Shown here piece after piece: positions 1 to 45,249 of a stretch of DNA of 45,249 nt. The stretch is from Oscillospiraceae bacterium (GTDB lineage: Bacteria > Bacillota > Clostridia > Oscillospirales > Oscillospiraceae). How positions within the stretch are numbered: position 1 is the stretch's first letter; every line of letters starts with the position of its first letter. The position numbers and the translations under genes were made by a program. The notes under the pieces are model-generated. The model ran no database searches. It saw only the letters and a list, made by a program, of their open reading frames with translations, and was not told the DNA's origin. The DNA lies in NCBI GenBank assembly GCA_024697625.1, contig JAILFJ010000037.1, forward strand, positions 1-45,249. The letters run 5' to 3'.

Positions 1-1
1 C

Positions 2-736
2 TATTATGCGATCAAGGTTCAGCCCGGTATCCACCACACGATGGGCGGAATCAAGATCAATGACATGGCACAGGTGATCAACACGGACGGCAATGTCATA
101 GAGGGTCTCTTCGCAGCGGGCGAAGTCACAGGAGGCGTGCATGGCAATAACCGTCTCGGCGGAAACGCTGTCGCAGACTTTACGATATTCGGACGCATTG
201 CCGGCAGCAGTGCAGCTTCCTATGCTTCCGGTGAAATGCCGGCAATAGCGGAGGAAGAATCGGCACCTGCCGAGGAGGCTGAAGACGCAGTCTCCGAAGA
301 GACGGCACCAGTTGAGGCATCCACGGTGGCGGGAGCAATGTATGTTCCCGGCACCTATGAGGCGGAAGCGACCGGAATGGGCAAAGTCAAGGTCAGTGTT
401 ACTGTAGATGAAAACAGCATCACCGACGTGGTTATTGACGGCTCCGGAGAAACCCCTGAGATCGGCGGCAAGGCAGTTGAGACTCTGACGGAGCAGGTCC
501 TTGCAGCACAGGGTGCAGAGATCGACGGCGTAGCCGGTGCGTCCCTGACCAGCAGTGCTGTTCGCAAGGCGGTGGCCGAGGCACTGGTACAGGCAACGGC
601 CCCGGCAGAAACTGCCGAAGAACCGGCACCTGCTGCGGAGACTGAGAAAGAAGACGCAATAGACGAGGCTGCAGCAGTTGAAGCGGCAACGGAGGAAACT
701 ACTGTCGAGACACCGAAACGCCAGTGGCTCTTCTGA
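2..736 (+). CDS. Flavocytochrome c / fumarate reductase-like flavoprotein with C-terminal FMN-binding domain (5'-truncated)
   Basis: The frame is open from base 2, so the gene begins outside the window; only about 244 C-terminal residues are visible. They start with the end of the FAD-binding reductase domain: a HHTMGG segment followed by [20 protein letters not shown] and a [10 protein letters not shown] tail, as in soluble fumarate, urocanate and related enoate reductases. An Ala/Glu-rich linker follows, then an FMN-binding domain ([11 protein letters not shown] through AVAEALV). That domain holds [13 protein letters not shown], which fits the signature for covalent FMN attachment on Ser/Thr by a flavin transferase. 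A second Ala/Glu/Thr-rich tail ends in KRQWLF. The family is usually exported or membrane-facing and reduces an alkene acid as electron acceptor. The substrate and signal peptide cannot be judged because the N-terminus is missing. Confidence 0.85.
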
Positions 737-756
737 TTATTCAATCAACATAGAGA

Positions 757-789
757 ATCCCCGTTCAGACAAGGTTGCTGGACGGGGAT
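757..789. terminator. Hairpin terminator between convergent genes
   Basis: A 12-bp inverted repeat (757-768 with 778-789, one G:U pair) with a 9-nt loop lies 20 nt after the flavoprotein stop and about 50 nt beyond the recD2 stop on the other strand. The flanks are AT-rich but there is no clean T run, so it may serve both directions with moderate efficiency. Confidence 0.6.
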
Positions 790-839
790 CATTATATTAT
801 GATGATATAAGAAGGAATGCAGTATTTCCGGTATTTCGG

Positions 840-2996
840 CTATAAAGGCTGTTTCAGGCGCTCACACAGCATCGTGTTCCGCTTGTTTACCGTGACATTA
901 CGGATTGCCGTAGTCAAGGCTTTCTTCGTTCCCACAATTACTATAACCTTTTTCGCGCGTGTCACGCCGGTATAGATCAGATTCCGCTGCAGCATCACAT
1001 AATGCGTCATAAGGATTGGCATCACCACAATAGGATATTCGCTTCCCTGACTCTTGTGGATCGTCGTCGCATACGCCAATACCAGCTCATCCAGCTCACT
1101 TACATCGTAGGTAACGGTGCGGCCATCGAAGTTCACACTCAGCTCACGATCCTCTGTATTGACCTTCACAATTGTACCGATGTCGCCATTAAAGACTTCG
1201 CGATCGTAGTTGTTACGAATCTGCATCACTTTGTCGTGCAGACGATATTCCGTCCCGCCCTTGTGCAGGCCGGGAGATCCATTGTTGACAGAAGCCTGAA
1301 GAATCTGGTTCAGATTCGCCGCTCCGACAACACCACGCTGCATCGGGGTAAGCACCTGAATATCCCGGGTTCGATATGCTTTAGGCAAGCGGTCTTTCAC
1401 CAGAGATACGACTTCTTTGGCGGCGGCTTCGGGGTCCTCGATTTCGAGAAAGAAAAAGTCACTCTGCCGACCGTTGCTGAGGTCCGGCATCCTGCCCTGA
1501 TTGATCCGATGTGCGTTCATGATTATGCGACTGGTCTGAGCCTGTCGAAATATTTTTGTCAGGCGGATAACAGGGAAGACAGCGGAATCGATCAGATCCC
1601 GGAGAACATTCCCCGCGCCGACTGACGGAAGCTGATCGACATCGCCGACCAGAATCAGCGTCATGGTATCCGGAATCGCTTTCAAGAGGTTGTACATCAG
1701 CATGGTGTCAATCATGGAGCACTCGTCCACGATCAGGACATCCCCCTGCAAAGGGTTCTCTTCATTCTTCTGGTATCCTTCAGGAGGCTTTACTTCCAAA
1801 AGTCGATGAAGGGTCTTGGCTTCCATGCCTGTGGTCTCAGAGAGCCTCTTCGCTGCCCTGCCCGTGGGGGCAGCCAGCAGAACGGAGGCTCCTGCAGAAC
1901 AGAAAGCTTTGATGATGCCAAGCGTTGTAGTGGTCTTGCCGGTTCCCGGTCCTCCAGTCAGTATCAGAACCTTGCTTCGCACAGCCATCTGGATTGCCTT
2001 CATCTGAACCGGATCATAAACCATTCCGGTTTTAGCACGGATCCGCTGTTCCAGACCTTCCGTTACGACCTGAACTGCAGATGGAACTGAGGCAAGATGT
2101 TTCAGTCTTTTCGCAATGCCGCATTCCGAAACCCAGAACGGTGGAAGATATATCGCTTCCTCACCGACAGCAGCCGGTTCTCCTCCCAGAGTATGGTCAA
2201 GCTTTACATCACCGTCGTGAATCATTTCAACCAGTGCTGCATCTAGCAGACTCGCATCCACATCTAAGAGTTCAGAGCCTGCTTTTACCAGCTGATCACG
2301 CAGGGCATAGCAGTGTCCATCCTCGCTGAGCCTGTTAAGTGTATATAGAAGTCCGCTTCTCAGACGTGCAGCCTGAGTCTTTCCAAAGCCCAGTTTCTGC
2401 GCGATGGTATCGGCAGTTCGGAAGCCGATGCCCCAAATATCGTCTGCCAGACGGTAAGGATTCTCACGAACAACGCGGATGCTGTCGTTTCCATAGGTCT
2501 TATAGATTTTTGTTGCATGAGCTGTGGAGACATTGTGGCTCTGAAGAAAGAGCATGATGTTCTGAATCTCTTTCTGCTCTGCCCAGGATTCTCTGATTCG
2601 CTTCATCCGGAGCGCACCTATGCCGGGAACCCGGAGCAGCGCCTCCGGCGTCTCATCAATGATAGTGAGAGTCTCAGCACCGAACAGTTTTACAATTCTG
2701 GAGGCAAATTTGGGCCCGATCCCTTTGACCAGACCGGAACCAAGATACTTTTCGATCCCGTATACCGTTGCCGGTAAGGACTCCTTGAAGACCGAGACGG
2801 TGAACTGCCTTCCAAATCTTGGGTTCACAGTCCACTCGCCCGTGAGAGTCAGAACAGAGCCTGCATGTACCTCAGGCATGGTGCCGACAACGGTAACCAG
2901 TTCGCTGAAGCCATTGGCTTTACACTTGATGACGGAGTACCCGTTTTTCTCGTTCTGGTAGGTGATCCGCTCGACCACACAGCGTAACTGTTCCAT
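840..2996 (-). CDS. recD2: RecD-like ATP-dependent 5'-3' DNA helicase (RecD2)
   Basis: Encodes 718 residues, the usual length for RecD2, the stand-alone SF1B helicase of bacteria lacking RecBC. An N-terminal OB-like region (about 1-75) is followed by helix-hairpin-helix segments (LVKGIGPKFA near 89 and LLRVPGIGALR near 120). The helicase core has Walker A GGPGTGKT at 348-355, a Walker B segment with DE (LIVDECSMID, about 421-430), GDVDQLPSVG (451-460) and C-terminal ATTIHKSQGSEYP and GVTRAKK motifs. It unwinds DNA 5' to 3' in repair and mismatch processing. The gene ends a minus-strand run, 23 nt after the lipoprotein gene. Its Shine-Dalgarno is weak (AGGA about 13 nt upstream), suggesting coupling or low expression. 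Confidence 0.95.
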   Translation of the reverse strand: MEQLRCVVERITYQNEKNGYSVIKCKANGFSELVTVVGTMPEVHAGSVLTLTGEWTVNPRFGRQFTVSVFKESLPATVYGIEKYLGSGLVKGIGPKFASRIVKLFGAETLTIIDETPEALLRVPGIGALRMKRIRESWAEQKEIQNIMLFLQSHNVSTAHATKIYKTYGNDSIRVVRENPYRLADDIWGIGFRTADTIAQKLGFGKTQAARLRSGLLYTLNRLSEDGHCYALRDQLVKAGSELLDVDASLLDAALVEMIHDGDVKLDHTLGGEPAAVGEEAIYLPPFWVSECGIAKRLKHLASVPSAVQVVTEGLEQRIRAKTGMVYDPVQMKAIQMAVRSKVLILTGGPGTGKTTTTLGIIKAFCSAGASVLLAAPTGRAAKRLSETTGMEAKTLHRLLEVKPPEGYQKNEENPLQGDVLIVDECSMIDTMLMYNLLKAIPDTMTLILVGDVDQLPSVGAGNVLRDLIDSAVFPVIRLTKIFRQAQTSRIIMNAHRINQGRMPDLSNGRQSDFFFLEIEDPEAAAKEVVSLVKDRLPKAYRTRDIQVLTPMQRGVVGAANLNQILQASVNNGSPGLHKGGTEYRLHDKVMQIRNNYDREVFNGDIGTIVKVNTEDRELSVNFDGRTVTYDVSELDELVLAYATTIHKSQGSEYPIVVMPILMTHYVMLQRNLIYTGVTRAKKVIVIVGTKKALTTAIRNVTVNKRNTMLCERLKQPL

Positions 2997-3019
2997 CGTA
3001 TGTTATGAATCCTGTATTG

Positions 3020-3652
3020 TTAATCCAGCAGGGCTTTATCAATGATCTGAAAGTTTGCCCGATGGATGTATAGAGCCATCCCATCGATCATCAGCTTTGT
3101 AAACCTCGGCAGGTCCTCCTGAACTTCCCAATATACCTTGTTTCCGGAGAAGGCATAGATCGGAGTTCCCATCTGTGACTTGATTACTACCACCATCGGC
3201 TTTCCGAACTCATTTTTTATGCTGTTTACCATGCCGCTGATCAGTACCGAATCCAGAGGCCCGGAGGATGTGCTCTCTATGTTATCGAGATAGAATTCAT
3301 ATTCAGGAACAAGGCGTCTGTCATGAAAAATGCAGGTATCGCCACAGGAGATCATCTGTTTACCATCAATGGTAATCGTGATAACAGAACTCAGAGTCTT
3401 GGTTGTGTACCATTCGTCGGATGCGGAAGAGTATGTCTGCTCCTCAACAATGTTGTTATCGATATCAATTCTCTTTCCATGTGTCCTCAATGTACGGATT
3501 CCGGAATTATCAAAGATGTCAATATAGTACTCGTTTCCTATGATGCTCCCATGCAGATCGTGAATTCCGCTTTTCAGGCTTGCACAGCCAGCCAGACCCG
3601 AAGCCAGGACCAGAAGTAGAAAAACGGCAGCAACTTTCTTGAATTTTGCCAT
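3020..3652 (-). CDS. Putative lipoprotein, DUF5052-like
   Basis: The start at 3652 is chosen because GGAGG lies 6 nt upstream and the protein then opens with MAKFKK, a hydrophobic stretch and a lipobox LAGC (cysteine near residue 23). A longer in-frame ORF from 3856 lacks these marks. The 210-residue product should be lipid-anchored outside the membrane. The mature part (ASLKSGIHDLHGSIIGNEY, then ITIDGKQMISCGDTCIF) resembles, from memory, the DUF5052 family of clostridial lipoproteins of unknown function. It lies between cysS and recD2 on the same strand but with a long leader, so it may be its own unit. No enzymatic motif is visible. Confidence 0.75.
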   Translation of the reverse strand: MAKFKKVAAVFLLLVLASGLAGCASLKSGIHDLHGSIIGNEYYIDIFDNSGIRTLRTHGKRIDIDNNIVEEQTYSSASDEWYTTKTLSSVITITIDGKQMISCGDTCIFHDRRLVPEYEFYLDNIESTSSGPLDSVLISGMVNSIKNEFGKPMVVVIKSQMGTPIYAFSGNKVYWEVQEDLPRFTKLMIDGMALYIHRANFQIIDKALLD

Positions 3653-3685
3653 GATACACCTCCGATGAGTGAGATTTCTGGAAAA

Positions 3686-3714
3686 ATCATGCTGCATCCT
3701 GACCGGGCAATCAA
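3686..3714 (-). promoter_or_regulatory. Possible promoter for the lipoprotein gene
   Basis: On the minus strand TTGATT (3709-3714) and CATGAT (3686-3691) are separated by 17 nt, 34 nt before the lipoprotein start. The match is moderate. The remaining leader between cysS and this site (about 3715-3884) shows no gene I can support; it contains a short tandem CGGAAGTATTG repeat. Confidence 0.3.
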
Positions 3715-3884
3715 TACTTCCGCCAATACTTCCGAACAGGATGAGAGAGCAGTCAGCGGAAGAAATCTGCATTGCAGCGAGAGAGAGGCCATCGACCGCT
3801 TCGTACAGGATGCGCGACAGTTCGACGACAGCATCATGCTGTGCATACGCTGTCACGGAAAATAATACTTGTGCTGAAGAACAG

Positions 3885-3929
3885 ACTCCGAAGAGAGGAG
3901 GTCGAAAGAGTACCCGTTCTCTTCGGAGT
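3885..3929 (-). terminator. Strong hairpin downstream of cysS
   Basis: A perfect 12-bp inverted repeat (3885-3896 with 3918-3929) encloses a 21-nt loop, 44 nt after the cysS stop on the minus strand. A second smaller inverted repeat (GCCTGAT/ATCAGGC, 3953-3959 with 3972-3978) overlaps the cysS stop codon. Neither is followed by a true T run (only CTGTTCTT), so termination is inferred and a structural 3'-end role is possible. Confidence 0.45.
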
Positions 3930-3972
3930 ATATGATTGCGTAATACAGCTGGGCCTGATGCTTTGTGTCAGA

Positions 3973-5454
3973 TCAGGCGAGAACTTTCCACCTGACCCCG
4001 CCGGGAATGTCAGTCAGCTCAATGCCCTCTGCTTTCAGTTCCTCGCGGATGCGATCGGCTTCGGCAAAGTCCTTTGCTTTCTTGGCATCGCGGCGTGCAA
4101 GAATCTTCTCTTCAATGGCAGCGATCCTCTCCTGGTCCACGGCCTCACTCTCACAGAGAATACTGAAGCCGGAACCTGCTGCCGCAGCTTTCGCGCTCTC
4201 CTGGCGCTTGAGCTCCTGCCGCTTTTCCTCAGCTTTCTCAATTAAACTGAGGCTCAGAACACGGTCAAAGTCGGTAATCATCGCGAGACGGGTAGCATCG
4301 TTTGTCTTTGCCTTGAGGGCGTCGTAGAGAGCTGTGACTGCGAGGGAACTGTTGAGGTCGTTGTCCATGGCTGCCTGGAACTTCTCCTTCCCCTCGGAGA
4401 GCACAGCCTCATCCACCGGCCCGTCTGACGGATTGAGCCCGGCAATGCGGGCAATAAGCTTCTGATAGGCCTGCTGGGCGTTGTCCAGATTTTCCCAGGT
4501 AAAGACCAGAGATTTGCGGTAGTGGCTCTGCAGACAGAAGAAACGGTAAGCCAGCGGATCATAGCCCTTCTGCTCGAGAAGCGAGACCGTAAGAAACTCG
4601 CCGGAGGACTTGGACATCTTGCCGGAAGAAGTGTTGAGATGCAGAACGTGCATCCACCAGTTGCACCATTTATGACCAAGGTAGGACTCAGACTGGGCGA
4701 TCTCGTTTGTGTGATGGGGGAAGGCATTGTCGATGCCGCCGCAATGGATATCCAGATCCTCACCCAGGTGCTTCATGGAGATACCGGAGCACTCAATATG
4801 CCAGCCGGGATAGCCCACGCCCCAGGGTGAATCCCACTTGAGAGCCTGATCCTCAAATTTGGATTTTGTAAACCAAAGGACAAAATCGTTTTTATTCCGC
4901 TTGTTCGGATCTTCCTCCACACCCTCACGGACACCGACATCCAGGTCGTCGGCATTAAAATCGTTGAAGACATAGTAACGATCGAGCTTCGAAGTGTCAA
5001 AGTAAACATTTCCACCGGCAAAATAGGCATAACCGGTATCCATAAGCTTTGTGATGATGCGAATATAATCGTCAATGCAGTTGGTGGCGGGTTCCACTAC
5101 ATCCGGACGCTTGATATTGAGCTTACGACAATCCTCAAAGAATGCGTCGGTGTAAAACTCTGCAATCTCCATGACGGTCTTATGTTCGCGACGTGCGCCT
5201 TTGAGCATCTTATCTTCGCCCTCATCTGCGTCAGAGGTCAGGTGTCCCACATCGGTGATGTTCATGACGCGCTTGACCGGGTAGCCCAGCCAGCGAAGAT
5301 ACTTCTCCAGTACATCTTCCATAATGTAGGAGCGGAGATTGCCGATGTGCGCGTAATGGTAGACGGTAGGGCCGCAGGTGTACATTTTGACAATGTCCGG
5401 ATGATTGGGGACAAAGAGTTCTTTCTTTCTGCTTGCAGAATTGTACAGATACAT
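3973..5454 (-). CDS. cysS: Cysteinyl-tRNA synthetase
   Basis: Class I synthetase that charges tRNA-Cys in the cytoplasm. The ATG at 5454 (MYLYNSASRKK) has AAAGGAAG 7 nt upstream; an in-frame TTG at 5472 would overlap that site. The protein has 493 residues, slightly longer than E. coli CysS. It shows the HIGH-type motif HIGN (36-39), the zinc ligands expected for CysS (C27, C222, H247, E251) and KMSKS (279-283), followed by a helical anticodon-binding C-terminus with a charged KKAEEKRQELKRQE-like segment. It lies 14 nt after pgsA on the same strand and is very likely co-transcribed with it. No T-box leader is present, as expected for an operon-internal gene. Confidence 0.97.
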   Translation of the reverse strand: MYLYNSASRKKELFVPNHPDIVKMYTCGPTVYHYAHIGNLRSYIMEDVLEKYLRWLGYPVKRVMNITDVGHLTSDADEGEDKMLKGARREHKTVMEIAEFYTDAFFEDCRKLNIKRPDVVEPATNCIDDYIRIITKLMDTGYAYFAGGNVYFDTSKLDRYYVFNDFNADDLDVGVREGVEEDPNKRNKNDFVLWFTKSKFEDQALKWDSPWGVGYPGWHIECSGISMKHLGEDLDIHCGGIDNAFPHHTNEIAQSESYLGHKWCNWWMHVLHLNTSSGKMSKSSGEFLTVSLLEQKGYDPLAYRFFCLQSHYRKSLVFTWENLDNAQQAYQKLIARIAGLNPSDGPVDEAVLSEGKEKFQAAMDNDLNSSLAVTALYDALKAKTNDATRLAMITDFDRVLSLSLIEKAEEKRQELKRQESAKAAAAGSGFSILCESEAVDQERIAAIEEKILARRDAKKAKDFAEADRIREELKAEGIELTDIPGGVRWKVLA

Positions 5455-5468
5455 AATCAGACTTCCTT

Positions 5469-5990
5469 TCAATCAATGTTCTGAAAGACATCACGGTTTC
5501 GGTAAAAATACTCTGCACCTGAAATCAGCGTTGTGATAAGAATCAGCGCGGAGGAGAGCCAGTCAATCCAGCTCAGCTCCAATACCGTCATGGCACAGAG
5601 ACATACCATGGTCACTGCAGTTTTGATCTTGCCGGACCAGGCAGCCGCGATAACACGGTCCTGCTCCACAGCCACGAGACGCAGACCTGAAACAGCAAAC
5701 TCGCGGAAGAGCACCAGCGCTGCGACCCAGCCGGGCATCCTGCCACACTCAACGAAGAAGCACATGGCTGAAAGAACCAGCATCTTATCCGCCAGGGGGT
5801 CCATGAATTTGCCAAGATCAGTGATCTGGTTATAGTGCCGCGCAATATATCCGTCAGCAAAGTCAGAGAGGCATGCAACGATATAGACGATAAGGGCGGG
5901 GATACGAAGACCGCAATAGAGAAGAATCAGGTATACCGGAATCAGAAGGATCCGGATCAGGGTAATCCTGTTGGCAGTTGTTTTCATCAT
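5469..5990 (-). CDS. pgsA: CDP-diacylglycerol-glycerol-3-phosphate 3-phosphatidyltransferase
   Basis: A 173-residue integral membrane enzyme making phosphatidylglycerophosphate from CDP-diacylglycerol and glycerol-3-phosphate, the committed step to phosphatidylglycerol and cardiolipin. The CDP-alcohol phosphotransferase motif is complete: D43, D46-G47, A50-R51, G60, D64 and D68. Hydrophobic segments flank it at about 10-27, 31-44, 85-100 and 120-160. The ATG at 5990 overlaps the rimO stop (ATGATGA), and a second ATG at 5987 is an equally possible start. GAAGGG lies directly before them, so translation is probably coupled to rimO. Paralogues such as phosphatidylserine synthase differ in length and flanking sequence. 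Confidence 0.95.
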   Translation of the reverse strand: MMKTTANRITLIRILLIPVYLILLYCGLRIPALIVYIVACLSDFADGYIARHYNQITDLGKFMDPLADKMLVLSAMCFFVECGRMPGWVAALVLFREFAVSGLRLVAVEQDRVIAAAWSGKIKTAVTMVCLCAMTVLELSWIDWLSSALILITTLISGAEYFYRNRDVFQNID

Positions 5991-7318
5991 CCCTTCAACC
6001 CCTCTCTGACCGCAGTCCCATAAAGAACGCCATTCTCGGCCCCGGTGATATTCACTTCAATGATCTGACCGGGGACACAATTGCCGGAAAGGCAGACAAA
6101 AGAATCTATTTCCGGTGAATCAGCCCAACTGCGTCCGATCCAGCAATCATACTCCCCATCCCATCTTTCAACCAGTACATCCAGGGTCCTTCCAACCTGC
6201 GTTTCGGCGAAGGCATCCAAAATCTCACCCTGGAGTGTGAGAATCTCATCTGCCCGCTGCCGGGCCTCTTCTTCCGAGACGTGCTCCATCAGGGCTGCCG
6301 GCGTTCCCTCCTCCGGAGAGAAGGGGAAGACCCCGGCACGCTCGATGCGGGCCTCACGAAGAAAAGCACAGAGCTCCTGAAACTCAGACTCGCCCTCGCC
6401 GGGAAGACCGGCAATCAAACTGGTACGCAGGACCAGATCCGGAATACGAGCCCTGAGGGTACACAGCAGCTTTCGAATATCATCACCGCTTCCGCGACGG
6501 TTCATACGCCGGAGAATGGCGTTATTGATGTGCTGTATGGGAATATCCAGATACTTCAGAACCTTTGGGTTGCTGGCGATCTCCTCAATCAGTTCGTCGT
6601 CAAACTGATCCGGGTAGAGATAGTGCAGCCGAATCCATTGAAGACCTGTAATTTTGGACAGGCGTCGGCAAAGTTCTGCCAGAGAGCGGTGTCCGTAACG
6701 GTCAGTGCCGTAGCGGGTGATATCCTGAGCGATGACGATGAGTTCCTTCACCCCGCCGGCCACCAGCGCTTCTGCTTCGCGGAGGATGGCATCCATATCA
6801 CGTGAGCGGTAGCGGCCTCGAATCGCAGGGATGGCACAGAAGGCACAGAAGTTATCGCAACCCTCAGCAATCCGCAGATAAGCCCAGCCCGGCCCGGTGG
6901 AGACAAGACGGGGAATCTCCTCCACCGGGGCACTGCTGTCTCCAAAGGAGCGATAGCAGCGGCCATCCAGAACCGCCTCAGCTGCACGGACAATCTCACC
7001 GAAGCTGCCGACTCCCAGTACGGCATCCACCTCGGGCAATTCCTCAAGAATCTCCTTCTGGTAGCGCTCCGGTAAACAGCCGGTCACAATAAGAGCTCCC
7101 AGCTGCCCTGCTGCCTTCAGGCGAGTGTGTTCAAGAATACAGTCGATGGCCTCTTCTTTTGCCGCGTCGATAAAGCCACAGGTATTGATGACTGCAAAGT
7201 CAGCTCCATCCGGTTCCGGAACATTCTGAAATCCGGCTTCCTCAAGCAGATACATCATCTGCTCGCTGTTCACCAGGTTCTTTGCGCAGCCCAGTGAAGT
7301 CAAGGAAAAAGAACGCAT
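5987..7318 (-). CDS. rimO: Ribosomal protein uS12 methylthiotransferase RimO
   Basis: Radical SAM enzyme that adds a methylthio group to the conserved aspartate of ribosomal protein S12. Of 443 residues, the N-terminal UPF0004 domain carries cluster cysteines C11 (LGCAKN), C47 (NTCGF) and C81 (TGCLPERY). The radical SAM domain has C154-x3-C158-x2-C161 (CDNFCAFC). A C-terminal TRAM domain ends the protein. The SLGCAKN opening and GRYRSR after the cluster favour RimO over the tRNA enzyme MiaB. The start is 1 nt after the recX stop, with TGGAG inside the end of recX; the stop overlaps pgsA. This is a tight operon. Confidence 0.95.
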   Translation of the reverse strand: MRSFSLTSLGCAKNLVNSEQMMYLLEEAGFQNVPEPDGADFAVINTCGFIDAAKEEAIDCILEHTRLKAAGQLGALIVTGCLPERYQKEILEELPEVDAVLGVGSFGEIVRAAEAVLDGRCYRSFGDSSAPVEEIPRLVSTGPGWAYLRIAEGCDNFCAFCAIPAIRGRYRSRDMDAILREAEALVAGGVKELIVIAQDITRYGTDRYGHRSLAELCRRLSKITGLQWIRLHYLYPDQFDDELIEEIASNPKVLKYLDIPIQHINNAILRRMNRRGSGDDIRKLLCTLRARIPDLVLRTSLIAGLPGEGESEFQELCAFLREARIERAGVFPFSPEEGTPAALMEHVSEEEARQRADEILTLQGEILDAFAETQVGRTLDVLVERWDGEYDCWIGRSWADSPEIDSFVCLSGNCVPGQIIEVNITGAENGVLYGTAVREGLKG

Positions 7319-7319
7319 A

Positions 7320-7784
7320 TCACTCCATCCAGTCTAAATCGGTATTTGTATCCGCAAGGCGCGAAAAGGCGGAGCGAATCTCCTCCCGGGAGAAGCCCCG
7401 CCTCATCAGCGCCGCGCTGAGTCTGCGCCGCTCATCCGCATCCTCCGGATGGCGCAGCCGTGCAGAAAGAAAACGGTCGAGCTTATCATTCTGTTCAGGC
7501 ATCTCAGCCAGTGCTTCATCCCAGAACTCCTTTGGGACCCCACGGCGAAAAAGCTCCTGCCTGACGCGCTGGCAGCCAAAGCCCTTGCTGATGCAGAACC
7601 TTACAACCGAGGAAGCATAGCTTTGGTCGTCCAGAAATCCCTGCTCTTTCAGCCAGGAGCAGACCTCGTCTGCTTCAGCCTCCGGAATCGATTTCTGCAG
7701 AAGCTTCCTTCGAATCTCCTGCTCGGAGTAAGGCCTCCTGGACAGGAGCTTCAAAGCTCTCTCTTTTACCGAAAGCGCTTCCAT
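7320..7784 (-). CDS. recX: Regulatory protein RecX
   Basis: A 154-residue, all-helical modulator of RecA filaments. Three repeated helical modules are visible: ALKLLSRRPYSEQEIRRKL near 10-28, the GFLDDQSYASSVVRFCISKGFG block near 49-70 with RVRQELFRRGVP, and a last RLSAALMRRGFSREEIRSAF module. GGAGG sits 7 nt before the ATG. It lies between prmC and rimO, not next to recA, so its link to recombination comes from family knowledge. Sequence and length fit RecX well. Confidence 0.9.
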   Translation of the reverse strand: MEALSVKERALKLLSRRPYSEQEIRRKLLQKSIPEAEADEVCSWLKEQGFLDDQSYASSVVRFCISKGFGCQRVRQELFRRGVPKEFWDEALAEMPEQNDKLDRFLSARLRHPEDADERRRLSAALMRRGFSREEIRSAFSRLADTNTDLDWME

Positions 7785-7797
7785 TTCTGTGCCTCCG

Positions 7798-8658
7798 TCA
7801 ATCGCTGAAGCGCCCGATTACGGCCCGCTGAGTTCCACCCGTATCCTCACGGAATTCAACCCTGGAAAAGCCTCCATCCAACAGCATGTCGCGCACAGCG
7901 TCAGCCTGACCTTCGCCAACCTCAAATATCGCAAAGCCTGCGGGACGCAGCACGCTCTTCCAGTGCTTAATAATGCCGCGGTAGAACTTCAGCCCATCCT
8001 CCCCGCCGTCGAGAGCCCAGATCGGCTCATAGTCACGCACGGAGGCGTCGAGGGTAAGAATCTCATCACTGGGGATATAGGGAGGATTGGACACCAGAAG
8101 ATCGAACTGTCCGAGCCCCAGAGGAGGAGCAGACAAAGCATCGGCCTGCATACACAGAATACGGGAGTTGAGACCGAGATCAGCAATATTCTCGCGACAG
8201 ATCTGCAGCGCACTGGCGCTGATGTCGACAGCAACCAGCTTTGTTGCAGGCATTTCCTTGGCAATGGCGCATGAGATACAGCCACTGCCGCAGCAGAGAT
8301 CCAGAATCCTTGCGTCCATCTTCCGGCCGGTAAGAATCTCTTTTACAGCATCGATAAGAACCTCAGTGTCCATCCGCGGAATCAGTACGTCCGGTGTCAC
8401 TCGCAAGGGAAGACCGTAAAACTCCCAGCTTCCAGTGATATAGGCAGCAGGCTCGCCCCGGAGCCGGCGCTCAAGAGATTCACGGACCCGATCCGCTACG
8501 ATGTCCGTCGTATAGAGGTTAATATCCCGCAGGAGCTCGGCCACAGTCTTTCCTGCGGCATTGGCTACCAGAAGCCTTGCCTCCAGCAGATAGCCCGGGA
8601 CGCCGTGGCTCATCAGTTCCTTTCTGACTCCCAGAGTCAGGTCATTGTAAGTCTTCAA
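7798..8658 (-). CDS. prmC: Peptide chain release factor N5-glutamine methyltransferase PrmC
   Basis: SAM-dependent methyltransferase that methylates the GGQ glutamine of RF1/RF2. The family signatures are present: an N-terminal helical domain, PRMDTE near 95, the SAM-binding LDLCCGSGCIS (119-129) and catalytic NPPY at 191-194. No suitable ATG exists at the N-terminus. I choose the TTG at 8658 (protein MKTYNDL, 286 residues), because CAGGAG lies 10 nt upstream. The TTG at 8667 would sit only 1 nt from that site. In many Firmicutes prmC is next to a DUF1385 gene, as here, but prfA is absent from this window. Confidence 0.93.
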   Translation of the reverse strand: MKTYNDLTLGVRKELMSHGVPGYLLEARLLVANAAGKTVAELLRDINLYTTDIVADRVRESLERRLRGEPAAYITGSWEFYGLPLRVTPDVLIPRMDTEVLIDAVKEILTGRKMDARILDLCCGSGCISCAIAKEMPATKLVAVDISASALQICRENIADLGLNSRILCMQADALSAPPLGLGQFDLLVSNPPYIPSDEILTLDASVRDYEPIWALDGGEDGLKFYRGIIKHWKSVLRPAGFAIFEVGEGQADAVRDMLLDGGFSRVEFREDTGGTQRAVIGRFSD

Positions 8659-8689
8659 AACGCTCAAACTCCTGTCTGCATGTTATGCG

Positions 8690-9685
8690 CTATGCACCCC
8701 ATAGGTCCGTGCCCTGTTCCTCAGGGATAACCAGCTCCATGGCACGGATAGCGCACTCGATCATGCTGTCATCCGGTTCGTTGGTGGTGATCCGCTGAAG
8801 CCACTTGCCGGGGGCGGACAGAATGGCAGAGAGCCAGTTGTCATGCATGCCGCACCAGCGGTTGATCTCATAGCTGATGCCAACAACCACCGGAAGAAGA
8901 AGCAGATGAACACCCACACGGGCGAAGGGGTTGGATACCCGGACAGTGGCGTTTACCAGAATACTGACCAGAACCACGACTAACAGGAAGCTGGTGCCGC
9001 AGCGCGGGTGAAAGCGGGATTCCGGCCTTACATTGTCAACCGTGAGTTCTTTCCCATGCTCATAGCAGAAGATCGTCTTGTGCTCAGCCCCGTGGTAAGA
9101 GAAGAGACGCCTGATGTCCTTCATATGTGAGACAAGGCTCATATAGACCAGAAGAATCACGACCTTCAGAAGACCCTCTGAAAGATTGCGAATCAAGTAG
9201 CTCTGGGTCAGGGGTTTCAGGAGACTGACCAAAAATGTGGGGAGGAAAATGAAAAGGAACAGGGAGAGTGCGATGCCGAGTACTACAGCCACATAGATAA
9301 TAAGTTTCTCCGCCTTCTCAGCGGAGAAGTGCTCTTGAATCCAGCGGTCGATCTTGTCGGGCTCCTCCTGATCCTCAAGCGGAACCAGGCTCGCAGAGTA
9401 GGTGAGGGCCTGCATTCCCTTCACAAGAGAGTCAAAAAAGGTTACACAGCCGCGCACCAGAGGCCATCCAAAGACCGGATACCGATCCCGAAGCAGATGA
9501 AGCTCTTCGGTTTTCTCTACAAGGCCTTCCTCAGTCCGGCATACAATAGCCTGCTTCTTCGGTCCGCGCATCATGATACCCTCGATCAGCGCCTGACCGC
9601 CGATGGAGGTTCTAAAAGAGCAGGAACTGCTCCTGCTGCTGTCATTTCCGCTGTTGATGTTAAAAATACTGTTAAAACCTGTCAT
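8690..9685 (-). CDS. DUF1385 family membrane protein (YqhQ-like)
   Basis: A 331-residue protein of the DUF1385/YqhQ family. Family-typical segments are GGQALIEGIMMRGP near residue 28, RGCVTFFDSLVKGMQAL near 88, FSYHGAEHKTIFCYEHG near 196 and HPRCGTSFL near 226. Several hydrophobic segments (about 128-152, 168-185, 232-248 and 260-275) place it in the membrane. The molecular function is unsettled. AAGGCGG lies before the ATG. The gene is 31 nt upstream of prmC in the same direction, a conserved pairing. A Ser-rich N-terminus (about 10-25) precedes the conserved domain. Confidence 0.9.
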   Translation of the reverse strand: MTGFNSIFNINSGNDSSRSSSCSFRTSIGGQALIEGIMMRGPKKQAIVCRTEEGLVEKTEELHLLRDRYPVFGWPLVRGCVTFFDSLVKGMQALTYSASLVPLEDQEEPDKIDRWIQEHFSAEKAEKLIIYVAVVLGIALSLFLFIFLPTFLVSLLKPLTQSYLIRNLSEGLLKVVILLVYMSLVSHMKDIRRLFSYHGAEHKTIFCYEHGKELTVDNVRPESRFHPRCGTSFLLVVVLVSILVNATVRVSNPFARVGVHLLLLPVVVGISYEINRWCGMHDNWLSAILSAPGKWLQRITTNEPDDSMIECAIRAMELVIPEEQGTDLWGA

Positions 9686-9733
9686 GCATCCGCCTTCTTG
9701 ATAAACATTTGGATAAAAATGAAGAAAAAACCG

Positions 9734-10726
9734 CTATCGGGTACTCATTGGAAGCCATACAGATACTAAGCATCCGCCGCCGTCAGCGTTGCAGACCTCC
9801 AACCGACCCTTGTGACGCATCACAATTTCGTCACATACCGCGAGCCCGATACCGGTACCGCGATTCTTGGAACTGCCCTTGTAGAACTTCTCTTTTACAT
9901 GGGGAAGCTCCGCCTCCGGAATCCCGTTTCCGTAATCACGGAAGTCCACCCGCACATATCCGCTGTCACGCCGCAAGGTAACATCGATGATCTTGCCCTC
10001 ACCGCCGTGGGTCATGGCATTATCCAGAATATTCAGGAAAACCTGTTTCAGACGCTCTGGGTCGGCCGGAATCATCGGAAGGTCATCATCCGGTGCGGAA
10101 TAATTCACGTCCACGCCTGCCTGCTTCATCAGCTTGCCATAGGTGAAGAGGGCGTCTTCAAGCTCCTCCTCCACATCGACCATCTGGATTCGAAGATTAA
10201 AGCGCCCATCCTGAATCCGCGTAAACTCCAAAAGCTCCGTCACCATTCCTGTGAGCCGCTCGGCTTCCTTGGATATGATATTGATTCCGCGCAGAGAATC
10301 TCCCTGCACTGCAGGATCGAAGGCAATGGTTTCGCTCCATCCCGTAATCGCGGTGAGCGGAGTACGAAGCTCATGGGAAACCTGGGAGATAAAATCCGTA
10401 CGCGACTTCTCAGCGACCGCAACTTTCTCAGACATGTCATTGATGGCATTTGTCAGACGACCGAGCTCGTTCTCACTGCGACCCTCCAGCTTCCGCCCGT
10501 AGCTTCCGGAAGCAATCTCGTTGGCAAAGTCTGTCAGGCGGTCGATAGGTTCCGAAACGAAGTGCCGAAACCAGAAGATAAGGAAAAGAATATAGATACA
10601 GATGAAAGTCAGTATACAGACGGCAAAAGTGATGTAAAAACGCGTAATCGCCCAGATGCTGAGAAGAAGCAGAACCAGCGCCGCAATTCCGGAAAACAGA
10701 AGCTGCGTTCTAAGGTTACGGAACAT
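9734..10726 (-). CDS. Sensor histidine kinase with minimal extracytoplasmic loop
   Basis: A 330-residue membrane sensor kinase. Two hydrophobic helices (about 9-28 and 31-53) follow each other with almost no external loop, so it may sense within the membrane. A HAMP-like linker follows (EPIDRLTDFANEIASG). The HisKA phosphoacceptor is H118 in FISQVSHELRTPL. The ATPase domain has an N box NILDNAMTHGG, DYGNGIP and GTGIGLAVCDE. The ATG at 10726 overlaps the response regulator stop by one base; a GTG at 10738 in frame is less likely. It partners the regulator just upstream. The stimulus is not predictable. Confidence 0.93.
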   Translation of the reverse strand: MFRNLRTQLLFSGIAALVLLLLSIWAITRFYITFAVCILTFICIYILFLIFWFRHFVSEPIDRLTDFANEIASGSYGRKLEGRSENELGRLTNAINDMSEKVAVAEKSRTDFISQVSHELRTPLTAITGWSETIAFDPAVQGDSLRGINIISKEAERLTGMVTELLEFTRIQDGRFNLRIQMVDVEEELEDALFTYGKLMKQAGVDVNYSAPDDDLPMIPADPERLKQVFLNILDNAMTHGGEGKIIDVTLRRDSGYVRVDFRDYGNGIPEAELPHVKEKFYKGSSKNRGTGIGLAVCDEIVMRHKGRLEVCNADGGGCLVSVWLPMSTR

Positions 10727-11415
10727 CAGTAACCCCACTTATAGCCGTATCCCCATACGGTGGTAATAAATTCCGGCTCCGTGGGATCTGCCTCGATCTT
10801 GATGCGAAGCCGTCTGATATTGACATCGACGGTCTTGAGCTCACCGCTGAAATCTGCTCCCCAAACTGCTGCGAGAATATCCTCACGGCTCATGGCCTTA
10901 CCAGGATTCTCCATAAACAGCTTCATGAGCTGGTATTCGATCTGCGTCAGCTTCAGACGCTGTCCGTCTTTCTCCAACGTCCTGTTTCTGGGGTTCAGAA
11001 CAAAGGGACCGCTGATGAGTTCAGCATTGGCTGCATCCTCGTCATCACTGCCCAGACGCCGAACCAGCGCGTCGACTCGGGCAGTGAGCTCAGCCGGGGA
11101 GAACGGCTTCGTCACATAGTCATCGGCTCCGGTCATAAGGCCTGTGACCTTGTCGATCTCCTGACTTTTGGCTGTGAGCATGATAATCCCCATCCGAGAA
11201 CCGGAGGCGCGGATCCGACGGCAGACTTCAAAGCCGTCAATGTCAGGCAGCATCACATCCAGCAGGGCCAGGCAGATATCCGGATTAGCCCGGACTTTCT
11301 CCATGGCTTCGGTACCGTTGACTGCCTCAATCGGCTCATAACCACTGCGACGCAGATTGATCACAACGAAACTGCGTATATTGCTTTCATCCTCAAGAAC
11401 GAGTATCTTTTTCAT
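10726..11415 (-). CDS. OmpR/PhoB-family response regulator
   Basis: 229 residues starting MKKILVLEDE; AAGGAG is 6 nt before this ATG. The receiver domain has the acidic pair E8/D9, phosphoacceptor D53 (LLDVMLPDIDG), a conserved Thr in MLTAKS and Lys in YVTKPF. The C-terminal winged helix shows LTQIEYQLMKLF, SREDILAAVWG and TVDVNIRRLRIKIE, ending in the usual TVWGYGYKW. It should bind DNA when phosphorylated by the kinase encoded immediately downstream. An extended -10 promoter lies upstream at 11469. The first gene of a long minus-strand run; targets are unknown. Confidence 0.95.
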   Translation of the reverse strand: MKKILVLEDESNIRSFVVINLRRSGYEPIEAVNGTEAMEKVRANPDICLALLDVMLPDIDGFEVCRRIRASGSRMGIIMLTAKSQEIDKVTGLMTGADDYVTKPFSPAELTARVDALVRRLGSDDEDAANAELISGPFVLNPRNRTLEKDGQRLKLTQIEYQLMKLFMENPGKAMSREDILAAVWGADFSGELKTVDVNIRRLRIKIEADPTEPEFITTVWGYGYKWGY

Positions 11416-11468
11416 CTCTTGCTCCTTCCCGGTCCTGAATCGAAGACGCGGTAACAATCTGACGATCA

Positions 11469-11477
11469 ATTATAACA
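11469..11477 (-). promoter_or_regulatory. Extended -10 promoter for the two-component operon
   Basis: The minus strand carries TGTTATAAT (TG, one base, perfect TATAAT at 11469-11474), 54 nt before the response regulator start. No good -35 hexamer is seen 16-18 nt upstream, as is common when an extended -10 is present. Confidence 0.55.
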
Positions 11478-11548
11478 TAGTCTGATCAAAAATGGTAGAC
11501 TTTGTTTCAAAAAAATATCATCGAAGCATCACCTTTATCCCAAAGCTG

Positions 11549-11590
11549 TGAAAGATGCTTCGGAAGCTCCCGCCGCCGAAGCATCTTTCA
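11549..11590 (-). terminator. Terminator after the alpha-hydroxy-acid oxidoreductase gene
   Basis: A perfect 15-bp inverted repeat (11549-11563 with 11576-11590) with a 12-nt loop starts 27 nt after the oxidoreductase stop. The arms end in TTT on the minus strand. A further GAAGCATC copy at 11523-11530 repeats part of one arm. Confidence 0.75.
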
Positions 11591-11616
11591 GCACAGTGCA
11601 GTTCTGTCTGAGCCGT

Positions 11617-12636
11617 TCAGTGCAGCCACAGCTTGTCTTCGGTGATATCCTTCAAAGATGCAGCGCCGCACATGGTCATGGTGCTCCTGAGTTCGGAGGT
11701 TATCTTATCCATATAGACCCGGAAACCCTCTTCACCGGCACCGTAAACAGCAGTAAGTACAGGTCTCCCGATCAGGACACCGTCTGCGCCCAGCGCAAGT
11801 GCCCGGAAGACGTCGAGGCCTGAACGGATTCCGCCGTCTACCAATACGGTCATACGGCCTTTTACTTCTTTCGCAATATACGGCAGAACCTCTGCAGTGG
11901 ATGGAACTCCTCCCTGAACCCGGCCTCCGTGGTTGGAGACTACAATGGCAGAGGCACCTGCGTCCAAAGCCTTTCGAGCCCCCTCCGGAGTCATGATCCC
12001 CTTCACGATAAAAGGCCGCTCCGCATAACGGATGATTTCAGCCATTTCACTGACAGACTTGCTGCCGGCATTGGGATTCATGGCCTTCAGGAATGGAAGG
12101 CCTGCCCCATCGACATCCATGGCGGCAGCAAAGATCCTGTTTTCTTTGAGGACGTCCAGCTTCTCAAAAACAGCTTCTTTGTTCCAGGGCTTGATTGTAG
12201 GGATACCCATACCCCCGACCTGTGCCATGTCACGGACGGAGGCTTTCATGATCTCAGGATTAACACCATCGCCGGTAAGAGCCAGGACACCGTAGTCATG
12301 CGCAGCCCGGATCAGAATGCTGTTATAGGTAAAATCCGTATGCTTGGAGCCGTAATGCATGTCCAATGCACCCAGAGGAGCGGCAAAGATCGGGGCACAG
12401 AAGACGTGGCCGAACATTTCAAACGAGATGTCTGGTGTCACATTGGGGCAGAGAGTGTCCATGTTGACACAGATCTCCTGCCAGCTGTCAAAATTGCGGG
12501 CAGCGACATTGCCCGGCGCTTTGCTGCCCGGTCCGGGCATGGCATTGGCGCAGGCGCGTCCGTTACAGACCGGGCAGGCCTTGCAGTAGGGACCGATACA
12601 GTCTCTGGCTGCAGCGAGAACTTCACTGTAATTCAT
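11617..12636 (-). CDS. FMN-dependent alpha-hydroxy-acid oxidizing protein with Cys-rich N-terminus
   Basis: A 339-residue TIM-barrel flavoprotein of the lactate/glycolate oxidase family. FMN and active-site marks are present: AAPLGALD near 90, VKGIMTPEGA near 213, SNHGGR with the catalytic His near 238, VDGGIRSGLDVF near 267 and IGRPVL near 288. The N-terminus is unusual for the general family: C13, C18, C21, C24 and C29 occur within 17 residues and could bind a cluster or zinc, or be redox active. GAGGTGG precedes the ATG. It is 11 nt after a radical SAM gene and probably co-transcribed. The substrate is unknown; lactate is only one option. Confidence 0.85.
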   Translation of the reverse strand: MNYSEVLAAARDCIGPYCKACPVCNGRACANAMPGPGSKAPGNVAARNFDSWQEICVNMDTLCPNVTPDISFEMFGHVFCAPIFAAPLGALDMHYGSKHTDFTYNSILIRAAHDYGVLALTGDGVNPEIMKASVRDMAQVGGMGIPTIKPWNKEAVFEKLDVLKENRIFAAAMDVDGAGLPFLKAMNPNAGSKSVSEMAEIIRYAERPFIVKGIMTPEGARKALDAGASAIVVSNHGGRVQGGVPSTAEVLPYIAKEVKGRMTVLVDGGIRSGLDVFRALALGADGVLIGRPVLTAVYGAGEEGFRVYMDKITSELRSTMTMCGAASLKDITEDKLWLH

Positions 12637-12647
12637 TTTTTACCACC

Positions 12648-13598
12648 TCACGCAAGAGTATTGATTTTATGAATGATTTTTTTATTATCAATGAAAACTT
12701 CTGAAATGTCAAGGCCGGTTCCATCAAAATCAGGAATTTCATCCGCCCCGGCGGAATCGGTCTCCTGCCAGTAGCCATCGGTTACTTCCCGGACTTTCAT
12801 ATAGTGAATTACAGCGGCATTCTCTTCATCGGTGACGCGGCGCCCAAGTTCCGGAGCCACTGATTCTGCTCCTGGCATCGGGGTATACTGACTCATGAGA
12901 GAGAAGAGTACTTCTCCGGGCAGAAAATGGTCGGCAACAAAATCGATCACATTTCGGCTCTCCTCCACGGCTCCCGGCAGAATCAGATGCCGGATCAGCA
13001 CACCCGACTGAAGGATTCCGTCCCCGTCAAACACAGGCCGACCACGCTGGCGGACCATCTCCATTATGGCTTCGGCGGCGACTGCACCGTAGTTGGGGGC
13101 GGCGGAGAAGCGTCTGCCCGATTCCGGGGAGAGATACTTGAGATCCGGCAGAAAGATCTGTACCAGTCCTTCGAGCATTCTGAGTGTCTCAAGGCACTCA
13201 TATCCAGAGCTGTTCCAGACGACCGGTATTCCGAGTTCAAGGCCATCCAGGGCGGAGGCAATTGTCCTTGCGTAGTGGGTCGGTGTGACAAGGTCAATAC
13301 AGTGAACGCCACGGTCCCTGAGCTGCAGCATCAGCTTCTGCAGCATGGGAACAGTGATTCGTCTCCCGGAAAGACCCCGGCTGATCTCAGCATTCTGACA
13401 ATATACGCAGCGGAGATTACACCCGCTGAAAAAGATTGTGCCGGCACCACGGGTGCCGCTGAGACAGGGCTCCTCTCCATAATGAGGAGCCGCTCTGGCA
13501 ATCCTTGGCAGGGCAGGGGAGGCACAGAAGCCGCCAGGACTGTCGTCGCTCCGGTACGCAGAGCATTTTCTGGGACAGTCGCTGCATATATATTCCAT
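12648..13598 (-). CDS. Radical SAM protein, PflX-like (COG1313-type)
   Basis: A 316-residue iron-sulfur protein. The radical SAM motif is C60-x3-C64-x2-C67 in FFSGCNLRCVYCQN. Four N-terminal cysteines (C5, C8, C12, C25) may bind a further metal site. The segments GAGTIFF, VTPTHYA, VWNSSGYE and LPDLKYL match the proteins once annotated as pyruvate formate-lyase activating enzyme-like (PflX). True PflA activity is unlikely without an adjacent glycyl radical enzyme. A good promoter lies 59 nt upstream, and the alpha-hydroxy-acid oxidoreductase follows within 11 nt. The native substrate is unknown. Confidence 0.85.
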   Translation of the reverse strand: MEYICSDCPRKCSAYRSDDSPGGFCASPALPRIARAAPHYGEEPCLSGTRGAGTIFFSGCNLRCVYCQNAEISRGLSGRRITVPMLQKLMLQLRDRGVHCIDLVTPTHYARTIASALDGLELGIPVVWNSSGYECLETLRMLEGLVQIFLPDLKYLSPESGRRFSAAPNYGAVAAEAIMEMVRQRGRPVFDGDGILQSGVLIRHLILPGAVEESRNVIDFVADHFLPGEVLFSLMSQYTPMPGAESVAPELGRRVTDEENAAVIHYMKVREVTDGYWQETDSAGADEIPDFDGTGLDISEVFIDNKKIIHKINTLA

Positions 13599-13656
13599 AG
13601 TATTCTCTCATTTCCTTCATGGTGAAAATGACAAAAAAAACTCAAAGTTCTAAACA

Positions 13657-13685
13657 ATTATATCTCAGATTTGTACAGAATGCAA
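13657..13685 (-). promoter_or_regulatory. Promoter for the PflX-like operon
   Basis: Minus-strand TTGCAT (13680-13685), a 17-nt spacer and perfect TATAAT (13657-13662). Lies in the AT-rich divergent gap 13599-13798 and drives the radical SAM and oxidoreductase genes. Confidence 0.7.
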
Positions 13686-13728
13686 CAATCGCAAAATAGT
13701 TCAAAATTACAGTATATTTTTCAGAAAA

Positions 13729-13756
13729 TTGTGTTAAAATAGACATGTGATATACC
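13729..13756 (+). promoter_or_regulatory. Possible promoter for the pgk operon
   Basis: TTGTGT (13729-13734), 16 nt, then TATACC (13751-13756) preceded by TGA, an extended -10 arrangement. A competing TAAAAT at 13735-13740 lacks a good -35. The gap clearly must contain the pgk promoter but its exact place is uncertain. Confidence 0.35.
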
Positions 13757-13798
13757 ATCATTTAAAATGCATTGATGATTTTTAATGGAGGAAGAAAC

Positions 13799-14989
13799 AT
13801 GAATTACAACAAGAAAACCGTTTATGATGCCGACGTAAAAGGCAAGAAGGTTCTGCTGCGCTGTGATTTCAACGTACCACAGAACAAAGAAACCGGAGAG
13901 ATCACCAGTGACAAGCGGATTGTGGCAGCGATCCCGACGATCCGCTACCTGCTCGATCAGGGTGCTGCAGTCATTGCATGCTCGCACCTCGGCAAGCCGA
14001 AAGGGGAGTGGAAGACCAAGCTTACTCTGGCTCCGGTCGCAAAGAGGCTTTCCGAGCTCCTCGGCCAGGAGGTCATCTTCGCATCTGACATTATCGGTGA
14101 GGATGCTCAGGCTAAGGCCGCGGCCCTCCAGCCGGGCCAGATCATGCTTCTGGAGAACCTGCGTTTTGACATCCGCGAAGAGAAGAATGGAGCGGACTTT
14201 GCCAAGGCTCTGGCGGACATGGCGGAGCTCTTTGTATCCGATGCTTTTGGCACCGTACATCGCGCACATGCTTCCACAGCCGGCGTCGCAGCCTATCTGC
14301 CGGCGTATTCCGGCCTGCTGGTAGACAAGGAGCTCTCCATTATGGGCAAAGCGCTTGCTGACCCGAAACGGCCCTTTGTTGCGGTTCTCGGAGGAGCAAA
14401 GGTTTCTGACAAGATCGCCGTTATTAACAATCTCCTTGAAAAGGCCGACACCATTATTATCGGCGGTGGCATGGCCTACACCTTCCTGAAGGCGCAGGGA
14501 AAGAGCATCGGCAAGTCTCTTCTCGAAGAGGACCGCCTTGACTATGCACGCGAGATGATTCAGAAGGCCGCTGACCGCGGTGTGAAGTTCCTGCTTCCGG
14601 TAGACCATCTGTGTGCTGCTGAGTTCGCTGCTGACGCGCAGCCTGTTGCCGCAGAGGAGAATATTCCGGATGGACTGATGGGCATGGATATCGGCCCCAA
14701 GACTGCAGCTCTCTATGCTGAAGCGGTAAAAGGCGCCGGAACGATCGTCTGGAACGGACCGATGGGCGTATTTGAGTTTGATGCCTTTGCCGGCGGCACC
14801 AAGGCGATGGCCAAGGCAATTTCGGAATCCGGTGCAATCACGATCGTCGGCGGCGGGGACTCTGCCTCGGCAGTGGAAAAACTCGGGTTTGCCGACAAGG
14901 TTACCCATATCTCTACAGGCGGCGGCGCCTCCCTGGAATTCCTGGAGGGCAAGGAGCTCCCGGGTGTAGCCTGCCTGCAGGACAAGTAA
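13799..14989 (+). CDS. pgk: Phosphoglycerate kinase
   Basis: Transfers phosphate from 1,3-bisphosphoglycerate to ADP in glycolysis. The start at 13799 gives [10 protein letters not shown] and has GGAGG 7 nt upstream; an in-frame ATG 27 nt earlier lacks this spacing. It has 396 residues, the normal length. RCDFNVP (21-27) binds the triose substrate, LGKPKGE and [15 protein letters not shown] follow in the N-domain, [14 protein letters not shown] opens the nucleotide domain, and [10 protein letters not shown] near 362 with [15 protein letters not shown] closes it. It is the first gene of pgk-tpiA-gpmI, with trxA behind, on the plus strand. Confidence 0.98.
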
Positions 14990-15025
14990 GCTGATCAGAG
15001 AACGTATAACGGAGGAACCTACATA

Positions 15026-15799
15026 ATGAACAGAAAATATCGCAGAACCGTCATTGCCGGAAACTGGAAAATGAATCAGCTCAACTCCGGCGTGAAAAAG
15101 TACATGGAGGAGCTGAAAGAGAACCTCCCTGCACAAAAGACCTGCGACATCGTCCTCTGCACTCCTGCGGTGATGATTTCCACCATGGTGAGAGCCGGCA
15201 AGGAATGCAAGGTTGCAGCGGGCGCTCAGGATGTCTCGAAATACGAGAAGGGAGCCTACACGGGTGAGGTGTCTGCAGAGATGCTGGCGGACGTCGGTGC
15301 CAAGTATTGCATCGTAGGCCATTCGGAACGCAGAGAATACCATCAGGAAAGTGACAGTCTGGTGAACGAGAAGGCAAAAGCTCTGATCGCAAAAGGCATC
15401 GTGCCGATCATCTGCGTCGGAGAGAGCCTTGAGCAGCGCGAGAAGAATCTCACGATGGAATACATTGCCTATCAGGTGAAGGCTGCTCTGGACGGCATTG
15501 ACGGAACTCAGGTCCGCCACTGCGTTATCGCCTATGAGCCAATCTGGGCCATCGGTACCGGCAAAACTGCTACAGCAGATCAGGCTCAGGAAGTATGCGG
15601 AGAGATCCGTGCCGTCATCCGGAAAATGTACGGTGCCAGAAGTGCGCGCGCGGTCAGCATCCTGTACGGTGGCAGCATGAACGCCAAGAACGCAGCTGAA
15701 CTCTTGGCCATGCCTGATATCGACGGCGGTCTGATCGGCGGCGCATCATTGAAACCGGTCGACTTCGCGACCATTGTCGCGGCAACCGCACAGGAGTAA
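15026..15799 (+). CDS. tpiA: Triosephosphate isomerase
   Basis: Interconverts dihydroxyacetone phosphate and glyceraldehyde-3-phosphate. The 257-residue barrel has GNWKMN (catalytic Lys about 15), GHSERR with the electrophilic His near 98, the AYEPIWAIGTG signature with the catalytic Glu near 170, and ILYGGSMNAKNA and GLIGGASLKP phosphate-binding loops. GGAGGAAC precedes the ATG. The gap to pgk is 36 nt and to gpmI 8 nt, so the genes form an operon. Confidence 0.98.
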   Translation: MNRKYRRTVIAGNWKMNQLNSGVKKYMEELKENLPAQKTCDIVLCTPAVMISTMVRAGKECKVAAGAQDVSKYEKGAYTGEVSAEMLADVGAKYCIVGHSERREYHQESDSLVNEKAKALIAKGIVPIICVGESLEQREKNLTMEYIAYQVKAALDGIDGTQVRHCVIAYEPIWAIGTGKTATADQAQEVCGEIRAVIRKMYGARSARAVSILYGGSMNAKNAAELLAMPDIDGGLIGGASLKPVDFATIVAATAQE

Positions 15800-15807
15800 G
15801 CAGACAG

Positions 15808-17340
15808 ATGGATACGGTCTCAAAAAAGCGGGCAGCTCTGATTATCCTCGACGGATACGGCATTGCAGCACCTTCTGCAGGGAACGCGATTGCACAGGCG
15901 AAGAAGCCGAACCTTGATGCACTCTTTGCCAGGTTCCCGCATTCCATGCTGCAAGCCTCCGGGCTTGATGTCGGCCTGCCTGCAGGACAGATGGGCAACT
16001 CTGAAGTCGGGCATACCAACATCGGTGCCGGACGGGTTGTATTTCAGATCCTTCCGAAAATCACAAAGGAGATTGAAGAGGGCAGATTCTTTGAGAATCC
16101 TGTGTATCTGAAGGCAATCAGAGATGCCAGAGATAACGGCAGAGCTCTGCATGTACTTGGACTGCTGTCTGATGGCGGTGTTCACAGCCACCTGAAGCAC
16201 ATTTTCGCCATGCTGGACATGGCAAAAATGAATGGAGTGGAGAAAGTCTTTGTGCATTGCTTTCTGGATGGACGAGACGTTCCGCCGACCAGCGGTGCCG
16301 GCTTCGTCAAGGCACTTCAGGAGAAATGCGAAACCCTCGGCAATGCCAGAATAGCCACGGTTCAGGGACGTTTCTGGGGTATGGACCGGGATAAGCGCTG
16401 GGATCGTGTTGAAGCCGGCTATGACGCCATCGTAAGCGGCATCGGCGTGCTGGATTCCGATGCGGTTCATGCGGTTGAGTCAAGCTATGCCGAGGGAGCC
16501 ACAGACGAATTTGTGAAGCCTGTAGTCGTTTGCCCGGACGGTATGATCCAGAAAGGGGACAGCGTCATCTTCATGAACTTCCGTCCTGACAGGGCGAGGG
16601 AGATGACCTGGGCATTGAATCTGCCCGACTTTGACGGATTTGAGAGAAAGAAGACAGTCTACCCTCTCTCCTACGTCTGTACAGCCCAGTACGATGAGAA
16701 TCTGACTCTGCCCATTGCCTATCCGCCTGAAGAGATCACAAATACAATCGGCGATCTTATCAGTGCCCATGGTCTGCGCCAGTTCCGCGTTGCAGAAACT
16801 GAAAAATATGCTCATGTTACCTTTTTCTTTAACGGTGGTGTAGAGAAGCAGACAGAAGGGGAGGACCGCTGTCTTGTCCCGTCTCCGAAGGAGTTTCCGA
16901 CTTATGATCTGATCCCTCAGATGAGCGCTGAGAAGGTCGCCGACAAGGTTGTGGAGGCCATGGCCTCAGAAAAGTACGATCTTATCGTATGCAACTTTGC
17001 CAACTGTGATATGGTCGGGCATACCGGTGTGATGGACGCAGCAATAAAAGCAGTGGAAACCGTCGATGCCTGCGTCGGACGAATCTGGGAAGAGGTACAG
17101 AAGCATTCGGATCTTGTTCTGCTGGTCACTGCCGACCACGGAAATGCCGATTGCATGTTCGACGAGACTGGGAAAGTAAACACCGCTCATTCGACGAACC
17201 CCGTCCCGTTCCTGGTTACGGTAGAAGGCGGAAGACTCAATGATGGTCGGCTCGCTGATATATCCCCAACGATCCTTAGCCTGATGGGGTTGGAGAAACC
17301 GGAGGATATGACAGGGACGTCGCTTCTGAAACTGCAGTAA
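15808..17340 (+). CDS. gpmI: 2,3-bisphosphoglycerate-independent phosphoglycerate mutase
   Basis: Interconverts 3- and 2-phosphoglycerate using two Mn ions. It has 510 residues, as usual for the family. ILDGYG (D15) and MGNSEVGHTNIGAG with the phospho-serine S65 form the phosphatase site; HCFLDGRDVPP and NFRPDRAREMT are phosphotransferase landmarks; NFANCDMVGHTG and TADHGNADCM supply further metal ligands. AGGAG overlaps the end of tpiA about 11 nt before the ATG, so translation is probably coupled. Confidence 0.98.
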   Translation: MDTVSKKRAALIILDGYGIAAPSAGNAIAQAKKPNLDALFARFPHSMLQASGLDVGLPAGQMGNSEVGHTNIGAGRVVFQILPKITKEIEEGRFFENPVYLKAIRDARDNGRALHVLGLLSDGGVHSHLKHIFAMLDMAKMNGVEKVFVHCFLDGRDVPPTSGAGFVKALQEKCETLGNARIATVQGRFWGMDRDKRWDRVEAGYDAIVSGIGVLDSDAVHAVESSYAEGATDEFVKPVVVCPDGMIQKGDSVIFMNFRPDRAREMTWALNLPDFDGFERKKTVYPLSYVCTAQYDENLTLPIAYPPEEITNTIGDLISAHGLRQFRVAETEKYAHVTFFFNGGVEKQTEGEDRCLVPSPKEFPTYDLIPQMSAEKVADKVVEAMASEKYDLIVCNFANCDMVGHTGVMDAAIKAVETVDACVGRIWEEVQKHSDLVLLVTADHGNADCMFDETGKVNTAHSTNPVPFLVTVEGGRLNDGRLADISPTILSLMGLEKPEDMTGTSLLKLQ

Positions 17341-17358
17341 AGGCAAAGCGGAGCAGTA

Positions 17359-17394
17359 AGCCATTTCCAACTGAGATCGAGAGTGGAAACGGCT
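17359..17394 (+). terminator. Weak hairpin between gpmI and trxA
   Basis: An 11-bp inverted repeat with one A-C mismatch (17359-17369 with 17384-17394) and a 14-nt loop sits in the 97-nt gap. No T run follows, so it is at most a partial terminator or an mRNA-processing structure. Confidence 0.3.
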
Positions 17395-17437
17395 CCATGG
17401 AAACAAATCATGTATCAGATTGGAAAGGAGCAATTAA

Positions 17438-17749
17438 ATGGCAGAAGTCATTCTCAGCGCTGACAATTTTGAAGAAGAAGTGCTGAATTCTCAGATTCCT
17501 GTTCTTGTGGATTTCTGGGCAACGTGGTGCGGTCCCTGCAAGATGCTTGCACCGACCATCGCAAAAATTGCAGAGGAGAAGTCCGGGCAAGTCAAGGTCT
17601 GCAAGCTGGATGTCGATGAGGTTCCGGCAATTGCGGCTAAATATGGGATTCAGAGTATCCCGACACTGAAGGTTTTCGTAAACGGTCAGGTTGTGAAATC
17701 CAGCGTCGGTGTACAGCCGAAAGCGGCCATTGAGGCCATGCTGGCATAA
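17438..17749 (+). CDS. trxA: Thioredoxin
   Basis: A 103-residue cytoplasmic dithiol carrier. The WCGPCK active site has C31 and C34; the cis-proline motif SIPTLKVF and the fold pattern VLVDFWATW are intact. AAAGGAG lies 7 nt before the ATG. It follows gpmI by 97 nt and may be read through from the glycolytic operon or have its own start. No thioredoxin reductase gene is nearby in the window. Confidence 0.97.
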   Translation: MAEVILSADNFEEEVLNSQIPVLVDFWATWCGPCKMLAPTIAKIAEEKSGQVKVCKLDVDEVPAIAAKYGIQSIPTLKVFVNGQVVKSSVGVQPKAAIEAMLA

Positions 17750-17771
17750 AAAATCAATAGATTTCCATTAT

Positions 17772-17814
17772 AGAGAACAGGAGCATTGGCTTAACACCGA
17801 CGCTCCTGTTCTCT
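17772..17814 (+). terminator. Terminator after trxA
   Basis: A perfect 13-bp inverted repeat (17772-17784 with 17802-17814) with a 17-nt loop, 22 nt after the trxA stop. It lacks a 3' T run. Its core is nearly repeated in the hairpin at 17844-17876. Confidence 0.65.
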
Positions 17815-17837
17815 GCTCAGGCGCTTGTCCTTTACAT

Positions 17838-17876
17838 AAAAAACAGGAGCATCGGTTTCGTATTCCGACGCTCCTG
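17838..17876 (-). terminator. Intrinsic terminator of the phosphofructokinase gene
   Basis: A 12-bp inverted repeat with one A-C mismatch (17844-17855 with 17865-17876) is followed on the minus strand by six T (17838-17843). It lies 60 nt after the phosphofructokinase stop. Confidence 0.85.
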
Positions 17877-17935
17877 CTGATCTTATCAAACTATTACAGT
17901 GATCGTACTGTCTACAATCTTGGTATGCCTGCGGC

Positions 17936-19180
17936 TTACTTTGCAAAGACCTTCTTCAGCTTTGCGTAGCGGGGAAGAGAATCCTCCTTCGGGACTTCCG
18001 CTTCACCCTGAATCAGCGGAAGGACATACGCGATGAAGTCATCGGTCAGACCGTTATGCTGCGGATTGATCCACTCCAGGGGAACTTTTTTCTCGTAATT
18101 TGCAACCGACTCCAGGGGCAGCAGCTTATAGACACAGTGGTAAGCTCCGTCAACCGTCTCACGCTCAAATGCAACCATGTAACCACTCTCACCCTCGACA
18201 GCCTTCTCAACGGCAACACGTCCGGCGTTAAAGGCTTCTTCCACATCCGTGGCAGAGGCAAGGTGCGCACCGCAGCGCTGAAGAAGGCTCAGCTCAATGC
18301 CGCGCACTTTGGCGTTGGTATGTGCTTTGACAACCTCGGCAAGCATCGAAGCAAGACCGCCTAACTGAGCATGGCCGAAACCATCGGTTGCAGAGGTCTT
18401 TGCTTCTGAGACAAAGCTTCCGTCCGCATAATGGATCCCTTCGGAAACAGCAACAAAGCACTTGCCGTTTTTCTTATCCAGCACATCATCGACATCCGCG
18501 AGAAACTGCTCCATGCTGAAATCACACTCGGGAAGATAGACGAGATCCGGCCCGGAACCGTAAGCCGTAGCGAGAGCGGCGCTTGCTGCGAGCCAGCCGG
18601 CATGACGACCCATGATTTCGACAACAACAACCATACGGTTATCGTAGACTCGTGCATCCTTGTTGATCTCCATGCAGGAAGTAGCAATATACTTGGCAGC
18701 ACTGGCAAAGCCCGGACAATGATCGGTACCGTAGAGATCGTTGTCGATGGTCTTGGGAACGCCCATCACATGGCAGTCGTAACCGACAGACTTCATATAC
18801 TTGCTGATTTTATTGCAGGTATCCATCGAGTCGTTTCCACCGTTATAGAAGAAGTAGCGAACATTGTACTTCTTGAAGATCTCAAGGATGCGCCTGTAAT
18901 CACTGTCATCTACGTCCGGATCAGCCATCTTGTAGCGGCAGGAGCCGAGCTCGGAGGATGGGGTATGAAGCAGATAGCGCAGTTCTTCCGGATCTTCTTC
19001 GTCCATGATATAAAGCTGGTCGTTCAGGACACCCTGTATGCCGTGGAATGCGCCGTAGACCTTGGTGATTTCCTTCGCCTCCAAGGCAGTTTTGATCACA
19101 CCGTATGCGCTTGCATTAATCACGGAGGTGGGCCCGCCGGACTGACCGAAAATGCAGGAACCGATTAGCTTTTCTGACAT
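17936..19180 (-). CDS. pfp: 6-phosphofructokinase, pyrophosphate-dependent type
   Basis: The start at 19180 (MSEKLIGSCIF) has AAGGAGA 6 nt upstream, giving 414 residues. GQSGGPTSVINAS opens the nucleotide site. GGNDSMD (114-120) and VPKTIDND (141-148) are decisive: ATP enzymes have GGDGS and a Gly in the second motif, whereas PPi enzymes carry Asp and Lys at those places, as here (D117, K143). The first Asp of GGD is Asn, as I recall for a long clostridial and archaeal clade. IMGRHAGWLA and PECDFS are substrate-binding landmarks. Phosphorylates fructose-6-phosphate, probably reversibly with PPi. It is monocistronic, with its own intrinsic terminator. Confidence 0.88.
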   Translation of the reverse strand: MSEKLIGSCIFGQSGGPTSVINASAYGVIKTALEAKEITKVYGAFHGIQGVLNDQLYIMDEEDPEELRYLLHTPSSELGSCRYKMADPDVDDSDYRRILEIFKKYNVRYFFYNGGNDSMDTCNKISKYMKSVGYDCHVMGVPKTIDNDLYGTDHCPGFASAAKYIATSCMEINKDARVYDNRMVVVVEIMGRHAGWLAASAALATAYGSGPDLVYLPECDFSMEQFLADVDDVLDKKNGKCFVAVSEGIHYADGSFVSEAKTSATDGFGHAQLGGLASMLAEVVKAHTNAKVRGIELSLLQRCGAHLASATDVEEAFNAGRVAVEKAVEGESGYMVAFERETVDGAYHCVYKLLPLESVANYEKKVPLEWINPQHNGLTDDFIAYVLPLIQGEAEVPKEDSLPRYAKLKKVFAK

Positions 19181-19226
19181 CTTTATTCTCCTTGCCAAAA
19201 TTTTTCTAAATTTTTATCTGTGCTTA

Positions 19227-19255
19227 TTGATTCTAACAGAAAATGAGGATATAAT
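19227..19255 (+). promoter_or_regulatory. Promoter for fba
   Basis: TTGATT (19227-19232), 17-nt spacer and perfect TATAAT (19250-19255), about 60 nt before the fba leader's start codon. The gap 19181-19322 is very AT-rich and must also hold the divergent phosphofructokinase promoter, which I could not place with confidence. Confidence 0.75.
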
Positions 19256-19322
19256 AGAATCATAAATTTGTAAATATACTTTTTGTACAAATTTTAATTT
19301 TTTTTTAAGGGAGAGTTGAAAA

Positions 19323-20258
19323 ATGCCTCTGGTAACTACGAAGGAAATGTTCGAAAAGGCCTACAATGGTGGTTACGCTATCGGTGCGTTCAACGTGAAC
19401 AACATGGAGATCGTCCAGGGAATCACCGAAGCTGCAGCGGAAGTGCGCGCACCGCTGATTCTTCAGGTTTCCAAGGGAGCCAGAAAGTACGCGAACCATA
19501 CCTATCTGATGAAGCTGGTTGAGGCTGCCGTGATTGAAACCGGTCTTCCGATCGCACTTCATCTGGACCACGGCGACTCTTTTGAGCTTTGCAAGTCCTG
19601 CATCGACGGTGGCTTTACCTCGGTGATGATCGATGCCTCTTCCAAACCTTTCGAAGATAATATCGCTCTTACCAGACAGGTTGTCGAATACGCCCATGAT
19701 CACGGTGTCGTCGTTGAAGCCGAGCTTGGAACGCTGGCCGGTATTGAGGACGAGGTTCAGGTCTCGGCCGAAGACAGCTCCTACACCCGTCCCGAAGATG
19801 TACAGGAGTTTGTTCAGCGTACTGGCTGCGACTCTCTCGCGATAGCCATCGGTACCTCTCACGGCGCCTATAAGTTCAAACCGGGGACGGATCCCAAGCT
19901 TCGCCTTGATATACTGGAAGAAGTGGAAAAGCGCCTTCCCGGATTCCCGATCGTGCTGCATGGTTCTTCCTCTGTTCCGCAGGAATTTGTCAAGATGATC
20001 AATGAGAACGGCGGCGCGATGCCCGGTGCCATTGGCATTCCCGAAGAGCAGCTCCGCCTCGCAGCCCAGAAGGCAGTCTGCAAAATCAACATTGACTCGG
20101 ATCTTCGCCTTGCCATGACCGCCTGTATTCGGAAATACTTTAATGAGCATCCGGATCACTTCGATCCCCGCCAGTACCTTGGTCCGGCAAGAGAAGCAAT
20201 CCATGCGATGGTCAAGCATAAGATTGTGGATGTCCTCGGGTGTGACGGGAAAGCATAA
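19323..20258 (+). CDS. fba: Class II fructose-1,6-bisphosphate aldolase
   Basis: Zinc aldolase splitting fructose-1,6-bisphosphate into the two triose phosphates. In 311 residues the catalytic and zinc residues appear as LHLDHGD (D82, H83), AELGTLAG, the GTSHGAYKF His near 180 and VLHGSSSVP with the His near 214. GGGAGAG precedes the ATG. The opening PLVTTKEMFEKAYNGGYAIGAFNVNN is typical of this class. The gene opens a plus-strand unit that includes the P-type-ATPase-like gene 32 nt downstream. Confidence 0.97.
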   Translation: MPLVTTKEMFEKAYNGGYAIGAFNVNNMEIVQGITEAAAEVRAPLILQVSKGARKYANHTYLMKLVEAAVIETGLPIALHLDHGDSFELCKSCIDGGFTSVMIDASSKPFEDNIALTRQVVEYAHDHGVVVEAELGTLAGIEDEVQVSAEDSSYTRPEDVQEFVQRTGCDSLAIAIGTSHGAYKFKPGTDPKLRLDILEEVEKRLPGFPIVLHGSSSVPQEFVKMINENGGAMPGAIGIPEEQLRLAAQKAVCKINIDSDLRLAMTACIRKYFNEHPDHFDPRQYLGPAREAIHAMVKHKIVDVLGCDGKA

Positions 20259-20290
20259 AGCCCGGGTCATCTAAGAGAAGGAGGCATAAA

Positions 20291-21931
20291 GTGAGCCCTG
20301 AGAGAATACGTGCTAGGCACAGCTCGGATCATTCCGGGAAAAAGCAGGGCAGCTTTGAGATTGCACTGCCGGTCCGCCTGGTTTTTTCGGCAGTACTGGT
20401 GATCATTTCTGCACTGTTTCAGTTACCTGTATGGCTCCGAACAGTCCTGTTGGTTGTCTCTGTTGTGTCCTCAGGATATGATGTTTTTCTTGCGGCTGTG
20501 GATGAGATTGCGGATAAACGCTACTTCTCCACAGAACTTGTGATCGTATTCGCTGCTGTCTTATCTTTCGTAATCGGTTTCCCAACCGAAGCTGCGATTA
20601 TGGTCATTCTATATCAGCTATCCAAAATTGTATTTCGGTACACCAAAAACAAATCCATCGATTCTGCGCGGGCACTTCTCAGCTATCAGGACAACGATAT
20701 TCAGGGGCGGGTAGAGGAGATCATCAGTGACGGCCATCCAGGCGAAATGAGACTCCAGCGCACAATCGAAACCAGCGCTACGTTTGTGCTGCGTCTTCTG
20801 ATTGTATTTGCATTGATCTATGCGATAGCACTGCCTCTCCTTACCGGAATCAGCTTTCGCGTCTCTATACACAGGGCTTTGATGATTCTTCTTGCTTCAT
20901 CTCCAGTGTCTGTCGCAATCTCGTTTCCGATTATTGTAATCACCGGTCTCTGTTTTGCCGCACGCAATGGTGTTGTGTTCAGCAGCGTTGGAGCCATGGA
21001 GAAAGCCTGCGATCTGAATGTCGCTCTGTTCGACAAGGACGGTGTGTTTTCAGACGAGGCGCCTCATCTGATCGGGTTGCAGTCGGATGTTCTGGATAAA
21101 AAAACGTTCCTGCATTTTCTGGCCCACGCAACGTATTATTCAGACCAGCCGTTCGCAAAAGCAATTTCCGATTATTACGATCAGGAATACCGCCTTGATC
21201 TGGTCAGCGACTTCAAAGATATCCCAGGTTACGGCGTATCTGTAAGCATCGGTGGTGCTCCCGTTGTTTTGGCATCCAAGGTTTATTATGATGAGCAGGG
21301 GATTGAGGTCCCGGAACGCGGTTTTCCTGAGGGAATCCCGTATTACCTGACCGTCGCAGACCGGTATGTTGGGCGGGTGGTCATATCGGCAGAGATTGAT
21401 CAGGACGCCGTCGGTCTTGTTGAAGACATGCAAATGGCCGGAATTCCGAGAAACATCCTCATTACTGAGGATGGCAAGGAACAGAGTCAGTCAGTCGCAG
21501 AGTCTCTTCACTTCACTGAAGTAGTCGGGGAATGCGATATGGACAGAAAGCTCCGCCTCATAAGTGACATTTCCCAGGATGAGCAGAACTGTACGACCTT
21601 TATCTATGCCAATGGAATAGAGGGTCACAGTGCGGCAGATCTTGATATCCGGATCAGCAGAAAAGGAAAATATGCCGATGTCATCGTGCTTCCGGATTAT
21701 TACCTCAATATTCCACATTCTTTTGGGACCTGCCGCAGAGTCAAGGAACTGTTCGCAGAAAACGCCATCTTCATTTTTGTAGTCAAGGCAATTCTTATTT
21801 TCCTCAGCATCATTGGCTACAGCAACCTCTGGTTCGTTGTTTTCATAGACACTGTTGCGGCACTGGCAACAATCCTGAATGCCATTCGTGTCACCATGCC
21901 GTCGCTATTGCAAGGCAAATCTGAACGTTGA
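20291..21931 (+). CDS. Degenerate P1B-type ATPase-like membrane protein (probable pseudoenzyme)
   Basis: The GTG at 20291 has AGGAGG 6 nt upstream; 546 residues follow. Order and spacing match a heavy-metal P-type ATPase: membrane helices, the stretch ASSPVSVAISFPIIVITGL then AARNGVVF, the P-domain and a final helix pair (about 486-508, 512-533). Key residues differ. The metal-site CPC is SPV (204-206). DKTGT is DKDGV (248-252, Asp kept). The N-domain SEHP is SDQP (284-287), though PGYGV remains. The GDGxND hinge is ANGIEGH (440-446). The actuator domain with TGE is missing: only about 45 residues (122-165) separate the flanking helices. Long and uninterrupted, so not decayed. Transport activity is very unlikely; a regulatory or structural role is inference. 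Shares fba's transcript by spacing. Confidence 0.75.
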   Translation: MSPERIRARHSSDHSGKKQGSFEIALPVRLVFSAVLVIISALFQLPVWLRTVLLVVSVVSSGYDVFLAAVDEIADKRYFSTELVIVFAAVLSFVIGFPTEAAIMVILYQLSKIVFRYTKNKSIDSARALLSYQDNDIQGRVEEIISDGHPGEMRLQRTIETSATFVLRLLIVFALIYAIALPLLTGISFRVSIHRALMILLASSPVSVAISFPIIVITGLCFAARNGVVFSSVGAMEKACDLNVALFDKDGVFSDEAPHLIGLQSDVLDKKTFLHFLAHATYYSDQPFAKAISDYYDQEYRLDLVSDFKDIPGYGVSVSIGGAPVVLASKVYYDEQGIEVPERGFPEGIPYYLTVADRYVGRVVISAEIDQDAVGLVEDMQMAGIPRNILITEDGKEQSQSVAESLHFTEVVGECDMDRKLRLISDISQDEQNCTTFIYANGIEGHSAADLDIRISRKGKYADVIVLPDYYLNIPHSFGTCRRVKELFAENAIFIFVVKAILIFLSIIGYSNLWFVVFIDTVAALATILNAIRVTMPSLLQGKSER

Positions 21932-21972
21932 TGCGATAATCAATCTGTTCGAAACCAATCCGATATCTCTGA

Positions 21973-22008
21973 AAAACGGGTTCTGCGTCTGTGCGCAGCA
22001 CCCGTTTT
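21973..22008 (+). terminator. Terminator of the fba unit
   Basis: A two-part stem: AAAACGGG/CCCGTTTT (21973-21980 with 22001-22008) and inner CTGCG/CGCAG (21983-21987 with 21994-21998), 41 nt after the stop of the P-type-ATPase-like gene, ending in TTTT. Confidence 0.75.
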
Positions 22009-22039
22009 CAATATAATCTGGATCTTTTTTCGCAAACAC

Positions 22040-22068
22040 TTGACAGGAGAGAGCAAAACGTGTATGAT
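22040..22068 (+). promoter_or_regulatory. Promoter of the Xer-type recombinase gene
   Basis: Consensus TTGACA (22040-22045), 17-nt spacer, TATGAT (22063-22068), leaving a leader of about 60 nt. Confidence 0.75.
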
Positions 22069-22134
22069 GGCAAACAGATATAATATCGCATAATATAAAT
22101 TTAACGAGATTGTATAGATGGGAGAAAACAGCAG

Positions 22135-23118
22135 ATGAATCTTGACAGTATTACAGATGCACCAGATATTCTGATGGAGTTTCTGGAATATCACTCAACG
22201 GTACGTGGCCATTCCGACCGAACTGTAAACGCTTACTATACCGATCTGAAAATCCTGTTTCGCTATCTGAAGCGACGCAGACATCTCGTGCCTCGGGACA
22301 TGCCTTTTTCTGAGATTGATATCACCGATGTAGATCTGGATTTCATTCGATCGATCCGGATTGAAGAACTGTACCGTTATCAATCCTTTTCACCGGAAAA
22401 CACGGACACATCGCTCTCTGCGGCAAGCAGATGTCGTCGGACGTCATCTGTGAAATCCTTTTATAATTATCTGGTCGCAAAACGTCATCTGTTAGAGCGC
22501 AACATCGGTCTTGAACTTGACATGCCAAAGAAACAGGCTTCGCTTCCTCGGTATCTTCAGGAAGAGGAATGCGAACGCCTTCTAGCAGCCTGCGACGGAC
22601 CGTATCAATATCGGGATTACTGTATTCTGATGCTCTTTCTGTGCTGTGGCCTTCGAATCTCGGAACTGGTCTCGATCAATGTGCAAGATATTTACGAGGA
22701 CCATCTGCGCGTGCTCGGTAAAGGCAATAAAGAGAGAATTGTCTTTTTTGCGGAAGGATGCAGAGAGGCCATCGATGACTATCTTGCAGTCAGAAACGCA
22801 GAAAAAACCAGAGATTCCGATAAAAATGCTCTCTTTATCAGTCAGAAAAACTGCCGCTTCGGAGCTCGGGGCATCGAACAGATGCTGGAACGAAAGCTGA
22901 AACAGGCGGGACTTGATGCAAGCCGCTATTCGCCCCATAAGCTGCGTCATACGGCGGCAACTCTGATGTTGAAGAACGGCGTGGACACGCGTGCGCTGCA
23001 GGAGGTCCTGGGACACAGCAATCTCAACACAACACAGATCTATACACATTTGGACAACGCTGCATTGCGGGAAGCTGCCAGAGCAAATCCTATTGGCAAG
23101 AAGAAAAAGAACGAGTAA
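22135..23118 (+). CDS. Tyrosine recombinase, XerC/XerD type
   Basis: A 327-residue site-specific recombinase. An N-terminal SAM-like core-binding domain (about 10-125) precedes the catalytic domain with all active-site residues: R174 (CGLRISEL), K196 (GKGNKER), H268 and R271 (SPHKLRHTAA), H294 (LGHSNLNTTQIYTH) and nucleophile Y303. GGGAG precedes the ATG. Size and sequence fit chromosome dimer resolution by Xer better than a phage or transposon integrase, and no mobile element surrounds it. Its 3' end overlaps the convergent trmK gene by 29 nt. Whether it is the XerC or XerD partner cannot be settled here. Confidence 0.9.
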   Translation: MNLDSITDAPDILMEFLEYHSTVRGHSDRTVNAYYTDLKILFRYLKRRRHLVPRDMPFSEIDITDVDLDFIRSIRIEELYRYQSFSPENTDTSLSAASRCRRTSSVKSFYNYLVAKRHLLERNIGLELDMPKKQASLPRYLQEEECERLLAACDGPYQYRDYCILMLFLCCGLRISELVSINVQDIYEDHLRVLGKGNKERIVFFAEGCREAIDDYLAVRNAEKTRDSDKNALFISQKNCRFGARGIEQMLERKLKQAGLDASRYSPHKLRHTAATLMLKNGVDTRALQEVLGHSNLNTTQIYTHLDNAALREAARANPIGKKKKNE

Positions 23119-23776
23119 GCTCTTTTCTTATATGATCATAAAAACAGAACGCAGGTGTCCCCTGCTGCCCACTGATGCGCATCCCGGTCAGTTTCTTCTC
23201 TACCAGAGTCAGCTGTTCAGAGATCAACAACTGAAATCCGGGGTTATTGCCATGGTGCGGTTTCTTTCCGACCAGATATTCGGAATCCATGTAATGGGCA
23301 CTGGTACCCTGTTCTGCAGCAAAAAGCTGATAAATATGCCCGTTTTCCGCCACAACTTCCTCGGTAACGATACAAAACCCGTTATGGATGAGCCAATATC
23401 GGAGTACCTCTGCACGCGTCATCGGCTGCAAAACCAGCCGGTACGGTGCTGAGAACAGCCATTCCGCCCGGTCGAGGATACCGCATACGGTATCCCCGCC
23501 CATCCCGGCAATCGCAATACAGTCGACTCTTTCGGGGGGACACAGCGCCAGGCCGTCGCAGAGCTGAAATTCAATTCTATCCGCAACCCCTGCCTGTGCC
23601 GCTGCTGCTCGAGCCGTATTCAAAGGTCCCTCCCGAATATCCGTTGCAAAGATAGAACCGGTATAGCCGTTCCGGGCGAGCAGAATTGGAATCAGGCCGT
23701 GGTCTGTTCCCACATCGATAATTCCTTTACCGTCTGTGGCAAGCAGACTGTAAATCCTGGCAAGTCGCTGGTCCAT
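23090..23776 (-). CDS. trmK: tRNA (adenine(22)-N1)-methyltransferase TrmK
   Basis: A 228-residue SAM methyltransferase that makes m1A22 in bacterial tRNAs. Marks include DQRLARI at the start, IIDVGTDHGLIPILLA (SAM-binding loop), FATDIREGPLNTA, IAIAGMGGDT near 88 and LVLQPM near 113. A C-terminal helical extension (about 170-225) is normal for TrmK. No Shine-Dalgarno is visible before the ATG; an extended -10 sequence sits just upstream. The end overlaps the recombinase gene on the other strand. Confidence 0.92.
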   Translation of the reverse strand: MDQRLARIYSLLATDGKGIIDVGTDHGLIPILLARNGYTGSIFATDIREGPLNTARAAAAQAGVADRIEFQLCDGLALCPPERVDCIAIAGMGGDTVCGILDRAEWLFSAPYRLVLQPMTRAEVLRYWLIHNGFCIVTEEVVAENGHIYQLFAAEQGTSAHYMDSEYLVGKKPHHGNNPGFQLLISEQLTLVEKKLTGMRISGQQGTPAFCFYDHIRKELTRSFSSCQ

Positions 23777-23783
23777 GTGTGTT

Positions 23784-23792
23784 ATGATATCA
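23784..23792 (-). promoter_or_regulatory. Extended -10 element placing transcription start at the trmK ATG
   Basis: Minus-strand TGATATCAT (TG, one base, TATCAT at 23784-23789). A start 7-8 nt downstream would fall on or next to the trmK ATG at 23776. No convincing -35. Confidence 0.35.
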
Positions 23793-23805
23793 GAGACAGA
23801 ATGCC

Positions 23806-24006
23806 TCAGACCGTTTCCAGATAGCGCTGGAGATAATCGAGGAATTCATCCGGATCTACTCCATGGGCAGCACACGCCTGCTCCAGGGTCTCTCCGCTCG
23901 CCATAGCACATCCGAGACAGTGCATGCCGATCTCCTGAAAGAGAGGCATTGCTTCAGGGCAGTTTTCGACAATATCACCGATTACGGTATCTCTTGTGAT
24001 TTCCAT
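23806..24006 (-). CDS. DUF1858 domain protein (small redox-disulfide type)
   Basis: AGGAGG lies 4 nt before the ATG at 24006 (MEITRDTVIGDIV), giving 66 residues; a longer ORF upstream is not supported. The pattern DTVIGDIVENCPEAMPLFQEIGMHCLGCAMASGE is that of DUF1858 proteins, also known as the hybrid-cluster-protein-associated redox disulfide domain, with a CLGC pair near residues 30-33 and one more Cys near 43. The role is presumed redox or ligand binding. No hybrid cluster protein gene is in the window. It follows a zinc-ribbon gene, past an intrinsic terminator. Confidence 0.85.
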   Translation of the reverse strand: MEITRDTVIGDIVENCPEAMPLFQEIGMHCLGCAMASGETLEQACAAHGVDPDEFLDYLQRYLETV

Positions 24007-24033
24007 ATTTCCTCCTGAAAAAAGAATACAAAT

Positions 24034-24063
24034 AATAAAAAGGGCGCTGTATCTGCGCCCTTT
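24034..24063 (-). terminator. Intrinsic terminator after the zinc-ribbon gene
   Basis: A perfect 9-bp GC-rich stem (24039-24047 with 24055-24063), 7-nt loop, followed on the minus strand by TTATTATTT. It stands only about 30 nt before the DUF1858 start. Confidence 0.85.
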
Positions 24064-24088
24064 CAATCATCAAATAAATGCCTGAGGA

Positions 24089-24367
24089 TTAAGCCTGCTC
24101 TCTCATTCTCGCGAAGCACTCGCTGCAGTATACCGGGCGATCGGACTTCGGCTCAAACGGAACTCTGGCTTCTCCGCCGCATGCGGCGCAGACAGCAGTA
24201 AAGTACTCACGCGGACCGCGGGCGGCGTTCTTACGCGCATCACGGCAGGCCTTGCAGCGCTGGGGCTCATTCTGGAAGCCACGCTCGGCATAAAACTCCT
24301 GCTCACCGGCGGTAAAAACGAATTCTTTTCCACACTCTTTGCAAACTAAGGTCTTGTCTTCGTACAT
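24089..24367 (-). CDS. Double zinc-ribbon protein (zf-trcl-like)
   Basis: A 92-residue cytoplasmic protein with two four-cysteine zinc sites: C9/C12 with C38/C41, and C60/C63 with C81/C84. The first half (CKECGKEFVFTAGEQEFYAERGF then RCKACR) matches a small clostridial zinc-ribbon family; the second resembles the CxDRPVYCxxCF ribbon. GAGAGG precedes the ATG, and a strong promoter lies upstream. Function unknown; nucleic-acid or protein binding is typical for such folds. Confidence 0.85.
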   Translation of the reverse strand: MYEDKTLVCKECGKEFVFTAGEQEFYAERGFQNEPQRCKACRDARKNAARGPREYFTAVCAACGGEARVPFEPKSDRPVYCSECFARMREQA

Positions 24368-24443
24368 TTTGAATCCTCTCTTTTTGTATATGCCCTGCGG
24401 GCTTGTATTTGCGATCCGCCTAAGCTGGAAACGCTCAAGTGCT

Positions 24444-24471
24444 ATTATACATCACATTTATACAAAGTCAA
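24444..24471 (-). promoter_or_regulatory. Promoter of the zinc-ribbon gene
   Basis: Minus-strand TTGACT (24466-24471), 16-nt spacer and perfect TATAAT (24444-24449), about 70 nt before the start codon. Confidence 0.75.
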
Positions 24472-24515
24472 TAGATTATTTTCTTTATCCATAGGAAAAT
24501 ATTTCAGCTATTTGT

Positions 24516-25556
24516 TCAAAACGCCATTTGCTCCTGTCCATGGAAAACCAGACCCAGATGCTCATAGGTTTTTCTTGTCACACAGCGGCCTCGCTGGGTA
24601 CGCGTCAGATATCCGTTCTGCAGAAGATAGGGCTCGTAGACATCTTCCAACGTGACGGCATCCTCGTTGATTGTAGCTGCCAGTGTGTCGAGCCCAACCG
24701 GTCCTCCGTCATAAAACTCGATAATACTGCGCAGCATCCGACGGTCGATCGCATCCAATCCGGAACGGTCTACTTCCAGACTCAGCAGCGCAGCATCTGC
24801 CACTTCCCGCGTGATGATGCCGTCAGCACAGACCTGAGCATAGTCTCTTACCCTTCTGAGAAGGCGGTTGGCAATTCGCGGTGTGCCTCTGGAGCGGGAA
24901 GCAATCTCCGTTGCCCCATCTGGAGAGATCTGTACATTCAGAATCTGAGCAGAACGGTTTACGATCTGCTGCAGCTCTGAGTTGGAATAGAGTTCCAGAC
25001 GGAGATTCACACCAAAACGGTCGCGCAAAGGGGCCGTGAGCTGTCCGGAACGGGTTGTGGCTCCAATCAGTGTAAAATGAGGAAGCTCAAGATGAATCGA
25101 GCTTGCGGAAGGTCCTTTGCCCAGAATGATATCGATTGCAAAATCTTCCATTGCGGGATAGAGTATTTCTTCATAGGCACGGTTCAGCCGATGTATCTCG
25201 TCAACAAAAAGAATATCGCCTTCGGAGAGATTGGTCAGAAGTGCTACAAGATCGCCGGGTTTTTCGATCGCAGGACCTGAAGTGATGCGCATGTTAACCT
25301 GCATCTCATTCGCAATCACGGCGGCCAATGTGGTTTTCCCCAAGCCCGGAGGGCCATGCAGTAAAACATGGTCGAGAGGTTCTTTCCTCATTCTGGCAGC
25401 GTCAATAAAAATCTGCAGATTGCCTTTTGCCTTTTCCTGACCGATATATTCCCGGATGGTTTTTGGACGCAGTGAAAGCTCGCTGCGGTCCTCGGGTAAG
25501 CTGACAGCGCTTGTGATCGGTACGCTGTTTTTATCTTCAGAAAAATTGATACTCAT
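24516..25556 (-). CDS. ruvB: Holliday junction branch-migration ATPase RuvB
   Basis: AAA+ hexameric motor of the RuvAB complex. 346 residues with [12 protein letters not shown], Walker A GPPGLGKT (68-75), Walker [11 protein letters not shown], sensor GATTRSG and the arginine-finger region LRDRFG, then the winged helix ([18 protein letters not shown]). It is the last gene of ruvC-ruvA-ruvB, 18 nt after ruvA. About 70 nt of AT-rich sequence beyond its stop carries the next gene's promoter; I saw no clear terminator there. Confidence 0.98.
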
Positions 25557-25574
25557 TGTTCCCTGCGCTTTCTG

Positions 25575-26180
25575 TCAGACCATATTTTTCAGAACAGCAC
25601 GGATAATCTGTTCCGCACTCATGCCTTCTGACTGGATCCTGCGTAGAACCGGAGTAATCTCGGCAGTGCTGTAGCCGAGCATCCCCAGTGCCGCTATCGC
25701 ATCGCTTATAGCGGCGCCTTCCGGCGAGGGAATCGGAGATGTCGTGCCAGATGCAGAAGCTGCCAGAATGTTCTGGGTTTCGGCACCAAGTTTGTCGCGC
25801 AGCTCCAGGATAATTCTCTGGGCTGTTTTTTTCCCGATTCCGGGAGCGTTAGTCAGCGCTTTGGCATCATCGTTAACAATAGCCAGAAGCAGAAGATCCG
25901 GGGTCATAGAAGACAGAAGAGAGATCGCTGCTTTCGGACCAACACCGGACACTGAGAGCAGGAGCTCATAAAAGCGTTTCTCCTGAAGATCAGCAAAGCC
26001 ATAGAGATCATAATTGCTCTCGCCTATGGATTCCGAGATATACAGTTTGGCCTGCTGTCCTTTGGAGAGTGTACCCAGTGTTTTCAGCGATGAATACAGC
26101 AGATAGCCGACTCCGTTTACATCCAGGACCAGGCTGTTCTGCAGAATCTCAGAGACACTGCCGCTCAGATAGTAGAACAT
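25575..26180 (-). CDS. ruvA: Holliday junction DNA-binding protein RuvA
   Basis: 201 residues. The N-terminal OB fold starts MFYYLSGSVSEI; two helix-hairpin-helix motifs follow (LLSVSGVGPKAAISLLS and LTNAPGIGKKTAQRI); an Ala/Ser/Pro-rich linker then leads to the RuvB-binding domain III (ISDAIAALGMLGYS). It binds four-way junctions and recruits RuvB. Its start lies inside ruvC (16-nt overlap), showing coupled translation. Confidence 0.97.
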   Translation of the reverse strand: MFYYLSGSVSEILQNSLVLDVNGVGYLLYSSLKTLGTLSKGQQAKLYISESIGESNYDLYGFADLQEKRFYELLLSVSGVGPKAAISLLSSMTPDLLLLAIVNDDAKALTNAPGIGKKTAQRIILELRDKLGAETQNILAASASGTTSPIPSPEGAAISDAIAALGMLGYSTAEITPVLRRIQSEGMSAEQIIRAVLKNMV

Positions 26181-26680
26181 GTTCCGTCCGTTCCTTTCCT
26201 GACAAGAAGAGAATTTTCCGTCCTCGCATGACAGATGGCGAGCGCTACGGCATCCGCAGCATCATCCGGCCTGGGTACATCTGTCAGTGCACAGATACGC
26301 CGAACCATATCCATGACCTGCTTTTTCTCAGCTCGTCCGTAGCCAGTGATCGCTTGCTTGACCTGCAAGGGAGTGTATTCGTAAATACTGACATTTGCCT
26401 GCTCACAGCTCAGGAGGATCACTCCCCTTCCGTGTGCCACCGAGATACCTGTTGTGATATTGGTGTTAAAAAAAAGCTCTTCCACAGATACCGCATCCGG
26501 CTTCAGAAGTGCGAGCAATTCATTCATATCGTTATAGATCCTGCTCAGGCGCGTGGAGAGTGGCGTATGCGCCGGCGTTGTAATTACCCCGCAGCGAAGC
26601 AGTCTTACCCGATCCCTCTCCGCTTCTACCAGTCCGAAACCAATAGTCGCAATACCGGGGTCGATTCCCATAATCCGCAA
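26165..26680 (-). CDS. ruvC: Crossover junction endodeoxyribonuclease RuvC
   Basis: 171 residues. The RNase H-like active site is seen as MGIDPG (D7), SVEELFF (Glu near 68) and the PDDAADAVALAICH segment with the last acids. The start is a TTG at 26680 giving the canonical MRIMGIDPG; GGGGAG is 9 nt upstream, and the next ATG would cut off the first strand. It cleaves Holliday junctions together with RuvAB. First gene of the ruvCAB operon, from a good promoter at 26701-26729. Confidence 0.96.
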   Translation of the reverse strand: MRIMGIDPGIATIGFGLVEAERDRVRLLRCGVITTPAHTPLSTRLSRIYNDMNELLALLKPDAVSVEELFFNTNITTGISVAHGRGVILLSCEQANVSIYEYTPLQVKQAITGYGRAEKKQVMDMVRRICALTDVPRPDDAADAVALAICHARTENSLLVRKGTDGTCSTI

Positions 26681-26700
26681 TCTTTATCACTCCCCTCGTC

Positions 26701-26729
26701 ATCTTATCATATTTAATCAGGACATGCAA
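26701..26729 (-). promoter_or_regulatory. Promoter of ruvCAB
   Basis: Minus-strand TTGCAT (26724-26729), 17-nt spacer, TAAGAT (26701-26706) preceded by TGA, an extended -10. No LexA-type box was recognised next to it. Confidence 0.65.
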
Positions 26730-26746
26730 CTGGAAAAGAGTTGAGA

Positions 26747-26768
26747 AACAGCGCCTTGCGGCGCTGTT
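26747..26768 (-). terminator. Terminator of yajC
   Basis: A perfect 9-bp stem (26747-26755 with 26760-26768) with a four-base loop, 15 nt after the yajC stop, followed on the minus strand by a pyrimidine-rich TCTCAACTCTTTT. Confidence 0.7.
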
Positions 26769-26783
26769 CGGGTCCTGTTGATC

Positions 26784-27125
26784 TTATCTTCTTTTACTCT
26801 TGGCGGCTTCCGCTTCGGCAGCCTCCATCTTATCGGTTGTTGAAATAGCCCACTTCTTAACCTGGATACGGACTCTGTCCTCACCGGTCTCAAAAGTAAC
26901 GGTATCTTCTGTCACCTGGACAATCTTGCCAGTGATCCCTCCGATGGTCGTGATGCCGTCACCGAGAGAAAGGGAGCTGCGCATTTCTTCTGTTTTCTTC
27001 TTTTTCTTATTCTCAGGCCGAATCATCAGGAAATAGAAGATCGCAAACATTGCGACCAACATGAAAATCATGGACATCCCGCCTCCGGCTGCGGTTGCGG
27101 TTGCTTCGGTAAGAAACAGATTCAT
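26784..27125 (-). CDS. yajC: Preprotein translocase accessory subunit YajC
   Basis: The start at 27125 has GGAGG 8 nt upstream and gives 113 residues. One membrane helix (about 16-34, MSMIFMLVAMFAIFYFLMIRP) is followed by the family block of KKKKKTEEMRSSLSLGDGITTIGGITGKI and a basic/acidic tail. YajC associates with SecDF and SecYEG. Here it is monocistronic between tgt and ruvC, with its own promoter and terminator; secDF are not in the window. Confidence 0.95.
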   Translation of the reverse strand: MNLFLTEATATAAGGGMSMIFMLVAMFAIFYFLMIRPENKKKKKTEEMRSSLSLGDGITTIGGITGKIVQVTEDTVTFETGEDRVRIQVKKWAISTTDKMEAAEAEAAKSKRR

Positions 27126-27158
27126 CAAAAAAACCTCCGTAAAAAGACTGATGTGTGT

Positions 27159-27187
27159 ATTATACAATGCAATGAGAAAGTTTTCAA
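27159..27187 (-). promoter_or_regulatory. Promoter of yajC
   Basis: Minus-strand TTGAAA (27182-27187), 17-nt spacer and perfect TATAAT (27159-27164), 34 nt before the start codon, just after the tgt stop. Confidence 0.75.
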
Positions 27188-27192
27188 GCGTC

Positions 27193-28338
27193 TTATATCC
27201 TGTTGTCAAGAATTCCAGTGTATTTTTTCCGATATGCTGAAAAACAGCCGATTTCGAGCGCGGATCGTATCTCCTGCATCATGTTGTTGTAAAAATACAG
27301 GTTATGCGATACTGCAAGGCGCAGTGCGAGCATCTCCTGGGCTTTGAAGAGATGTCTAAGATATGCGCGGGAGTACCGCTGGCAGATCGGGCACTGGCAG
27401 GTTGGATCGATTGCCGTATCATCTTTTGCGTATTTTTCGTTCTTGATGTTCAGGATTCCAAGCTTGGTGAATAGATGCCCATGACGACCGTTTCTGGCCG
27501 GCATCACGCAGTCAAAGAAATCCACTCCCCTTGCAACGCCTTCCAGAATATTACTGGGAGTACCGACTCCCATCAGATAACGCGGTTTGTTTACAGGCAT
27601 CTCCTCTTGCACCGCTTCGATCGTATCGTACATTTCACGGTGCGTCTCTCCTACAGCGAGCCCTCCGATGGCATAGCCGGGAAGATCAAGTTCTGCAATC
27701 TTTCGCATATGCTCTCTGCGGATATCCGTAAATATTGCCCCCTGATTGATCCCAAAGAGAAGTTGTCCGGGGTTTACGGAAACCTGATGCAGACAGTTTT
27801 CTTTCCACGCGTTTTTGGAACGGACAAGCCAGCGATAGGTACGCTCGGCAGATTCCTCCACGTATTTTTTGGGAGATGGGATTTTTACACACTCGTCAAA
27901 GGCCATTGCGATATCGGAGCCTAAATGGGCCTGCACCCGCATGCTCTCTTCCGGTCCCATAAAAAGGATGCGGCCATCGACATGAGAATGAAAGCTGACT
28001 CCCTCTTCACGGATCTTTCGCAGCTTGGCAAGAGAAAATATCTGAAATCCCCCGCTGTCAGTCAGAATCGGTCCGCTCCACTGCATAAACCGATGCAGTC
28101 CCCCCAGCTCACGAATCAGCTCATCTCCCGGACGTACATGAAGATGGTAGGTGTTGCACAATGCAATCTGACAGTTCAGCCTTTGAAGATCCTCACTGGA
28201 AAGAGCGCCTTTGATTGCAGCCTGCGTGGCAACATTCATGAAAACTGGGGTTTCAACAACCCCGTGAGCAGTCTGAAACCTCCCCCGGCGCGCATTCCCT
28301 TCCGTCGCAATCAGTTCAAAGCTTCCGATTTCAGGCAT
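27193..28338 (-). CDS. tgt: tRNA-guanine (queuine) transglycosylase
   Basis: Exchanges G34 for preQ1 in GUN-anticodon tRNAs. 381 residues with TPVFMNVATQ, the ILTDSGGFQIFSL loop, AMAFDECV, GINQGA, YAIGGLAVGE, MGVGTPSNILEGVARGVDFFDCVMPARNGRHG containing the nucleophilic Asp, and the zinc ligands in CQCPICQRYSRAYLRHL. The start overlaps the deoC stop by 8 nt, so the two are coupled. queA is not in the window. Confidence 0.97.
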   Translation of the reverse strand: MPEIGSFELIATEGNARRGRFQTAHGVVETPVFMNVATQAAIKGALSSEDLQRLNCQIALCNTYHLHVRPGDELIRELGGLHRFMQWSGPILTDSGGFQIFSLAKLRKIREEGVSFHSHVDGRILFMGPEESMRVQAHLGSDIAMAFDECVKIPSPKKYVEESAERTYRWLVRSKNAWKENCLHQVSVNPGQLLFGINQGAIFTDIRREHMRKIAELDLPGYAIGGLAVGETHREMYDTIEAVQEEMPVNKPRYLMGVGTPSNILEGVARGVDFFDCVMPARNGRHGHLFTKLGILNIKNEKYAKDDTAIDPTCQCPICQRYSRAYLRHLFKAQEMLALRLAVSHNLYFYNNMMQEIRSALEIGCFSAYRKKYTGILDNRI

Positions 28339-28990
28339 TCTCTGCTTCCATCGCCAGCTTCACGATTCTGCTCGTTCCCAGCCGCTCTGCGCCAAGACTG
28401 AGAAAATCTTCTGCGTCCTGTATACTGGAAATACCTCCCGCTGCTTTGACCTTAACCGTGGCAGGGCAGCGTGTTCTCATCAGCTTTACATCTTCTCTTG
28501 TGGCCCCGCCCTTGGAGAAACCGGTTGATGTCTTGATATATTCCGCACCGCACTCCGAAACGATGTCACAGAGACGAAGCTTCTCCTCCTCGGTCAGCAG
28601 GCAGCATTCGATGATGACTTTCAGGAGGGTACCTTCACTGGCCTTTCTCACGGCGAGGATGTCATTCTTCACGTCCTCCCATGCACCGTCCTTAACCATG
28701 GAAAGATTGATTACCATGTCAATCTCATCCGCACCGTTCCGGATGGCATCTTCTGCTTCGAAGGCTTTGACTGCCGACGTGTGGTAGCCATTGGGAAAGC
28801 CGATCACAGTGCAGATCTTCATTCTGTCACCGACATAACGCTTTGCACCTGCAACATGGCAAGGTGGAATGCATACGCTGGCGCATTCGTACCGAATAGC
28901 CTGATCGCACAAGCTTTTGATCTCTGCCGAAGTAGAATCAACGCGCAGCAGGGTGTGGTCGCATGTTTTCAGGATGTCATGAAGCTCCAT
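28331..28990 (-). CDS. deoC: Deoxyribose-phosphate aldolase
   Basis: Class I aldolase splitting 2-deoxyribose-5-phosphate to acetaldehyde and glyceraldehyde-3-phosphate. The start at 28990 has GAGGAGG 7 nt upstream; 219 residues follow. DHTLL, VIGFPNGYH, ADEIDMVIN, the Schiff-base lysine K153 in YIKTSTGF and proton-relay K182 in VKAAGGI are all present. It is unusual beside tgt, but the 8-nt overlap makes them one unit. I could not place its promoter in 28991-29060. Confidence 0.97.
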   Translation of the reverse strand: MELHDILKTCDHTLLRVDSTSAEIKSLCDQAIRYECASVCIPPCHVAGAKRYVGDRMKICTVIGFPNGYHTSAVKAFEAEDAIRNGADEIDMVINLSMVKDGAWEDVKNDILAVRKASEGTLLKVIIECCLLTEEEKLRLCDIVSECGAEYIKTSTGFSKGGATREDVKLMRTRCPATVKVKAAGGISSIQDAEDFLSLGAERLGTSRIVKLAMEAENA

Positions 28991-29019
28991 GAATTTTCCT
29001 CCTCTTTCTGAAAAAGATA

Positions 29020-29047
29020 TTGACAAACCGAATAATTGTGATAAAAT
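29020..29047 (+). promoter_or_regulatory. Promoter of the tRNA-Gly/tRNA-Leu unit
   Basis: Consensus TTGACA (29020-29025), 16-nt spacer, TAAAAT (29042-29047) preceded by TGA. The tRNA begins 14 nt downstream. Confidence 0.75.
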
Positions 29048-29060
29048 ACCACTTACTGAT

Positions 29061-29136
29061 GCGGGCATAGCTCATCCGGTAGAGCGCCACCTTGCCAAGG
29101 TGGAGGTAGCGAGTTCGAGCCTCGTTGCCCGCTCCA
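29061..29136 (+). tRNA. tRNA-Gly (anticodon GCC)
   Basis: A 76-nt cloverleaf with CCA encoded. The acceptor stem pairs GCGGGCA with TGCCCGC, the anticodon loop TTGCCAA sits between CCACC and GGTGG, and the T loop is GTTCGAGC. Reads GGC/GGU codons. Confidence 0.97.
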
Positions 29137-29139
29137 TTC

Positions 29140-29166
29140 CCCTATTGCATTTGCAATAGGGTTTTT
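29140..29166 (+). terminator. Intrinsic terminator between two tRNA genes
   Basis: A 10-bp perfect inverted repeat (29140-29149 with 29152-29161) then five T (29162-29166). The tRNA-Leu gene begins 5 nt later, so it can be reached only by read-through or processing. Confidence 0.75.
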
Positions 29167-29171
29167 GTTTA

Positions 29172-29255
29172 GCGGGCATGATGGAATTGGTAGACATGTA
29201 AGATTTAGGTTCTTATGCCAGAAGCGTTGGGGTTCGAGTCCCCATGCCCGCACCA
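29172..29255 (+). tRNA. tRNA-Leu (anticodon TAG)
   Basis: An 84-nt class II tRNA with CCA encoded. The acceptor stem GCGGGCA/TGCCCGC is the same as in the adjacent tRNA-Gly. Anticodon loop TTTAGGT lies between TAAGA and TCTTA, followed by a variable arm and a GGGGTTCGAGTCCCC T arm. Reads CUA and other CUN codons. Confidence 0.95.
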
Positions 29256-29263
29256 TATCTCAA

Positions 29264-29299
29264 ATTCGCCCGCCGGTTTCAGAAAACCGACGGGTGAAT
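29264..29299 (+). terminator. Hairpin after tRNA-Leu
   Basis: A 16-position stem with one mismatch and one G:T pair (29264-29279 with 29284-29299) and a CAGA tetraloop begins 9 nt after tRNA-Leu. No T run follows, so it is a probable transcript end but not a textbook terminator. The rest of 29300-29569 shows no gene or repeat I can support. Confidence 0.5.
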
Positions 29300-29569
29300 C
29301 CTTCTGACGTAAAAAAGATATCAGGATCTCTGCAGCTGCCATTCCAGGTGTTGTTCAGATCTTTATCATATCGTGATCTGCTGCTTCAGCAATTTCGCCG
29401 GGGCTCAGTATTCATATTTCTGGAAGCGTTCACATGTGAAGTTGAGTATATCATCATGCTTGATCATTTGCAAGGAATATTTTATGTATGACGATCAGAA
29501 TCCTGAGATATGCTTCTCCATTATCTTGAAACTCCAGCTTCGCCCTGCAGACAAGATTCAGGAAAATGC

Positions 29570-29598
29570 TTGAAAACGGGACGAGCATCAGGTATGAT
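29570..29598 (+). promoter_or_regulatory. Promoter of the IlvD/Edd-family dehydratase gene
   Basis: TTGAAA (29570-29575), 17-nt spacer, TATGAT (29593-29598). The leader of about 110 nt up to 29715 has no T-box, riboswitch or attenuator that I recognise. Confidence 0.65.
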
Positions 29599-29714
29599 AT
29601 TCCATAGAGTCTATACAGATATGCTAAGAGGCAGGCCTTCTGCAGGAACACCGCAGGAGCTCAGCCGGAATATGATGCCGCAGCGGAAGTCAGAGAAAAA
29701 AAGGATAGATTACA

Positions 29715-31499
29715 ATGTTAAAGAGTCAGGAAGTCCGCAAAGTTGCGCCGGAAATGGATCCTCTGCGTATGGGAATGGGCTGGAAAGCTGAGGAACTGGA
29801 CAAACCACAGATCCTTGTGGAAAGTACCTTCGGTGACAGTCACCCCGGTTCTGCACATCTGAATCGTTTTGTAGAGAAAGCAGTATGTGGAGTGAATGAA
29901 GGCGGTGGCAAAGCCTCACGCTATTTTGCCACCGATCTGTGTGACGGGATTGCCCAGGGGCATGACGGTATCAATTATTCTCTTCCGCACCGCGATGCGA
30001 TTGTTAATCTGGTTGAAGCGCAGGCCAATGCTTCAGGCTTTGACGGCGGTGTATTCATTGCAAGCTGTGACAAGGCCGTGCCTGCTATGCTGATGAGCAT
30101 TGGACGGTTAAAAGAAATGAGCGCCATCGTGGTCACGGGCGGCGTCATGGAAGCCCATATTCTGCCAAAACAATATATCGCGAAGGACCCTGCCTGTGCC
30201 ATCAATGAACTTCTGACGCTGGAACAGATTGGAAAGTACGATGCCTGGGAAAAAACAGGTGTAATTCCCTCAGAGCAACTCGAATACTATAAACACCATG
30301 CCTGTCCAAGCTGCGGAGCCTGTTCTTTCATGGGTACCGCATCCACAATGCAGATCATGGCGGAAGCGCTCGGCCTGATGCTTCCGGGCACCGCTCTGAT
30401 GCCTTCGACCGCGCCGGAGCTTGCCTTGTCTGCCCGGGAGGCAGGGAAACAGCTGATGAATCTGGTGAAACTTGGCATCAGAGCCCGTGATATCGTGACA
30501 ATGGAGAGCTTTGAAAATGCCATCATGGTTCACGCGGCAATTTCCGGTTCAACAAACGCAACGATGCATCTTCCGGCAATTGCTCATGAGTTTGGATTCA
30601 CCATCGATGCAGATACCTTTGACCGTATGCACCGTGGCGCGCATTATCTGCTGAACATCCGTCCCGCCGGCGACTGGCCTGCACAGTTCTTCTATTACGC
30701 CGGCGGAGTCCCAAGAGTAATGGAAGAAATACGCTCCATGCTTCATTTGGATGTTTTAACGGTGACTGGAAAAACACTCGGAGAGAATCTGGAAGAGCTG
30801 AAGCGCAGCGGTTTCTATGGACATTGTGATCAACTCCTGGAAGAGAAGACCAGAGTGCTGGGTATGAAAGTTCATCGCACGGATATCATACGAGATTTTG
30901 ACCATGCGAAAGGTACGGATGGCAGTATTGCGATTCTGCGTGGGAATCTGGCGCCAGAGGGCTGCGTTATCAAGCATACTGCCTGTCCGAAGAGTATGTT
31001 CAAAACCATTCTTACTGCAAAGCCATTTGACAGTGAGGAGGCCTGTATCGACGCGGTGCTCAAGGGAATGGTAAGGCCCGGAGACGCTATCTTTATTCGC
31101 TATGAGGGACCGAAGGGATCCGGCATGCCTGAGATGTTCTACACTGGAGAGGCTGTGTGTGCAGATCCGGAACTGGCCTCAAGCGTAGCGCTGATTACAG
31201 ATGGGAGATTCTCCGGTGCATCACGTGGCCCGGTCATCGGGCACGTCAGCCCGGAGGTAGCCGCAGGAGGACCAATTGCTCTTGTGGAAGCAGGTGATCT
31301 GATAGAGATCGATATTGATGCACGCCGATTGAATATCGTCGGGACTCAAGGTGAGCGTAAAGCTCCAGAAGAGATCGACGCCATTCTTGAAGCGCGCCGA
31401 AAAGAATGGCCCGGGTTTAAAAGCAGATATCAACACGGAATACTGAAACTCTATGCAGAGCATGCTGCCAGCGCAATGAAAGGTGCATATATGGAATAA
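29715..31499 (+). CDS. IlvD/Edd family dehydratase, substrate uncertain
   Basis: A 594-residue iron-sulfur dehydratase. Cluster cysteines appear in IASCDKAVPAML (C118) and HACPSCGACSFMGTAS (C200 or C203). DGIAQGHDGINYSL (77-90), NATMHLPAIAHE, EGCVIKHTA and the C-terminal TDGRFSGASRGPVIGH match the family. The region FGDSHPGSAHL lacks the PCN cysteine of the [2Fe-2S] subgroup, as in E. coli IlvD. The family removes water from 2,3-dihydroxy acids (branched amino acid synthesis) or sugar acids. It departs from bona fide IlvD at several core motifs (QGHDGIN instead of MGHGGM) and no ilv gene is adjacent, so I do not assign ilvD. AAGGAT lies 8 nt before the ATG. Probably monocistronic. Confidence 0.85.
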   Translation: MLKSQEVRKVAPEMDPLRMGMGWKAEELDKPQILVESTFGDSHPGSAHLNRFVEKAVCGVNEGGGKASRYFATDLCDGIAQGHDGINYSLPHRDAIVNLVEAQANASGFDGGVFIASCDKAVPAMLMSIGRLKEMSAIVVTGGVMEAHILPKQYIAKDPACAINELLTLEQIGKYDAWEKTGVIPSEQLEYYKHHACPSCGACSFMGTASTMQIMAEALGLMLPGTALMPSTAPELALSAREAGKQLMNLVKLGIRARDIVTMESFENAIMVHAAISGSTNATMHLPAIAHEFGFTIDADTFDRMHRGAHYLLNIRPAGDWPAQFFYYAGGVPRVMEEIRSMLHLDVLTVTGKTLGENLEELKRSGFYGHCDQLLEEKTRVLGMKVHRTDIIRDFDHAKGTDGSIAILRGNLAPEGCVIKHTACPKSMFKTILTAKPFDSEEACIDAVLKGMVRPGDAIFIRYEGPKGSGMPEMFYTGEAVCADPELASSVALITDGRFSGASRGPVIGHVSPEVAAGGPIALVEAGDLIEIDIDARRLNIVGTQGERKAPEEIDAILEARRKEWPGFKSRYQHGILKLYAEHAASAMKGAYME

Positions 31500-31509
31500 A
31501 CAGAAACCT

Positions 31510-31525
31510 GGCGTACCGCCTTTTT
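31510..31525 (+). terminator. Minimal terminator-like hairpin after the dehydratase gene
   Basis: A 4-bp GC stem (31510-31513 with 31517-31520) followed directly by five T. Weak on its own but well placed, 10 nt after the stop. Confidence 0.3.
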
Positions 31526-31574
31526 GGTGTCGATATTCTGTGATGCGCTTATTACCGGTTTCGGTATCTCTGCC

Positions 31575-32168
31575 TTACGATGATTTCTTCAGATTTTCCA
31601 TCCTGACATTGTTCTGAATGATCATATCCGTGATCTCAAAGAGCTTTTTAGACCCGAGAGCGGTTTTCCCTTGTCGGCCATAGACTGTTTCCTCAGACAC
31701 ACCATGCTCCTTCCAGTCCCCTCCCCCATTGCTGTTGTTCAGGATCAGAGGTTGAAAGTTGTCCATTGCGTGAGCATATTTTGCTTCCGGACTATTATAT
31801 TCCTCAAACTCATCGAACAGTGCCGTCAGCTCAGTTTTCTGGTCCTCAGGAAGCAGAGAAAAGATCCTTTCTTTCGCTGCATCTTCTCTGGCTTTCTGTG
31901 TTTTCACTCCCTCTTCATCATAAGCATAAGTGTCTCCCGCATCGATCTCGACAATATCATGGATGAGGCACATCAGCATCACTCTGGCGATATCCACTTC
32001 CTCATTTGCATACTCCCGGAAAAGATATGCCATAATTGCCATATGCCAGGCATGCTCTGCATCATTCTCATTGCGTCCATGCCCTGAGAGATGTGTCTGC
32101 CGGAAGATATTCTTTTCCTTATCGATTTCCAGTGAAAAACCCATCTGCTTTCTGATTCTTTCGTCCAT
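31575..32168 (-). CDS. HD-domain phosphohydrolase (YfbR-like)
   Basis: The start at 32168 (MDERIRKQMG) has TGGAG just upstream within GAGGATGGAG; the longer ORF has no such site. 197 residues carry the HD metal site: NDAEHAWH (H39), LIHD (H70, D71) and a distal YAHAMDNF Asp. Such single-domain HD enzymes are usually 5'-deoxynucleotidases or related nucleotide phosphohydrolases. The opening SGHGRNENDAEH is common in this clostridial group. It lies 106 nt after the DUF4037 gene on the same strand and may belong to its unit. Confidence 0.85.
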   Translation of the reverse strand: MDERIRKQMGFSLEIDKEKNIFRQTHLSGHGRNENDAEHAWHMAIMAYLFREYANEEVDIARVMLMCLIHDIVEIDAGDTYAYDEEGVKTQKAREDAAKERIFSLLPEDQKTELTALFDEFEEYNSPEAKYAHAMDNFQPLILNNSNGGGDWKEHGVSEETVYGRQGKTALGSKKLFEITDMIIQNNVRMENLKKSS

Positions 32169-32274
32169 ATTGCTCCATCCTCTTCGATAATTATCTCTCC
32201 GAATCACGTTGATCCATCGGCAGTGCTGCGTATGCAGAGAGACGTACAGCCCGCGCCGGTCAGTCGACGCTTTT

Positions 32275-33216
32275 TTATAACGCAGCGAGAATATGCATGT
32301 TTCTGAGTTCAGAGTCCTGAATAAGATCATTGACCGCATAGGCATGACGTTCCAAGTCATTCCCCGACAGAAAGGACAGTTCCTGAATCATCAGGACCCT
32401 GCAGACTATTGAACAGATCTGTTCGATAGTCTGCCTTTTTTCCTCTGCTCCAGTTCTCACATTGCCTCCGGTCATCAGTGCTCCGAGGGCATCTGCAAGT
32501 TCAGACAGGATCGGAAGTCTGCGGAGGGCCCGAAAAGACCATTTATAATATGGCTGATACACGCAGTTCAGAAGAAAAGCCACAGACAAAGTGTGTTTGA
32601 CAAATTCAAAAACAGCCAGTTGAGCTGCTTCCAATTCACCGTGCAGCAGGCATCTGGAATAGTTATACTGCCCTGCCTGTCCCATCAGCAGCAGATTGCC
32701 CGCAAGGCGCTTTAGCCGTATATCTCTTGGAAAATAAGCCAGGTTTTGTCTGATTCTGCTCACTTCTCCATAACCGTCATAAAACACGGCGCCATTTGTC
32801 GCTTCAGCCAAAGACTGCTCTGGAACAGTCAGCCATTGGATTGCGCTCAGATTCCCATCTTCAGAGCCTGCTGTTTTCCGAAAGAAGTCCGCTGTCCGTA
32901 GTATACCATGCCTGGCTCCTCCGACAGGCAGGACCGCTTCCCGTCTGAAGCCACAGAATACCCGGGGCAGTTTAGCATAAGCCCGTTCCAGCAGAAACTC
33001 TTTCCGTCGGTCAACCACATCTTCTCCAGGCAAAAACAGACAGAATGCCGGCTCAAAGTCGTGATCTCTTGATACTTCATCGTCGAAACCAAAGCATTCT
33101 GATCCCATCCCGAAAAGACCGGCCGCCAAATAGGGAAGCAGTTCAGAAAAGTCGGATTCCAGCATGGGCCTCCCATAAGACTCAAAAAAATCCTGTGCCA
33201 GATCAAGCCCCTTCAT
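32275..33216 (-). CDS. DUF4037 protein (nucleotidyltransferase-like)
   Basis: A 313-residue protein resembling DUF4037. The N-terminal AAGLFGMGSECFGFDDEVSRDHDFEP recalls a nucleotidyltransferase GS-xxxx-DxD site, with the SRDHDFEP acids as likely metal ligands. The rest is helical. No substrate is known for the family. Its start overlaps the TPR-protein gene by 14 nt, so the two are co-translated and probably act together. Confidence 0.8.
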   Translation of the reverse strand: MKGLDLAQDFFESYGRPMLESDFSELLPYLAAGLFGMGSECFGFDDEVSRDHDFEPAFCLFLPGEDVVDRRKEFLLERAYAKLPRVFCGFRREAVLPVGGARHGILRTADFFRKTAGSEDGNLSAIQWLTVPEQSLAEATNGAVFYDGYGEVSRIRQNLAYFPRDIRLKRLAGNLLLMGQAGQYNYSRCLLHGELEAAQLAVFEFVKHTLSVAFLLNCVYQPYYKWSFRALRRLPILSELADALGALMTGGNVRTGAEEKRQTIEQICSIVCRVLMIQELSFLSGNDLERHAYAVNDLIQDSELRNMHILAAL

Positions 33217-34000
33217 GTATTCTTCTCACTTCCTCCTGAAGCTCTGATGCGATTGCAAAGAATCCATAGTACGAAAAGCTGGGAATGCACTTTTCACAAA
33301 CAAAAGCGTAATAAGAATCGTGCAGAACAGATTCGTCCCGTATATGCGCGTAAGCGCTCTGAATAAGTTTGCCGATTTGATTCTCTCCTGCCAGCGTTCC
33401 TTCTTTTGCTGCTACTGCGTCTGCCATGTTCAGCAGCGTAACCGCCTGCTCCAATGATCCATTCGTAACACGCTCCATCTGATTCAAGGCCCGCTGATAC
33501 AATTCCATTGCCTCTTCATATAAACCAAGCGCTGCACAGTTCAGCCCCATGTTGTTATAGAGCCCTCCCATCTGAAAAGGTGTAACTGCCGGGGAAGACT
33601 CATAGATTATGCTGGCTTTTTCAAAAAATTCCCGGGACTTTTCCAACTGACCAAAAGCATTGTAAGCCGTAGCTGCATTTATAAAAGACGTTCCAGCGGT
33701 GATGCTCCCTTCCAGATTCATCGTTTGAATCAGATTGACTGCATCATCCACATAACGCAGTGCTTCGCTTTCATTCCCCTGTTTCCGATAATAACCGATC
33801 AGCTCATTACTCAGCGTAAGCTGACCGCTCAGATCGTTTCCGTTTTTTGCCTCAGACAGCCAGAACAGCAGTTGTTGCTCTGCGTTCACGTAATCTCTTT
33901 GGCTCAGCAGGACATCAAGTCGGTCCAGAACTCTTTGGACAGGGATAGGCTGAACTGTGAAGGGTGTCCGTTTTGCCGGGACAGAATTAGCGTCGATCAT
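33203..34000 (-). CDS. TPR-repeat protein paired with DUF4037
   Basis: GGGAGT lies 6 nt before the ATG at 34000 (MIDANSVPAKRTPF), giving 265 residues; upstream ORF extension lacks a site. Tetratricopeptide-like helices span about residues 35-210, with typical LYNNMGLNCAALGLYEEAMELYQRALNQ and TAYNAFGQLEKSREFFEKA units. There is no signal peptide or membrane helix. Repeats of this type mediate protein contacts; the overlapping DUF4037 gene is the obvious partner. Confidence 0.8.
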   Translation of the reverse strand: MIDANSVPAKRTPFTVQPIPVQRVLDRLDVLLSQRDYVNAEQQLLFWLSEAKNGNDLSGQLTLSNELIGYYRKQGNESEALRYVDDAVNLIQTMNLEGSITAGTSFINAATAYNAFGQLEKSREFFEKASIIYESSPAVTPFQMGGLYNNMGLNCAALGLYEEAMELYQRALNQMERVTNGSLEQAVTLLNMADAVAAKEGTLAGENQIGKLIQSAYAHIRDESVLHDSYYAFVCEKCIPSFSYYGFFAIASELQEEVRRIHEGA

Positions 34001-34071
34001 ATACTTACTCCCATTATGAATCCAGTACGGCAAATCAATGAACTGTTGCCTGCATGAGAAGCCGATTTCTG

Positions 34072-34100
34072 TTGCTCGGGATATCTTTCCGTGATACAAT
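34072..34100 (+). promoter_or_regulatory. Promoter of ylmH
   Basis: TTGCTC (34072-34077), 17-nt spacer, TACAAT (34095-34100) preceded by TGA. The divergent promoter for the TPR operon was not placed. Confidence 0.6.
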
Positions 34101-34161
34101 AAAAGTGTTATGAGCCATCGCAAAGAGAGCTTGGATCAGAAGCAGTCCGGGAGGATCAGAC

Positions 34162-34902
34162 ATGGAAGAAGTGGAACTGTTGCGCCGCGCAGACGATTTG
34201 AGCCGGCGCTGTTTGAAAAAATGGGAAATGACAAATACGGGCTTTCTTAATCCGGCGGAACAGATGCTTCTGGAGCAGCGTTTTCATCCTTCGCCAGGTG
34301 TCATACTGCATTTTTTCGGAGGATATGAGGGAAGTGAACGTTCAGTCGCTTTCTTCCTGCCTGAGGATGAAAGCATCAGCAGGCCGGAGGAACTGCTGCA
34401 TGCTGTACATTACCGCGCATGCTTCGGAGAGCCGGACCATCGAGATTATCTTGGTGCTCTCCTGGCTTCTGGAATTTCCAGAGATCGTTTGGGCGACATC
34501 CTGATTGACGGGGCAGAGGCCACAGTATTCTGTCTTTCCGGGATATGCTCTCATCTGCTCAGCCTGGATCGGATCGGGAGGATCAGTGTCAAGGCAGAAG
34601 AAATACCGCTCAATTCAGTCCGTATCCCACATCGGGAGAAAAAAAGTGTGATCTTTACGGTAATGTCGCTGAGGGCCGATGCAGTTGCTGCCGGGATGTT
34701 TCGCATTTCTCGCAGCGCGTGCGCCCGGTATATTGCGGAAGGGTTTCTGAATCTGAACTACCGGATCTGTACCAGATGTGATGCCTCTGTAAAAGAAGGG
34801 GATATTCTCTCTCTGCGTGGTCATGGGAAGGGACTCGTTGCAGAGATAGGAGGCAATTCCCGCAAGGGCAGGCTGTTTATTCGTGCAGAGATCTATCAAT
34901 AA
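34162..34902 (+). CDS. ylmH: S4-domain RNA-binding protein, YlmH/RqcP2-like
   Basis: A 246-residue protein with the N-terminal YlmH domain (FLNPAEQMLLEQ near 28, FFGGYEGSERSVAFFLPE near 51, HRDYLGALLASGISRDRLGDI near 93) and a C-terminal S4 RNA-binding domain (about 175-240: FRISRSACARYIAEGFLNLNYRI then EGDILSLRGHGKG). The family binds large-subunit or 50S-peptidyl-tRNA complexes in ribosome quality control, by recent work on RqcP2. GGGAGG precedes the ATG. Usually next to ftsZ/sepF/divIVA genes in Bacilli; here it is alone. Confidence 0.88.
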   Translation: MEEVELLRRADDLSRRCLKKWEMTNTGFLNPAEQMLLEQRFHPSPGVILHFFGGYEGSERSVAFFLPEDESISRPEELLHAVHYRACFGEPDHRDYLGALLASGISRDRLGDILIDGAEATVFCLSGICSHLLSLDRIGRISVKAEEIPLNSVRIPHREKKSVIFTVMSLRADAVAAGMFRISRSACARYIAEGFLNLNYRICTRCDASVKEGDILSLRGHGKGLVAEIGGNSRKGRLFIRAEIYQ

Positions 34903-34942
34903 GGAGGATGGGGTGGTCATCTTCCAGACCTGCTGGAAATAC

Positions 34943-34983
34943 TAAAAAAGAAAAAGCTCTGAAATAAGAATATTTCAAAGCTT
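34943..34983 (-). terminator. Terminator of tRNA-Ser
   Basis: An imperfect stem (34954-34958 with 34979-34983; 34961-34966 with 34971-34976) begins 6 nt after the tRNA end and is followed on the minus strand by TTTTTCTTTTTT (34943-34955). Confidence 0.75.
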
Positions 34984-34989
34984 CTTTCA

Positions 34990-35081
34990 TGGCGCAGAAG
35001 GAGGGATTTGAACCCTCGCGCGCTTTTTACACGCCTACTCCCTTAGCAGGGGAGCCCCTTCGGCCTCTTGGGTACTTCTGC
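34990..35081 (-). tRNA. tRNA-Ser (anticodon GCT)
   Basis: A 92-nt class II tRNA with CCA encoded. The acceptor stem GCAGAAG pairs with CTTCTGC; the anticodon loop CTGCTAA sits between CTCCC and GGGAG; a long variable arm (GCGTGT..GCGCGC region) and a T arm GAGGGTTCAAATCCCTC follow. Reads AGC/AGU codons. Confidence 0.96.
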
Positions 35082-35099
35082 AATTCCGAATGCCTGCGT

Positions 35100-35129
35100 A
35101 TCATAGCACAAAGGGAGCAGCCTTGTCAA
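35100..35129 (-). promoter_or_regulatory. Promoter of tRNA-Ser
   Basis: Minus-strand TTGACA (35124-35129), 18-nt spacer, TATGAT (35100-35105) preceded by TGC, an extended -10, 18 nt before the tRNA. Confidence 0.75.
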
Positions 35130-35169
35130 GTGAAAGCTTCAAAAAGCACTGCAATTTTGTCGGAGTGCA

Positions 35170-36510
35170 TTATTGGATATAGCCCATTCTTCCGTATCGC
35201 AGAAGTATTTCTGCTGCCTGACCTCGGATATCGGCAGTTTCAGCGCCCAGCAGTACCAGGACAAGATGATGTATTCCATCCACCGCACGCACCGGCAGGG
35301 TTGCGACCAGACAATAGCCGGCCCGGTTTGTCGATCCGGTCTTTAATCCGTCAACACCGGGCAGGTTGTAAATCAGCGGGTTTGAGTTCGCTGTCCAGTA
35401 ATCATTCAGTGAAGGAAGATGCGAGAGCTGGCTGGACGTGATCTCTGTGATTTCAGGATAATACCGCAGAATATAGCATGTGAGCCGGAAAAGATCATCA
35501 GCAGACATTAAATTCTGTCGCTTAACCGGAACAGCGCCGTCAGTATACGACGGGAGCCCGCTGCAGTTAAACATGCGGACAGAATAGAGCCCCAGTTCCA
35601 AGGCTCGGCGGTTCATTCTGGTAACAAAGGCTTCTTCACTTCCGCAGAGATGCTCCGCCAGCGCGAGAGCGCATTCGTTGCTGCTGGCAACCAGCATCCC
35701 CTCCATCAATTCGGAGAACGGAACGCTCTCCCCTGCTTTCAGGCTGATGATACCATCGCCGGAAAGAGAGACCGCCTCTGCATTTCTCGAGATCTGCACA
35801 TAATCCGAAGCACTGATCTCTCCTGCCGAAATCGCCTCTTTTAAAACCAGAAAACTCAGGAGCTTACTCAGACTTGCTACGGGAACCGAATCTTCTCCAT
35901 GGAGGGTAAACAGCACTTCTCCTGTTTCCGCATCGCCTACAAAGGCACTGTCCAGCATGTTAAAGTATCCGTCCGCCTGCAAGGCATTCAGGTCCGGGAT
36001 AAAGGGAAAGTCCAGATACATCACCAGACTCCCGCTTGAACGTATCATGCTGAGGTCCAACAGCAGTTGAACGTCCGTGAGACTCATATACAGGTCGCCG
36101 GTCTTTGGATTATGGGTGTAGTATTTTCTGTCAGTTCCGTCTACAAGCAGCCTGTTTCTGGTTGGATTCAGGACAGCCGTCAGTGTTCTGGGGATCAGTC
36201 CCTCTGCTCCGGAGGAGAGAACACTGTTCTGACCTCTGGTGATTGAAAAATATTCTCCCTCGCTGGAAGACACGACCCGTTCAAAACGAAAGTTCTTATC
36301 TGTTCCACTCAGTATAGCGGACAGATCTGTCAGGGAGAGGTAAGTGTTGTTGAAATACAGGCTGTCATATGCCCGCACCAATCCTTGATACGAATCTCCA
36401 AAATAGATCGGTACGGTATATTGTCCGTCATCAGCGAAACCGGTCGGAGAAAACGGAATAAGCAAAAGCAGAGATAACAACACAGCCGAGAAACGTCGTA
36501 TATACATCAT
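35170..36510 (-). CDS. Serine-type D-Ala-D-Ala carboxypeptidase with N-terminal extension
   Basis: 446 residues, opening with a signal peptide (hydrophobic 8-20, processing near FADD, residue 25-28). The penicillin-binding catalytic triad is complete: S213-L-S-K216 (SxxK), S276/S277-N278 and K390-T-G. It trims stem peptides outside the membrane. About 170 residues precede the catalytic domain, with two SLTDLSAILSG/MSLTDVQLLLDL-like segments resembling copper-amine-oxidase-type N-domains; usual DacA/DacF proteins lack this. No C-terminal membrane anchor is seen. GGAG is 6 nt before the ATG, which overlaps the mnmA stop. Confidence 0.9.
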   Translation of the reverse strand: MMYIRRFSAVLLSLLLLIPFSPTGFADDGQYTVPIYFGDSYQGLVRAYDSLYFNNTYLSLTDLSAILSGTDKNFRFERVVSSSEGEYFSITRGQNSVLSSGAEGLIPRTLTAVLNPTRNRLLVDGTDRKYYTHNPKTGDLYMSLTDVQLLLDLSMIRSSGSLVMYLDFPFIPDLNALQADGYFNMLDSAFVGDAETGEVLFTLHGEDSVPVASLSKLLSFLVLKEAISAGEISASDYVQISRNAEAVSLSGDGIISLKAGESVPFSELMEGMLVASSNECALALAEHLCGSEEAFVTRMNRRALELGLYSVRMFNCSGLPSYTDGAVPVKRQNLMSADDLFRLTCYILRYYPEITEITSSQLSHLPSLNDYWTANSNPLIYNLPGVDGLKTGSTNRAGYCLVATLPVRAVDGIHHLVLVLLGAETADIRGQAAEILLRYGRMGYIQ

Positions 36511-37595
36511 ATCCCGCTCCTCCCCTTTTCACTTCCCAGAATTGTCCCTCCTCCGATGACTTCATCTCCCACATACAGTACAGCTGCCTGACCGGGAGCA
36601 GGAACAGGCTGACGATCGTCAAAATGCAGGATAATTCTGTCTCCGCACGGAACAGCAGTTGCGGGGCGTTCTGGCTGACGGTACCGCATCCTGACGTTGA
36701 CACGGGCTTCCTTCTGAAGGCTTTCACCCGAGACGATATTCACACCGCCTATTAATACGGTATCAATATAGAGCCCGCTCTTATCTGTCAGCGTGACAGT
36801 ATTCTGGTCCGCATCAATATTGGAGACATAAAGCCGCGACTTTGCCGAGACTCCAAGCCCTCGCCGCTGACCAACCGTATAGTGGATGATCCCTTTGTGA
36901 CGACCGAGCACACTTCCATCCTGTGAAATGAAAGAACCTTCAGGAAACATCCGGTCTGTGTTTCGCTCGATAAAGGCGGCATAATCTCCGTCCGGAACAA
37001 AGCAGATATCCTGACTGTCCGGTTTCTGCGCATTTCGAAAACCATGTGCTTCCGCGACCTGCCGCACCTGTTGCTTTGTGAGACTGCCAAGAGGAAACAG
37101 CGTCCTGCTCAACTGTTCCTGTGTGAGAGAATAGAGAACGTAGCTTTGGTCCTTGCTCAGATCCAATGCCTTCCGAAGATGATATTTGGCTCCATCAAAA
37201 GTGATCCTGGCATAATGGCCTGTTGCAATCCCGTCGCAGTGAAGTGCCCTTGCGCGCTCATACAGCTTTTCAAACTTCAGGTATCGGTTGCAGTCGATAC
37301 ATGGATTTGGTGTCTGACCGTTGCAGTAACTCTCGATAAAAGGCCTGACAACCCTTTCAGAAAATGTATCGGATAGATTGAAGACATAGTGCGGCATGCC
37401 GAGATGATATGCTGCACTCCTTGCATCCTCGGTATCATCAAGAGAACAGCAGCTCTTCTCCCTGGTTTCCGGCAGCAGATCGTTTCCGAAGAGCTTCATT
37501 GTGCAGCCTACACAATCAAACCCCTGCTCTTTTAAAATCAATGCAGCTGTGCTGCTGTCAACTCCGCCGCTCATTGCGACCAGTACTCTGTGCAT
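36507..37595 (-). CDS. mnmA: tRNA-specific 2-thiouridylase MnmA
   Basis: Thiolates U34 of tRNA-Lys, -Glu and -Gln. The start at 37595 (MHRVLVAMSGGVDSS) has CGGAG 6 nt upstream; 362 residues follow. The PP-loop SGGVDSS is at 9-15. Catalytic cysteines lie in NPCIDCN and DSQDICFV, with TGHYAR, KDQSYVLYSL and HYTVGQRRGLG as further signatures. A strong promoter lies 56 nt upstream and the carboxypeptidase gene overlaps its end. Confidence 0.97.
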   Translation of the reverse strand: MHRVLVAMSGGVDSSTAALILKEQGFDCVGCTMKLFGNDLLPETREKSCCSLDDTEDARSAAYHLGMPHYVFNLSDTFSERVVRPFIESYCNGQTPNPCIDCNRYLKFEKLYERARALHCDGIATGHYARITFDGAKYHLRKALDLSKDQSYVLYSLTQEQLSRTLFPLGSLTKQQVRQVAEAHGFRNAQKPDSQDICFVPDGDYAAFIERNTDRMFPEGSFISQDGSVLGRHKGIIHYTVGQRRGLGVSAKSRLYVSNIDADQNTVTLTDKSGLYIDTVLIGGVNIVSGESLQKEARVNVRMRYRQPERPATAVPCGDRIILHFDDRQPVPAPGQAAVLYVGDEVIGGGTILGSEKGRSGI

Positions 37596-37650
37596 CGCCA
37601 ACTCCGATCCGTTTCCCCAAAATGCAAAAACTACAGATATCGACATATCT

Positions 37651-37679
37651 ATTATAGCATTGATTTTAATCTGTGCCAA
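37651..37679 (-). promoter_or_regulatory. Promoter of mnmA
   Basis: Minus-strand TTGGCA (37674-37679), 17-nt spacer, perfect TATAAT (37651-37656) preceded by TGC. Confidence 0.75.
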
Positions 37680-37683
37680 GGCC

Positions 37684-37712
37684 TTTTGTTTTTTCTCAAC
37701 TTATGGTACAAT
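37684..37712 (+). promoter_or_regulatory. Promoter of dtd
   Basis: TTTTGT (37684-37689), 17-nt spacer, TACAAT (37707-37712) preceded by TGG, an extended -10. Its -35 starts 5 nt from the divergent mnmA -35. Confidence 0.5.
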
Positions 37713-37741
37713 CAGAACAAACACTGAAGGAGGGAGACTGT

Positions 37742-38185
37742 ATGAGAGCGGTTGTAACAAGGGTCAATTATGCTTCTGTACGCATAGACGGGAAAGAGCA
37801 GGGCAGAATAGGAAAAGGTTTTTTAATTCTGCTGGGCATACATATGGATGACACCGAAAAGGAAGCCAATACAATAGCCGACAAGATCTGTGGTCTGAGG
37901 GTTTTTGAGGATGATAACGGAAAAATGAACCTCGCACCCGATAAGGTTGGGGCAGAATTGCTGATCATCAGTCAGTTTACTCTTTTTGCCGACTGCAGAT
38001 CACGGCGGCCGGGGTTTACACAGGCTGCCAGACCGGATACTGCCGTACCTCTCTATGAGGAAGTGATCCGCCTGTGCAGAGAACGTGGCTTTCACGTCGA
38101 AACCGGAGTCTTCGGTGCGGAGATGATGGTGGATTCGGAAAACGACGGGCCGGTTACGATTTTATTGGATACAGATGATCTCTGA
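37742..38185 (+). CDS. dtd: D-aminoacyl-tRNA deacylase
   Basis: The start at 37742 (MRAVVTRV) follows GGAGGGAG by 6 nt; 147 residues are normal for DTD. It removes D-amino acids (and Gly from tRNA-Ala) from tRNA. The signature SQFTLFAD near 80, the FVxxx-type RRPGFTQAA segment and the C-terminal NDGPVTILLD with the Gly-Pro gate are present. Monocistronic: flanked by a promoter and a 19-bp terminator. RelA, often its neighbour, is absent here. Confidence 0.97.
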   Translation: MRAVVTRVNYASVRIDGKEQGRIGKGFLILLGIHMDDTEKEANTIADKICGLRVFEDDNGKMNLAPDKVGAELLIISQFTLFADCRSRRPGFTQAARPDTAVPLYEEVIRLCRERGFHVETGVFGAEMMVDSENDGPVTILLDTDDL

Positions 38186-38220
38186 TACAGCGTTCAACCC
38201 TGAAGGTTCTGTATGCTGTG

Positions 38221-38268
38221 AAAAATCAGAGCTCTCCGCCTTGATCCGTGCGGAGAGCTCTGATTTTT
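38221..38268. terminator. Bidirectional intrinsic terminator
   Basis: A perfect 19-bp stem (38221-38239 with 38250-38268) with a 10-nt loop, starting with five A and ending with six T, serves dtd (plus) and the HTH protein gene (minus, stop 11 nt away). Confidence 0.95.
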
Positions 38269-38279
38269 TGATGATGTCT

Positions 38280-38885
38280 TTATTTCATCAAGGTCTGTAC
38301 CTTGCCGAGCAGGCCTCCCAGCAATCCTTCGTCACTGTTGATCAGGGGAAGCAGTTCACTGATTTCAAGTGCTTCTCCTTTCAGTATCTTGAGTGCCAGC
38401 TTTTTGTTATCTGATTTTGCTGCCCGGTAGGTCTCCAGAAATTTCTTTTCTGCTGCAGTCAGACTGCTTTCTGTTTTGTTTGCCGTACCTGTCTTTTTGT
38501 CGGCTGAAGAAGCGGAAGTGCTTTTTGCCGATGCTGTCTTTGAAGCAGTCGTTTTTGAAGAACTGGTTTTTGCCGTCGCAGTCTTTGATGCAGCTGTCTT
38601 CGCAGTTCCGGTCTTCCCGCTTGCTTTCGAATCAGCAGACTTTTTCGCTGCTGTGCTGCCTGCTGTGCCGCCGGCAGGTGCCTCCAGCAACGATTTCTGT
38701 GTGATGCCGGTCGCTTTTGCAATTGCGCGGAGCTGTGCCTGTGAGAGTGCCTTCTCCCCTCGCTCCGCCTTGCTGACGTCGCTTGCGCTCAACCCGTCAA
38801 TCTGGGCAGCAAGCTGCTCCTGAGAGAGCTTTTTCGCAGTCCTTGCGTCCTTGATCAGGGTGCCGACATTGGTCTTGGATGCCAT
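38280..38885 (-). CDS. XRE-type HTH protein with Lys/Ala/Ser/Thr-rich central region
   Basis: A 201-residue basic protein in three parts. Residues 8-62 form a helix-turn-helix of the XRE type (LIKDARTAKKLSQEQLAAQI, then SDVSKAERGEKALSQAQL). Residues about 69-140 are a low-complexity stretch of Lys, Ala, Ser and Thr with recurring SKTA/AKT units, like histone H1 tails. Residues 141-201 form a helical C-domain (LTAAEKKFLETYRAAKSDNKKLALKILKG, then LLGGLLGKVQTLMK). GAGGAGG is 7 nt before the ATG. It likely binds DNA and may be a nucleoid protein; this is inference. It lies 12 nt after the PrsW-type gene. Confidence 0.8.
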   Translation of the reverse strand: MASKTNVGTLIKDARTAKKLSQEQLAAQIDGLSASDVSKAERGEKALSQAQLRAIAKATGITQKSLLEAPAGGTAGSTAAKKSADSKASGKTGTAKTAASKTATAKTSSSKTTASKTASAKSTSASSADKKTGTANKTESSLTAAEKKFLETYRAAKSDNKKLALKILKGEALEISELLPLINSDEGLLGGLLGKVQTLMK

Positions 38886-38897
38886 AATGATTCCTCC

Positions 38898-39635
38898 TCA
38901 GATTTCCGTATAATCACTGCCGTTGGTCACCGCGGCGTACAGCGGTCCATCTTCGGCAGAAGCCTGCTTGACAAGTTGGATGGTGCGCGTAAACATCCAT
39001 GCTACAAAAACAAGAAAGAGAATACTCATCAGATCGTTCTGCATGGAAGCGATAAAATCATACATGCCGTGGAGCAGAACAGCTGTGATTAAACCATTGC
39101 GTCGTGCTCGCCTGGCATCTGCTGTCAGACCGGCGTTGGCATAACGCTTCGCAATGCCGTACCAGACTCCCATATACACACCGAAGCACGCATGTCCGGG
39201 TACTGCCGTAATTGCTCTTGCAATCGCTGTACCCAGCCCATACTGCAGGACATAACTGATGTTCTCCCACAGGGCAAAGCCGAGTGAAACGAATACACTG
39301 TAGACTACGCCGTCAAAAGAGCAGTTAAAGTGCGGACTGTTCCAGGTGCGGATCTTCAGCAGCAGATACTTGAAGCCCTCTTCGGATATCCCAACAATCA
39401 CGAAATAGACGATCGCCTTATAGAGCAGTGACTCAGGGGGGATAAGCGACTGAAGAACAGCAGCACCGATTTCTTCAGAGAGCCCCGCAATGGACGTGGA
39501 AAGAACACCCAAAGCCACAAGGCTGAGCAGCAGACCGACGGGCTCTTTCTCCAGCCTGTCTGCTTTATAAATCTTAATCATCAGCCAGATGGCCGGAATA
39601 ACAGCGGACCCAATCAGAATCAAATCCAGCAGCAT
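38898..39635 (-). CDS. prsW: PrsW-family intramembrane metalloprotease
   Basis: A 245-residue membrane protein with about seven hydrophobic helices. The glutamate pair ISEEGFKY (E85, E86), the AVPGHACFGVYMG histidine and LLHGMYDF histidine form the expected metal site of PrsW-type site-1 proteases, which cleave anti-sigma factors in Bacillus. No anti-sigma or sigma gene is nearby. The Shine-Dalgarno is poor (AAAGG about 14 nt upstream), and the ireB terminator ends about 25 nt before the start, so expression may depend on read-through. Confidence 0.85.
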   Translation of the reverse strand: MLLDLILIGSAVIPAIWLMIKIYKADRLEKEPVGLLLSLVALGVLSTSIAGLSEEIGAAVLQSLIPPESLLYKAIVYFVIVGISEEGFKYLLLKIRTWNSPHFNCSFDGVVYSVFVSLGFALWENISYVLQYGLGTAIARAITAVPGHACFGVYMGVWYGIAKRYANAGLTADARRARRNGLITAVLLHGMYDFIASMQNDLMSILFLVFVAWMFTRTIQLVKQASAEDGPLYAAVTNGSDYTEI

Positions 39636-39659
39636 ATGACGGTTGTACCTTTCTGCGAA

Positions 39660-39688
39660 ACAAGCCCGGCAGATGAAACCGGGCTTGT
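39660..39688 (-). terminator. Terminator of ireB
   Basis: A perfect 10-bp GC-rich stem (39660-39669 with 39679-39688), 9-nt loop, 5 nt after the ireB stop; the minus strand continues with TTTC. Confidence 0.75.
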
Positions 39689-39692
39689 CTCG

Positions 39693-39935
39693 TCACTTGT
39701 CGAGATAAGTTTTCAGAAGCTCCTGAAGCAGCTCATCCCGGTCGATCCGGGTGATCAGGCTGCGCGCATTGTTGTAGCTCGTGATATAGGTCGGATCTTC
39801 TGATAGGATATATCCGACAATCTGATTGATCGGGTTATATCCCTTGACAAGAAGAGAATTATAGACGGAATTCAGGATCTCTTTCATTTCCGCTTTGCTG
39901 TCAAGAGCAGCAAACTTCCTCGTCACATCCTGCAT
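39693..39935 (-). CDS. ireB: IreB family regulatory phosphoprotein (UPF0297)
   Basis: An 80-residue protein matching IreB throughout: MQDVTRKF, AEMKEILNSVYNSLLVKGYNPINQIVGYILSEDPTYI and NNARSLITRIDRDELLQELLKTYL. In Enterococcus IreB is phosphorylated on N-terminal threonines by the PASTA kinase IreK and affects cephalosporin resistance; T5 is the only candidate near this N-terminus. GAGGTG precedes the ATG. Usually beside alaS and ruvX; here it follows pheT, with its own promoter. Confidence 0.93.
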   Translation of the reverse strand: MQDVTRKFAALDSKAEMKEILNSVYNSLLVKGYNPINQIVGYILSEDPTYITSYNNARSLITRIDRDELLQELLKTYLDK

Positions 39936-39968
39936 GAAGAATCACCTCACATCTGAAATCTTGTACTG

Positions 39969-39996
39969 ATTATACCACAACCTGTGCTCAAGTAAA
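39969..39996 (-). promoter_or_regulatory. Promoter of ireB
   Basis: Minus-strand TTTACT (39991-39996), 16-nt spacer, perfect TATAAT (39969-39974) preceded by TGG. No clear terminator separates it from pheT, so pheST may also read into ireB. Confidence 0.6.
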
Positions 39997-40032
39997 GGAT
40001 ATTTTTACAATATTTAGTAATAATTTGGATAT

Positions 40033-42720
40033 TCAGCGGATAATGGCTCCAAATCTGTCTTTCAGGCCGGCCAGGACGGCGCTGACGATTTTTTCTGCGT
40101 GCTCATCTGTCAGTGTCTGGTCATCTGCGCGCATGCTCAGAGAAAATGCGACTGACTTTTTCCCCTCGGCAATGTGATGGCCGGTGTAGACATCAAATAC
40201 GTTGCAGTCCAACAGATATTCACCACCGCTCTGCCGGATCTCTTCGATCATCTCCCCTACCGGAACCATCAGGTCGCAGATGACGGAGATATCCCGGGTG
40301 ACAGCCGGATACTTGGGAAGCGGCCTGAAAACCGGTGTCTCACCCTGCAGACGGAACATTTCTTCAAAGGAGAGCTGGGCGCAGTAAAACTCCGATTCAA
40401 CATCATAATTGTGCATGACTAGCGGATGAATCTGTCCAAAGGTTCCCAAGAAATGCCCGCCCGAGAAGACATCGGCACAGCGGCCGGGATGGTAATAAGG
40501 TGTACCTGTATTGCTTCTGAAGCGAATGTCCTGTACTCCAAGCGCCTCCAGCAATACCTCTACCCAGCCTTTCAGTACGAAGAAGTCCATCTCAGGACCA
40601 TAGGCACCAAGTGCAACTGTTTTTGGTTCATCTGCCAGCCCATCTGCTCGTTTGTGATAAGTGCGGCCAATTTCGTACAGGTAAGACTCCCGGTTCCGAT
40701 AATTGTAGTTCCGTGTGAGAATCTCCAACATAGAGGGCAGAATGGTCGTCCGCATGATAGAGGTGTCCTCTCCCAGGGGATTGAGGATCCTCAGGCTGTC
40801 ACGCAGCAGAGAATCAGCCGGAAGGTTGATTCTGTCATAATAGCCGGGGCTGATAAAAGAATAGGTGATGATCTCATCCAGACCAAGGCTCCGGCATACT
40901 TCGCCGATTCTTCTCTCACACTGCTGTTCGGGGGTAAAGCCTCCGCAGGTGCTGATGGCACCGGTAAACCTGACAGGAATCTCGTTATATCCATAGAACC
41001 GTGCTACCTCTTCTGCCAGGTCCGAGTAGTGTTCCACATCTCCTCGCCAGCTTGGCACATGAACCGTTGTCCCATCTACCGTAAATCCGAGGCGCTCAAG
41101 AATCCCGATCATTTTTTCTGTGCTGATCTCCGTCCCCAGCAGGGCATTGATCTTCTCCGGTTCCAGCTCCACACAGGTCTCCTGCCGTCCAGCTGGATAG
41201 ACGTCGATAATTCCTTCCACAACTTCACCGGCACCGAGAAGCTCTACGAGCTCACATGCGCGCTGTACCGCTTTCAGGGTGTTCTCCGGATCCAGTCCTT
41301 TCTCGTATCTGGAGGATGCATCCGTACGCATTCCAAGAGCTGTAGCAGTGCGGCGGATCGAGACGCCGTCAAAGTTGGCGCTCTCAAACAGAACCATGGC
41401 CGTATCACCGACAATCTCACTGTTTTCGCCGCCCATGACTCCTGCGACTCCGACCGGTTTCTCGGTATCACAGATGCAGAGCATAGAGGTTGACAGTGAG
41501 CGTTCCGTACCATCCAGAGTGCGGATGCTCTCCCCTTCTCTTGCGAGACGTACATGTATTTCGCCGCCTTTGACACAGCTGAAGTCAAAGGCATGCATCG
41601 GCTGACCGTACTCCAGCATGACATAGTTGGTGATATCGACCAGGTTATTAATGGGACGCATGCCGGCATTGCGGATCCTCTCACGCATCCAGGCAGGAGA
41701 CGGAGCAATCCTGACATTTCTGACCATTCTCGCTGTATATCTGCGGCATAGCACCGGCTCTTCGACGATGATATCTGCCAGCTCACGGATATTCCCACCT
41801 GCCCTGGCCTCAACAGCCGGGGTGTGAAGCTTCAGCTCTTTGTTGAAAGTGACTGCTGCCTCTCGTGCAAGCCCGATCATACAGAGACAGTCCGGTCGGT
41901 TCGGAGTGATTTCAAATTCGACTACATGATCGTCAAGACCAAGTAGAGCGGCAATATCAGCACCTGGCTCGACATCCTCCAGGATCAGAATACCGTCTGT
42001 GATGCAGTGCGGAAACTCGGACTGTTGAGCATGCAGATCTTCAAGCTCACAGATTTTCTTTTTCTCACGATTCCAGGCAACCAGATCACCGACATGGAGG
42101 TTATCACAGCGGCTGCTGACACGAAGGCTGTCGCTGCCGCAGGAGAGCTGTACACTCCATGCTCCGTCCTGCCGGGTTACAGATCTTACCTCTGCGGCAT
42201 AAACTTCTCGGAAAACTCTGTCTCCAGCCTGAATGTCTGCCGGAAGAGATGGTTTTTCGCTCTTTAATGGATGATAGTCACCCAAAATGGCGGCTGCGTG
42301 GATCTCTGCACCGGGACAGTCATTTGCAGTCAGACCCAGCTCCTTCAGAGAGCAGAGCATTCCTTCAGAATCAATCCCTCTCAGTGCTCCGGCATGAATC
42401 TCCCTCCCATCCGGAAGACGGGCACCATCCAGCGCCACAGGCACAAGATCTCCGACATGGACATTCCAGGCCCCCGTGACGATCTGCACAGGATGCCCGG
42501 TACCGATATCCAGCCGGAGCACAAACATGTGATCCGAATCCGGATGCTTTTCCAGAGACAGGACTCTGCCGGCTTTGACATTCCGAATTCTGCCGGAGAG
42601 ATCTTCTGTTATCTCCACTTTGGAGCCGGAGACAGTCATTGCTTCAGCGAAACGACGATCATCATACTCCTCAAGAGGAAGATCAACAAATTCATTCAGC
42701 CATTTTCTTGATAGATTCAT
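40033..42720 (-). CDS. pheT: Phenylalanyl-tRNA synthetase beta subunit, with an insertion
   Basis: Beta subunit of the (alpha-beta)2 synthetase. The start at 42720 (MNLSRKWLNEFVDL) follows GAGGAGG by 11 nt. 895 residues is about 90-100 more than usual. The tRNA-binding OB domain (about 42-135: HPDSDHMFVLRLDIG, VTGAWNVHVGDLVPVAL, EGMLCSLKELGL) is followed by an extra segment at about 137-234 before the sequence rejoins the family at FPHCITDGILIL. The B3/B4 editing domain (EFEITPNRPDCL), B5 (IDVYPAG, VHVPSWRGDV), the catalytic-like core and the anticodon-binding C-terminus (FPAVTRDISV type, ADDQTLTDEH) follow. It lies 16 nt after pheS. Confidence 0.96.
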   Translation of the reverse strand: MNLSRKWLNEFVDLPLEEYDDRRFAEAMTVSGSKVEITEDLSGRIRNVKAGRVLSLEKHPDSDHMFVLRLDIGTGHPVQIVTGAWNVHVGDLVPVALDGARLPDGREIHAGALRGIDSEGMLCSLKELGLTANDCPGAEIHAAAILGDYHPLKSEKPSLPADIQAGDRVFREVYAAEVRSVTRQDGAWSVQLSCGSDSLRVSSRCDNLHVGDLVAWNREKKKICELEDLHAQQSEFPHCITDGILILEDVEPGADIAALLGLDDHVVEFEITPNRPDCLCMIGLAREAAVTFNKELKLHTPAVEARAGGNIRELADIIVEEPVLCRRYTARMVRNVRIAPSPAWMRERIRNAGMRPINNLVDITNYVMLEYGQPMHAFDFSCVKGGEIHVRLAREGESIRTLDGTERSLSTSMLCICDTEKPVGVAGVMGGENSEIVGDTAMVLFESANFDGVSIRRTATALGMRTDASSRYEKGLDPENTLKAVQRACELVELLGAGEVVEGIIDVYPAGRQETCVELEPEKINALLGTEISTEKMIGILERLGFTVDGTTVHVPSWRGDVEHYSDLAEEVARFYGYNEIPVRFTGAISTCGGFTPEQQCERRIGEVCRSLGLDEIITYSFISPGYYDRINLPADSLLRDSLRILNPLGEDTSIMRTTILPSMLEILTRNYNYRNRESYLYEIGRTYHKRADGLADEPKTVALGAYGPEMDFFVLKGWVEVLLEALGVQDIRFRSNTGTPYYHPGRCADVFSGGHFLGTFGQIHPLVMHNYDVESEFYCAQLSFEEMFRLQGETPVFRPLPKYPAVTRDISVICDLMVPVGEMIEEIRQSGGEYLLDCNVFDVYTGHHIAEGKKSVAFSLSMRADDQTLTDEHAEKIVSAVLAGLKDRFGAIIR

Positions 42721-42736
42721 TTCTTTATAATCCTCC

Positions 42737-43762
42737 TCAGAACTGCTCCAGGAATCGGACGTCATTCTCAAAGATGAGTCTCAGATCCGTAATCTTGTAT
42801 TCACCCATGGCCAGCCGCTCCAGCCCCATGCCAAATGCCCAGCCGGAATACACATCGGGGTCAATTCCGCAGCCGGCAAGAACCTTCGGATGCACCATGC
42901 CGGCACCGAGGACTTCAATCCAGCCCTCTCCCTTACAGGTAGGACAGCCTTTTCCGCCGCATTTATGACACTGGATATCCATTTCGCAGCTTGGCTCTGT
43001 AAACGGGAAGTGATGAGGGCGGAAACGGGTGACTGTCCCCTTCCCATATATTTTTTCTACCACGAGATTCAGCGTTGCCTTCAGATCTGACATGGTAACG
43101 CCCTTGTCGATGACCATCCCCTCGATCTGATGGAACATCGGAGAATGCGTAGCATCCACCTCATCCTTTCGATAAACCCGCCCCGGCGCAATCATACGGA
43201 TTGGGAGCGGTTTGGTTTCCATGGCGTGGATCTGCATTGGCGAGGTCTGCGTTCTCAGCAGAATACGGCTGTCATCCGTGAAATAAAAGGTATCTGTCCA
43301 TTCGCGGGAAGGATGGCCTTCATCGATGTTGAGCTTCGTGAAATTATAGTCGGCAAGCTCCACCTCAGGACCGTCCACAATCTCAAAACCCATACCGATG
43401 AAAATGTCCTTGATCTGATCAAGCACATTATACATAGGGTGCTTATGGCCAAGATGTTTCTTCTCACCGGGCATCGTGACGTCCACGGTTTCGAGCAGCA
43501 GCTTTTTCTCAAGGAGAGACTCACTGAGTTCATTCCGCCTCCTTTCGATGCTGTCTTCAATTTCACTGCGAAGCTGATTGGCCAGCTGTCCCATCTGCGG
43601 ACGCTCCTCAGCCGAGAGCTTTCCCATCTGTCGCAGAATTGAGGTCAGCTCTCCTTTCTTTCCGAGATAGCGCACTCTGAGACTCTCCAGAGTTTCGGGA
43701 TCCTGGCTCTCAAGAATCGCCTTCAGAGAAGTATCTCTGAGCTTCTGCATCATTTCTTTCAT
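42737..43762 (-). CDS. pheS: Phenylalanyl-tRNA synthetase alpha subunit
   Basis: Catalytic subunit, class II synthetase. The start at 43762 (MKEMMQKLRD) has AAGGAG 6 nt upstream; an ATG at 43777 overlaps that site. 341 residues: an N-terminal coiled coil that contacts tRNA (about 1-85), motif 2 around GRVYRKDEVDATHSPMFHQIEG, a CxxC pair segment (CHKCGGKGCPTC) common in clostridial PheS, GAGMVHP, and motif 3 GWAFGMGLERLAM. It heads pheST, with a promoter and a leader terminator upstream. Confidence 0.97.
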   Translation of the reverse strand: MKEMMQKLRDTSLKAILESQDPETLESLRVRYLGKKGELTSILRQMGKLSAEERPQMGQLANQLRSEIEDSIERRRNELSESLLEKKLLLETVDVTMPGEKKHLGHKHPMYNVLDQIKDIFIGMGFEIVDGPEVELADYNFTKLNIDEGHPSREWTDTFYFTDDSRILLRTQTSPMQIHAMETKPLPIRMIAPGRVYRKDEVDATHSPMFHQIEGMVIDKGVTMSDLKATLNLVVEKIYGKGTVTRFRPHHFPFTEPSCEMDIQCHKCGGKGCPTCKGEGWIEVLGAGMVHPKVLAGCGIDPDVYSGWAFGMGLERLAMGEYKITDLRLIFENDVRFLEQF

Positions 43763-43813
43763 AATATGCTCCTTCATTCAACAGATGAATATGTTATAGA
43801 AATAGAATATAAA

Positions 43814-43873
43814 CTATGTTAAAAAGAAACGCCTTCGCCCTGCACATAAGACGAAAGCGGACTGTCGCAGCAC
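43814..43873 (-). CDS. Possible pheST leader peptide
   Basis: A 19-codon frame with GTG start inside the pheST leader, just after the predicted transcript start. Product MLRQSAFVLCAGRRRFFLT has three Phe, two of them adjacent near the end, but those fall in the terminator T run, where Phe codons arise by chance. The Shine-Dalgarno is poor (AGG 2 nt upstream). Speculative. Confidence 0.25.
   Translation of the reverse strand: MLRQSAFVLCAGRRRFFLT
43821..43859 (-). terminator. Terminator in the pheST leader (candidate attenuator)
   Basis: Ten continuous pairs with two or three G:U (43850-43859 with 43830-43839), a 10-nt loop, then TTTCTTTTT on the minus strand. It stands between the pheS promoter and the start codon about 60 nt downstream, so it must be bypassed for pheST expression. 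No T-box motif (AGGGTGGNACC) is present. Confidence 0.7.
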
Positions 43874-43886
43874 TACCTGAAGAGAA

Positions 43887-43915
43887 AGATTATCACAAAC
43901 AGGAAAGATTTTCAA
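43887..43915 (-). promoter_or_regulatory. Promoter of pheST
   Basis: Minus-strand TTGAAA (43910-43915), 17-nt spacer, TAATCT (43887-43892) preceded by TGA. Confidence 0.65.
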
Positions 43916-43922
43916 GTACGAA

Positions 43923-43951
43923 TTGACACATCATGAAAAAATGCATATAAT
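43923..43951 (+). promoter_or_regulatory. Perfect consensus promoter of alr
   Basis: TTGACA (43923-43928), 17-nt spacer, TATAAT (43946-43951): full consensus, about 40 nt before the alr start. The divergent pheST -35 box is only 7 nt away. Confidence 0.85.
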
Positions 43952-43990
43952 TACTTCACTTAGACCAGTAACTGAGTAAAGGAAAGCATA

Positions 43991-45145
43991 ATGAACGATC
44001 TTACCAAGAGAACCTGGGCGGAAATCAATCTTACTGCACTGCGGCACAACTATCATACGATTCGTTCCATTCTTCCGGTGGATTGCCGTTTTCTCGGTGT
44101 CGTTAAAGCAGATGCCTACGGGCACGGTGCTGTGCAGGTTTCAAGGCTGCTGCAGGAAGAAGGGGCGGACTATCTTGCGGTCAGCTGTCTGGACGAGGCG
44201 CTCGAGCTGAGACAGGGCGGTATTACAATCCCGGTTCTTATCCTCGGACACACCCCATATGATTATACTGCCGAACTGATCCGCAACAACCTGACCCAGA
44301 CGGCTACATGCCTTGCAAAAGCATTGGAATACTCTGAAGAGGCAGTCCGGCTCGGAAAGACGCTGAAGCTTCACATCAAACTGGATACGGGCATGTCCCG
44401 CCTGGGCTACCTGTGTGCAGGCAGCATGTTTGAAGAAGGAGTCCAGAACATTATCTCTTCCTGCCGCTTACCCGGTCTGGACTTTGAAGGCATCTATACG
44501 CATTTCTCTGTCGCGGACGAGCCGGGAGAGAACAGCCGCTCTTTTACTGAGGCTCAGTTTCACCTTTTTCAAAGTGTCATCCAGGAGGTGGAGCGCCGTG
44601 ACGGCATCCGTTTCCAGATCAGACATTGTGCCAACAGCGGTGCAGTTATATCTTTCCCTGAGACCACATTGGATATGGTACGCCCCGGCCTCCTCCTTTA
44701 CGGATACGGTGACGATGGAAAGCTCGGGCTCCGCCCTGCTATGCGGCTGGTATCGACAATCAGCACGATCAAATACCATGAAGCAGATACGCCTGTCAGC
44801 TACGGGCGCAGATATATTACCGAGAGCAGAACCCGGATGGGCGTTGTCGCCGCCGGATATGCGGACGGTCTGCCTCGGCTGAGCTCCAACCGCTGCAGTT
44901 ACCGCATTGAAGGTAAAGATGCGAAGCAGCTCGGCACAATCTGTATGGATATGTGTATGGTCGATCTTACGCAGATTCCAGAAGCAGAAGTTGGGAGTGA
45001 GGTTGAGCTGTTCGGGCCTGAGAATCGGATTGAGACTCTTGCGAAAGCTGCCCAGACGATTCCCTATGAGCTGCTGTGTTCAGTCAGCAAGCGTGTTCCC
45101 AGGGTCTATCTTAGGGTCTGTCACGAAACAAACGTGCCATTTTGA
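43991..45145 (+). CDS. alr: Alanine racemase
   Basis: PLP enzyme making D-alanine for peptidoglycan. 384 residues; RTWAEINLTALRHNY opens the barrel, K39 in VVKADAYGHGA binds PLP, IKLDTGMSRLG and THFSVADE follow, and the beta-domain has VSYGRRY, GYADGLPR with the catalytic Tyr and ICMDMCMVDLT. AAAGGAAAG precedes the ATG. The normal family end is SKRVPRVYL; the last ten residues here (RVCHETNVPF) seem to come from the adjoining insertion-sequence end, which likely replaced the original stop. Activity should not suffer. Confidence 0.96.
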   Translation: MNDLTKRTWAEINLTALRHNYHTIRSILPVDCRFLGVVKADAYGHGAVQVSRLLQEEGADYLAVSCLDEALELRQGGITIPVLILGHTPYDYTAELIRNNLTQTATCLAKALEYSEEAVRLGKTLKLHIKLDTGMSRLGYLCAGSMFEEGVQNIISSCRLPGLDFEGIYTHFSVADEPGENSRSFTEAQFHLFQSVIQEVERRDGIRFQIRHCANSGAVISFPETTLDMVRPGLLLYGYGDDGKLGLRPAMRLVSTISTIKYHEADTPVSYGRRYITESRTRMGVVAAGYADGLPRLSSNRCSYRIEGKDAKQLGTICMDMCMVDLTQIPEAEVGSEVELFGPENRIETLAKAAQTIPYELLCSVSKRVPRVYLRVCHETNVPF

Positions 45146-45249
45146 ACTGGGCGGATGATGTAATTCCATTGGGTAAAGGGTTCTAAAAACTCGATGTTTA
45201 TGCTTTCCTTTTCTTCATCAGTGATCTTTTTACCAGTCTCATAAACATT
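45114..45249. mobile_element. End of an insertion sequence abutting alr (truncated by the window)
   Basis: From about 45114 (GGGTCTGTCACGAAAC) the sequence changes character: alr's family-like coding ends and a transposase-like C-terminus runs on the other strand. The exact boundary and the inverted repeat cannot be proved, since the far end is outside the window. Confidence 0.5.
45121..45249 (-). CDS. C-terminal fragment of a transposase, ISAzo13-like
   Basis: An open frame of 42 codons enters from the right edge and stops at 45121. The residues YETGKKITDEEKESINIEF then QWNYIIRP resemble the C-terminus of ISAzo13-type DDE transposases, which end in a WNYTI-P motif. The stop is only about 7 nt inside the presumed element end and the frame overlaps the alr 3' end by 25 nt. 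Family assignment from memory. Confidence 0.5.
   Translation of the reverse strand, partial: NVYETGKKITDEEKESINIEFLEPFTQWNYIIRPVQNGTFVS

Follow-up and report, generated by a model that had tools for sequence, protein, structure and literature searches.

What job is left for a protein that is built like a heavy-metal pump and has lost the parts with which a pump works is the question raised by this locus. The window, i.e. the whole stretch of 45,249 nt that was analysed (Oscillospiraceae bacterium, assembly GCA_024697625.1, contig JAILFJ010000037.1), encodes on its forward strand an open reading frame of 546 amino acids with a GTG start (20291..21931), the product of which probably has a different, non-pumping job. 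A sequence-only reading had described an intact frame with a near-perfect ribosome site beside fba, and so we found it: a Shine-Dalgarno sequence, AAGGAGG, lies at 20278..20284 (forward strand), with similar sites in many orthologs, and fba (19323..20258, forward strand; PF01116, E=9.5e-104), encoding a class II fructose-bisphosphate aldolase, lies 32 nt upstream. Class II aldolases are metal-dependent enzymes. A phosphofructokinase gene, pfk, is divergent from fba (17936..19180, reverse strand; PF00365), and the gene is followed by a tyrosine recombinase of the phage integrase family (22135..23118, forward strand; PF00589), which we take to be XerD-like (xer). fba and the gene are probably co-transcribed.

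Among solved structures the protein comes closest to Zn/Cd and Cu PIB ATPases (7qbz, E=1e-23; 4umv, E=2e-19; 3rfu, E=1e-16), and it aligns in order, as had been proposed, with solved PIB ATPases and with a reference set of 26 ordinary pumps. Homology extends in order across the M, P and N domains, placing the protein in the P-type ATPase superfamily by descent. TIGR01525 matched with E=3.8e-42, yet its 145 bits are far below the cut-off of 346 bits. Pfam gave only sub-threshold matches, to PF00122 (profile positions 95-180 of 181) and, weakly, to PF00702; among 28 family members searched with E up to 1, PF00122 was met in 24/28 and PF00702 in 8/28. Hydropathy analysis revealed membrane cores at residues 27-65, 81-111, 166-185, 192-217 and 493-527, five cores from which we infer eight helices. 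Judged by its sequence, the protein is a homolog of PIB-2 (Zn/Cd-type) P-type ATPases, belonging to PIB-2 by descent only.

Seventy family copies from the window genus were aligned jointly with the 26 references, 14 proteins of a sister group and nine of a second family without an actuator (A) domain, both described below. Copies with split frames (G105, G102) and one split over contigs (G064) were left out of the 70 rows; two included rows, L055, which runs off the end of its contig, and L153, for which a late start was chosen, are taken to account for the single gaps in the alignment. Three ordinary pumps (L028-L030) had been drawn in by the first genome search. SCPCA, FDKTGT and GDGIND are present in 26/26 references, and the TGE pattern was matched in 23/26. 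The stretch between helices M2 and M3 (residues 118-163; 20642..20779, forward strand) is a linker of exactly 46 residues in 70/70 copies, vs 132 residues, A domain included, in 25/26 references and 120 in the remaining one. About 86 residues of the A domain are thus missing, and the partial PF00122 match appears to cover the portion that follows the A core. An A domain hidden elsewhere in the chain was considered and rejected on sequence grounds, as PF00122 matches only the later part of its profile both here and in L182, a relative from another genus. The actuator, including TGE, is therefore absent by sequence, and the proposal that it is reduced to a short linker was borne out by the length of the linker and by the profile search, the PF00122 match of which appears to leave out the A core.

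Four motif replacements read from the letters were confirmed in place by alignment with the solved PIB ATPases and the references, all on the forward strand. SPV stands for the CPC metal ligands of M4 (20900..20908), and either Cys is found in 0/70 orthologs. DKDGV replaces DKTGT (21032..21046), with the Asp and the Lys each retained in 67/70 copies, the first Thr in 2/70 and the final Thr in 0/70. SDQP replaces SEHP (21140..21151), where the His has become Gln in 68/70 and Leu in 2/70; in ATP7B, His to Gln at this position is a known Wilson disease change. At the GDGxND Mg site, which reads ANGIEGH (21608..21628), the first Asp is present in 1/70 and the second Asp position is gapped in 70/70; a newly conserved H446 lies inside it, and D452 and R454 lie just after. 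The claim that every catalytic signature is lost stands only in part. CPC, the DKTGT threonines, the SEHP His and GDGxND are gone; Asp248, Lys249, Gly251, Lys420 and GxG are kept. With neither TGE nor GDGxND, the protein should be unable to run the transport cycle of phosphorylation and dephosphorylation.

The residues that are kept are nearly invariant among orthologs: the phospho-acceptor Asp248 and its neighbour Lys249 in 67 copies each, the P-domain Lys420 in 66, Gly251, and the N-domain GxG (G313 and G315; 21227..21235, forward strand) in 70/70. The ion path, on the same strand, includes E100 (20588..20590), corresponding to the exit-path acid E202 of ZntA (Glu in 67 and Asp in 3 of 70 orthologs); N491(x)7K499 in M5 (21761..21787), an N(x)7K motif with the Lys corresponding to ZntA K693 (K499 in 69/70, one gap); and D520...N530 in M6 (21848..21880), a remnant of the PIB-2 signature DxG(x)7N in which D520 corresponds to ZntA D714 (68/70, one gap and one Glu) and the Gly of DxG is lost. 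The PIB-2 features in M5 and M6, N(x)7K and the Asp, are hence both present, by equivalences taken from the pairwise 4umv alignment with positions counted by hand. The acid equivalent to E214 of the entry funnel, also counted by hand, is found in 0/70 copies. According to passages of PMC6305203 and PMC8880997, the Zn site of ZntA consists of C392, C394 and D714, E202 serves release, and the K693-D714 pair acts as a built-in counter-ion.

Constraint is strongest in M5-M6 and the cytosolic N domain. The N domain is conserved above the P domain in 544/600 sampled family pairs vs 2/325 reference pairs. The same inversion, weaker, occurs in the second family (22/36 pairs) and the sister group (68/91), and is thus a mark of dead pumps in general and not specific to this family. 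At 26 positions conservation is 90% or more in the family and no more than 15% in the references, e.g. Q286, P258, H446, D452 and R454.

Some match was found in 60/60 genomes of the first search (the window's own included), and in 27/60 a family match covered most of the length, again counting the window genome and with one match broken off at the edge of its contig. Counting listed matches of a 28-row profile at E < 1e-80, we found the gene in 73/102 genomes of the genus, two of them with split frames and one with the gene split over contigs. In the former (L156 in G105 and L157 in G102) the pseudo-ATPase lies in two frames, reflecting recent loss or assembly error. Eighteen listed non-overlapping pairs (77-98% identity) gave dN/dS of 0.013-0.155, ratios that are rough for several pairs, including the lowest, as their dS exceeds 1.5. 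fba lies upstream in 72/73 genomes; the remaining copy starts at the edge of its contig. The gap to the gene is 9-65 nt in 69/72 and -14, 117 and 320 nt in the others, for which the start choice may be off. The usual order is pfk(-) fba(+) gene(+) xer, except that xer is inverted in L043 and L050. With selection purifying, catalytic residues lost, intact motifs or an A domain in 0/70 copies and the linkage to fba kept, the locus fits the maintained pseudoenzyme that had been proposed. The broken frames and drifting lengths of a decaying pseudogene were not seen beyond the two split genomes, and a one-off decay was rejected on the spread of the gene, its dN/dS and the fixed length of the linker. 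A plasmid search matched 2,726 records, all with best places below 60% identity and two spanning 80% or more of the query; the best five of the 2,726 matches are all annotated as heavy-metal P-type ATPases.

The gene is absent from 29/102 genomes of the genus. In three of these fba is followed directly by xer, with no gene remnant detected between them (best tblastn E 0.04), and in a tree of 49 rows the three group as a single clade surrounded by carriers, which points to loss of a gene that is dispensable there. Two further genomes have fba at a contig end. In the remaining 24/29, no fba was found at E <= 1e-60, and 22 of them also lacked pfk and 21 xer at 1e-40; we read this shared absence of fba and the gene as mainly a matter of missing contigs. 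Functional co-loss of the two was considered and set aside, as missing contigs are simpler for most of these genomes, except G060 and G119, where xer is present and neither fba nor the gene was found in the preceding 1.5 kb. G060 (L170) has instead of the usual locus a distant pfk-fba pair, about 40% identical. A common stretch precedes xer in the window (about 22040-22100) and in the fba-xer gaps of the three gene-less genomes (L164-L166), with TTGACA/TATAAT-like boxes and CGCATAATATAAAT. In those three genomes it sits in a short inverted repeat, and it is possibly the promoter or operator of xer.

An order sample (295 genomes, up to four candidates scored in each, E limit 1e-60) and a class sample (391 genomes, up to three in each, E limit 1e-75) listed no A-less match outside the genus. 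This view of a genus-restricted distribution was overturned by two samples of the bacterial family, one of 120 genomes with fuller scoring and a wider one of 250 genomes (up to five candidates in each, matches listed to about 1e-91), which revealed at least 14 A-less loci in seven other genera, a match being called A-less when it started before profile position 30. Repeating the order search with that profile, over 295 genomes, listed none outside the bacterial family. Twelve of the 14 loci directly follow fba (G418 twice, G474, G908, G958, G431, G934, G878, G480, G914, G962 and G460; not G455 and G486), and the two copies in G418, a MAG with 6% contamination, each adjoin their own fba. All 14 proteins retain the M5 Lys and the M6 Asp, 12/14 the M2 Glu (one Asp and one Gln in the others) and 6/14 CPC; their M2-M3 stretch measures 29-50 residues. 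L182, which is copy 1 of G418, and the g228 proteins have Cys/His-rich N-terminal tails. The neighbour genes of L224 (G455), which is not fba-linked, resemble those beside fba-linked copies (L229, L230, L233), suggesting a moved locus.

Intact and half-way forms were found as well. L233 (G439, g193) has the order pfk-fba-ArsR-intact PIB-2 ATPase, with TGES, SCPCA, DKTGT, SNHP and GDGIND, and L234 (G926, g168) has the same arrangement; their ArsR genes were recognised by PF01022 (E=3e-13 and 7e-15, respectively). L235 and L236 carry ArsR and an intact ATPase, with no fba within the stretch examined. At L237 (G918, g152) fba is followed by a dead pump of 662 amino acids, the A domain of which matches PF00122 (8e-26) and the motifs of which read TGS, SPC, NKPGT and GDCECG.

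A second A-less family is encoded in nine genomes of the genus (L061-L063, L147-L152), including that of the window (G000:C24:18619-20274; L063:1458-3116). These proteins of 552-568 amino acids resemble the fba-linked ones in that the A domain is also deleted, leaving a linker of 39-41 residues, and differ in that KTGT, HP, TGD and GDGxHD are kept and the phospho-acceptor Asp is replaced by Ser (6/9) or Gly (3/9). In the seven genomes with both families, the second is either on a different contig or at a distance of about 57 kb. L068 and L069, first placed in it, are ordinary pumps by their motifs. The sister group (L133-L146, same genus) consists of pseudo-ATPases of about 650-700 amino acids with a stretch of A-domain length, namely 132 residues between M2 and M3 in 14/14; the Glu of TGE is kept in 1/14 and the phospho-acceptor Asp in 5/14.

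Trees were built with the A columns removed. The first used 24/70 genus copies; a wider one used 6/70 of these, 5/14 sister and 3/9 second-family proteins, and left out five references, i.e. CAN_L073, nearly identical to CAN_L074, and four of seven flagged for composition. In the first tree the genus copies form a single clade (SH-aLRT 100), and the second A-less family falls inside the sister group. In the wider tree 18 fba-linked A-less rows form one group with L233, L235, L237 and L238 (support 99), inside which the A-less proteins of g172 and g228 fall with the intact L233/L235 (92) and those of g185, g234, g214 and the window genus with the dead L237 (98). This group excludes L234 and L236, which form a pair of their own (100), and support for the deepest split is only 27%. 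The free tree splits the fba-linked A-less set and a single clade fits equally well (AU p=0.515), so that one or two losses took place there; we do not claim two. A single loss for both A-less families was rejected on the wider set (AU p=6.8e-13, with groups named after the trees had been seen); an earlier test on a smaller set had not been significant (p=0.097). The second family is, by these trees, of separate origin, and the A domain would have been lost at least twice in the bacterial family, under the model used. Two pseudo-ATPases, L056 and L132, cluster with L058 (SH-aLRT 100), but fba, xer and pfk place them apart in the genus tree, which reflects either a long-branch effect or gene exchange.

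The intact and intermediate loci that adjoin fba in other genera apparently record the stepwise change of an efflux operon. An ancestral operon of ArsR and a PIB-2 ATPase downstream of fba would have lost ArsR, catalysis, the A domain and, in some lineages, the thiol ligands, while the helices, the charged residues of the ion path, usually the catalytic Asp, and the N domain would have been retained. The order of these steps is not fixed, since catalysis is gone and the A domain kept in L237, and the A domain is gone and the metal ligands kept in L182. It counts against a simple story that, of the two intact pumps following fba and arsR, only L233 groups with the A-less proteins.

The most plausible task for a frame that should be unable to cycle, yet is strongly constrained, is to sense or dock something. 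We therefore favour, with a probability of about 0.55, a non-pumping membrane receptor or regulator descended from a PIB-2 ATPase that stood with ArsR downstream of fba. The eight-helix frame, held by the M5-M6 Lys/Asp pair and the M2 Glu, would act as membrane receptor or anchor, and the N domain, conserved to an unusual degree and perhaps still able to bind a nucleotide or some other phosphorylated ligand, would report to a partner or dock it. The frame was probably a Zn sensor ancestrally, the thiol ligands having gone in the window genus. The best candidate for the partner would be the adjacent class II aldolase, or metal homeostasis. Fba is the candidate because of its linkage, and linkage can be inherited: the adjacency may be synteny handed down rather than functional coupling. 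Loss of the gene in the three-genome clade that keeps fba was counted against the receptor or regulator. Going further, heavy-metal pumps in one bacterial family might have turned repeatedly into actuator-less frames, and the product of the fba locus might have become a receptor in the membrane through which the state of metals or nucleotides reaches the zinc-type class II aldolase and hence glycolysis; this we put forward tentatively, as a proposal that may well not hold.

The transport-path residues, which rank among the best-kept membrane positions, would also suit an ATP-independent conduit or carrier, through which an ion (ancestrally Zn2+) passes down its gradient via E100, K499 and D520 with the cytosolic domains as gate. 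The full CPC/K/D site persists in 6/14 out-of-genus relatives, and according to passages of PMC6305203 HMA4 cannot do without the equivalent Asp, Lys and Glu, nor ZntA without the Asp. Those passages also describe the Lys-Asp pair as closing the path in ZntA, so its retention may be structural; as thiol ligands are absent from 70/70 genus copies, and the E214-equivalent acid with them, we regard a conduit as unlikely. The protein might instead regulate an intact PIB-2 pump of its own cell or dimerise with it. The window genome does encode such a pump, a ZntA-like one (L064), but on another contig, the constant neighbour being fba; this role is distinctly unlikely.

Conserved adjacency to fba, together with constraint that peaks in M5-M6 and the cytosolic N domain, would also suit a passive scaffold merely tethering Fba/Pfk to the membrane, but this leaves the charged residues in the membrane, and CPC in some relatives, unexplained, and we find it improbable. 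Least of all do we expect a slowly decaying, functionless relic: the split frames in L156 and L157 and the three genomes without the gene at an otherwise intact locus speak for it, and against it stand 70 aligned frames with low dN/dS, a fixed linker and newly conserved Q286, H446, D452 and R454.

To our knowledge, P-type ATPases are considered unable to do without their A domain. Among the matches listed from a search of open-licence literature, titles and abstract openings held nothing on A-domain-less or fba-linked P-type ATPases, and neither did excerpts of PMC10654040 and PMC3308323. A large A-less group under selection, joined at the fba locus by intact pumps, by a dead pump still bearing its A domain and by A-less forms that have or lack the metal ligands, amounts to a natural dissection of which pump parts are re-usable, and in which combinations. 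Whether transporter folds turn into receptors becomes a testable question, and the locus is a candidate for linking glycolysis to metal status in gut Clostridia that have not been cultured.

Among known systems, HAD phosphatases have a related P domain, to which the weak PF00702 match points. Conversion to such a phosphatase was rejected because the Asp at the third position of their DKD-type motif, present in the window copy, occurs in only 2/70 orthologs. The closest known systems are the PIB-2 (Zn/Cd/Pb) ATPases ZntA and CadA (TIGR01525/TIGR01512). The protein differs from them in having no A domain or TGE, CPC, DKTGT threonines, SEHP His or GDGxND, and shares with them the plan of helices, the order of the P and N domains, GxG, N(x)7K, the M6 Asp and the M2 Glu; arsR-ATPase operons of this class also lie downstream of fba in two other genera.
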